42,634 nt of DNA from Thermoplasmata archaeon. Lineage in GTDB: Archaea; Thermoplasmatota; Thermoplasmata; Methanomassiliicoccales; Methanomethylophilaceae. The stretch covers positions 1 through 42,634 of the forward strand of contig SUSZ01000018.1 of the NCBI GenBank assembly GCA_015063165.1, written 5' to 3'. The notes beneath the pieces were generated by a model that was not told the DNA's origin, ran no database searches, and was given only the letters and a program-made list of their open reading frames with translations. The position numbers and the translations under genes were made by a program. Shown here in pieces: positions 1 to 42,634 of this stretch. Position 1 is the first letter of the stretch; each line of letters opens with the position of its first letter.

Positions 1-140
1 TAGGGACGGATGCCCCTGCCCTGAATGTCGTTTGGTTCACAACTGCGCATTGAGGCGGGGCGCTTTTAACCTCGCTGCTAACAGAAGATCAGATACCCCT
101 TCGGGCATCATGTGGCGAGGTCAGGATCTACAAGAAATTC

Positions 141-692
141 GTGGGTATGGAAGGGATTACCCGTGAGAAGATCCGTGAGAATATCGAGTTCCGTATCAGA
201 GATTTTGGTTTCTGTACCGAGAAACGTGTTGTTCGTGCCAAGGACTATGTGACTTTCGGCGTGTCCGAGATATTGAGCTCCGCGTTAGAGAGGGGCGATA
301 TTGATGCAGCTGTCATTGCCGCCGATGGATGCGGTACAGCCATTATAACAGAACCTGCTTTACTTCAGGGTATGTGCGGGAGGATTTCAGGTTTGGTGGA
401 AACTTCCCCGTTGCAAGTCATTCTCGATGCCGTGGACAGGGACGATGTCCTGGATCCCGAGACGGTTCCTTTGGATATGGTCAAAGGCGCGGAGCTCGCT
501 GTTTCCAAAGGTTTCCACCTATTCTCGGTCACTGTGGACAGACCCGATGATGCAGTCACACTGAGGAAGATCTATGGCGACGGTGTTCAGGTTCAGGCCG
601 AGGCGATGCGCCCTCATGCGAGGGCAGTCGCCGGCTTGGCTGGAAGACGGCTCGGTTATACATGTATGGGCCGTTACAAGCCCCATGGGTAG
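141..692 (+). pseudogene. Truncated methanogenesis marker 8-like (DUF2099) gene
   Basis: Residues 5-150 resemble the DUF2099 / methanogenesis marker 8 family. I see the stretch ITREKIRENIEFRIRDFGFC, an alternating hydrophobic AAVIAADGCGT segment and GRISGLVETSP, a typical pattern in that family. The role of the family is unknown, but it is largely restricted to methanogens. After about residue 150 (near base 590) the similarity stops and the frame runs into unrelated sequence, ending at a TAG. The family is usually about 100 residues longer, so the 3' end was probably lost when the neighbouring element inserted. The N-terminus is also uncertain: the frame stays open upstream to base 54 without a good start, and GTG 141 or ATG 147 are the only starts. 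If UAG is read as sense here, 13 more codons follow to a TAA at 732-734. The family assignment is from memory of motifs, not a search. Confidence 0.55.
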
Positions 693-831
693 GCTGACCG
701 CATTCTACTACCATGGCGGGTCCTGGTTCCATAACAGGGCCGTCATGCACATTTCTCTGGACGGGACGGATGGCTTCTACCTGAAGGACGGCGAAGGCCG
801 CCGCGCCCTGGTGTTCAGCTCGGACGGCTGA
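616..831 (+). CDS. Small hypothetical protein in element remnant
   Basis: A 71-residue frame from ATG 616 to TGA 829-831. I do not recognise it. It is rich in aromatic and small residues (VIHVWAVTSP, TAFYYHGGSW), has no membrane segment, and could be a fragment of a larger protein. It overlaps the end of the truncated upstream gene in another frame, and the next small frame begins 9 bases after its stop. There is no clear Shine-Dalgarno sequence. It may be a real small gene of the remnant element or a chance frame. Confidence 0.3.
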   Translation: MRGQSPAWLEDGSVIHVWAVTSPMGRLTAFYYHGGSWFHNRAVMHISLDGTDGFYLKDGEGRRALVFSSDG

Positions 832-840
832 GAAAAGAGG

Positions 841-1119
841 ATGGATTTGGACCTCTGCGGGGACGACTCGTTCTACGTCACTTGGGATTTCGAGTTCGGA
901 GGGATCACCGTGGTCGACGAGGCGGTGAAGCGGCCGACCTACCGGCCTGCCTTCAGGCTGTTCCGGGCCCTGGCGACAACGCTGGCAGCCTATGGGTTGA
1001 TTGTGAGCCTCATGAGGCGCGTGGGCATACTGTCCACGGGCCATTGCATGCTCATTGCCTCGGGAGTTCTCGCCGTGGTGGCCGCGGGTCCCGGTGCTGC
1101 TCAGGTACCTCGAGGCTAG
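841..1119 (+). CDS. Small hypothetical membrane-like protein
   Basis: A 92-residue frame from ATG 841, preceded by the Shine-Dalgarno-like AAGAGG directly against the start. The first 40 residues are acidic and soluble; the rest is hydrophobic with two weak membrane-like stretches (LATTLAAYGLIVSL and MLIASGVLAVVAAG). Its end overlaps the integrase fragment in another frame, so the natural 3' end may have been replaced by recombination. The stop is TAG. TAG ends no intact recognised gene in this window, which is another reason to suspect a broken frame. Function unknown. Confidence 0.3.
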   Translation: MDLDLCGDDSFYVTWDFEFGGITVVDEAVKRPTYRPAFRLFRALATTLAAYGLIVSLMRRVGILSTGHCMLIASGVLAVVAAGPGAAQVPRG

Positions 1120-1444
1120 GAGACTCAGGCTGGAGAAGGCCGGCAAGAAGGAGGACGCCCTCTTCCCTCCGCTGAAGAAGAAGGGTGGCTATCTTTCGTA
1201 CGGGAGGATCCGCACGCTGAAGAGCTTCGTGGAGGAGGACCTCGGGATAAAGTTCGAGCTCAGGAAGTGCCGCTGCACCTTCGGGCAGAGGGCGCTCAAT
1301 GAGGGCCAGGAAATACATGACGTCTCGCTGGTCATGGGGCACTCCTCGGTGGCGATCACCCAGGGCGAGTACTGCGACAAGGACCTGCACGAGGCGTCCC
1401 GTGACATGCAGAGGTTCTGGAACGACAAGGAGGACTCCGAGTGA
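1085..1444 (+). pseudogene. C-terminal fragment of tyrosine recombinase
   Basis: From the segment VPVLLRYLEARR to the TGA at 1442-1444 the translation parallels the last third of the intact integrase at 6925-7932. The shared landmarks are DALFPPL, a C-R-x-T-F-G-Q segment, IHDVSLVMGHSS, and Y-C-D-K-D near the end. The arginine of the R-x-x-R box, the histidine of MGHSS and a tyrosine at the nucleophile position are kept. The N-terminal DNA-binding domain and the first catalytic arginine and lysine are missing. The frame upstream of 1085 is unrelated, so this is a truncated remnant and cannot be an active recombinase on its own. Confidence 0.8.
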
Positions 1445-1553
1445 CCTCCGCGCGTCCGTATCCATACCAGGATACGGGCGCGATTGGACTCGGAACGAGG
1501 CGCCGAGGGTATGGAAAATCCTGAACAATAGAATTTTTTCAGAAAATCTGGCT

Positions 1554-1581
1554 AAGAAGGTGGCGGGCCTGAAGGGATTCG
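1554..1581. repeat. Left att core repeat
   Basis: A 28-nt exact copy of 8028-8055, including the part that spells the tRNA-Lys acceptor 3' strand and encoded CCA in reverse complement. It marks the junction between the older remnant and the intact element. Confidence 0.85.
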
Positions 1582-1710
1582 GTCCCGCTTCTATCCAGAG
1601 GCCTCTTTACAAACCCTATCACAAAGCTTTTCCCTCCGATAGAATCGGAGCGGCACCGGTAGAAATTCTATCGATTTCCGCCGCGGCGTCCGAAACGCCG
1701 GGGCTTTGGA

Positions 1711-2727
1711 TTGAGCGTTTTTGACAGGACAAATCTCCCCACTTTGCAGCAGGACGTTCTGTCCGGGAAGGTGGACGCCGACACCCTCCTCCCCGACCTG
1801 GTGGACTGGGTGAGCTGCGACTACTACAACCTTTTCTACAACACGGAGACGGGCGAGCACAGGGCCTCCCCGGCATCCAGGAGAGGCAACGCGGCATACG
1901 CCTTGCGCCAGTCGTTCAAGAAGTCGGATCTGACCAAGCTCCTGAAGAAGTCCACAATATCTTACGAAACCACTTCCGGAATCTACTCTCATCTGCTCTT
2001 CTTTACGCTGACCGTCGACCACAAGGAGATGTCCCGCGACGAGGCCAATTATTTCGTCACCGCCAAGGGGAAGGGTATATCCCGCTTCTTCGCCAGGTTC
2101 GAGAAGTGCATCAAAGGTGGGTACTCCAAGGTGATCGCGAAGGAGTCCACCACCTCCGGTTATCCGGCGGTCCATGTGATCCTCTATCTGGAGACGCCCC
2201 TTAAGGTCAGGTGGCATCATAAGAGCGGCACTTACCGTCCCGACCCGACCGATCCGTACACGAGGTCCGTCCTCGGGAAGCTCAAGAACCTCAACGACTG
2301 GAACTCCAGGAGCCCCCTCTGGCGCGTGGGATTCGTGGACGTCTATGCGTTCACCAGGGACTGCATGGGGATGAAAGGGTACACCAACCCCATCAACTAT
2401 ATCGCGAAGTACATATCCAAATCCCTGGACCTCGAGGGCATACCGGACATTGACAAATGCAAGCGGGTCTCGGACCTCCCAATGAAGTTCCGCACCCGGG
2501 TATGGACGATACTCAACAGCCTGATCTGGAATTCTCAAACATGGATCCTTTCTAAATCATTCAAAGAAGACCTCAAGAAGATCAAGGAGCAGAGGCCCCC
2601 CTCACCATGGGTATGGGTGGACACAGTCCATATCTCGAATCCTTTTCTTTACGAATGGATGGGTTGGGACATTCATTCTCTTCTTCGGGGAACCGTTTTT
2701 CCAGCCTCTGCAGGGGCATCCCCGTAA
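1711..2727 (+). CDS. Rolling-circle-type replication initiator (Rep)
   Basis: A 338-residue protein from TTG 1711 to TAA. Three segments fit the motif order of HUH-type rolling-circle initiators. FFTLTVDH at residues 97-104 fits motif 1. PAVHVILYLE from residue 152 fits the metal-binding motif 2, but only one of the usual two histidines is present. NYIAKYISK at 229-237 fits motif 3, with the tyrosine nucleophile and nearby lysine. Such enzymes nick the double-strand origin and stay covalently bound through the tyrosine. The short hairpin block just downstream could contain the origin. The last 60 residues look unrelated and poorly structured, so the 3' end may have been remodelled. Start choice is uncertain, since no ATG lies near. 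Family level is fairly sure, activity less so. Confidence 0.65.
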   Translation: MSVFDRTNLPTLQQDVLSGKVDADTLLPDLVDWVSCDYYNLFYNTETGEHRASPASRRGNAAYALRQSFKKSDLTKLLKKSTISYETTSGIYSHLLFFTLTVDHKEMSRDEANYFVTAKGKGISRFFARFEKCIKGGYSKVIAKESTTSGYPAVHVILYLETPLKVRWHHKSGTYRPDPTDPYTRSVLGKLKNLNDWNSRSPLWRVGFVDVYAFTRDCMGMKGYTNPINYIAKYISKSLDLEGIPDIDKCKRVSDLPMKFRTRVWTILNSLIWNSQTWILSKSFKEDLKKIKEQRPPSPWVWVDTVHISNPFLYEWMGWDIHSLLRGTVFPASAGASP

Positions 2728-2735
2728 CCACTCCT

Positions 2736-2960
2736 ATCGCAATCGGGACGCCCGCGACGACGCCGTAGCCGCCAGGCTGGCGGCGTCGGGGCGGACCGAC
2801 AGCAGCGCACGCCGAGCGGAGCGTGCCCGAGGCGTAGCCGAGGGCCGGCATGCGCGCGAGAGCCCCGTAGGGGCGATATCCGGCCGCGAGCTTGCGAGCG
2901 GACGGGGGGATGGCGACACCGAGCGAGCGCAGCGAGCGAGCGGGGAGCGCATAGACTTGA
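2736..2960. repeat. Cluster of short GC-rich hairpins
   Basis: This gene-free stretch is packed with short inverted repeats. GACGCCG at 2759-2765 pairs with CGGCGTC at 2781-2787, enclosing an alternative CCGCCA/TGGCGG stem. GCACGC at 2807-2812 pairs with GCGTGC at 2821-2826. CCCC-GTA-GGGG lies at 2863-2873. A GAGCGAGCG direct repeat lies near 2921-2940. It follows the Rep gene and precedes the end of the left-facing operon, so it could be a replication origin, a bidirectional terminator, or both. The reading frames across it have no coherent protein pattern. Confidence 0.6.
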
Positions 2961-2985
2961 TGAGGATAACCAAAGTTGAAACTCA

Positions 2986-3522
2986 TCAATCATCCCTTTT
3001 TTTGGCATCCTTTATCGCTTTCTCGATCGATTTCAGTGAATTGACAACCTCGTCTCCTGGGAGCCTGCTCCATGAGTACCTGTCAAAATGTACTGTCTGT
3101 TCCGTTTTATGATTTCCAGGCCCGTACTCAATCTTGAATGTAATGCAGCTGGGGTTTATCTGTTCCAACCTATCGGACCTGCATACTGTCATATCCCAGA
3201 AGACTCCGGGCCCCAATTCAAAACTACTCTCAGATAACCGTGTCAAGTTCTTTTGTGGGGTCAAGCCGTCAAAATCCGCTTCGATCTTCTAATCTGCTGT
3301 TATTTTGACGTCTTTCGCCAACCGATTTCCGATGTTGTGCACCCTTAGCACCATCAATCCTCTGTCGTAGGCCAGATATGCGATGACGTTCGCACGGTTC
3401 GATTCTTCATATTGTTCTTTGGAGCTCAACCTTTCCTACTTGTTCTGCCATATTATCACGATCGTCAGTGCAGCGTATACTGCTGTGCAGAACGCAGTGA
3501 TATATTCAGGTTCCAGGCACAT
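2986..3522 (-). CDS. Small membrane protein read through two UAG codons
   Basis: Read as one frame from ATG 3522 to TGA 2986-2988, this encodes 178 residues with UAG at codons 29 and 78. Residues 7-26 form one membrane segment (YITAFCTAVYAALTIVIIWQ). The first UAG follows directly after QNK, at the membrane-cytosol edge. The middle holds a beta-rich part with RVHNIGNRLAKDVKI. The second UAG lies between VKITAD and KIEADFDG, and the rest (SSFELGPGVFW onward) ends in a charged helix. The protein pattern is coherent on both sides of each UAG, and no TAA or TGA interrupts 178 codons. GGGAG lies just before ATG 3522. The start overlaps the 3' end of the restriction-modification gene by 58 nt, so translation is probably coupled. 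I know no function; a membrane-anchored accessory to the restriction system is possible. The TTG-started 92-residue piece alone (from 3264) would lack the anchor. Confidence 0.7.
3289..3291 (-). other. In-frame UAG, codon 78 of the small membrane protein
   Basis: TAG lies between GCA-GAT (A-D) and AAG-ATC (K-I) in a frame that is coherent on both sides. It is probably read as pyrrolysine; the identity of the residue is inferred. Confidence 0.65.
3436..3438 (-). other. In-frame UAG, codon 29 of the small membrane protein
   Basis: TAG follows AAC-AAG (N-K) at the end of the predicted membrane helix and precedes GAA-AGG (E-R). Termination here would leave only a 28-residue membrane peptide. Confidence 0.65.
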
Positions 3523-6224
3523 CGGCACTCCCTTGCAAGGTCGTTATACAACTCGAATAACCACGCTATCCTTTCGCCATCATCTTTGAACCCCGAGGAT
3601 TTGTATATCCTGTCCACCGCTCTATCCAGGTTATGATGCGCTTCTATGAGATCTTCGGGCATCAACAAGGGATCATAAAGTTTGGCAAGAGATAATTCCG
3701 GGTGGTTGGAACGGGCTTCTAATATCTTTTTTGACAATTCTGCAATCTGTTCCTCTTGTTTCGGGTTGGGCTCAGGCCACGGATAGTTGTTGTATACGAT
3801 GCGTATGGAGTAGTCGTAATCGCTTTTCAATCTTCCACAAACATAATTCACCCACACCATGTGCATTCTTGAGGTCATTATTCCGAAGTGGTACAACGTG
3901 ACTCCTGTGGCCAGGCGTAACTTATTGCTGCAAAGGACCTCGGGTGTCATGAAGCCGATCGGTATGTAGTCCCTATTTTCCGAGGATACCTCTGGTACGA
4001 CTAGGTAGTCCCCCTCAGGGAAATTTTCCACATGGAAGCGCAACGGCGTGTCTGCTATCTTCTGTGTTCCGGGCGATTTGCTACTGCGACGGTATTCGCT
4101 CACAGCCTTGACCCTCTGCATACATTTCGGCATTGTCCTGAGTTTCTCTTTTGGGCATCTGGCCAACCATAGGCAATATCTCTTTTTGTCGTGCAGGTAT
4201 TCTTCAGCCCCATACCATCTTTTGAAGTAGGGTGCCGATTCAGGCTCCTCATGAACGAATTGTTCCTTTTCCTCTTCTGTGAAAAGGTAGTGGCCATTGT
4301 CGATTGGCTTGTTTCCTATTTTGAAAACTGGCGCATCACATAGTGGAAGGCTTCTGTCCTCCAGAAATATGTCAGGCCCCTCAGCCAAATACGCGTTTAT
4401 GTGGCAAACGGAACGGGGTATTGGGGTCCCTGTAAGACCTTCTGAATGTTTGAATATCGTATATTTCGACGTGTTGTAGCTGAACGACACTATGACCACA
4501 TGAACTGCAGCTACACCTTTGGCCTCGTTATTCCATTTGAACGGGAGGTACGCGAAATTGATGATTATCCCCTTTTTGAACAGAGGGCCCCACAAAGGTT
4601 CTACTTGCTCGCCCTGTGTTATGGAGCTTGTAGACACAAATGCGGCCTTGACGTCTTTATTGCTCTGCATGTAGTCCGCGGCTTTCACATACCAGGCGGA
4701 AACGTAGTCCATGCTTCCTGCTTTCTTGTCAAACAGGGGAAGCATTTCCATTTTTTGCTCCTTGCTCTGAAGTTTGGAGCCGACGAAAGGGGGATTTCCA
4801 ACGATGTAAGACAGTATGCTCGGATCGACCAACTCTTTCCAGTCGTACCGAAGTGAATTTGCACAAATTATGTTGGCTTTTTCTCTTAGCGGCAGGATAT
4901 CCCTGCTTTGACCGAATCTGTTCCTCATCTCCGTGTTCATCAGATGGTCCATGAGTATTATCGACAGGTTTGCGACCATGGAGGGGAATTCCCCTATCTC
5001 GATGCCATAATAGTGGTCGATATGCAGGTGGGATTCGTCGAATATCCTGAGTTTTTCATATAACTGGTCGAATATTTCCATCTCCAGTCTTCTCATCTCC
5101 CGATAGGAGATGATGAGGAAGTTTCCGCATCCGCATGCGGGGTCTAGAATGCGTATCTCGGATATCTTGTCCCACAATGCCCTTAGAGCTTTTTTGTTTC
5201 CTCTGGCGATTTCCAGCTCTTCTCTCAATTCATCCATGAACAGGGGATTGATTAGCTTCAGGATGTTCTCCTCCGAGGTGTAGTGGGCCCCGAGCTCCCT
5301 TCTCATCGATGGGTCCATAATGTATTGGAAAAGTGAGCCGAATATCGCAGGGGAGATATACTTCCAATCCAGTTTCGATGCTCCCAGGAGTATGTCCCTC
5401 ATCTCCCTGTTGAACGCAGGAGCCGGTATCTGTTTGGCGAAAAGCCCCCCATTGACGTAAGGGAAGTTTCTGAGCTCATCGGACATAGCCTTCTGACGGG
5501 ATTCCAATGGCGTGTTCAACACTGAAAAAATTTCTGTGAGAGCTCCGGCCATTCCAGATCCGTCGTCGTTAGTATGGAATGCCAGGTATGCTGAGAAGAT
5601 GTTCTTGTCGAAGACGTCGGCATCCTCTGCGAACAGGCAGAACACCAGTCTCACCATCAGTATGTCGAGGCTGTCCTGGGGATAGTTGGACTCTTTCAGC
5701 TCATCGTACAGCCTCCCCATGACCTCCGCCGCCTTGACGTTGACCGGGTGTTGCCCCTCGATCCTCTTTTTGTTGTATCCTGCCAGGAATCCGAACAGCT
5801 CCACGTTGTCCGCGAGCTCCTCGAGCTTGATGGTGTCGTCGCGGTGGTCCACGAGGTCTATGAGCCTGATGCGTTTGAAATCCGAGACGATGATGTAGCG
5901 GGGGAGCTCCTTCTTCTCGATGCCGAGCATGTAGTCCAACGCCTGGTCGAGGGCCTTCTCGAGGTTTTTCCCGGCGGACTTGTGTTCGATGATCACCTTC
6001 CCGGGCCAGAAGTAGTCTATTTCCCCGGCGTCGTTCCCGATTTTCCTCACGAACTGCTCGAACATCCCGACTTGGATGGAGTCGATTCCGAACATCGCCA
6101 GGAACTCGCTCCAAAAGATCTGCTTGTATGACTCTTCTTTCTCCGCATTCTTGAAGCGGATGGAGAACTTCGCAGCCGATGTCTTTATGTCCTTCCAGTC
6201 CAGCGGGGCAGAATCCGATGACAT
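3465..6224 (-). CDS. MmeI-like type IIG restriction-modification enzyme
   Basis: A 919-residue single-chain enzyme expected to both methylate and cut DNA. The N-terminal part has a PD-(D/E)xK-type nuclease signature: D70 in GEID, then E80 and K82 in IIEHK. A helical linker leads to a gamma-type adenine methyltransferase: the SAM-binding DPACGCGNF near residue 360 and the catalytic NPPF near residue 475. The C-terminal third would be the target-recognition part. Length and domain order match the MmeI family, in which nuclease, methylase and recognition lie on one polypeptide. GGGAG precedes ATG 6224. The gene follows the AbrB-like gene by 76 nt and overlaps the small membrane protein gene downstream. 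Base composition is lower in GC than the core genes, fitting recent transfer. The recognised DNA sequence cannot be read from the protein here. Confidence 0.85.
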   Translation of the reverse strand: MSSDSAPLDWKDIKTSAAKFSIRFKNAEKEESYKQIFWSEFLAMFGIDSIQVGMFEQFVRKIGNDAGEIDYFWPGKVIIEHKSAGKNLEKALDQALDYMLGIEKKELPRYIIVSDFKRIRLIDLVDHRDDTIKLEELADNVELFGFLAGYNKKRIEGQHPVNVKAAEVMGRLYDELKESNYPQDSLDILMVRLVFCLFAEDADVFDKNIFSAYLAFHTNDDGSGMAGALTEIFSVLNTPLESRQKAMSDELRNFPYVNGGLFAKQIPAPAFNREMRDILLGASKLDWKYISPAIFGSLFQYIMDPSMRRELGAHYTSEENILKLINPLFMDELREELEIARGNKKALRALWDKISEIRILDPACGCGNFLIISYREMRRLEMEIFDQLYEKLRIFDESHLHIDHYYGIEIGEFPSMVANLSIILMDHLMNTEMRNRFGQSRDILPLREKANIICANSLRYDWKELVDPSILSYIVGNPPFVGSKLQSKEQKMEMLPLFDKKAGSMDYVSAWYVKAADYMQSNKDVKAAFVSTSSITQGEQVEPLWGPLFKKGIIINFAYLPFKWNNEAKGVAAVHVVIVSFSYNTSKYTIFKHSEGLTGTPIPRSVCHINAYLAEGPDIFLEDRSLPLCDAPVFKIGNKPIDNGHYLFTEEEKEQFVHEEPESAPYFKRWYGAEEYLHDKKRYCLWLARCPKEKLRTMPKCMQRVKAVSEYRRSSKSPGTQKIADTPLRFHVENFPEGDYLVVPEVSSENRDYIPIGFMTPEVLCSNKLRLATGVTLYHFGIMTSRMHMVWVNYVCGRLKSDYDYSIRIVYNNYPWPEPNPKQEEQIAELSKKILEARSNHPELSLAKLYDPLLMPEDLIEAHHNLDRAVDRIYKSSGFKDDGERIAWLFELYNDLARECRCAWNLNISLRSAQQYTLH

Positions 6225-6300
6225 TTGGCTCCCTCTTATCTTCTCTATATCATATCAAAAAAGCATGGCGGCATTGGAGGATTTGATGGAATTATTTCCA

Positions 6301-6618
6301 TCAATGTTTGGAAGCTTTCCTCCCTTCACGTTCGGCCTTGTCTTTGAGGTATTCTTGCCTCGCTTTTTCCAGGGCTACCTCGGGATCCTCGTCTGCGATG
6401 TGATCGAGCCTTTCATCTTCCAGCTGCTTGACCTTCTCGCGGATCTCATCGCCTTCGAAGTCGTATCCGTTGTATTTCTTGGTGTCCTTGCGGATTATTA
6501 TGTTCCCATTCTCAGCATGGAACTCGACATAGTCCCCGAGCTCTAGGTTCAGAATGTCCGGTAGCCCCTCCACGAGGCTGATCCTGTTGTTCTGACCGAA
6601 TTTGGTGCGGCCTATCAT
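6301..6618 (-). CDS. AbrB/SpoVT-like DNA-binding regulator
   Basis: A 105-residue protein. The first 45 residues fit the swapped-hairpin AbrB fold: GQNNRISLVEGLPDILNLELGDYVEFHAENG followed by NIIIRKD. The rest is a charged helical tail rich in Glu, Lys and Arg, perhaps for dimer or partner contacts. ATG 6618 is chosen because the family motif begins right after it; ATG 6624 is possible. It is the first gene of the left-facing restriction operon and sits back to back with the small protein-integrase unit. It could therefore repress its own operon, the integrase unit, or both. An antitoxin role is also known for this fold, but no matching toxin is visible. Confidence 0.75.
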   Translation of the reverse strand: MIGRTKFGQNNRISLVEGLPDILNLELGDYVEFHAENGNIIIRKDTKKYNGYDFEGDEIREKVKQLEDERLDHIADEDPEVALEKARQEYLKDKAEREGRKASKH

Positions 6619-6652
6619 TACCATGAATATCACTGATGACATCGATGGAAAA

Positions 6653-6661
6653 CTTATAAAT
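6653..6661. promoter_or_regulatory. Shared TATA element between divergent units
   Basis: CTTATAAAT follows GGAAAA, a good archaeal BRE-TATA pattern, with transcription expected near 6680 on the plus strand. The core TTATAA is palindromic and also reads as a TATA box on the minus strand, suitably placed for the AbrB-like gene. Confidence 0.55.
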
Positions 6662-6679
6662 AGAATTCTTAGCATTGAT

Positions 6680-6718
6680 GCTATTGATAACATGGATACC
6701 TCAAATGTTATTGATAGC
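6680..6718. promoter_or_regulatory. Inverted-repeat operator candidate
   Basis: GCTATTGATAACAT at 6680-6693 and ATGTTATTGATAGC at 6705-6718 form an inverted repeat matching at 12 of 14 positions. It covers the expected transcription start and the ATG at 6692. The ATTGAT core also occurs once more at 6674. A dimeric regulator bound here would block the integrase unit. Confidence 0.5.
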
Positions 6719-6928
6719 AACGGACGGCAAGGATCCTCGCTCGAAGCGGGTCCCTGGACCGTCGAGGATATCGGACGCCTGGTTTCAGCGAGCATTCTCG
6801 CCACTTTCATGCGCGAGTTCCCGCTGACGTACCTGGACAAGGACGAGAGGAGGGTCTTCGTGGCCTTCCAGAGCTTCGCGGTCCGCATGGAGGCGAAGGA
6901 GTTCGAGAAGGCGGGGATAAGCAGATGA
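6692..6928 (+). CDS. Small protein upstream of integrase
   Basis: A 78-residue protein from ATG 6692 to TGA 6926-6928, overlapping the integrase start as ATGA. It is mostly helical (WTVEDIGRLVSASILATFMREFP, then a charged helix ending EAKEFEKAG). I do not recognise it. The 4-nt overlap points to translational coupling with the integrase, so it may be an excision or regulatory factor. ATG 6692 fits a TATA box about 35 nt upstream; longer versions of the frame would start before the promoter. Confidence 0.6.
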   Translation: MDTSNVIDSNGRQGSSLEAGPWTVEDIGRLVSASILATFMREFPLTYLDKDERRVFVAFQSFAVRMEAKEFEKAGISR

Positions 6929-7932
6929 CGCGCTACCCGTTCACCGACTGCATAAAGGAGTACCTCCCGACGGAGAGGGGGCACCTGGCCGCCTCGACCT
7001 ATGAGACGTTGGGCAGGAAGCTCCGCCAGCTCGGCCGCATCTTCAAGGAATTGAAGGATGAGGGCAGCGTGTCCACCGACAATCCCCGCAAGCTGACCGC
7101 GCAGGACGTGGACGTCTTCATAGGGTATCGCAAATCCGAGGGGATTGACGACTCGACCCTCCGCAAGGATCTGGCCGCCCTCAAGAAGATCACTTCGTTC
7201 TTCGATAACGACGTCGTTGCCGCTTTTAAGACCAAGTTCGCGGCGCACGCCCCTAAGAAGTATGTCAAGCGTAAGGCCTCAATCGACGACGAAGTGACGG
7301 AGAAGATAGTGGCGAGGGCCTTGGAGATCTCTCCGCTTGACTGGAAGCTCACCGAGGGATACGCCCTTGTGACTCTCGCCCTATGCGGTGGCCTCCGTCC
7401 CCAGGAGCTCCGTCAGATGTACGTCTACAACGTCCGCATAACCGGCGATGTCGGCGAGGTTTACGCGGAGCACGTCAAGGGCGAGGGTTCCTACGGATCG
7501 CCGAGATGGATACCCCTCGTCCCCCTCGGGGTTCCGGTCATAGAGAACTATCTAGAGGCCAGGGAGATGAAGCTCAGGATGTGCGGCAAGGAGTCCGACG
7601 CCCTGTTTCCGCCGCTGAGGGGCAAGGAGGAGTTCATCGGATACGGGCAGATCGAGAAGCTCAAGTGCGCCGTCGAGAAAGACGTGGGGGAGAAGTTCGA
7701 CCTCCGCGGATGCCGTCGCACTTTCGGGCAGATGGCCATAGACGACGGCCAGGACATACACGACGTCTCCCTTGTGATGGGCCACAGCTCGGTCGTCACC
7801 ACGCAGCGCCACTACTGCGACAAGGACGAGCGCAGGGCCTCCCGCGACATGCTGGAGCAGTGGCGCGAGAAGAGGAATGCCAATGGAGGTCACATCCAGC
7901 GAGGCGTTACCTTCCGAGGTAACACCTGCTGA
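6925..7932 (+). CDS. Tyrosine integrase
   Basis: A 335-residue site-specific recombinase. Residues 1-100 form the SAM-like core-binding domain (ADVFIGYRKSEG-type helix and RKDLAALKKI). The catalytic domain has the first arginine in CGGLRPQELR, a lysine in HVKGEGS, an R-x-x-R box in LRGCRRTFGQ in place of the usual H-x-x-R, a histidine in VMGHSS, and the nucleophile tyrosine in TTQRHY. The 3' end lies about 100 bp from tRNA-Lys(CUU), in the arrangement typical of integrases that insert into their adjacent tRNA 3' end. A truncated relative lies at 1085-1444. It ends with TGA. Confidence 0.92.
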   Translation: MTRYPFTDCIKEYLPTERGHLAASTYETLGRKLRQLGRIFKELKDEGSVSTDNPRKLTAQDVDVFIGYRKSEGIDDSTLRKDLAALKKITSFFDNDVVAAFKTKFAAHAPKKYVKRKASIDDEVTEKIVARALEISPLDWKLTEGYALVTLALCGGLRPQELRQMYVYNVRITGDVGEVYAEHVKGEGSYGSPRWIPLVPLGVPVIENYLEAREMKLRMCGKESDALFPPLRGKEEFIGYGQIEKLKCAVEKDVGEKFDLRGCRRTFGQMAIDDGQDIHDVSLVMGHSSVVTTQRHYCDKDERRASRDMLEQWREKRNANGGHIQRGVTFRGNTC

Positions 7933-8027
7933 CCTCCGAGAACACCGATTTGCCGCCGCGAGCGGAGATCGACACGAAATCGACCAGGGCCAGCGAAATG
8001 ATAGAAATTTTTTCGAGGCATCTGGAC

Positions 8028-8055
8028 AAGAAGGTGGCGGGCCTGAAGGGATTCG
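8028..8055. repeat. Right att core repeat within tRNA-Lys
   Basis: Exact 28-nt match to 1554-1581. It spans the 3' end of tRNA-Lys(CUU), its encoded CCA and 7 nt beyond, so integration preserves the tRNA gene. Confidence 0.85.
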
Positions 8056-8111
8056 AACCCTTGGCCGTTCGATTAAGAGTCGAACGCTCTACCTAGCTGA
8101 GCTACAGGCCC
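8038..8111 (-). tRNA. tRNA-Lys (CUU)
   Basis: The minus strand folds into a full cloverleaf: acceptor GGGCCTG/CAGGCCC, D arm GCTC-AGCTAGGTA-GAGC, anticodon stem TTCGA/TCGAA with loop CTCTTAA, and T arm AAGGG-TTCGAAT-CCCTT. The anticodon CTT is at 8075-8077. CCA is encoded at 8035-8037. No intron is seen. It is the integration target of the neighbouring element. Confidence 0.96.
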
Positions 8112-8135
8112 GTACAGAATCCGAGTATAATCTCG

Positions 8136-8144
8136 TTATATAAA
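8136..8144 (-). promoter_or_regulatory. TATA box for tRNA-Lys(CUU)
   Basis: On the minus strand this reads TTTATATAA and lies 25-33 nt before the tRNA 5' end, the usual archaeal spacing. Confidence 0.7.
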
Positions 8145-8210
8145 TACGTTTCCAATGGCCAAGTCTTCTTCGAGCAGAAGTCCTACGTCTCTGGCAGCTT
8201 CGACCCCAAT

Positions 8211-8218
8211 CAATATAT
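8211..8218 (+). promoter_or_regulatory. TATA box for CBS-domain gene
   Basis: CAATATAT is centred about 27 nt before ATG 8243. This predicts a leaderless transcript and favours ATG 8243 over ATG 8228. Confidence 0.5.
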
Positions 8219-8242
8219 TCGCTCTCCATGATACCCGACCCG

Positions 8243-8728
8243 ATGTCTAAATTGAAGGCAAGAGACCTGATGACCACTCAGGTGGTAACGCTTCAGCCCA
8301 CGGACACTATCAAGAAAGCGGCAATCAAGTTCGCTATCGACAACATATCCGGGGCGCCCGTGGTAGACAACAGGAACCATCTCCTCGGGATTGTCAGCGA
8401 GAACGACATCCTGCGCATCATCTACACCTATCAGCTGAAACTCGACAAGGAGAACCGCGGATCGGTAATGCTCAGCTACGCCATGGACAACAAGGACGAG
8501 GGCGACGACGAGCTCAAGAAGATCTCCGAGGAGATATCCAACATGGAGATCGGGGACATAATGATCCGCACCGTGCTCACCACATCCCCTGACGCGCTCA
8601 TCATGGAGGTTCTGAAGTCCATGATCGAGATGGACGTCAACCGTGTCCCCGTGGTCGAGAAAGGCGTTGTCATCGGAATAATCTCCAGGGCCGACATAGT
8701 GTTCGCCCTCTACAAGAGAAAGGTCTGA
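8243..8728 (+). CDS. Two-CBS-domain protein
   Basis: A 161-residue cytosolic protein made of two CBS motifs. CBS1 runs from ARDLMTTQVVTLQPTDTI through GIVSENDILRII; CBS2 runs from IGDIMIRTVLTTSPDAL through VVIGIISRADIVFALY. A charged insert (KDEGDDELKKISEEI) separates them. Such pairs bind adenosyl ligands and usually sense energy or SAM status; the target is unknown because no enzyme domain is attached. The start at ATG 8243 is favoured by the TATA spacing. The metallo-hydrolase gene follows after 5 nt, so the two are probably co-transcribed. Confidence 0.85.
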   Translation: MSKLKARDLMTTQVVTLQPTDTIKKAAIKFAIDNISGAPVVDNRNHLLGIVSENDILRIIYTYQLKLDKENRGSVMLSYAMDNKDEGDDELKKISEEISNMEIGDIMIRTVLTTSPDALIMEVLKSMIEMDVNRVPVVEKGVVIGIISRADIVFALYKRKV

Positions 8729-8733
8729 GACAG

Positions 8734-9495
8734 ATGATGGAGGTGCACGTTCTCGCCAGCGGCAGCGATGGTAACTGCACCGTCATCGAATGCGACGGCG
8801 AGGCCATTGTGGTAGATGCCGGCCTCAGCTGTCGCACCCTCATGTCTTACATGGACCAGGAAGGCGTCGATCCGAAGATGATCAAGTCCATCCTGGTCAC
8901 GCACGAGCATTCCGACCACGTGTCTGGCGTCGGACCCATGGCCCGCAAGCTCAACGTCCCCGTCATGTGCACCATGGGGACCTACAAGGCGTCCAGGATG
9001 GGGGCCGTCGATTTCATCCCGTACGGCCTGAAGGACTCCTTCTCGATAGGCCCTATGAGGGTCACCCCTCTCCCGACGTACCATGACGCCGCCGAGCCCA
9101 ACGCTTTCTTCGTGGAGTCCGACCAAGGGAAGGTCGCCATCGTGACCGATACCGGAAAGTTCGATTTCCGCATAGAGCATGCCCTCAAGGTCTGCGACGC
9201 GGCCGTCGTTGAGGCCAACTACGACCTGGAGATGCTCCACAACGGGCCCTATCCGCCCTCTCTCCAGAGGCGTATAGAAGGCGAGCACGGGCACATGTGG
9301 AACAAGGACACCGGAATGGCCTTGAAACGCAATTCTTCCGAGAAGAGGAAGATATTCCTGGCTCATCTGAGTCGCAAGAACAACCTCCCGGACCTCGCCA
9401 GGGAGACCGTGGCGGAGATCACCGGGATCAAGAGGATGAAGATCGACTGCCTGGAGTTCCAGGGAGACACCAGGTCCTTCAAGGTGAAGGGCTGA
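8734..9495 (+). CDS. MBL-fold metallo-hydrolase (YycJ/WalJ-like)
   Basis: A 253-residue metallo-beta-lactamase-fold hydrolase. It opens with the strand pattern VHVLASGSDGNCTVIE and IVVDAGLS, followed by the metal-binding THEHSDH near residue 56, a further histidine in PTYHDAAEPN, and an aspartate in IVTDTGKFD. The closest family I recognise is the YycJ/WalJ-type exonuclease group; substrate is not certain. It follows the CBS protein by 5 nt. Its 3' end overlaps the convergent GINS gene by 17 nt. Confidence 0.8.
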   Translation: MMEVHVLASGSDGNCTVIECDGEAIVVDAGLSCRTLMSYMDQEGVDPKMIKSILVTHEHSDHVSGVGPMARKLNVPVMCTMGTYKASRMGAVDFIPYGLKDSFSIGPMRVTPLPTYHDAAEPNAFFVESDQGKVAIVTDTGKFDFRIEHALKVCDAAVVEANYDLEMLHNGPYPPSLQRRIEGEHGHMWNKDTGMALKRNSSEKRKIFLAHLSRKNNLPDLARETVAEITGIKRMKIDCLEFQGDTRSFKVKG

Positions 9496-10495
9496 GCACG
9501 GTCGCTTTTCCCGTGTTCACGAGAACGTCCGCCATCGCCTTGGGCAGCGTGACGATGTCCTCTTTCGAGAGGCTGTAGTCCCTGGAAGGCCCTGCGAACT
9601 CCGGCAGGTCCTCCAGCACCCTTATCAGGACGGGCCTAAGGGAATCGTCCTCCTGCTCGTGGGGGATGTCCTTCTGCGAGACGGGAGCGTTCGGCTCCTC
9701 CCACTGCTCCGGGGGCACGTCCGGTCCGAACGAATCCATAGGGTCGGGAATGTCGTCGTCGAATTCGTCCATCGGGAAGTCGTCCGGAGGGACGTCGTCC
9801 ATCGGCTTGGATTCTGTAGGCTTCTCGGCAGGGGTTTCCTTGGCCGGTTCTGGCTGTTCGGGAGCCTTCTCTACGGGTTCGGGCTGCACCGTCACAGGCT
9901 CGGGCTGCTTGACCGGCTCCTCCGGAGGCATGACCCCTTCCGGGGGCAGGAACTCCTCTGGCGGGACGAGGTCCTCGGGGAAGTCTTCCTCGGGCGGCAC
10001 GAACTGCTGCTCGTCCCGAGGGGCTTCGACCTTCGGGGGCTCCTGCTTGGGCAGGTCGCGGGCGGGTATCTCGTCGATATGGGTGGCGACGGTAACCCTC
10101 TTCCCTCTCAGGCGGTCCACCTCCGACAGGTGCGCCTTGGAGGCCTCCAGGACCTTGTAATAATACGCCTTCTCCTCTTCCGTGAGCATCTCCACGGTGT
10201 TCTTGGAGCCGAGAGCCCCTAGGAAAGCCATGTTGCATATCTTGGTCGACCTTATGCGGACGATCTCCTTGCAGAGGCGTTCGGCGCTCTTCCTGCGATG
10301 CTCCGCGCCCTCGCACATGACGGAATCGGGGTCGATGGCCAGCTGCTTCTCGTACTCACCGCGGAGCCTGGTGAGAAGATCGGCCATCGCTCTGAATAGA
10401 TCCCGGCGGACCTGCGAGATCGAACTGCCGTTCATCTCGACTCTATAGAGTTCCGACAGGTCGTCGAAGGACATATGCTCCAATACCGGGCTCAT
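9479..10495 (-). CDS. GINS complex subunit Gins51
   Basis: A 338-residue subunit of the archaeal GINS complex, which links MCM helicase and GAN/RecJ-like protein at the replication fork. Residues 1-140 form the helical A domain (DLSELYRVEM, followed by charged helices). Residues 290-338 form the small B domain (RPVLIRVLEDLPEFAG, then LSKEDIVTLPKAMADVLVNTG). The A-then-B order marks the Gins51 type. Between them lies an unusually long linker of about 140 residues, very rich in Pro and Glu with repeated PPEE units, probably disordered. A TATA-like element at 10515-10525 predicts a leaderless start at ATG 10495. The gene is divergent from the DUF167 gene and convergent with the hydrolase. Confidence 0.85.
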   Translation of the reverse strand: MSPVLEHMSFDDLSELYRVEMNGSSISQVRRDLFRAMADLLTRLRGEYEKQLAIDPDSVMCEGAEHRRKSAERLCKEIVRIRSTKICNMAFLGALGSKNTVEMLTEEEKAYYYKVLEASKAHLSEVDRLRGKRVTVATHIDEIPARDLPKQEPPKVEAPRDEQQFVPPEEDFPEDLVPPEEFLPPEGVMPPEEPVKQPEPVTVQPEPVEKAPEQPEPAKETPAEKPTESKPMDDVPPDDFPMDEFDDDIPDPMDSFGPDVPPEQWEEPNAPVSQKDIPHEQEDDSLRPVLIRVLEDLPEFAGPSRDYSLSKEDIVTLPKAMADVLVNTGKATVLSPSP

Positions 10496-10514
10496 CGTTC
10501 CTCATATGGGGATT

Positions 10515-10525
10515 CATAATTAAAA
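10515..10525 (-). promoter_or_regulatory. TATA box for GINS gene
   Basis: The minus strand reads TTTTAATTATG. Its centre is about 26 nt before ATG 10495, predicting a leaderless transcript. Confidence 0.5.
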
Positions 10526-10540
10526 CATCGGACGAGCATC

Positions 10541-10550
10541 TAATTATTAT
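10541..10550 (+). promoter_or_regulatory. TATA box for DUF167-led operon
   Basis: TAATTATTAT is centred about 25 nt before ATG 10570, predicting a leaderless transcript for the DUF167 / Toprim-kinase / CoaBC / pantoate kinase operon. Confidence 0.5.
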
Positions 10551-10569
10551 CAGAAACCGATTATCACGC

Positions 10570-10911
10570 ATGAGAATCGCCGACGTCTCCCGGAAGAAGG
10601 ACGGCCGTCTAGAGGTGGACGTCCTCGTCTCTCCGCGTTCCAACAGGTCGGGCCCGGAGGGTTTCGACCAATGGAGGAAGAGGCTGGTCCTGCGCGTAAG
10701 GGCGCCGCCGCTGGACGGCAGGGCCAACAAGGAGGTCGAGGAGACGTTCGCGGAGATAACAGGAATGCGCGCGGAGGTCACCGCAGGCCACACGAGCAGG
10801 CAGAAGACCGTGACCGTCTACGGGGATCCCGCCAAGGCGGAGGAGGCTTTGGATGCGTCCGCAGCCAGCCGACGACCAGGAGCGCCTCAACCTCATATTC
10901 GAGACGCTTGA
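10570..10911 (+). CDS. DUF167 (YggU-like) protein
   Basis: A 113-residue protein of the DUF167 family, whose function is unknown. The hallmarks are VLVSPRSNRSG, LVLRVRAPPLDGRANKEVEE and the strand KTVTVYG near the end of the domain. The domain ends near residue 93. The last 20 residues overlap the start of the next gene by 59 nt in another frame, which is longer than the usual short overlaps in this window. It leads a co-directional four-gene cluster. Confidence 0.85.
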   Translation: MRIADVSRKKDGRLEVDVLVSPRSNRSGPEGFDQWRKRLVLRVRAPPLDGRANKEVEETFAEITGMRAEVTAGHTSRQKTVTVYGDPAKAEEALDASAASRRPGAPQPHIRDA

Positions 10912-11878
10912 GAGGATAAACGAGCTCAGCGCCACCCATACAGTGCTGGTCGAGGGGGTAAAGGACATCGCGGCTCTGAAGAACTCAGGCGTGGAGGCCC
11001 AGTTCTTCTGCGTCCAGTCAGGAGGAGGGCCTGTGAGGGCGGCGGAGGCTCTGTGGAAGTCGGGGAGGTCGGCGATAATACTCACCGACTGGGACCGTCG
11101 CGGCAACACCCTGGCCGAGGACCTCAAGATGAACCTGGTCACCCTAGGCGTGAAGTTCGACAGGGACATCCGCGCGGACCTCTCGTTCCTGTGCAAGCCG
11201 TACGCCAAGGACGTGGAGTCCCTGGATTCGGTCATACTCCATCTGCAGAAGCGGATACTGGAGTCCCAACGAGGTTGCAACATGAAAGGCAAGGTAGTGG
11301 TCGTCGAAGGAATAGACGGGTCCGGGAAGAGCACGTTGTGCTCCAGGCTGGCCGAGAGGCTCGAAGGGAAAGGATACAGGGTCAAGATGACGGCGGAGCC
11401 CACCCATGACCGCATAGGCGCGATCATCCGCAGCGGTTCCATACCCGGGATATCCCAGTCCACCGAGGCCCTCCTCTTCATCGCGGACCGCAACGACCAC
11501 ACGGAGGCCATGGAGAGGTGGGCGGAGGATGGGGCCATAGTAATCTGCGACAGATACTTCGCCTCGACCATCGCCTACCAGTCCTCGGGCCTGGACGGCA
11601 CCGATGTCGACAGGGGATGGCTGCTCTCGATGAGCGAGCGCTTCGTCGACAAGCCCGACCTGACGATTCTCCTGGACATCGATCCCGGCATCAGCATGGC
11701 TCGCGTGTCGTCCAGGGGAGAGGAGATAAGCAAGTTCGAGAAGCTGGAGTTCCTCCGCAGGGTGAGGGAGGAGTATCTCCGTCTTGCCGAGGAGTTTGGT
11801 TTCGAAGTGATAGACGCGTCCGAAGACCCGGAATCCGTGGTCGAGGAAGCGATGAGAAGGATAGGAGAGGTGCTCTGA
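10853..11878 (+). CDS. tmk: Toprim domain fused to thymidylate kinase
   Basis: A single 341-residue frame with two domains. Residues 10-135 form a small Toprim domain: the acidic VLVEGVKDIAAL and the metal-binding ILTDWDRRGN, as in short archaeal Toprim proteins of unknown role. Residues 144-341 are a full-length thymidylate kinase, which phosphorylates dTMP to dTDP. It has the P-loop VEGIDGSGKST, the DR motif in CDRYFASTIAYQSSG, and the LID region with arginines in ARVSSRGEE. No stop separates the domains. However, ATG 11282 at the kinase start is preceded by GAGGT with 6-nt spacing, so a free kinase could also be made. GGAGG precedes ATG 10853. CoaBC follows with a one-base overlap (TGATG). 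Confidence 0.88.
   Translation: MRPQPADDQERLNLIFETLERINELSATHTVLVEGVKDIAALKNSGVEAQFFCVQSGGGPVRAAEALWKSGRSAIILTDWDRRGNTLAEDLKMNLVTLGVKFDRDIRADLSFLCKPYAKDVESLDSVILHLQKRILESQRGCNMKGKVVVVEGIDGSGKSTLCSRLAERLEGKGYRVKMTAEPTHDRIGAIIRSGSIPGISQSTEALLFIADRNDHTEAMERWAEDGAIVICDRYFASTIAYQSSGLDGTDVDRGWLLSMSERFVDKPDLTILLDIDPGISMARVSSRGEEISKFEKLEFLRRVREEYLRLAEEFGFEVIDASEDPESVVEEAMRRIGEVL
11271..11275 (+). promoter_or_regulatory. Internal Shine-Dalgarno before kinase domain
   Basis: GAGGT lies 6 nt before the in-frame ATG 11282 that begins the kinase domain, within the fused Toprim-kinase gene. It may allow internal initiation. Confidence 0.45.
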
Positions 11879-13059
11879 TGCATCCGTCGGAAGAGATATA
11901 TTGCGAGAAGAGCGGGAAGCTGAAAGGAAAGAAGATCGTGATGGGGATAACCGGCAGCATAGCCGCAGTGGAGTGCTTCTCGGTCATCCGCGAGCTCATC
12001 CGCCACGGCGCGGAGGTGTTCCCCGTGCTCACCGACGCCGCTTCCAAGCTGGTCGCAGCGGATGCCCTGGAGTTCGCCAGCGGCCACAGGCCGGTCGTGG
12101 AGCTCACCGGCAGGACCGAGCACATCATGATGATGTCCGAAGCGGACCTCCTTCTGATATTCCCTGCCACAGCGAACACGGTATCCAAGATCGCCATGGG
12201 GATAGACGACACCACCGTGACGTCCATGGCGACCGTCGCGATCGGGTCAGGCGTGCCTGTCGCCATAGCCCCTGCGATGCACGAGTCGATGTACAGGAAC
12301 CCGGCGGTGAGCTCCAACGTGGAGAAGCTGAAGGTCTGGGGCATCGAGTTCATCGGCCCCCGCACCGACGGCGTGAGAGCCAAGGTCGCTTCCAAGGAGG
12401 AGGTAGTGGAGACCGCGATCAGGATGCTGTCCGGAGGAAGCCTGGAAGGCATGAGGGTGCTGGTCATAGGCGGTCGCAGCAGCGAGGAGATCGATTCCAT
12501 GAGGCTCGTCACCAACCGCTCCTCCGGCAGGATGGCAGTGTCCCTGGCGACATGCGCCTACGAGATGGGCGCCGACGTGGAGCTCTGGATGGGCGGATGC
12601 GACGTCCCCCTGCCCGGATACATCGACACCATGCGCTTCTCGTCAGTCTCCGAGCTCAGGGGGATGGTCATGGACATACGCCACGACATTGTCCTGGTCC
12701 CTGCCGCGCTGGCCGATTTCACCCCGGCGTCCAAGGCCAAGGGCAAGATATCGAGCGATTCCGGTCTGGACCTGAAGCTTGTGCCTGTTCCGAAGCTCCT
12801 CCCTGAGATCAGCAAGAGATGCTCCTTCGTGGTCGGGTTCAAAGCCGAATCCGGCCTGGGCGCGGACGAGCTGATAGCCAAGGCCCGCTCCCGCCTGGAA
12901 TCCTACGGTCTGAAAGCCGTGGTGGCCAACGACATATCCGCCGCAGGCAAGGACGGTTCGTCCGTCATCTTCGTGACGAGGGACTCCGCGGACAGGATAG
13001 AAGGCAGCAAGGACGAGGTCGCGGAAGCCGTTCTCGCACGCATAGCCGGCATGATATGA
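11878..13059 (+). CDS. coaBC: CoaBC, phosphopantothenoylcysteine synthetase/decarboxylase
   Basis: A 393-residue bifunctional enzyme of coenzyme A synthesis. The N-terminal CoaC half is an FMN-dependent decarboxylase (MGITGSIAAVE, then the catalytic-site segment APAMHESMYRNPAV). The C-terminal CoaB half joins 4'-phosphopantothenate and cysteine using CTP (LVIGGRSSEEIDSMR, TNRSSGRMAVSLA, and LVPAALADFTP). ATG 11878 overlaps the kinase stop by one base, and the stop overlaps the pantoate kinase start as ATGA. The tight linkage groups two steps of the archaeal CoA pathway. Confidence 0.95.
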   Translation: MHPSEEIYCEKSGKLKGKKIVMGITGSIAAVECFSVIRELIRHGAEVFPVLTDAASKLVAADALEFASGHRPVVELTGRTEHIMMMSEADLLLIFPATANTVSKIAMGIDDTTVTSMATVAIGSGVPVAIAPAMHESMYRNPAVSSNVEKLKVWGIEFIGPRTDGVRAKVASKEEVVETAIRMLSGGSLEGMRVLVIGGRSSEEIDSMRLVTNRSSGRMAVSLATCAYEMGADVELWMGGCDVPLPGYIDTMRFSSVSELRGMVMDIRHDIVLVPAALADFTPASKAKGKISSDSGLDLKLVPVPKLLPEISKRCSFVVGFKAESGLGADELIAKARSRLESYGLKAVVANDISAAGKDGSSVIFVTRDSADRIEGSKDEVAEAVLARIAGMI

Positions 13060-13916
13060 CCAGAGCGTTCTGTCCGGGGCACGTCTCGTGCATATTCCAG
13101 CCGTCCAGATCCTCCGAGATAGCTTCCACGGGGTCGCGCGGCGTAGGTATAAGATTGAGCCTCGGCGCCCATGCCAGCGTCGTTCCGAAGGACGGGGACA
13201 CGGTCGTGACGATAGACGGGACGGCATCGGAAGCCCCTGTGACGCGCCATGTAGCCGAGATCCTGGCTCCCGGAAAAGGGTTCGACATCGTCATAAAGGA
13301 CGACCTCCCGGTCAGCCAGGGGTTCGGTATGAGCGCCGCCGGCGCCGTCGCAGCCGCTTTGTGCATAGCCGATCTGGTCGGAAAGAGCAGGGATGAAGCC
13401 ATCATGGCGGCCCACGAGGCCGACATAAGGGGAGGCGGCGGGATGGGAGATGTCGCGGCTATAGCCAGAGACGTCCCTATCCCGGTGAGGAAGGCGCCCG
13501 GGATGCCCCCTTACGGGATCGTCGAGGACGCAGGGATAGCGCTGGGAAGGACGTCCTTCGTCGTCCTCGGGCCAAAGATGACCACAGGGTCCGTCCTGTC
13601 CGATCCGAAGAGGTTCGCATCCATATGCGAGGCGGCAGAATCCACGATGGGAAGCTTCCTGGAGGATCCATCGGTCGATTCCCTCTACCGTTTCTCCAAC
13701 GAGTTCTCGGAGGCAGCCGGTGTGGAAGGCCCCGAGGTGTCGCACGCGCTGGACGCTCTCCGTTCCGGGGGATTCAGGGCGGGCATGTGCATGCTCGGGA
13801 ACAGCGTGTTCACCGACGCCCCTCTCCTGGACGCCCGCAGGATCCTCGGGCCCGGGGTGAAAGGCTTCTCCTGCCTCCCCTGCGGACGGCCTGCCCGCAT
13901 CATTCGTACAGAGTGA
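13056..13916 (+). CDS. Pantoate kinase
   Basis: A 286-residue GHMP-family kinase that phosphorylates pantoate, the archaeal route to 4'-phosphopantothenate before CoA. Markers are the N-terminal FCPGHVSCIFQP, the GHMP ATP loop PVSQGFGMSAAGAVAAAL near residue 87, and the C-terminal GMCMLGNSVF loop. ATG 13056 overlaps the CoaBC stop by 4 nt, which fits the shared pathway and argues against other GHMP kinases. The 3' end overlaps the convergent DUF357 gene by 17 nt. Confidence 0.9.
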   Translation: MTRAFCPGHVSCIFQPSRSSEIASTGSRGVGIRLSLGAHASVVPKDGDTVVTIDGTASEAPVTRHVAEILAPGKGFDIVIKDDLPVSQGFGMSAAGAVAAALCIADLVGKSRDEAIMAAHEADIRGGGGMGDVAAIARDVPIPVRKAPGMPPYGIVEDAGIALGRTSFVVLGPKMTTGSVLSDPKRFASICEAAESTMGSFLEDPSVDSLYRFSNEFSEAAGVEGPEVSHALDALRSGGFRAGMCMLGNSVFTDAPLLDARRILGPGVKGFSCLPCGRPARIIRTE

Positions 13917-14202
13917 ACAGCACGTCGTCGCCTTCCACGTCGAAGAGCCCGATCCTCGCGCCGCAGTCCAGCCAGGCGTGGGCGTAGTTCACCGCGGCGA
14001 AGGCTGTGACTATGTCTCCGCTCTCCTTGAAGTGCTTCGCATCGGAGTAGTAGCAGTTCGCCATCTCCAGAAAGCTGTCCGCGAGCCTCCTGTTGAACGA
14101 CTTCTCCGGAGCGGCCACCTTGAGCTTGGCCAGCGCCCTGCCGGTTATGTCGAGGTACTTCTCGATCTTCTCGTCCGTGACGGTGTTCGTCTTCTCTGCC
14201 AT
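13900..14202 (-). CDS. DUF357 protein
   Basis: A 100-residue all-helical archaeal protein of the DUF357 family, function unknown. The helices KYLDITGRALAKLKV, NRRLADSFLEMANCYYSDAKHF and FAAVNYAHAWLDCGARIGLF are the recognisable core. ATG 14202 (MAEKTNTVTDEKIEKYL) is preferred, because the longer version adds a poorly conserved stretch. It is convergent with pantoate kinase and divergent from prs. Confidence 0.8.
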   Translation of the reverse strand: MAEKTNTVTDEKIEKYLDITGRALAKLKVAAPEKSFNRRLADSFLEMANCYYSDAKHFKESGDIVTAFAAVNYAHAWLDCGARIGLFDVEGDDVLFTLYE

Positions 14203-14328
14203 GTCCGCTCCATCGCCATGCGTTTTAAAACCATGACGGTCGCGCAACCCACGTGCCGCAAGGTTCGTTCATCGAGAAATCGAGGTAGCATCGGAATATC
14301 GGGCGTCCTTTCATCCTCCACTTTCCCT

Positions 14329-14338
14329 TTTCTATAAG
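14329..14338 (+). promoter_or_regulatory. TATA box for prs-proS
   Basis: TTTCTATAAG is centred about 29 nt before ATG 14363, giving a leader of only a few bases. Confidence 0.55.
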
Positions 14339-14362
14339 AACTAGTATTGTTTACGGCGGTCT

Positions 14363-15220
14363 ATGATTGTCATCGGCGGTTCGTCTTCCGTAGAATTGGC
14401 CAGGGATGTTGCCAAGATCCTCGGATGCGAATTCATACAAGCATCGACCACCAGATTCCCGGATGGCGAATGCTATACCAGGCTTGACAGGGAATCGATC
14501 GACAGCGACGCCGTGATCATTCAGAACACATACCCCGACGGGAACCTGATCGAGATGCTTCTGATCAGGGACGCGGCCATCACCCTCGGCGCCAAGAGGA
14601 TAACCATGGTCATCCCCTACTTCGGATACGCCAGGCAGGACAGGCTGTTCAAGCCCGGAGAGCCCATGTCCGCCAGGGTCATGTGCGACATACTGGACCG
14701 GATATGCGACAAGGTCATCACCATCGACCTCCACAAGGAGTCCACCCTGGACAACTTCACCCATGCTCACAAGGACCTGAAGGCCGCCGGACCCATCGCC
14801 GAGTACTTCAGGGGCAAAGGGATCGACATGGTCCTGTCCCCTGACATCGGTGCTTCCGCACGCGCTAAGGACGTCGGAGACCGTCTCGGAGTGCCCTACG
14901 ACCACCTGGAGAAGACCAGGCTGTCCGGCACCGAGGTCCGCATCGCTCCCGCCAAGGCCGACTGCGCCGGAAAGAGGATCCTCATCGTGGACGACATGAT
15001 CTCCACCGGCGGGACCATCATCGCCGCGGCCGCCGCCCTCAAGCAGGCCGGAGCAGTGAGCGTATCGGTCGCATGCACCCATGGGGTGTTCGTCAACAAC
15101 GCCATCGAGAACCTTCGCGGCAGCCAGCTGGAGAAGGTCCTGTGCTGCAACACCATCGACACCATGTTCTCCGAGATATCCGTCGCCGGTATCATCGCAG
15201 ACGAGCTGAGGAAGGGATGA
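14363..15220 (+). CDS. prs: Ribose-phosphate pyrophosphokinase (PRPP synthetase)
   Basis: A 285-residue enzyme that makes PRPP from ribose 5-phosphate and ATP, feeding nucleotide, histidine and, in methanogens, cofactor synthesis. It shows the N-terminal IGGSSSVELARDVA, the flexible-loop region YFGYARQDRLFKPGEP, and the PRPP-binding loop ILIVDDMISTGGTI. The length suits the shorter archaeal class. proS begins one base after its stop, so they share a transcript. Confidence 0.95.
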   Translation: MIVIGGSSSVELARDVAKILGCEFIQASTTRFPDGECYTRLDRESIDSDAVIIQNTYPDGNLIEMLLIRDAAITLGAKRITMVIPYFGYARQDRLFKPGEPMSARVMCDILDRICDKVITIDLHKESTLDNFTHAHKDLKAAGPIAEYFRGKGIDMVLSPDIGASARAKDVGDRLGVPYDHLEKTRLSGTEVRIAPAKADCAGKRILIVDDMISTGGTIIAAAAALKQAGAVSVSVACTHGVFVNNAIENLRGSQLEKVLCCNTIDTMFSEISVAGIIADELRKG

Positions 15221-15221
15221 G

Positions 15222-16625
15222 ATGTCTCAGAAAGAGGACGATTTCGCAGACTGGTACCTCGACATCGTCGAGAAGGCCGGACTTTCAGACAAGCGCTATC
15301 CGATCAAGGGGATGAACGTATGGACCCCCTACGGATGGAAGATCATGAGGCAGATCGACGGGTATATACGCGAGGAGTTCGACGCCACCGAGCACGAAGA
15401 GGTGTGCTTCCCCCTGATGATCCCGGAGACCGAGTTCGCCAAGGAGAAGGACCACATCAAAGGGTTCGACGAGGAGGTCTACTGGGTCACCCACGCCGGA
15501 GCCAACGAGCTCGACGTGAGGCTCGTGGTCAGGCCCACGTCCGAGACCGCGATGTACCCCATGTTCTCCCTGTGGGTCAGATCCCACCAGGACCTTCCGC
15601 TCAAGACGTACCAGATCGTCAACACGTTCCGCTACGAGACCAAGCAGACCCGTCCGTTCATCAGGGTTCGCGAGATCCACTTCTTCGAGTCCCACACCTG
15701 CCACGTGTCCGAGGAGGACGCCCAGGACCAGATCGAGGAGGACATCCAGATCCTCGCCAGGATCGCAAAGAAGATCTGTCTCCCCTACTCGCTGCTCATC
15801 CGTACCGAGTGGGACAAGTTCCCCGGAGCGCACTACACAGTGGGGATCGACACCTCCATGCCCAATGGCAGGACCCTCCAGATGGGTTCGATCCACCATT
15901 ACCGCACCAACTTCTCGATCCCATACAACATCACCTACGAGGACGAGAACGGGGAGCACAAATACGTTCACCAGACCACCTTCGGGATGAGCGAGCGTCT
16001 GGTCGGAGCCCTCATCGGAGTCCACGGGGACGACAAAGGCCTCGTGATGCCTCCCGGAATCGCCCCCATACAGGCGGTCATCATACCCATCCTGTCCAAG
16101 AAGAACGCCGAGGACGTCACCGCCGCATGCAGGTCCATCCTCAAGGTCCTCTCCGCCGCCGGAATCCGCGCCAAGCTGGACGACCGCGACGCCCGTCCCG
16201 GAAGCAAGTACTACGACTGGGAGATCAAGGGTGTCCCCGTCCGTCTGGAGGTCGGAGCCCGCGACCTGGAGAACGGAGTCGTATCGTTCTACAGGAGGGA
16301 CACCGAGGAGAAGGGGACGATCTCCGCAGAGGACGTCGTTCCCGGCGTGAAGATGCTTCTCGAGGTCATCTCGGACAACATGCTCGCAAGAGCGGAGGAG
16401 GTCCAGAAGTCCCGTATCCAGGACATCGACTCCGTCGAGAACATCCCCGAGGACAAGATCCTCAGGTTCGGATGGTGCGGCTGCGCCGAGTGCGGGCACA
16501 AGTTCGAGGACACTTACGGGTTCAAGATCCTCGGAACCCCTTATCACCCCGAGAAGTTCGAGGGCAAGTGTATAATCTGCGGCAAGCCCGTGGACAAGCC
16601 CGCCTACGCCGCTCACACGATGTGA
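15222..16625 (+). CDS. proS: Prolyl-tRNA synthetase, archaeal/eukaryotic type
   Basis: A 467-residue class II synthetase. Motif 2 is in RYETKQTRPFIRVREIHFFESHT and motif 3 in LVGALIGVHGDDKGLVMPP. The anticodon-binding domain follows (PIQAVIIPI, then DDRDARPGSKYYDWEIKG). The C-terminal domain ends in a zinc-binding pattern, CGCAECGH and CIICGKP, and in aromatic-small residues typical of this type. It follows prs by one base. A terminator-like hairpin with a T-rich tail lies 8 nt after the stop. Confidence 0.96.
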   Translation: MSQKEDDFADWYLDIVEKAGLSDKRYPIKGMNVWTPYGWKIMRQIDGYIREEFDATEHEEVCFPLMIPETEFAKEKDHIKGFDEEVYWVTHAGANELDVRLVVRPTSETAMYPMFSLWVRSHQDLPLKTYQIVNTFRYETKQTRPFIRVREIHFFESHTCHVSEEDAQDQIEEDIQILARIAKKICLPYSLLIRTEWDKFPGAHYTVGIDTSMPNGRTLQMGSIHHYRTNFSIPYNITYEDENGEHKYVHQTTFGMSERLVGALIGVHGDDKGLVMPPGIAPIQAVIIPILSKKNAEDVTAACRSILKVLSAAGIRAKLDDRDARPGSKYYDWEIKGVPVRLEVGARDLENGVVSFYRRDTEEKGTISAEDVVPGVKMLLEVISDNMLARAEEVQKSRIQDIDSVENIPEDKILRFGWCGCAECGHKFEDTYGFKILGTPYHPEKFEGKCIICGKPVDKPAYAAHTM

Positions 16626-16633
16626 ACGAAACA

Positions 16634-16677
16634 GCCGGAGTCTCCGGACGTCCCGGGGCCTCCGGCATTCTCTTTTT
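16634..16677 (+). terminator. Terminator-like hairpin after proS
   Basis: GCCGGAG at 16634-16640 pairs with CTCCGGC at 16660-16666, followed by a T-rich tail. Confidence 0.5.
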
Positions 16678-16749
16678 CATTATTATTTGTCATATCCGCT
16701 CCGTCCTCCGGGCGCAAGTAAAAAGAACGTCCCGACGCTACGTGGCCTC

Positions 16750-17526
16750 ATGGCATTCCAGGAGAACGAGACTGTATTCATCGAGGACGAGAGCGGCAAG
16801 AGGTACTGGCTCAAGGTGAGGTACGGCATGGTCAAGGTGCAGTCCCTCGGAGCGATAGACGGGAACCGCCTCAAGGATCTAGATGACGGGGATTCGTTCA
16901 CCGTGGTCGGCAGGGAGTACGTCGTGTTCCGCCCCGGGATCATGGAGCTGATGACCTCCCTGGACCGCGGAGCCCAGGTCATCACCGCCAAGGACGCGGC
17001 GACCATCCTGATGCACTGCGACGTCAAATGCGGGGACAACGTCCTGGAGGTCGGAGCGGGCTCCGGAGGCCTCACGACCGCCCTCCTGCACGCCGTGGCG
17101 CCCGACGGGCACGTCCACACCCTGGAGCTGAAGGAGGAGAACGCGATCCGCGCCGGGAAGAACGCCGCAAGGACGGGGCTCGACACGTACTGGTCCTATT
17201 CCATCGGCGACGCCCGCACCATGGAGCCCCCGGAAGGGCCGTTCGACGTCCTCACCATGGACATGCCCGATCCCTGGCTGGCGATAGACAACCTGTCCCC
17301 CGTCCTCCGCAGCGGCGGGAGGGTGTGCGCATATGTGCCCAACGCGAACCAGGTGGAGTCCATATTCAACGCTCTCAAGGAGAGGGGATACTGCGACGTC
17401 CATGCTCTGGAGAATCTCCAGCGCGGAATCGAGGTCCATCCCGGCGGGGTCAGGCCCGCCTTCGACATGCTGGGCCATTCCGGCTATATGGTCTTCGCCA
17501 GGAAGAGAAATATCGGCAAGGATTGA
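16750..17526 (+). CDS. trmI: tRNA (adenine-58-N1)-methyltransferase
   Basis: A 258-residue SAM-dependent enzyme forming m1A58 (and often m1A57) in archaeal tRNA. The small N-terminal beta domain is followed by the Rossmann core: the SAM loop VLEVGAGSGGLTTALL, the acidic HTLELKEENA, and the catalytic-type TMDMPDPWLAI. ATG 16750 is chosen because the family begins with this beta domain; the longer frame starts inside the promoter region. It stands alone between the proS terminator and tRNA-Lys(UUU). Confidence 0.9.
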   Translation: MAFQENETVFIEDESGKRYWLKVRYGMVKVQSLGAIDGNRLKDLDDGDSFTVVGREYVVFRPGIMELMTSLDRGAQVITAKDAATILMHCDVKCGDNVLEVGAGSGGLTTALLHAVAPDGHVHTLELKEENAIRAGKNAARTGLDTYWSYSIGDARTMEPPEGPFDVLTMDMPDPWLAIDNLSPVLRSGGRVCAYVPNANQVESIFNALKERGYCDVHALENLQRGIEVHPGGVRPAFDMLGHSGYMVFARKRNIGKD

Positions 17527-17596
17527 GCCGATTCGGGGGCATCCTGCCCTCAGAACCATGTTATTCCAATCAGCTTGTCACAATAGGATAGAAAAG

Positions 17597-17605
17597 TATT
17601 TTATA
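17597..17605 (+). promoter_or_regulatory. TATA box for tRNA-Lys(UUU)
   Basis: TATTTTATA lies 26-34 nt before the tRNA 5' end and is preceded by the A-rich GAAAAG. Confidence 0.65.
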
Positions 17606-17630
17606 CAGTGATGGGTTGCGTGACTTTACA

Positions 17631-17704
17631 GGGCCTGTAGCTCAGCTAGGTAGAGCATCTGACTTTTAATCAGGTGGTCAAGGGTTCGAATCCCTTCAGG
17701 CCCG
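17631..17704 (+). tRNA. tRNA-Lys (UUU)
   Basis: A full cloverleaf with acceptor GGGCCTG/CAGGCCC, anticodon stem TCTGA/TCAGG with loop CTTTTAA, and anticodon TTT at 17665-17667. CCA is encoded at 17705-17707. Acceptor and T arms are identical to those of tRNA-Lys(CUU) at 8038-8111, so most of the att core is present here too. Confidence 0.96.
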
Positions 17705-17817
17705 CCAATCAACTTCATGAGCGATCGACGGCGGATCAAGTATGAGGCAGGAATGACAGTCACATTTTTTAATGAAAACAAATTCCCGGCTAATCGGGCT
17801 GTTAAGGGGTGAAATTA

Positions 17818-18108
17818 GTGGCAACGGACTATACATTCAATGTTCTAAAGCATGATTTGGTACCCGAGCACAGGCTTCTTAGTTTGGACGAGGAGAAACG
17901 TGTGCTCGAGGAGAAAGGAATAACCAAAGACAAGCTTCCTAAGATAAGGAAGAACGATCCCGGCATCAAGGCCTTGGAGAACACCGCAGAGGCCAGGGCC
18001 ATCCTCGGCCCCTAGGACTCCATAGAGGAGGGCTGTGTGATCGAGGTAGTAAGGAAGAGCGAGACCGCCCACAGGTTCGTCGGGTACAGGCTCGTCACGA
18101 GGGGGTGA
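17818..18108 (+). CDS. rpoH: RNA polymerase subunit H with in-frame UAG
   Basis: The archaeal Rpb5-like subunit, 96 residues if UAG codon 66 is read through. The first half has [14 protein letters not shown] and [15 protein letters not shown]. The second half ([25 protein letters not shown]) is the most conserved part of the family and lies entirely after the UAG. Stopping at UAG would give a 65-residue piece without the assembly core. The TGA at 18106-18108 then lies 4 nt before the rpoB start, as expected in this operon. GTG 17818 is chosen because GGGGTGA precedes it by 5 nt; GTG 17809 lies inside that site. The 12 residues before the UAG ([12 protein letters not shown]) look like a lineage-specific insertion. 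Confidence 0.88.
18013..18015 (+). other. In-frame UAG, codon 66 of rpoH
   Basis: TAG lies between GGC-CCC (G-P) and GAC-TCC (D-S). The conserved C-terminal half of RpoH continues in the same frame for 30 codons to TGA. Confidence 0.85.
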
Positions 18109-18112
18109 ACCG

Positions 18113-21100
18113 TTGAGGGATCTCGTAAAGCTCTACTTCTCCGAGCACGACATCGTGTCTCACCACACCTCTTCATTCAACGACTTCTTAGCCACTCCAG
18201 ACAACCCCAACAGCAGAATGCAGAGAATCGTCGACGACATCAGAGTCCCCACCGACGACGCCGAGCGCGGAGTCATCAGGCTGGACCCCGAGCGCACCGC
18301 CTCGGATGTCGTCATCCGTCTCGGAAGGAAGAGGGACGCCAACGGCAACATCGACCCCCAGGCCAAGCCCACCATCCGCATAGACGAGCCTTGCGTCTCC
18401 GAGGCCAACGGTTACAGCCACGAGCTGACCCCCATGGAGGCCAGGCTCAGGAACCTCAACTACATGTCGCCGGTCTACGTCCGCTTCGAGATAGAGAAGG
18501 ACGGAGTAGAGGTGGAGATCCCCGAGGAGGCCAAATGGGTCCACGTTGGAGACCTCCCCATGATGGTCAAGTCCGCCGGATGCAACCTCAACAAAGCGGT
18601 CATCGAGAAGCGCAAGCAGCACAGCATCACCGAGGCCGAGTACAAGCAGGAGCTTGTGAAGAACATGGAGGACCCGGAGGAGCCCGGAGGATACTTCATA
18701 ATCGCAGGATCCGAGAGGGTCCTGATCACTCTGGAGGACCTCGCCCCCAACAGAGTCATGGTAGAGTACAACGAGAGGTACGGGACCGCCGTGGAGATGG
18801 CCAAGGTCTTCTCCCAGAAGGACGGATACCGCGCCCTCACCCTTGTCGAGAAGAAGAAGGACGGCACCCTCATGGTCTCCGTCCCCGTCACCTCGAGCTC
18901 CATTCCCCTCGTCGCCCTGATGAAGGCCCTCGGAATGGAGTCCGACCAGGAGATCTTCGAGGCCATCGTCTCCGATCCCCAGATGGAGAACATCATCTAC
19001 GCCAACATCGAGTCCTCGTTCGACAAGAAGAACTACGCCCCCAACGGATATCACACCAGGGACGACGCCATCCTGTTCCTCGAGAGGAACTTCGCCGCAG
19101 GACAGGCCAAGGAGTACAGGACCAAGAAGGTCGAGAACATCCTGGACCGCTCCCTCCTGCCCCATCTCGGAGACAGCATCGAGGACCGCAAGAAGAAAGC
19201 CATCTTCCTCGGACGTGTCGCGCGCTCCGTCCTCGAGCTCTCCCTCGGAAAGAGGAAGGAGGACGACAAGGACCATTACGCCAACAAGAGGCTCAAGCTC
19301 TCCGGGGACCTCATGGAGGATCTGTTCAGGACCAGCTTCAGCAGCCTCATGAAGGACCTGAAGTACCAGCTCGAGAGGAACTGGAACAGGAAGAAGAACG
19401 AGACCCCCACCATCGCCTCGTCCATCCGTCCCGACCTCCTCACCCACAAGCTCATCCACGCCCTCTCCACCGGAAACTGGGTCGGAGGGCGTGCTGGAGT
19501 CTCCCAGCTGCTCGACAGGACCTCCAACCTGTCCGCCATGTCCCACCTCAGGAGGATCACCTCCTCACTGACCAGGAGCCAGCCTCACTTCGAGGCACGT
19601 GACCTTCACCCCACCCAGTGGGGAAGGCTTTGCCCCTCCGAGACCCCTGAAGGACAGAACTGCGGTCTGGTGAAGAACGCGGCGCTCATCATCAACGTCT
19701 CCGAGGGCCTCCCCGAGAGCGACATCAACTGGATGCTCAGGGACTTCGAGGTCGAGGACGTCAAGTCCGGAGAGGGAACCCGTGTGTTCGTGAACGGGGA
19801 CCTATGCGGAATGCACTCCAACGCTAGGAAGCTGGTCGACGACATCAGGGACCGCAGGAGATGCGGACTGATCTCCGGCCAGGTCAACATCCGCTACGAC
19901 GAGGACATGAACGAGGTCATCATCAACTGCGACGAGGGACGTCTCAGAAGGCCTCTGCTCATCGTCAAGAACGGAAAGCTCAGCCTGACCAGGAAGCACA
20001 TAGAGAGGATACGCGAGAGCCTCGGAAGCGCCGGCAGCGACAGCAGCAAGATCAGGTGGGACGACCTGTTCCGCGAGGGTATCGTCGAGTGGATAGACGC
20101 AGAGGAGGAAGAGGACACCCTCATCCTCGTGAGCCCCTACGACGTTCCCCGCAGGTGCCCCAGCTGCGGACACGCCCTGTCCCCCGAGGACGCCGACTGG
20201 ATGAACCCCGGGAAGGGATCCGACGCCATCCTCAAGTGCAAATGGTGCGGCGGAGAGTTCGAGGTCCCCAGCAAGTTCGACGTCAAGTACACCCACATGG
20301 AGCTCGACCCCATGATCATCCTCGGAGTGGCATCCGGAATCGTTCCGTACCCCGAGCACAACTCCGCACCTCGTGTCACCATGGGAGCAGGAATGGGTAA
20401 GCAGGCTCTGGGAATACCCACCGCCAACTACAGGATCAGGCCCGACACCAGGGGCCACCTGATGCAGTACCCCCAGGTGCCCATGGTCCAGACCCAGTCC
20501 ATGAAGATCATGAAGTACGAGCACAGGCCGGCAGGACAGAACTTCTGCATCGCCGTCCTTTCCTACCACGGATACAACATCGAGGATGCGCTCGTCATGA
20601 ACAAGAGCTCCGTCCAGAGAGGGCTCGGAAGGTCCACCTTCATGAGGTCCTACAGGACCGAGGAGCGCCGCTACCCCGGCGGACAGGAGGACCACTTCGA
20701 GATCCCCGACGCCGAGATCATGGGCGCGCGCATGGATTCCGCTTACGCCTCTCTCGGAGAGGACGGTCTCATCTCGCCCGAGAGCGAGGTCACCGGATCC
20801 GACGTCCTCATCGGAAAGACCTCCCCGCCCAGGTTCCTCGAGGAGAACAACGACAACTACCTCTCCACCCTCAAGAGGAGGGAGACCTCCATCACCGTCA
20901 GGCCCGGAGAGAGGGGATACGTCGACTCCGTCATGATCACCGAGTCCGAGAACGGCTCCAGGCTCGTTCGCGTGAAGGTGAGGGACGCCAGGATCCCCGA
21001 GCTCGGCGACAAGTTCTGTTCCAGGTTCGGACAGAAGGGAGTCGTCGGAAGGCTGGTCGACCAGTGCGACATGCCCTTCACCGCCGACGGGGTCACCCCC

Positions 21101-21742
21101 GACCTCGTCGTCAACCCCCACGGTATCCCTTCCCGTATGACCATCGGGCACGTGCTCGAGATGATCGCAGGAAAGGTCGGAGCCATGGAGGGCCGCATCA
21201 TCGACGGTACCGCCTTCTCCGGAGAGAACGAGGTCTCCATCCGCGACGGACTCAGGAGGAACGGATTCAAGGACTCCGGAAAAGAGGTCATGTACGACGG
21301 AAGGACCGGACGCATGATCGAGGCGGACGTCTACACCGGCGTCATCTTCTACGAGAAGCTGCACCACATGGTCAGCGGAAAGATGCACGTCAGGTCCAGA
21401 GGACCCGTCCAGATCCTCACCAGGCAGCCTACGGAAGGACGTTCCAGGCAGGGAGGGCTCAGGTTCGGAGAGATGGAGCGTGACTGTCTGATCGGTCACG
21501 GAGCCGCCATGGTCATCAAGGACCGTCTGCTCGATGAGTCCGACGGAACCAAGCAGTGGATCTGCGGAAACCCCAAGTGCGGACACATCGCGATCATGGA
21601 CAAGAACGGGGCGCTGTACTGTCCTGTCTGCAAGAAGACCAACGTCTATCTCGTGCAGACCTCCTACGCTTTCAAACTGCTTATGGACGAGCTGCTGTCC
21701 CTCGGTGTAGCCATGAGGCTTCAGCTGGAGGATCTGAGATGA
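18113..21742 (+). CDS. rpoB: RNA polymerase subunit B, unsplit
   Basis: The second-largest RNA polymerase subunit, 1209 residues in one chain; many methanogens split it into B'' and B'. Landmarks are [19 protein letters not shown] near residue 198, the [17 protein letters not shown] region, a zinc-binding CPSCG...CKWCGG cluster near residue 683, the active-site loop [16 protein letters not shown] near residue 963, and a C-terminal zinc ribbon (CGNPKCGH and CPVCKK). TTG 18113 is preceded by GAGGGGGTGA at the end of rpoH. The stop overlaps rpoA1 as ATGA. Confidence 0.97.
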
Positions 21743-24684
21743 CCAACGAAATCACGAAGAAGATCGGCTCGATCAAGTTCTCCTGCGTCTCCCCCGACGA
21801 GATCAGGAAGATGTCCAAGATCGAGATCATCACGGCGGACACCTACGACGACGAGGGATACCCCATCTCCAGGGGTCTCATGGACCCCCACATGGGAGTC
21901 ATCGAGCCCGGGCTCCGCTGCAAGACCTGCGGATGCAAGGTCGACGAATGCCCCGGACACTTCGGACACATCGAGCTCGCGATGCCCGTCATCCATGTCG
22001 GATTCATCAAGGACATCAAGATGATGCTCGAGTCCACCTGCAGCAGCTGCGGCAGGCTCATGCTCAGCGCGGACCAGGTCAAGGTCCGCAGGGAGAGCAT
22101 GGAGAAGATGGAGGAGCTCGGAGGAGGAACCATCGACCTGAAGAACTTCTCCAAAGAGACCGCCAAAGACGCCTCCAAAGGGGTCGAGTGCCCTTACTGC
22201 GGAGCGAAACAGGTGAAGATCAAGCTCGACAAGCCTACCACCTTCAGGCTGGACAACGGCGACAAGACCGTCAACAAGGCCGCCGCCGGAGTCAACAAGG
22301 GATCCGCGAGCAGCAAGCTCACCCCCAAGGAAGTCCGCGAGAGGCTCGAGAAGATCTCCGACGAGGACCTCAGGACCCTGGGGATGGACCCCGAGACATG
22401 CAGGCCCGAGTGGATGGTGCTCACCGCCCTGGCGGTGCCCCCTGTGACCGTAAGGCCCTCCATCACCCTCGACTCCGGAGACAGATCCGAGGACGACCTG
22501 ACCCACAAGCTCGTCGATGTCCTCAGGATCAACCAGAGGCTCGGAGAGAACCGCGACGCGGGAGCCCCCCAGCTGATCGTCGAGGACCTCTGGGAGCTGC
22601 TCCAGTACCACGTCACCACCTACTTCGACAACCAGACCTCCGGAATCCCTCCGGCAAGGCACAGGTCCGGCCGCCCCCTGAAGACCCTCGCCCAGAGGCT
22701 CAAGGGAAAGGAGGGGCGTTTCAGGTCCAACCTGTCCGGTAAGCGTGTGAACTTCTCCGCGCGTACCGTCATCTCGCCCGACCCCCTCCTGTCGATCAAC
22801 GACGTCGGGGTGCCCATATTCGCGGCCAGGGAGCTCACCGTTCCCCTGCACGTCAACGCCAACAACATCGAAGACGTAAGGAAGATCGTCAGGCGCGGAC
22901 CTATGGCGGACAAGCTCACCTTCCCCTACAGGCCCGGAGCGAACTACGTCATCCGTGCGGACGGAAGGAGGATCAGGGTCACCGAGAGGAACGCATTCGA
23001 GGTCGCCGAGAACATCGACATCGACTACGTCGTCGAGAGGCAGCTGATGGAGGGCGACGTCGTCCTGTTCAACAGGCAGCCTTCGCTGCACAGGATGTCC
23101 ATGATGGCCCACCGCATCAAGATCATGGAAGGGAAGACCTTCAGGTTCAACCTCTGCGACTGTCCTCCTTACAACGCGGACTTCGACGGGGACGAGATGA
23201 ACCTCCACGTCCTCCAGTCCGACGAGGCTCGTGCGGAGGCCCGTATCCTCATGCAGGTCCAGGAGAACATCCTGTCCCCCAGGTACGGAGGGCCCATCAT
23301 CGGAGCGATCCACGACCACATCACCGGAGCGTACTACCTCACCCACGGCGACACCCACTTCGACAGGTTCCAGACCGCGAACATCCTGTTCAAGCTTCCT
23401 GTCAGGACCGCCGAGCAGAGGGAGAACGCCATCCCCGACGACAAGCAGCACTGCTACAAGGCCGATTCCAGGGACTGGGCCATCGACATGCCCGAGCCTT
23501 CAGGCAAGGACGACAAGGGAGAGCCCTACTGGACCGGAAAGCAGCTGTTTTCCATCATCCTCCCCGAGGACTTCAACGCCACTTTCAAGGCCAACATCTG
23601 CCACAACTGCCGCGACGGATGCCTGAAGGAGAACTGCAAGTACGACGCCTACGTCAAGATCCGCAACGGAAACCTCGAGTGCGGAACCATCGACGTCAGG
23701 GGAATCGGAAACAGCAAAGGAAAGATCCTCGACCGCATCGCCCGCGACTACGGCGCGTCCCGTGCGGCCAAGTTCATCAACCAGGTCACCAGGCTGGTCC
23801 TCGGAGCCCTCATGAACCACGGATTCAGCACCGGAATCGGCGACGAGGACATCCCCGAGGAGGCGGCCAACCAGATCGCCACCTACAGCCAGGAATGTAT
23901 CGACAAGGTGGCCAGGAACGTCGAGTCCTACCGCGACGGAACCCTCGAGGCCATGCCCGGACGCTCGCTCAGGGAGACCCTGGAGGTCAACGTCATGGGT
24001 ATCCTCGGAGAGGCCCGTGACCATGCGGGAGAGATCGCCGAGAAGCACCTCGGAATGGAGAATCCCGCGGTCATCATGGCGAAAGCCGGAGCCCGTGGAT
24101 CGATGCTCAATCTGTCTCAGATGGCGGGCTGCGTCGGTCAGCAGGCCGTTCGTGGAGAGAGGCTGTCCAGAGGATACCACGGAAGGACCCTTCCCCACTT
24201 CGAGAGGGACGACCTCGGCGCGTACGCCAGGGGATTCTGCTCCAACTCCTACAAGTCCGGGCTGTCCCCGACCGAGTTCTTCTTCCACGCGATGGGAGGA
24301 AGAGAGGGACTGGTCGATACCGCGGTCAGGACTTCCAGGTCCGGATACATGCAGAGGAGGCTCGTGTCTGCTCTGGAGGACCTCAAGCTCACCGCCGACG
24401 GGACCGTGAGGAACACCGTCGGGACCGTCATCCAGTTCAAGTACGGAGAGGACGGAATCGACCCCTCCAGGACCGTCGGAGGAAAGGCCATCGACATCGA
24501 CGACCTGTTCTACGAGGTGCTGCCCGAGGACGAGGCCGAGAAGCTCATCCACCCCGAGGTCAAGGACCGCGGAGACGACTACGGAACCCGCGAGAAGGAC
24601 GAGATGGAGTACATCGACGAGGACGGAGACGGCGAGGGCGAAGAAGACGGCGGAGACGACTACGGCGACGACGGAGGCGAATGA
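21739..24684 (+). CDS. rpoA1: RNA polymerase subunit A'
   Basis: The N-terminal part of the largest subunit, 981 residues. Near residue 60 it has the clamp zinc cluster [17 protein letters not shown]. The catalytic [10 protein letters not shown], whose three aspartates hold the active-site magnesium, lies near residue 479. A second Cys-rich segment ([13 protein letters not shown]) lies near residue 623. It is longer than usual for the family, mainly because of a very acidic low-complexity tail of about 25 residues ([18 protein letters not shown]). ATG 21739 overlaps the rpoB stop. The stop overlaps the region before rpoA2. Confidence 0.97.
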
Positions 24685-24686
24685 TC

Positions 24687-26183
24687 ATGGCAAAGAAAGA
24701 CACAGTGAAAGCGCTCGTGAAGAGGGGAGTCAGCGAAGAGGACGCGGCCCTTCTCGTTACCAAGTTCAACACCATGGGCGCCATAGGCGAGTCCAGCATC
24801 GATGTCATCGTCGAGCTCGGGATCCCCGAGGACCGCGCCGAGAGCATCATCAAGGCCATACACGCGAAGCCCTCCTCCTCTTCCTCGTCTTCTAGGGCCA
24901 AGAAGGTCGCCGTGCAGGAGCCAGAACCCGTCACGCTCTTCGAGACATACGCCAAGTTCAGCGAGTGCGACCCGGGCGAGAAGAAGCTCTAGGAGTTCGC
25001 TGAGGGTCTCGACCCCAGCCTCCCTGTGAAGATCATCCTCGACATCGCAAGCCGCGTCAGAAGGGTCTACAAGGACGAGGAGTACCTGGAGTACATCGAG
25101 AAGAGGGGGAAGGACTTCGTCAAGACCGCTCACAGGATGTACGTCTCGCACATGATGGACCAGAACGAGTCCGCAGGAGTCATGGCCGCGCACTCCCTCG
25201 GAGAGCCCGGTACCCAGATGAACATGCGTACCTTCCACTACGCGGGAGTCGCGAACGTCAACGTCACCCAGGGTCTGCCCAGGCTGATCGAGATCGTGGA
25301 TGCCAGGCGCATCCCCGCTACCCCTTCGATGGTCATACCCCTGGTCAACGAGATCGACGGCGGACCTGTCGACGAGGGAGTGGCCCGCCACATCGCCTCC
25401 GAGATCGAGATCACCACCCTGCTCGACGTCGCCGAAATACAGACCGATGTCACCAGCATGGAGCTCATCATCGTCCCCGACGCGCGCAAGATCTCCGAGA
25501 AGGGGATCACCTCCGAGGACATCAAGGAGAGGCTGAACAAGATAAAGGCCGTCCGCGGCAATGTGGAGATCGACCCTGTCAAGAAGATCAACATCATCGC
25601 AAGGGCGGACGAGCCCTCGTTCAAGAAGCTCCAGCTGATGTACGACACCGTCAAGGGAACCAAGATCAAGGGAATAGACGGCATCACCAGGGCCGTTCTT
25701 TCCAAGAAGAACGATGGCGGATGGAGCATCATCACCGAGGGAAGCAACCTCAAGGAGGTCCTAAAGGTGAGGGGAGTCGACTCCGAGCACGTCATGACCA
25801 ACAGCATCCTGGAGGTCGCGGACGTCCTGGGAATCGAGGCCGCCAGGAACGCCCTTATCCGCGAGGCGGAGGGAACCCTGGGAGAGGCAGGTCTGAACGT
25901 CGACATAAGGCACATCATGCTGGTCGCGGACCTGATGACCAACGACGGATACGTGAAAGCCATCGGAAGGCACGGTATCTCCGGAAAGAAGTCCTCCGTC
26001 CTCGCAAGGGCGGCGTTCGAGATCACCGCGGCCCACCTGCTGCATGCCGCGATGGTGGGAGAGGTCGATCACCTCGAAGGAGTCACCGAGAACATCATCG
26101 TCGGTCAGCCCGTCACCCTGGGAACCGGAGCGGTCAACCTCGAGTACAAGCCCAAGAAGAGGCGCACCGAGGAGGCCGAATGA
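24687..26183 (+). CDS. rpoA2: RNA polymerase subunit A'' with in-frame UAG
   Basis: The C-terminal part of the largest subunit, 498 residues with UAG at codon 102. Residues 1-65 are a helical extension (KALVKRGVSEEDAALLVTKF), followed by a serine run (PSSSSSSSR) and a linker. The family core starts just after the UAG (LPVKIILDIASRV). It continues with AHSLGEPGTQMNMRTFHYAG near residue 170, which holds the trigger-loop region, and ends with the jaw and GISGKKSSVLARAAFE. A restart after the UAG is unlikely: GTG 25026 lacks a Shine-Dalgarno and lies inside the conserved helix. ATG 24687 is preferred because GGAGG lies 9 nt upstream; ATG 24681 overlaps the rpoA1 stop. Confidence 0.9.
24990..24992 (+). 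other. In-frame UAG, codon 102 of rpoA2
   Basis: TAG lies between AAG-CTC (K-L) and GAG-TTC (E-F). The same frame continues into the conserved A'' core without another stop for 397 codons. Confidence 0.85.
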
Positions 26184-26190
26184 AACTCAT

Positions 26191-26381
26191 GGGGGAGGAT
26201 CGTCCCTCTCCCTTCACCGGCATAGCCGGAAGAAATCCCGGGAGACCGGGTGTCCCGACGAGATCGGGGCTTCGAGGGGTCTAAACCCCAATCTCCTTCA
26301 CGCTGCAATGGTGGGAGAGGCAGGCTCGCCTTGAGGGTCTGACGAGAACACCATAGCAGAACGCCCGGGCGCGGAAGCCCG
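26191..26381 (+). other. Series of perfect short hairpins between rpoA2 and rpl30e
   Basis: Consecutive perfect stems fill this spacer: CCGGC-ATA-GCCGG (26217-26229), CCCGG-GAGA-CCGGG (26237-26250), CCCGA-CGAGA-TCGGG (26254-26268) and GGGGT-CTAA-ACCCC (26276-26289). A longer stem joins ATGGTG (26308-26313) to CACCAT (26349-26354), with an inner AGGC/GCCT. Last comes CGGGC-GCGGAA-GCCCG (26366-26381). No coherent protein frame crosses it. It may be a structured leader of rpl30e, a processing site in the operon mRNA, or a small inserted repeat. Confidence 0.55.
26290..26357 (+). pseudogene. Decayed copy of the rpoA2 3' region
   Basis: The translation NLLHAAMVGEAGSP, a stop, then GSDENTI parallels LLHAAMVGEVDHLEGVTENII near the end of rpoA2. 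The two share a 13-nt exact match (ATGGTGGGAGAGG), followed by GAGAAC at the same 36-nt distance. Fainter similarity upstream (GIAGRNP against GISGKKS) suggests a longer duplicated tract that has shifted frame. Confidence 0.45.
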
Positions 26382-26412
26382 AAACAACCCGAAAAAACAA
26401 AGGGGGATAAAA

Positions 26413-26700
26413 ATGAGCGATGAAAAAATCGACATAGGCAGAGCATTGAAAACAGCAATAACGACCGGCAAGGTCGAATTCGGACTCACCCAGACCCAGA
26501 AGGCGGTCAAGGAGGGCAAGGCCCAGATGGTCGTCCTCGCCAGGAACTGCCCTTCCGAGGCACTCAAAGGAGACCTTGGAGTCAAAGTCCACGTCTTCGA
26601 CGGAAACAACATGGAGCTCGGAGCTCTCTGTGGAAAGCCTTTCTCTGTTTCTGCCCTTGTGATAATCGACAAAGGTAGCTCTAACATCTTAACGCTGTGA
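26413..26700 (+). CDS. rpl30e: Ribosomal protein L30e
   Basis: A 95-residue RNA-binding protein of the L7Ae/L30e fold. It shows the typical ALKTAITTGKVEFGLTQTQKAVKEGKAQMVVLA core, NCPSEALKGD and the C-terminal CGKPFSVSALVI. Its place between rpoA2 and nusA is the usual archaeal order. AGGGGG lies 7 nt before ATG 26413. The 229-nt spacer from rpoA2 is unusually long for this operon and full of hairpins, which may allow separate control. Confidence 0.95.
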   Translation: MSDEKIDIGRALKTAITTGKVEFGLTQTQKAVKEGKAQMVVLARNCPSEALKGDLGVKVHVFDGNNMELGALCGKPFSVSALVIIDKGSSNILTL

Positions 26701-26705
26701 GGGAC

Positions 26706-27134
26706 ATGTCCGCAGATATCGTACTTACCGAGGACACGCTCAGGTACATCTCTCTCTTCGAGCAGATCACCAAAGCCAACGCTATCGACTGCATGGACAC
26801 CGAGGACAAGCTCGTGTTCGTCGTCGAGAAAGGCCAGGGGAACATCGCCGTCGGAAAGAAAGGAGAGCACGTCATCAAGCTGAAGGACAAGACCGGGAAG
26901 AACATCCAGGTCGTCGAGTACTCCGACGATCCCGAGCAGTTCGTGAAGAACGTCTTCCACATCTACAGCCCTCAGAAGGTCGTTATCGAGCAGCGCGGAA
27001 ACATCACGCACGCCACCGTCACCGTGGACCCCAAGCTCAAGGGCCGTGCAATAGGCAAGGCCGGAAAGAATCTGCGCATCGCCAGGGACATCGTGAACAG
27101 ACACCACGAGATCCAAAGCCTCAGCGTGGATTGA
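26706..27134 (+). CDS. nusA: Archaeal NusA-like KH-domain protein
   Basis: A 142-residue protein with two KH domains and no N-terminal polymerase-binding domain, as in archaeal NusA. KH1 has GNIAVGKKGEHVIKLKDKTGKNI, and KH2 has GRAIGKAGKNLRIARDIV. It is thought to bind RNA during transcription elongation or termination. ATG 26706 is chosen, with GAGGG a few nt upstream; GTG 26697 overlaps the L30e stop. In many archaea rps12, rps7 and the elongation factor genes follow, but here the operon ends at a hairpin. Confidence 0.92.
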   Translation: MSADIVLTEDTLRYISLFEQITKANAIDCMDTEDKLVFVVEKGQGNIAVGKKGEHVIKLKDKTGKNIQVVEYSDDPEQFVKNVFHIYSPQKVVIEQRGNITHATVTVDPKLKGRAIGKAGKNLRIARDIVNRHHEIQSLSVD

Positions 27135-27196
27135 TTCCGTCCCCCTTTCGGCTGCCTAGGCGCGGTTTGGGGAAACATCAAGAAAACGGTTTACAA

Positions 27197-27215
27197 GGAG
27201 GGGATAACCCCCTCC
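27197..27215. terminator. Bidirectional terminator between nusA and radical SAM gene
   Basis: GGAGGGG-ATAA-CCCCCTCC forms a tight hairpin between two convergent genes, with T-rich sequence on neither side, so it may act as a pause or 3'-end protecting structure. Confidence 0.55.
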
Positions 27216-27220
27216 ATCCT

Positions 27221-28273
27221 TCAGTTAAGAGGCGTCCTCTCGACTTCTAGGGCGTCTGCGGTCGGATACTGCTCCGACATGTAGCATTTGTATTCCAGCT
27301 CCTCGGCGATCTCCTCGAGGATCCAGGGCGCGACCTCGACCTTGTTGTCCATGACGCGCATCATATCATCCTCCACGCCCATCTTCCTAAGCTTCTCAGC
27401 CGCTTCGGCAGGGCTCTTGGCGTAGACGAATCCGCGGACTATGGTCCCGTCCTCGGTGATCGCCTGGTAGTCGGTGCAGAGGTGCTCTGCCTTGCGGATG
27501 AGCCTCCTCCTGAGCTGGATGCCGTCCTTGAAGGGCGAGGAGCAGAAGTGGATGTTGCCCTCGCATCTCTCCATCACGGCTCTGGCGGTTTCTTCGGAGC
27601 CTAGGACAGCGGAGGAGATCTCGTCCCTCACCTCGTACCCGTTCTCGTCCATCATGTCCCAGTTGCTCTCGGAGAACTCGAGCTCGTTGAGGTTGACGAA
27701 ATCGACTCCGACGGATGTGGCGTAGTCTATCAGGGCGCAGAGCTCGTCATCGGAGCCGGGGAGGGCAGGGACCTCTATCCCCACGTCCATCCCGCATTCC
27801 TCGGCTATCTGGGCCAGGGAGGTGTCCGACATGCGGGTCCACATCCTCCTCTGGGGGTGGAAGCGTATCTCGTCGAGTCCTGCCTCCTCAAGGGCCTTCG
27901 CCTTGTCGAGGTCGATGGTTGCCGTATAGAGATGGATGTGGTGCTCCAGTCCGAACCTCTCCTTCAGCATGCGTATCATGTGGATGGTGCGTTCCATGCA
28001 TGTCAGAGGGTCCCCTCCGGTGATGCCGGTCCCGGTGGCGTCCATGGATTCGGCCTCGGCGATGATCTCCTCGTCGGTGGTGACGCGCCCTTCGTTCGCA
28101 TAGACGACGTCCTTCCCTTTCTTCTCGAGGGAAACAGGGCAGTAGTAGCAGCCCCAGGGACATTTCCCGGTGACTAGGAGGACCATCTTGGATCCGTTGA
28201 TGCAATGCTCGCAGCCCTCGGCGATCCTGCCGGTGCATGCGGAGCCGCACTCCATCTCTTCGATCATGGACAT
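27221..28273 (-). CDS. Radical SAM protein (COG2108-like)
   Basis: A 350-residue radical SAM enzyme of unknown substrate. The [4Fe-4S] motif is CPWGCYYC near residue 38 (C-x3-C-x2-C), followed by the SAM-contact segment GTGITGGDPL. Extra cysteines precede the motif (CGSACTGRIAEGCEHC) and could bind a second cluster. The barrel continues with HIHLYTATID and DEIRFHPQRRMW. The C-terminal part has conserved-looking cysteines (CSSP, CTDY). It resembles the archaeal group related to pyruvate-formate-lyase activating enzymes. ATG 28273 is used; ATG 28267 would suit a leaderless transcript from the AT-rich element at 28288-28297. It ends in TAA. Confidence 0.85.
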   Translation of the reverse strand: MSMIEEMECGSACTGRIAEGCEHCINGSKMVLLVTGKCPWGCYYCPVSLEKKGKDVVYANEGRVTTDEEIIAEAESMDATGTGITGGDPLTCMERTIHMIRMLKERFGLEHHIHLYTATIDLDKAKALEEAGLDEIRFHPQRRMWTRMSDTSLAQIAEECGMDVGIEVPALPGSDDELCALIDYATSVGVDFVNLNELEFSESNWDMMDENGYEVRDEISSAVLGSEETARAVMERCEGNIHFCSSPFKDGIQLRRRLIRKAEHLCTDYQAITEDGTIVRGFVYAKSPAEAAEKLRKMGVEDDMMRVMDNKVEVAPWILEEIAEELEYKCYMSEQYPTADALEVERTPLN

Positions 28274-28311
28274 CCATGGTCGCGATGGTTTAATATGTGT
28301 CGGGAGGCGTC

Positions 28312-28977
28312 ATGCGAACCATGAGGAAGGACAGCAGGCTGGTTCTGGCCCTGGACGAGACCGATGGTGCTAAGGCGATGGCCGTGGCGAAGGAGGTCGG
28401 AGATATCGTGGACGCCATCAAGATAAACTGGCCGCTGGTCCTGTCCGAAGGCCCGCAGATGATAACCCGTCTCGCGGACATGTCCGAGGTGATCTGCGAC
28501 TTCAAGGTCGCCGACATACCCAACACCGTCAGGCTGATCGTCGAGAACTCCGTGTCGAGAGGGGCTTCCGCCGTCATCGTCCACGCGTTCACCGGAGACG
28601 ACTCCCTGAGGGCAGCCGTGGAAGCCGCCGGAGACGCCGAGATATACGCGGTCACCGAGATGAGCCATCCCGGTGCCAAGAAGTTCACCGCCCTCCATGC
28701 CGAAGAGATGGCCATTATGGCTTCGGAATGCGGAGCGACAGGTTTCATCGCCCCGGCCACCCGTCCCGACAGGATATCCGCCATACGCGCCGTCATCGGT
28801 CCTGATAAGAAGATCCTCTCTCCAGGAGTGGGCGCACAGGGCGGAAAGGCATCCGATGCGATACGCGCCGGAGCGGATTACGCCATCGTGGGAAGGGCGA
28901 TCTACGGATCCGATGACCCTCGCAAGGCTGCGGAATCGTTCCTGGACGACATCAGAACCGTGAACCGAGCTGGATGA
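28312..28977 (+). CDS. pyrF: Orotidine 5'-phosphate decarboxylase
   Basis: A 221-residue TIM-barrel enzyme making UMP in the last step of pyrimidine synthesis. It shows LVLALDETDG at the first strand, the substrate lysine in IKINWPL, and the catalytic charged network in CDFKVADIPNT (D-x-K-x-x-D). The phosphate-binding loop ends in SPGVGAQGG and ADYAIVGRAIY. GGGAGG precedes ATG 28312 by 4 nt; ATG 28321 is an alternative, if the TATA-like TTTAATAT at 28289-28296 drives a leaderless transcript. It is divergent from the radical SAM gene. Confidence 0.95.
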   Translation: MRTMRKDSRLVLALDETDGAKAMAVAKEVGDIVDAIKINWPLVLSEGPQMITRLADMSEVICDFKVADIPNTVRLIVENSVSRGASAVIVHAFTGDDSLRAAVEAAGDAEIYAVTEMSHPGAKKFTALHAEEMAIMASECGATGFIAPATRPDRISAIRAVIGPDKKILSPGVGAQGGKASDAIRAGADYAIVGRAIYGSDDPRKAAESFLDDIRTVNRAG

Positions 28978-29041
28978 CACGGCCTCCTAGGCGCGTCCGA
29001 GGGTCTTCCATATTATATTATAGAATATATTAGGGCTAAAA

Positions 29042-29069
29042 CTTATTATACAGGACGGTTCATGAACCG
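29042..29069 (+). promoter_or_regulatory. Promoter and palindrome upstream of STT3-like gene
   Basis: CTTATTATA at 29042-29050 is a TATA candidate. The 14-nt perfect palindrome CGGTTCATGAACCG at 29056-29069 lies between it and ATG 29096, around the expected transcription start, and could be an operator. Confidence 0.45.
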
Positions 29070-29095
29070 CCATTCTAAAGACGGAGACTTATAGA

Positions 29096-32000
29096 ATGCT
29101 CAAATTGGGAAAAGAGTCAGCCTCTGCCTCCGAAAAGGAGGTCAGCCGCGAAACAAGCGGCAATGGGTGGTTGAAAGACCACTGGTGCGCCCTTTCCGTT
29201 TGCGCGATCGTAGTCATAGCTCTGCTACTGAGGACGGTCTTCGCATACGGTATCTCCGCGGACAGCGATTTCGCTCTGTCCGGAGGTTCCGGCGCACAAT
29301 ACCACCTGCATGTGATTGAAAGCATATTGAACGGCACCTACGCCATCGGCGTCGATTCTGCTGTCAATTATCCTGTCGGAGGACTGAACGTCAATCCGCC
29401 CCTCCTCGATTTCATCGCTGCGGGCATTGCGTCGTTCACCACTCCCTCGGCGGCTCTGGGTGGACTCAACCCTGTGATCGGTGCCCTGACCTGCATACCC
29501 GTGTATCTTGTTGGTAAGGAGATGTTCAACAACAAGACCATCGGAGTGGTCTCGGCCCTGATCTTCGCGTTCCTGCCCCTCCCCATAGCCACGTCCGTGT
29601 TCTCCAACGGGAACGAGTACGCTCTCGCAGCGTTCTTCGTGGCGTTCATGTCCCTCTTCATGTTCAGGGCCGCAAAAGCCCTCGATGACGAGGACGGACG
29701 CAAGACCGTGATCCTCAACAGCGTCATCGCCGGTGTCTTCATGGGCCTCGCAGCCCTCACCTGGAACGGATTCGGCGTCCTTATCGCGGTAGCCGCAGCG
29801 GCTATGGTGGTCCACATCGCAGTCCGCCGCTTCGCAGAGAAGGACATGGTCCTGCCCTACATGGCGTACGCCATCATGATGGTCGTCGGTCTCGTCATGG
29901 CCGCCATCTACTACATCCCCGCTGGACTCTGGGACGCGGTTTTCTCCGGACCTTGCCTCCTCGTCGTATTAGCTTGCGCGTTCGGAGCGGCATTCCTTGC
30001 ACTCAAGAAAGTCTCTTGGGTCTATTCCATTCCCGCTCTCGTCATCGCGCTCATAGTCGTTCTCGCCGTGCTGTACTTCGCTGCAGGCGACCTCTTCGAC
30101 GATCTCATCGGAGGCAACTCTGTCTTCACCGCTCTCATGGATGCAGCGGTCACCACCCACGTGTCCATGTCCAACGTTTCCTCGTACTACGGATGGCTCA
30201 CCATGTGGCTCCCCATCTGCCTCGCCATCTACGAGACTTACAAGTTCATCAGGAGGGACCGCTCCAGCGCCAGGCTCTTCGTTACCGTCTGGCTCTACAT
30301 GATGTTCTTCGCGGTCTGGGCTTCCTACGGATCCGCCGCAGTCATCGGATGCGTCTTCGGAGTCGGTTCCGGAGCCGCCATCGTCAAGCTCATCCAGTAC
30401 GCCAACCTCGGCGAGTGGTATTCCAACATGAAGTCCGCGGGATTCCCCAAGGTCTTCAGAAAGATGATCTCGCCCATACCTTTCGCTACCGTCATCATCG
30501 TCGCATTCCTCGTCATCGTGCCCAACTTCGTGTTCGCCCTCGACGCCGGTGTGCCTACCAACGATTCTGACAACGTCCTGTACAACGGAAACACCCAGTA
30601 CACCATCAAGACCGGAGACAGCTACCCTGTCGAGGACGTCTGGTCCTCCTTCGCGGTGGACGAAAAGTCGGGTGCCCTCATCAGCCGCACCGACTACGCC
30701 TACGACGCCGCCAACTACGGCGGATTCAACTCTGTCGCCGACTCCATCGGATCCGGTTCGCCCGCCATAGCTCATACGTTGCTCGCAGACGGATCTTCGG
30801 GTGCCATCGCCTCCATGATCCTCCGCATCATGATGTCCCATGACATCAGCGACTTCGAGTCCGACTTCTCGAACTCCGCCGTGTTCGATACCATCTACAA
30901 CTACTCCAAGGACAAGAGCGCCCTCTACGATGAGCTCAGGAACAACTCCGAGTACTACGGAAAGCTCAAGTCCGAGGTCACCGAGGAGAATGCTATGTAC
31001 TTCGCCTGCACCAAGTGCATGACCGAGAACATGAGCACCGTCGAGCTCGCGTCCACTTACGACAAGGTCTGCGAGACTGCAGGTCAGAAGATATCCTATA
31101 TCCTTCTCGACCCCTCGATGATCCCCACCCAGTACGGCAGCGGAGACCAGTTCTCCACCACCGCCTACTATGCGGACTATGCGATCGACAGCTACGGAGC
31201 AGCCACTCAGTTCTTCAGCTACAACACCTATTACGGATACACCATCTACACCGACAAGATGTACGACACCTTCCTCTGGAAGGCCTTCGTCGGACCTTCC
31301 GCATCCCAGGCCGGCGCTTCCAGCTCGTACACGTATCTGTACGAACTCTCCACCAGCGACGGAACCTACGTTTCCAGCCCTGTCGGAATGGCGGGATTCA
31401 CCCTCGACAAGTGGATCGTGAGGTACACCTCCGACAAGACCCCTGACAACGACTCCAAGTGGGACTATATCGAATACAGCGACGCTCTCGCCAAGCAGAA
31501 GTCCGAGGGAGGAACCATCAACTACCTGGCATCCTACATGGTCTACGAGTACACCGGAATCGCCGGATCCACCTCCATCACGGGAAGGGTCGTCTCCGAG
31601 AACGGTTCCAGCCTCGACGGACTCACCGCTGAGCTCTACACCTACAACAGCAACGTCGGCAAGGACATCCTCGTCTCGTCCGATGTCGTCAAGGACGGAA
31701 AGTACAGCCTCGCTGTCCCCGCTGACACCGACTCGTACACCGTTCTCCTCAAGTCCGGCAATGTCGAGCTCGCCGCCTTCAAGGATTCCATCCCCGCAGT
31801 CTACACAATGCCTACCGTTGACGTCAGCGGACAGATCCTCGCCGGAGACAACGCGATCGCTGGAAACCCCCTGAGGCTCGTCCTCCAGAACAGCAACATC
31901 GACGCCGCCAAGTACATCGTCGACACCACCGACGGAAGCTTCACCGTCTCCGACATGATCGGAGGACAGTACACCGCGACCGTCTACGACAAGTCCGCTG

Positions 32001-34621
32001 CCGCTGTCGGAACCTCGACCTTCACCGTGGCCGGCGATGACGACAACAAGGTCACCGGACTGTCCGTCGCCGTCACCACCAAGACGATCACCGCCACCGT
32101 CAAGGATACCCGCGGTGTCGCCATCGACGGAGGACGCGTCGTCGCGACCAACACCTCCAACGGCATCCAGTACAGCGCCGCGATCGAGGACGGAACCGCA
32201 GTCGTCTACGTGCCTGCCGGAACCTACACCCTGCAGCTCACCGACGGATACGTCAGCGAGGTCAGCGCCACCTACACAATCTCCAGCAGCAACAGGACTG
32301 CGACCATCACCGCATACCCTGCGGACGAGGCCGCGATCGTCAGCGAAGTGCCGCTCACCTTCAGCGCAGGAAACTTCAGCACCGTCTCCTACGACGGAAA
32401 GGTCGCTCTGCCCAAGTCCGCCGGCACCGACAAGCTCCTGTACACCGTCTACGGAGTGAACGGCGGAAAGGTCGTCCTCGGAACCTACGACGGAACTCTG
32501 ACCACTGGCGAGTATACCGCTTACAAGATCAGCGGAACTCTCAAGAACGATGGCACCGCGACCTCCGGAACCCTCTACTTCGTCAACAGCGAGAAGCAGA
32601 CCGTCAAGGTCATCGCAGACAGCGAGGGCGCGTTCAGCGTCTACCTGCCCGGAGGAACCTACACCGTCTTCGCCAACGACGGTAACTCCATGATAGCGAT
32701 CACTTCTGTAACCGTGTCCTCCGACACCGAGATGGGCGACATCAGCCTGGTCGACGGAAGGAGGGTCACAGCCTACATCAGGTACGCCAGTGGAACCAGC
32801 TCCGGAAACCTCGGACTGGGATACGTCACCGCCAAGGCCGAGTTCACCTATAAGGATGTCAAGTACGTCATGTACGGAATGACCAACACTTCCGGACAGT
32901 GGCAGGTCTACATCCCTGACGACGTCGACTGCACGATCACCTTCAACGAGGGAACCCTCCAGAACGACATGTTCGCCGGAACCAACACGACCACCTCTGT
33001 CGCCGCGGGAACCGCGAACACCACCGTGTACGTCACTTTCAGCCAGTACAAGGAGACCTCCACCCCTGTCAACTACGTCAAGCAGGTCGCGATCATTCCC
33101 GACTACTCGATGACCCTGACTCCCTACAGCAGCGGAGACGACGTCACCGTTACTGCAGGAGCCAGCTCCAACATCAACCCTGGACAGTACACCGTCAAGC
33201 TCACCGAGGCCGGAAAGTACACCGACTCCACCGTCTACGTCTATCCTGGACAGGCGGAGTTCGTCGGACTCGAGGTCATCGATGCCCAAGCAGTCACCAT
33301 AACCAAGGGCGACTCCGACATCATCACCATCGAGACCGATGACGCGGACGCCTCTTACTTCAACAACGGCGACACCTACTACTTCAAGGACGGATACAAG
33401 TACTACGTATCCTCCGCAGCCGGAGCAGCGTCCACTTCCGATGTGAGGTACGCTCTCGTAGACCTTGTGTCCGGAACTGCACCCAGCACCCTTAACATGA
33501 CCGCCAACGTCGCTCCCATGACCGTCACAGGATACATCGGAGTCCCCGCTAACGGACATGTGACCGTCACCAGCGGAGATGTCGGAATCTACGCCGACGT
33601 CACCTCCGGACAGTTCACCGTCAGGATGCCTTACACCATGACCTCCGCCACCTTCGCCGCAGAAGCCAAATACACCTCTGGAGACACCGAGTACAACTAC
33701 TCCGCCAGCAGGAATGTCACCGGCCTCGTCGACGGATCTGTCGTCAACATCCCCGTCACCGGCGTGGGAACCGAGGTCGTGGACGAGGATGCGAAATTCA
33801 CCGCATCCATCGATTCCGCTTCCTTCTCCAACGGAGAGGGAACCGTCGTCGTCACCATCGACAACAAGTCTTCCAAGACCGCGACCTATGTCCTGTCCGC
33901 TGGAACCGCCTGGTCTCTCACCAAGGCGGTCAGCACCACCATAGCCGCGGAATCCTCCAAGACCGTCACCGTCACCGGACTGTACGACGACCAGATCTAC
34001 GCTGTCGGATCCAAGGGAATGGACGTCATCGTCACCAACATCTCCGACGCCAGCTCCAAGACCCTCAAGATTACTCAGAACTCCGCTGCCTCTACCGGTT
34101 CCAAGGGTGTCACCATCCTGACCTCCGGCGAGAGGTCCGGCGAGCACGAGGGAAGCCTTGACAAGGTCTCCGCTGTGGAGTACATGTACGCCGTGACCAT
34201 GATCAACAACGACAACTACGCCAAGGAAGTCACGTTCACTCTGCCTTCCGCGAGCGGATGGTCCGTGCTCGTCACCGACAAGGACGGACACACTATCCGC
34301 GAGAGTGGAGAGTCCTTCACTCTGTACGGACTGGAGACCACTGTGTTCTATGTCAAGTACATGCCCAACGGCGACGCGACCGGAACCACCGTGCCTTCCA
34401 GCACCGTCACCGTCAACTGCGATGGAACCAGCAAGACCCTGAACATGACGCCTTCGACCGTCGATGTCACCCTCAAGTCCATGGACGCGAGCGGAGACAA
34501 CATCGTCAACGAGAGGTCCGGAGTGCCCATCGGTATCTGGTTCATGCTGGCTGTCGGAATACTGCTCCTCATAGCTGTGTTCTGGCTCGGAAGCAAGAGG
34601 GGGGTGTTCTCACGCAGATAA
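29096..34621 (+). CDS. Giant STT3/AglB-like membrane protein with beta-repeat ectodomain
   Basis: An 1841-residue protein. Residues 25-485 form about a dozen membrane helices with the layout of archaeal oligosaccharyltransferase AglB (QYHLHVIESILNG, NYPVGGLNVNPPLLDF, LTWNGFGVL). Residues 490-790 fit the soluble catalytic part. About 1000 residues of beta-sandwich repeats follow, of the carboxypeptidase-regulatory kind (ITGRVVSENGSSLDG, VDVSGQILAGDNAIAG, VVYVPAGTYTL). A final helix (GIWFMLAVGILLLIAVFWLG) and a basic end close the protein. The catalytic motifs look degenerate: the usual D-x-Y-Y near the first loop reads SGAQYH, and the WWDYG position reads RTDYA near residue 530. It may be a divergent transferase or an envelope protein built on that scaffold. 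A signal-peptide protein follows after 11 nt. Confidence 0.75.
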   Translation: MLKLGKESASASEKEVSRETSGNGWLKDHWCALSVCAIVVIALLLRTVFAYGISADSDFALSGGSGAQYHLHVIESILNGTYAIGVDSAVNYPVGGLNVNPPLLDFIAAGIASFTTPSAALGGLNPVIGALTCIPVYLVGKEMFNNKTIGVVSALIFAFLPLPIATSVFSNGNEYALAAFFVAFMSLFMFRAAKALDDEDGRKTVILNSVIAGVFMGLAALTWNGFGVLIAVAAAAMVVHIAVRRFAEKDMVLPYMAYAIMMVVGLVMAAIYYIPAGLWDAVFSGPCLLVVLACAFGAAFLALKKVSWVYSIPALVIALIVVLAVLYFAAGDLFDDLIGGNSVFTALMDAAVTTHVSMSNVSSYYGWLTMWLPICLAIYETYKFIRRDRSSARLFVTVWLYMMFFAVWASYGSAAVIGCVFGVGSGAAIVKLIQYANLGEWYSNMKSAGFPKVFRKMISPIPFATVIIVAFLVIVPNFVFALDAGVPTNDSDNVLYNGNTQYTIKTGDSYPVEDVWSSFAVDEKSGALISRTDYAYDAANYGGFNSVADSIGSGSPAIAHTLLADGSSGAIASMILRIMMSHDISDFESDFSNSAVFDTIYNYSKDKSALYDELRNNSEYYGKLKSEVTEENAMYFACTKCMTENMSTVELASTYDKVCETAGQKISYILLDPSMIPTQYGSGDQFSTTAYYADYAIDSYGAATQFFSYNTYYGYTIYTDKMYDTFLWKAFVGPSASQAGASSSYTYLYELSTSDGTYVSSPVGMAGFTLDKWIVRYTSDKTPDNDSKWDYIEYSDALAKQKSEGGTINYLASYMVYEYTGIAGSTSITGRVVSENGSSLDGLTAELYTYNSNVGKDILVSSDVVKDGKYSLAVPADTDSYTVLLKSGNVELAAFKDSIPAVYTMPTVDVSGQILAGDNAIAGNPLRLVLQNSNIDAAKYIVDTTDGSFTVSDMIGGQYTATVYDKSAAAVGTSTFTVAGDDDNKVTGLSVAVTTKTITATVKDTRGVAIDGGRVVATNTSNGIQYSAAIEDGTAVVYVPAGTYTLQLTDGYVSEVSATYTISSSNRTATITAYPADEAAIVSEVPLTFSAGNFSTVSYDGKVALPKSAGTDKLLYTVYGVNGGKVVLGTYDGTLTTGEYTAYKISGTLKNDGTATSGTLYFVNSEKQTVKVIADSEGAFSVYLPGGTYTVFANDGNSMIAITSVTVSSDTEMGDISLVDGRRVTAYIRYASGTSSGNLGLGYVTAKAEFTYKDVKYVMYGMTNTSGQWQVYIPDDVDCTITFNEGTLQNDMFAGTNTTTSVAAGTANTTVYVTFSQYKETSTPVNYVKQVAIIPDYSMTLTPYSSGDDVTVTAGASSNINPGQYTVKLTEAGKYTDSTVYVYPGQAEFVGLEVIDAQAVTITKGDSDIITIETDDADASYFNNGDTYYFKDGYKYYVSSAAGAASTSDVRYALVDLVSGTAPSTLNMTANVAPMTVTGYIGVPANGHVTVTSGDVGIYADVTSGQFTVRMPYTMTSATFAAEAKYTSGDTEYNYSASRNVTGLVDGSVVNIPVTGVGTEVVDEDAKFTASIDSASFSNGEGTVVVTIDNKSSKTATYVLSAGTAWSLTKAVSTTIAAESSKTVTVTGLYDDQIYAVGSKGMDVIVTNISDASSKTLKITQNSAASTGSKGVTILTSGERSGEHEGSLDKVSAVEYMYAVTMINNDNYAKEVTFTLPSASGWSVLVTDKDGHTIRESGESFTLYGLETTVFYVKYMPNGDATGTTVPSSTVTVNCDGTSKTLNMTPSTVDVTLKSMDASGDNIVNERSGVPIGIWFMLAVGILLLIAVFWLGSKRGVFSRR

Positions 34622-34632
34622 ACAAAGCAGCA

Positions 34633-35409
34633 ATGATCCTTGCCGCCATCCTGGCGGCCGCCTTCGTCCTGGTCCCGGCAATCGGGGTCGACGGAGCGTA
34701 TCACAGCATCGACGGCGAGAAGAACGTGGTCGCGGTGGAGAAAGAGGCTGAATTCACCATCATCTATACCGACTCCGAGCACTCGGAGATCGACATCAGC
34801 TTCGAGGCGAAGGTCGTCGACAGCAAAGGGAACACCATCTCCGGTGCGGTCGATCCCTCCACCGGAACCGTCGACAGCGGAGTGTTCAACACTCTGATCG
34901 TCACAGCTCCCAAGACCGCCGGCAGCTACACTCTCGAGGTCACCTACACCGGTACCTACACCGTGGACGGAACCAAGACCGATATCGAGAAGGTCACCGA
35001 CAAGTTCGCCTTCAAGGCTGTCAACCCCATAACCCTGTCCACTTCGATCTCCCTGAAGGATCCCAACGTGGATCTTTCCGGATACGGAGTGTACTTCTGG
35101 GTCGACGGCGAGAAGATGGACGACAGCTACAAGACCTTCAACGTCAGCAGCGACGGAACTGGTTCCGTTTCCTACGACTGGGTTGCGGATGCCGCTAGCG
35201 GAAAGCACACCTACTGGCTGGAGTCCGCTAACGGCGGTGTCGTGGACATCGAGGGACTCGACGAGAAGCACGATTTCTACGTCGGGGACAACGATTACTC
35301 CGTGTACATCGCATTGGTCGTCCTTTTCGTCATACTGGCGATTATCCTCCTGGTCTGGGTCTACAGGAAGCCTGTCAAGAACTTCGGTAAGCCCAAGTCC
35401 AGGCGCTGA
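34633..35409 (+). CDS. Secreted, membrane-anchored beta-rich protein
   Basis: A 258-residue protein with an N-terminal signal peptide (MILAAILAAAFVLVPAIGVDGAYH). The extracellular part, about 190 residues, is rich in beta structure, Thr, Ser and Asp (TFNVSSDGTGSVSYDW). A C-terminal membrane helix (YSVYIALVVLFVILAIILLV) and a basic tail end it. It has no recognised domain beyond an Ig-like look. It starts 11 nt after the STT3-like gene, and both share the composition of exported envelope proteins, so they may form one surface complex. ATG 34633 is the first usable start; no Shine-Dalgarno is seen. Two terminator hairpins follow. Confidence 0.7.
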   Translation: MILAAILAAAFVLVPAIGVDGAYHSIDGEKNVVAVEKEAEFTIIYTDSEHSEIDISFEAKVVDSKGNTISGAVDPSTGTVDSGVFNTLIVTAPKTAGSYTLEVTYTGTYTVDGTKTDIEKVTDKFAFKAVNPITLSTSISLKDPNVDLSGYGVYFWVDGEKMDDSYKTFNVSSDGTGSVSYDWVADAASGKHTYWLESANGGVVDIEGLDEKHDFYVGDNDYSVYIALVVLFVILAIILLVWVYRKPVKNFGKPKSRR

Positions 35410-35421
35410 ACCTGAAAATCT

Positions 35422-35440
35422 AGGGGGCTCGACCCCCTTT
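35422..35440 (+). terminator. First terminator hairpin after envelope gene pair
   Basis: AGGGGG-CTCGA-CCCCCT followed by T residues, 13 nt after the stop. Confidence 0.6.
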
Positions 35441-35450
35441 CCTTGAAACC

Positions 35451-35469
35451 GGGCGTTCGCGCCCTTTTT
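35451..35469 (+). terminator. UUCG-loop terminator
   Basis: GGGCG-TTCG-CGCCC followed by five T residues. The 200 nt between here and the translin-like gene hold no gene that I can support. Confidence 0.75.
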
Positions 35470-35670
35470 CCCCTTGTTTTTCTCGGTCTGATTGCAGGAT
35501 CCGTTTTTCTTTTGCATCGGGGAAGCGATGTCGTTCCTGCAGATCGAGACGTCAGGAGGTATCGTATGCGCGAGAGCCTGACGAAGGGGAGTCGTAGGCC
35601 TGTTCAGCGAGGCTTCCGAGGCCCTTCAGTAATCAAAAAATTGATGCGTTTGTCAGTTACCTGGAGGAAA

Positions 35671-36255
35671 TCATCCCTTTCTGGAGGACAGGACGGCGTT
35701 GAGCATGTCCGAGCGGGTCCTGTCCATGATCCCTCTGGCGATGTCCTGCTTCCTTCTCACGGGCGCGATTGGATCAGCGACGTCCAGCTGCATTATCTGC
35801 TCGTGGACGTCCTCCATAAGCGAGAACAGATGCTTGGCGCCTTCCAGGTCCCCGTCCATGAGCTTGGACATGACCATGCGCCTGAGCTCTCCCTCGCAGT
35901 CGCATGCGCCCAGGACCCATGATGAAGGGCTTACGCGGAGGGACATGTGGTCAGGAACGGGCGCTTCCGTGACGATGGACCTGAGGATGACCGCTTCGGA
36001 GTATTCGCACATGCAGTCTTGGACGGGTCCGCTCGATAGGATGAAGGGGTCCTCGGCCGCTTCGAGAAGAGCATCGATCTTTTTGCTCATGGCGTCGATG
36101 TCTTCGGAAGGGTCTCCACCTGTGTGCATGGCGTGTATCGCGTTCTTGGACAGGCGGATTATGGCCCTGGAGAGCTTGATGGTCTCCTCTCTTCCGCTCT
36201 CGATCGAAGCCAGCGCGTCCGCGGCCCTGTCCATCGGTCCGTTCAATATGCCCAT
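35671..36255 (-). CDS. Translin-family RNA-binding protein
   Basis: A 194-residue, all-helical protein resembling the archaeal translin family, which binds and in some cases cleaves RNA as ring-shaped oligomers. The fit is in REETIKLSRAIIRLSKNAIHAMHTG, QDCMCEYSEAVILRSI and LGACDCEGELRRMVMSKLMDGDL, where the acidic residues of the family active region are partly present (E and D in YSEA and DCEGEL). It is the last gene of the left-facing hypB-purD-truA cluster, and its start overlaps truA by 13 nt. Its partner in RNA metabolism is unknown. Confidence 0.75.
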   Translation of the reverse strand: MGILNGPMDRAADALASIESGREETIKLSRAIIRLSKNAIHAMHTGGDPSEDIDAMSKKIDALLEAAEDPFILSSGPVQDCMCEYSEAVILRSIVTEAPVPDHMSLRVSPSSWVLGACDCEGELRRMVMSKLMDGDLEGAKHLFSLMEDVHEQIMQLDVADPIAPVRRKQDIARGIMDRTRSDMLNAVLSSRKG

Positions 36256-37064
36256 GGTTCTGGATTGGGCGGAGCGTATTTGTTACTGATGCATCGGAGG
36301 GCCTTGTAGAACTCCAGACGAAGGCTTTCGTCCATCACATGCTCCTTCCTGCGGGCCTGTATGGCCTTGGGGTCGGCCTCTGTGAAGCTCAGCATGTCGT
36401 ATTGGACATCCTGAAGCGTGAGCGCGTCAGGCCGCCCTACGCCGAACGAGATGTCCTTTCCGTTCAGAGCGGCCTGGACATCATCCAGGCTCCTCTTCCC
36501 CTTCCCAACGGCCTCTACGGCTGAGGAAATGCGCCTTATCATGTTCCACAGGTAGTACCTCGCGTTGAACTCGAGGACGACGCAGTCCCCGGACGGGATG
36601 CAGGAGATGCTGTCGATCCTGAGGGTGGTGGGCTTCCCGTCGTAGCGACAGAACCTGAAGAAGTCGTGCTCCCCCTCGAACAGGCGGCAGCATTCGCTAG
36701 CCTTGTCAATGTCGATTCCTTCGCCGTCCAGGACGTACCTGTAGATGCGTCTGGAGGCGTATCTTATGTTGAATTCGTCGTCTATCTCGCAGAACGACCT
36801 GTAGAACACTCCGTCCGAGACCGAGTTGAGAGCTTTAGCGAGAACGAGGAGGTCGTCCATGCTGGAATAGAACGCGATGGCGTTGCCGAGAGCGTTGACG
36901 CCTTTGTCCGTACGGCTGGAGAATGAAAGCCCGGGGTCGTCCGTCTTCAGGACTTTTCCGATGTCTTCTAGGACCTGGGATTCTACGGTGCGGAGCCCGG
37001 GCTGGGCCTGGGACCCTGAGAACCCGGACCCCAGGTAGGCGATCTTCATCGCGACGCGTTTCAT
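36243..37064 (-). CDS. truA: tRNA pseudouridine synthase A
   Basis: A 273-residue enzyme forming pseudouridine at positions 38-40 of the tRNA anticodon arm. The catalytic aspartate is in SFSSRTDKGVNALGNA near residue 53. It begins with KIAYLGSGFSGSQAQPGLRTVESQ and has the conserved FNARYYLWNMIRRI in the second half. ATG 37064 overlaps the purD stop as ATGA, which fixes the start against the much longer open frame upstream. Confidence 0.92.
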   Translation of the reverse strand: MKRVAMKIAYLGSGFSGSQAQPGLRTVESQVLEDIGKVLKTDDPGLSFSSRTDKGVNALGNAIAFYSSMDDLLVLAKALNSVSDGVFYRSFCEIDDEFNIRYASRRIYRYVLDGEGIDIDKASECCRLFEGEHDFFRFCRYDGKPTTLRIDSISCIPSGDCVVLEFNARYYLWNMIRRISSAVEAVGKGKRSLDDVQAALNGKDISFGVGRPDALTLQDVQYDMLSFTEADPKAIQARRKEHVMDESLRLEFYKALRCISNKYAPPNPEPWAY

Positions 37065-38383
37065 GCGGAACGGAGGGCCTTCATGTGGTCGACCCTCTTC
37101 TGCACCAGAGCGCGGGTGCCGATGTCGTGGCGGATGGCTATGGCGTCGCACTTGACGTGCTTCAGAGCCTTCTCGCAGTTTGATTCGGCCTCTTCCAGGG
37201 TGTCGGCGATTCCGATGACTCCGATGGACCTGGAGGTCCCGGTGACGAGCTTCCCGTCCTTCATGTCCACGTTGGCGTAGTAGACGGTGGCTCCGCATCT
37301 TTTGATGGCCTCTTCGTCGACGGATATCTCGTGCCCGGACTCGGACTTCACCCCGTATCCTCTGGGGACGACGTACTTGCAGACGGTGGCCTTCTTCTCG
37401 AACTCCACGTCGCTGGTGAGAGTGCCGGTGGCCATCATCCTGCAGATGTCCGCGAATCCGGTCTTGAGAATGGGCAGCACGTTCATGGCTTCGGGATCTC
37501 CGAACCTGGCGTTGATCTCGATGATCTTGGGTCCGTTCACGGTGAGCATGAATTGTCCGTACATGGTTCCGCGGTAGGGGCATCCCTCCTCGGCCATGGC
37601 GTCGACGATGTTCTGGAGGATGGAGAGCGCGGCTTTCCTCTCGTCCTGGGTGATGAACGGCAGGAGGTGGTTCGCATCGGTGTAGGAGCCCATCCCTCCG
37701 GTGTTGGGTCCGACGTCCCCCTCGTACGCCCTCTTGTGGTCCTGGACCAGGGGCAGGGGGACTATGTGCTTCCCGTCGACGAAGACCATCTGGGTGAACT
37801 CTTCTCCGACGGCCCTCTCCTCGAGGATGACTCCGGCGCCGCCGATGTTGTTGTCGAAGATCTCGTTAATGTACTCCATGGTCTCCGCGAAGCTGTGGAG
37901 ATGCTCACCCTGCACCTTGACGCCCTTTCCGCCGGTGAGCCCCACAGGCTTCACGACGATCTCGTGGTCTATCCCCTTGAGGTACTCCTCGGCGTCCTTG
38001 GCGTTGTCGAAGTGGGCGAACCCCAGGTTCCCTGCGATGTCATGCTTCTTGACGAGCTCCCTCATGAAGGTCTTGGAGGTCTCGATCCTGGCCGCGGCCT
38101 TGGTAGGGGCGGCGCATTTGATGCCCTCCTTCTCCAGAGCGTCCACGATCCCGACCTCGAGAGGAGCCTCGGGCCCTACGAACGCGTACTCGACGCCTTT
38201 CTCTTTCGCGAAGGCGCACACCTTCTCGATGTTCTTCTCGTCGCACAGGAGGTACTCCTTCGACTTCGATATGATCCCGGGGTTGGCGTTCTTCATCACG
38301 GAGTAGATCTCAGCGCCGGATCTGTACAGCGCTTCGACTGCCGCATGCTCTCTTCCTCCCCCTCCTACTGCCAGGAATTTCAT
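37061..38383 (-). CDS. purD: Phosphoribosylamine-glycine ligase
   Basis: A 440-residue ATP-grasp enzyme for the second step of purine synthesis. It has the N-terminal FLAVGGGGREHAAVEAL, YAFVGPEAPLEVGIVDAL, the ATP-grasp segment EIVVKPVGLTGGKGVKV, and the metal-binding IIEINARFGDPEAMNVLP. ATG 38383 is chosen because GAGGTGA lies 5 nt upstream at 38389-38395; the GTG nine bases earlier lies inside that site. It follows hypB by 10 nt and overlaps truA by 4 nt. Confidence 0.96.
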   Translation of the reverse strand: MKFLAVGGGGREHAAVEALYRSGAEIYSVMKNANPGIISKSKEYLLCDEKNIEKVCAFAKEKGVEYAFVGPEAPLEVGIVDALEKEGIKCAAPTKAAARIETSKTFMRELVKKHDIAGNLGFAHFDNAKDAEEYLKGIDHEIVVKPVGLTGGKGVKVQGEHLHSFAETMEYINEIFDNNIGGAGVILEERAVGEEFTQMVFVDGKHIVPLPLVQDHKRAYEGDVGPNTGGMGSYTDANHLLPFITQDERKAALSILQNIVDAMAEEGCPYRGTMYGQFMLTVNGPKIIEINARFGDPEAMNVLPILKTGFADICRMMATGTLTSDVEFEKKATVCKYVVPRGYGVKSESGHEISVDEEAIKRCGATVYYANVDMKDGKLVTGTSRSIGVIGIADTLEEAESNCEKALKHVKCDAIAIRHDIGTRALVQKRVDHMKALRSA

Positions 38384-38388
38384 ACTAT

Positions 38389-38395
38389 TCACCTC
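38389..38395 (-). promoter_or_regulatory. Shine-Dalgarno deciding purD start
   Basis: GAGGTGA on the minus strand, 5 nt before ATG 38383 and overlapping the hypB stop. Confidence 0.7.
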
Positions 38396-39044
38396 AGAAT
38401 CCCAGCGCGGCGAGGATCTCGTCGATTCCTTCGTCCTTCCTCGCGCTGCAAGGGTACATGGTCTTCAGACCGCCGGTCAGCTTCTTGTAGTCTTCCATGA
38501 TGACGTTGGGGTCCACTCCGACCGCATCGGCGATGTCCATCTTGTTGAGGATGGCTATGTCCGAGTGGAGGAAGATGTCGTGGTGCTTGCGGACCATGTC
38601 GTCCCCCTCGGTGGTGGAGACCACGACGACCCTGTAGTCGGTTCCCAGAGGGAAGTCCGCAGGGCACACAAGGTTCCCGACGTTCTCTATGAAGACCACA
38701 TCGTACCTGCCGAGATCCACCTTGGCCAGGGATTTCTTTACCAGGTTGGCGTCCAGGTGGCATTCGTGGCCGGTGTTGCAGTTGACGGCCTCCAGCCCGG
38801 ACTTCTCGAATCTGCCGTAGTCGTCGGCTCCGGTGACGTCCCCTGCGATGGCGCAGACGCGGACGCCTTTGGCCCTGAGCTTCTCGGCCAGCTTGATTAT
38901 GAGCGCGGTCTTTCCTGCGCCGATGGAGCCCATGAAGTCCACCGACTTGATCTTGTGGCTTTTCAAGAGGCGATAGTTCTCGTTGGCTATTTTGTTGTTT
39001 TCCTTGAGAACGTCGATTTCCATTCCCGGCTGGACTATGTGCAT
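38394..39044 (-). CDS. hypB: Hydrogenase nickel incorporation GTPase HypB
   Basis: A 216-residue GTPase that loads nickel into [NiFe] hydrogenases, which methanogens need. It shows the P-loop GSIGAGKTAL near residue 40, the metal-binding CNTGHECHLDA, the switch region FIENVGNLVCPADF and the guanine motif NKMD. The N-terminal His-rich stretch of some bacterial forms is absent. ATG 39044 is chosen because a TATA box at 39069-39074 places the transcript start there. It leads the hypB-purD-truA-translin cluster; no hypA is adjacent. Confidence 0.95.
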   Translation of the reverse strand: MHIVQPGMEIDVLKENNKIANENYRLLKSHKIKSVDFMGSIGAGKTALIIKLAEKLRAKGVRVCAIAGDVTGADDYGRFEKSGLEAVNCNTGHECHLDANLVKKSLAKVDLGRYDVVFIENVGNLVCPADFPLGTDYRVVVVSTTEGDDMVRKHHDIFLHSDIAILNKMDIADAVGVDPNVIMEDYKKLTGGLKTMYPCSARKDEGIDEILAALGF

Positions 39045-39068
39045 GAGCGGTGTAAGGGCGTGATGTGC

Positions 39069-39074
39069 ATATAA
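39069..39074 (-). promoter_or_regulatory. TATA box for hypB operon
   Basis: TTATAT on the minus strand, centred about 27 nt before ATG 39044, predicting a leaderless transcript. The rest of the 267-nt spacer up to gatD holds a GC-rich inverted repeat near 39120-39150 and no supported gene. Confidence 0.55.
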
Positions 39075-39311
39075 CACATGCTTTCTCTGTCGATTGATAG
39101 ACGAACACGCTGTTCAGAAGGTTTCTGGAGGATGGGCCCTCGAGCCCCTCCCGGACGGATCGCGGATTCTTTTCCTTCTTCAGGCATGCTGAACGGAAAC
39201 AAATGCCGAATTTTGTGATTTGAATTAGATCGTCGTCGACATCCATTGTCCGAGAGGAAAACTCTGTTCGGAATAGTGATAAACAACAAGGGTTATGCTC
39301 TGGCGAACAGC

Positions 39312-40610
39312 ATGAGCTACTCAGATGCACTTTCAGGAACCTTGGCCTCTCTCGGCGCTGTCGAAGGGTCCAAGCTGTCCGTCGTCAGGGACGGGCGGAC
39401 GTTCGTAGGGACGCTGATGCCCCACCACGAGTTCAGCGATCCCGACGTTCTCATTCTAAAGATGAAAAGCGGGTACAACGTCGGCGTGAAGATCACCGGA
39501 TCCACCGAGATAACAGTCCTCGAGGCGCCCGCTGAGAGGTCCAGGAAGGAGACCGAGGTGGAGTTCAAGAAAGGGCTCCCCAAGCTGGTCCTCATCGGAA
39601 CCGGCGGAACGATCGCTTCGTACGTCGATTACAGGACTGGAGCCGTCCATCCCGCTCTGTCCACCTCGGACATGGTCAACGCCGTCCCTGAGATCAGGGA
39701 TATAGCGAACATCGACGCCAGGGTGCTCTTTTCCATATTCTCGGAGAACATGAACGTGGAGCACTGGCAGAAGCTCGCCGAGGCCGTCGTCGAGGAGATA
39801 AACAACGGAGCCGACGGAGTCATCATCCCCCACGGAACCGACACCATGGGATACACCGCAGCAGCGCTTTCGTTCATGCTCGGGGACGTTCCCAAGCCTG
39901 TCGTGCTCGTCGGTGCGCAGAGGTCCTCGGACCGTCCTTCGTCCGATGCCTCCAGCAACCTCGTGGCATGCGCCAGGTTCTGCACACAGGGCAAGCGCGC
40001 AGGCGTCTTCGTCGTGATGCATGACACGCTCGGCGACGATTCGTTCGCGGTGCACGCCGGAACCCGCGTCAGGAAGATGCACACTTCCCGTCGCGACGCG
40101 TTCCACAGCATCAATGCCGCTCCCGTCGCCCACATCGACAAGGACGGCAAGATCAGGTTCAACACGGACGGATCCAAGATCTCGGGCGAGAAGGCGGTCG
40201 CCAAGACCGGCATGGAGAGGTCCTGCGTCCTGCTCCAGTACTATCCCGGAATGGATCCCGCTCTCTTCGAGGACGTGTTCATGAGGTCTAAAGGAGTGGT
40301 CATAGCAGGTTCCGGCCTCGGACACGTCAACGAGAACATGATCCCCCTCATCAGGAAGGCCAACGCCAACGGGACCATAGTCGTCCTGACGTCCCAGTGC
40401 CTCAACGGAAGGACCAACCTCAACGTGTACAACACCGGAAGGGATATGCTCGCGGCAGGGGTCATCACCGTCCTGGACATGCTTCCGGAGACCGCCTACG
40501 TCAAGCTGATGTGGGCTCTGGCCAACTCCTTCTCGGTCGAGGAGGCCAAAGAGATCATGAGGACTCCTCTAGCCGAGGAGATGTCCGACAGGAGGACCGT
40601 AGATGAGTGA
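39312..40610 (+). CDS. gatD: Glutamyl-tRNA(Gln) amidotransferase subunit D
   Basis: A 432-residue asparaginase-type subunit that releases ammonia from an amide donor for conversion of Glu-tRNA(Gln) to Gln-tRNA(Gln), the archaeal route. A small N-terminal beta domain (KLSVVRDGRTFVGTLMPHHE) precedes the catalytic part, with threonines in LIGTGGTIASYVDYRTG and in IPHGTDTMGYTAAAL. ATG 39312 matches the usual N-terminus; TTG 39246 would add 22 residues of unclear value. The stop lies inside the gatE start (ATGAGTGA), so the two are coupled. Confidence 0.94.
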   Translation: MSYSDALSGTLASLGAVEGSKLSVVRDGRTFVGTLMPHHEFSDPDVLILKMKSGYNVGVKITGSTEITVLEAPAERSRKETEVEFKKGLPKLVLIGTGGTIASYVDYRTGAVHPALSTSDMVNAVPEIRDIANIDARVLFSIFSENMNVEHWQKLAEAVVEEINNGADGVIIPHGTDTMGYTAAALSFMLGDVPKPVVLVGAQRSSDRPSSDASSNLVACARFCTQGKRAGVFVVMHDTLGDDSFAVHAGTRVRKMHTSRRDAFHSINAAPVAHIDKDGKIRFNTDGSKISGEKAVAKTGMERSCVLLQYYPGMDPALFEDVFMRSKGVVIAGSGLGHVNENMIPLIRKANANGTIVVLTSQCLNGRTNLNVYNTGRDMLAAGVITVLDMLPETAYVKLMWALANSFSVEEAKEIMRTPLAEEMSDRRTVDE

Positions 40611-42471
40611 AGACTACGAGATGATGTGCGGAATCGAGATCCACCAGCAGCTGGACACCAAGAAGCTGTTCTGCTCCTGCGACTCCAGGCTCTGCGAGGA
40701 GGGATTCGGCGCATACTACAGAAGGCTCAGGCCCACAACCTCCGAGATGGGGGAGATCGACCGTGCAGCCCTGGCCCAGTTCCAGAGGCATCTCGGGTAC
40801 AGGTACCAGTGCTGCGAGGGCACCAGCTGTCTCGTGGAGCTCGACGAGGAGCCTCCCCACGACGTCAACGCCGACGCCATGAGGATCGCCCTCACGTTCT
40901 CCGAGATGCTCGGAGCCAACCTGATCGACGAGGTCCACTTCATGAGGAAGATCGTCGTCGACGGTTCCAACACCTCCGGTTTCCAGAGGACCGCGCTGAT
41001 CTCCACCGACGGAGCCGTCAAGGTAGGGGACAGGAAGATCTCCATCCTCTCCGTCTGTCTCGAGGAGGACGCCTGCCGTCGCGTCGAGACCAAGAGCGAC
41101 GAGGTCGTGTGGAGGACCGATCGTCTGGGGATCCCGCTCATCGAGGTCGCCACCGGCCCCGACATGAAGACCCCCGAGGAGGTCATGGAGGTCGCTTACA
41201 GGCTCGGAACCCTTCTCAGGGCCACCAAGAGGGTCAAGAGAGGGCTGGGAACGATCCGTCAGGACCTGAACATCTCGATCCCGGGAGGAGCCCGTATCGA
41301 GCTCAAGGGAGTCGGAGACCTCAGGCTCATCCCCGATTACGTGAGGAACGAGGTCGCCAGGCAGAAGATGCTGCTCAGGGTGAAATCCATCCTCGACGAG
41401 AGGGGGACGAAGCCCGTGGCCTTCGAGACCGTTGACGCCACCGAGATCTTCAAGGACTGCGAGTCCAAGGTCATCAAGGGCGCCCTCTCCGACAAGGGGA
41501 AGGTCATCGCCGTCCGTCTTCCCGGATTCGCCGGAGTCATGAACGGGGACAACAAGACCCTCAGGCTTGGAGCCGAGATGGCGCAGCGCGCCCGCACCAA
41601 GGGTGTGAAGGGGATCTTCCACTCCGATGAGCTCCCCAACTACGGGATCGAGCAGGAGTACGTCGACAGGCTGAGGGAGTTCCTCGGAATGACCGGCGAG
41701 AACGACGCGTTCGTCATCTGCGCCGCCAAGGAGAAGAAGGCTGCCGATGCTCTGGAGATGGCCGTCATAAGGGCCAACGAGGCTCTGGAAGGTGTCCCCG
41801 AAGAGACCAGGGACCCTCTTTCCGACGGCACCACCAAGTACTCCAGGCCTCTCCCCGGAGCCGCCAGGATGTACCCCGAGACGGACGTTCCTCCGACCCT
41901 GATCACCGACGCCATGATCCAGGACATCAGGGACAACATGCCCGAGTTCCCCGAGCAGATCGAGAAGCGTCTCGTCGGAGACTACGGCATCAACGCCCAG
42001 CAGGCCCACCAGATCGTCAGGCAGAGCCAGGACGAGCTCTTCGAGAGGCTCTCCGAGGATAAGTCTATGGCCCCCATCGCGGCTACCACCCTCCTGAACA
42101 CCTTCAGCGAGATGGAGCGCGACGGCGTAGACGCCACGGCTATACCCGACGACTGTCTCGTGCACTCCTTCGAGCTTCTGAAGCAGGGCAGGTTCGCCAA
42201 GGAGGCCCTTCCCGCGATCCTCAAGGAGATGGCCGGCGGAACCAAGCCCGAGGACGCCATCAAGAAGCTCGGACTGGAGGCAGTCGACGAGGGCGAGGCT
42301 TTCGCCATCATCGAGGGCATCGTCAAGGAGCGCGAGGAGTTCGTACGCTCCAAGGGAATGGCCGCCGTCGGCCCTCTCATGGGACCTGTCATGGGCGCCC
42401 TCAAGGGAAAGCTCGACGGAAAGCAGGTCAACAAGCTTCTGACCGAAGCGATAAAGAAGCTCCTCGGCTGA
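40603..42471 (+). CDS. gatE: Glutamyl-tRNA(Gln) amidotransferase subunit E
   Basis: A 622-residue subunit that binds Glu-tRNA(Gln), phosphorylates the glutamate and accepts the ammonia from GatD. It has the GatB/E opening MMCGIEIHQQLDTKKLFCSC, the STDGAVK segment, the cradle residues around GTIRQDLNISIPGGARIELK, and the C-terminal helical tail domain ending GKLDGKQVNKLLTEAIKKLL. An inserted AspRS-like segment, usual in GatE, lies between residues 270 and 420. A perfect terminator hairpin follows 13 nt after the stop. Confidence 0.96.
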   Translation: MSEDYEMMCGIEIHQQLDTKKLFCSCDSRLCEEGFGAYYRRLRPTTSEMGEIDRAALAQFQRHLGYRYQCCEGTSCLVELDEEPPHDVNADAMRIALTFSEMLGANLIDEVHFMRKIVVDGSNTSGFQRTALISTDGAVKVGDRKISILSVCLEEDACRRVETKSDEVVWRTDRLGIPLIEVATGPDMKTPEEVMEVAYRLGTLLRATKRVKRGLGTIRQDLNISIPGGARIELKGVGDLRLIPDYVRNEVARQKMLLRVKSILDERGTKPVAFETVDATEIFKDCESKVIKGALSDKGKVIAVRLPGFAGVMNGDNKTLRLGAEMAQRARTKGVKGIFHSDELPNYGIEQEYVDRLREFLGMTGENDAFVICAAKEKKAADALEMAVIRANEALEGVPEETRDPLSDGTTKYSRPLPGAARMYPETDVPPTLITDAMIQDIRDNMPEFPEQIEKRLVGDYGINAQQAHQIVRQSQDELFERLSEDKSMAPIAATTLLNTFSEMERDGVDATAIPDDCLVHSFELLKQGRFAKEALPAILKEMAGGTKPEDAIKKLGLEAVDEGEAFAIIEGIVKEREEFVRSKGMAAVGPLMGPVMGALKGKLDGKQVNKLLTEAIKKLLG

Positions 42472-42484
42472 ACCGAGGCAATAT

Positions 42485-42502
42485 GGGGGAGAACCCTCCC
42501 CC
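42485..42502 (+). terminator. Hairpin after gatE
   Basis: GGGGGAG-AACC-CTCCCCC, a perfect 7-bp stem. Only TGTTC separates it from the 5' end of the group II intron. Confidence 0.75.
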
Positions 42503-42507
42503 TGTTC

Positions 42508-42634
42508 GTGTGCCCAGCACACATGGTTGGAACCCTTCGGGTTCCTTCTCAAACCACCTTGAGAATCTTGGGGGTGGAAGTCCCCTACGGCCCCTTGGGG
42601 AGGGAACCGTTAGTCAGAGGCAAGGTTGCGCCCG
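42508..42634 (+). mobile_element. 5' part of a group II intron (cut by window edge)
   Basis: The sequence opens with GTGTGCCCAGC, a group II intron 5' end (GUGYG type). It continues with a run of stems: GGAACCC/GGGTTCC and TCTCAA/TTGAGA. The domain I pattern GGTGGAAGTCCCCTACGG then AACCGTTAGTC and AGGCAAGG follows, which I know from bacterial-type group II introns. The maturase/reverse transcriptase gene would lie to the right of the window. Insertion 5 nt behind a terminator hairpin recalls the target preference of class C introns, but the class cannot be fixed from 127 nt. Confidence 0.75.

Follow-up and report, generated by a model that had tools for sequence, protein, structure and literature searches.

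Pyrrolysine is usually viewed as a losable add-on for methylamine metabolism. In the methylamine methyltransferases MtmB, MtbB and MttB, as in the two RNA polymerase genes described here, rpoH and rpoA'', a conserved reading frame continues beyond an in-frame UAG and the same pyl machinery is available to decode it. Heinemann (2009) is said to have placed pyrrolysine in tRNAHis guanylyltransferase and to have ascribed it to 'appearance by neutral evolution', and Kivenson et al. (Science, 2025) reportedly described a 'Pyl code' in archaea that read all TAG codons as pyrrolysine, with genome-wide sense UAG and proteomic proof. According to Borrel et al. 2014 (PMC4153887), 'Ca. Methanomethylophilus alvus' has 16 predicted pyrrolysine proteins beyond the methyltransferases and 1.6% TAG stops, and these authors proposed that pyrrolysine could become essential for growth. 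It is already known that pyrrolysine decoding occurs in the Methanomassiliicoccales and has spread there into ordinary genes. Here we describe in-frame UAG codons in two RNA polymerase subunit genes of one clade in this order, which, judging from the genomes, are very probably translated as pyrrolysine, so that the RNA polymerase of the clade would need this amino acid. A literature search made without the 2025 'Pyl code' paper found no published report of pyrrolysine in an RNA polymerase subunit.

In the window (the whole stretch of 42,634 nucleotides analysed), the genes lie in the order tRNA-Lys, rpoH, rpoB, rpoA', rpoA'' (Table 1). A first-pass annotation, made from the sequence alone, had claimed that rpoH is interrupted by an in-frame UAG and that its frame runs on to a TGA 4 nt ahead of rpoB. 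Both claims hold: the TAG is in frame with either of the possible GTG starts, and the frame beyond it ends in TGA at 18106–18108, followed by the TTG start of rpoB at 18113. The identity of the gene is supported by a match above the cut-off to PF01191, the Rpb5 C-terminal domain, by its Rpb5 C-terminal fold and by the rpoH–rpoB gene order. The PF01191 match spans the TAG (17836–18096; 79.3 bits, cut-off 23.5). The subunit H profile NF007129 scored 79.5 bits, just below its cut-off of 83, a shortfall probably due to a clade-specific insertion ahead of the TAG, whose exact edge is uncertain by about one codon. The same annotation had placed the conserved C-terminal half of the protein wholly after the UAG, which is correct for the last 30 residues but not for the domain as a whole, about two-thirds of which precedes the TAG and about one-third follows it. 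An AlphaFold model of RpoH, made from 21 sequences with the TAG entered as lysine, had a mean pLDDT of 69.5 (moderate confidence), and its best PDB matches in Foldseek were archaeal RNA polymerase subunit H (9bct_H and 8cro_H). In this model the insertion adds a short helix (residues 57–63; pLDDT about 70), and residue 66 lies in the loop after it.

Table 1. RNA polymerase genes, in-frame UAG codons and neighbouring features in the window
Feature	Position	Strand	Remarks
tRNA-Lys(ttt)	17631–17707	+	Upstream of rpoH; context only
rpoH (Rpo5, RNA polymerase subunit H)	17818–18108	+	96 residues with UAG read through; GTG start, alternative GTG at 17809
Clade-specific 9-codon insertion, AEARAILGP	17986–18012	+	Directly 5' of the rpoH TAG; from alignments and model
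In-frame TAG, RpoH residue 66 (putative pyrrolysine)	18013–18015	+	Present in 6/6 clade rpoH genes found
rpoB	18113–21742	+	4 nt downstream of rpoH; without TAG; NF006335, 1580.7 bits
rpoA' (subunit A')	21556–24684	+	Without internal TAG; TGA end; assigned by position between rpoB and rpoA''
rpoA'' (subunit A'')	24681–26183	+	500 residues with UAG read through; TIGR02389, 430.5 bits, cut-off 420.65
In-frame TAG, RpoA'' residue 104 (EKKL-O-EFAEG)	24990–24992	+	Conserved in 7 clade genomes

The TAG in rpoA'' was absent from the first-pass annotation and surfaced in a codon-usage gene scan. The A'' profile match begins at residue 115 and extends to the end of the protein, and the C-terminal core of A'' therefore lies after the TAG. 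Ahead of this core, RpoA'' is extended at its N terminus by about 100 residues (24681–24989), a feature common to the genus. Standard annotation would cut rpoH at its UAG and split the N-terminal part of rpoA'' from the remainder. Among the called genes of the window, rpoH and rpoA'' are the only ones with an internal TAG, and the codon-usage scan called no gene terminated by TAG. The true start of rpoA' is probably further in than the first start codon of its ORF, since that codon overlaps rpoB. Elsewhere in the window, an ORF of 1,841 residues (29096–34621) lies opposite an antisense ORF (29969–34291; 1,440 aa) that is probably a G+C effect.

Consistent with decoding of UAG as pyrrolysine, a search for the pyl genes, which the first-pass annotation had suggested, located pylT, pylS, pylB, pylC and pylD in a row on one contig of the genome (C34), adjoined by a methyltransferase gene that itself contains an in-frame TAG. 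PylS, PylB, PylC and PylD matched TIGR02367, TIGR03910, TIGR03909 and TIGR03911 above the cut-offs. The 273-aa PylS, with PylS_Cterm above the cut-off, lacks the N-terminal domain, and the profile for that domain, TIGR03912, was absent throughout the genus in the profile search; this absence is expected because a shortened pyrrolysine synthetase has been described in the Methanomassiliicoccales (PMC3941956). The tRNA-Pyl(cta) at L077 10546–10616 folds with a 6-bp anticodon stem and a 3-nt variable region. Its call rests on ARAGORN because an Rfam search of the pyl locus gave no match. None of 44 tRNA matches in the genome has CUA, and with the pyl locus and intron-aware scans included, tRNA-Pyl was the sole CUA tRNA seen, on a list that is not fully complete, as tRNA-Tyr is missing from the scan. 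An intron-bearing tRNA called Ser(cga) by ARAGORN has the anticodon CAT by eye and was set aside as not CUA.

We also measured how UAG is used elsewhere in this genome, in a 363-kb sample with heuristic gene calls based on a codon-usage score; a simple G-periodicity score was dropped because it picked antisense ORFs. The 228 ORF ends comprised 189 TGA, 24 TAA and 15 TAG. Coding sequence follows the TAG in 12 of these 15 ORFs, and most of the others look like antisense artefacts, leaving at most a few TAG gene ends in the sample, so that UAG rarely if ever ends genes here. The genes read through in this way include methyltransferases, a nitroreductase, a MarR-like protein, a kinase-like protein and one gene with two TAGs; the UAG-containing methyltransferase genes, present in several copies, serve as positive controls. 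A 997-codon gene without a Pfam match (L187:4981–7974, minus strand, contig C17) has two in-frame TAGs, and several paralogues of a Sel1-like family have one, both in this genome (L193:14205–16223, minus strand, contig C24) and in its closest relative, G020. Near the pyl cluster, a nitroreductase gene (L077:11449–11961, minus strand, C34) has an in-frame TAG in this genome, and its orthologues in G020, G019 and G011 do not. In samples of three relatives outside the clade (G004, G006 and G007), TAG stops were also rare and methyltransferases were prominent among the genes with internal TAGs. Inside the clade, the G019 sample contained few internal TAGs elsewhere, but this genome has kept both RNA polymerase TAGs.

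The release factor aRF1 retains the NIKS motif in this genome, as it does in G020, G011 and G019, so UAG may still cause some termination. Two members of the TAG clade, G018 (L159) and G012 (L171), have NIRS in place of the otherwise conserved NIKS, a change possibly linked to reduced UAG recognition. We rejected a release-factor change as the cause of UAG reassignment, as NIRS occurs in only two clade members and four others, including this genome, have NIKS. No PYLIS-like structure was found: the 100 nt downstream of each TAG folded no better than shuffled sequences (z = 0.38 for rpoH and 0.52 for rpoA''). Such an element accompanies only some pyrrolysine-encoding genes. PYLIS is reported not to be essential (PMC3639795).

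To place the two codons in the order, we searched 147 Methanomassiliicoccales genomes from 30 genera with PF01191 and found rpoH in 131. An internal stop occurred in 6 of these 131, in each case a single TAG and always in the genus of the window, a distribution far from what chance would give. Alignments showed that the 9-codon insertion ahead of the TAG is common to all six, whereas the sister sequences read ESI-HGPIDEG. At the aligned position of rpoA'', a TAG was present in seven genomes of the genus, namely the six rpoH carriers and G011, in whose assembly no rpoH was found; it was lacking from all remaining genus members with an rpoA'' match, and sister genomes have ordinary residues in this column. 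The RpoA'' proteins of the six to seven clade species are 72–86% identical to that of the window. In a tree of aRF1 and the rpoA'' core, the seven TAG genomes formed one clade with a support of 1.00, within which an old split separates G019 and G011 from the rest. Thus, both codons were most simply gained once, before this split. Named public assemblies also contain four of the six TAG-bearing rpoH genes; their sources are sheep rumen, sheep omasum, water buffalo rumen and the isolate Tb.RUG.20. The first-pass annotation had proposed looking for the codon in related genomes, where it is kept in all six clade rpoH genes, and had reasoned that its reading would fail if resequencing showed no TAG; instead, the codon was recovered from independent assemblies of different animals.

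The frame after the rpoH TAG is under purifying selection. Among the six species, pN downstream of the TAG was 0–0.10 compared with a pS of 0.24–0.65, which shows that this part of the gene is translated and has a function. On both sides of the codon taken together, pS was large (0.24–0.77) and non-synonymous differences were small. Constraint on the TAG itself is less certain. It is one of the 19 of 91 codons identical in all six genes, and it is invariant between neighbours that vary (P/S/G/K/S/G at codon −1 and D/D/E/D/T/E at codon +1); 69 of the 91 positions keep their amino acid in all six, however, so that one invariant codon proves little alone. Of three genes used for comparison, the nitroreductase and the MarR-like protein have orthologues without TAG in G020, the closest relative (84–85% identity), and the Sel1-like gene has an orthologue there with TAG. 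The RNA polymerase TAGs thus look unusually stable while ordinary TAGs come and go, and this comparison, limited to three genes, favours their retention by selection. One explanation, which we consider unlikely, is that RpoH 66 and RpoA'' 104 retain pyrrolysine for a role in RNA polymerase, as a contact or as a reactive imine coupling transcription to the methylamine or pyrrolysine state, rather than as a tolerated replacement. We know of no pyrrolysine function outside methyl transfer, and a selected role in RNA polymerase would, if true, be the first.

Other readings of the two codons have to be weighed against translation as pyrrolysine. The chance that a sequencing or assembly error lies behind the rpoH TAG is negligible. 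Although all TAG genomes are probably metagenome assemblies, as the named ones are, six divergent species from different studies and hosts share this TAG and the insertion, and one error could not arise repeatedly between different flanking codons. It is also extremely unlikely that the UAG is a real stop, with the cell using a 65-residue RpoH or the gene decaying. The intact aRF1 with NIKS in this genome is compatible with termination, but a stop here would delete the C-terminal third of the Rpb5 domain, ahead of a downstream frame that is under purifying selection in six species. When RNA polymerase is reconstituted without subunit H, open-complex formation and initial transcription are both impaired (PMC3906176), and there is no other copy to supply the subunit: as the first-pass annotation had asked, we looked for a second rpoH, and PF01191 had a single match in the whole genome (2.28 Mb, 67 contigs, 99.9% complete).

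If the codons are read through, an ordinary amino acid might be inserted by a near-cognate or other suppressor tRNA. The ordinary residues of the sisters at the aligned RpoA'' column suggest that such a residue is tolerated there, and the missed tRNA-Tyr leaves a gap in the tRNA list. Nevertheless, with a dedicated tRNA-Pyl(CUA), PylS and PylBCD present and no other CUA tRNA in the matches and intron-aware scans, we regard insertion of an ordinary amino acid as very improbable. Only slightly more credible is a regulated switch, in which the balance between full-length and truncated forms of RpoH and RpoA'' would track pyrrolysine supply and tune transcription to methylamine availability. In its favour, both codons are kept clade-wide, and the TAGs of two other genes are not shared even with the closest relative. 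Against it, many unrelated genes have a decoded UAG and hardly any gene ends with one, which fits constitutive decoding; no structural element was seen at either site; and a shortage of RNA polymerase would affect every gene simultaneously.

Translation of both UAGs as pyrrolysine would proceed as follows. The rpoH UAG would act as a sense codon decoded by tRNA-Pyl through its CUA anticodon, once PylS has charged this tRNA with the pyrrolysine that PylBCD supply. The ribosome would then produce RpoH at its full length of 96 residues and place pyrrolysine at residue 66, in the loop beside the clade-specific insertion, and the same decoding would occur at RpoA'' residue 104. Both codons would have become fixed a single time, in the ancestor of a clade within a genus of Methanomethylophilaceae in which UAG hardly ends genes, and from then on the RNA polymerase of the clade would have required pyrrolysine. 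From the genomic evidence we infer the identity of the inserted amino acid, efficient read-through and the dependence of transcription on pyrrolysine. If both subunits are read in this way, it follows that no normal RNA polymerase could form without pyrrolysine, and a tie between transcription and pyrrolysine supply would be a reasonable consequence. Should both subunits need pyrrolysine throughout the clade, the 22nd amino acid would be essential for life in these archaea, UAG would be locked in as a sense codon and the pyl genes would no longer be losable. The RNA polymerase UAGs therefore offer a clear, testable case of an expanded genetic code turning irreversible.

These sites differ from the known ones in several respects. 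In MtmB, MtbB and MttB, pyrrolysine is catalytic and tied to methylamine use, whereas the RNA polymerase sites are structural or peripheral and belong to a housekeeping enzyme that is always needed. The tRNAHis guanylyltransferase case resembles them in that the UAG reportedly lies in a housekeeping gene rather than in a methyltransferase gene; set beside it, the RNA polymerase UAGs are retained across six to seven species. The 'Pyl code' archaea reportedly share with the clade of the window the use of UAG as a sense codon genome-wide. 'Ca. Methanomethylophilus alvus' is closer still in belonging to the same order, with low use of UAG as a stop and ordinary genes that gained in-frame UAG (PMC4153887). 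Its list of additional pyrrolysine proteins, drawn from one genome, names no RNA polymerase subunit in the passages considered (PMC4153887), whereas the clade of the window has UAG in two such subunits clade-wide, and rpoH outside the clade is without UAG. The RNA polymerase UAGs fit the idea of an essential pyrrolysine proposed by Borrel et al. (PMC4153887) and would be a strong instance of it.
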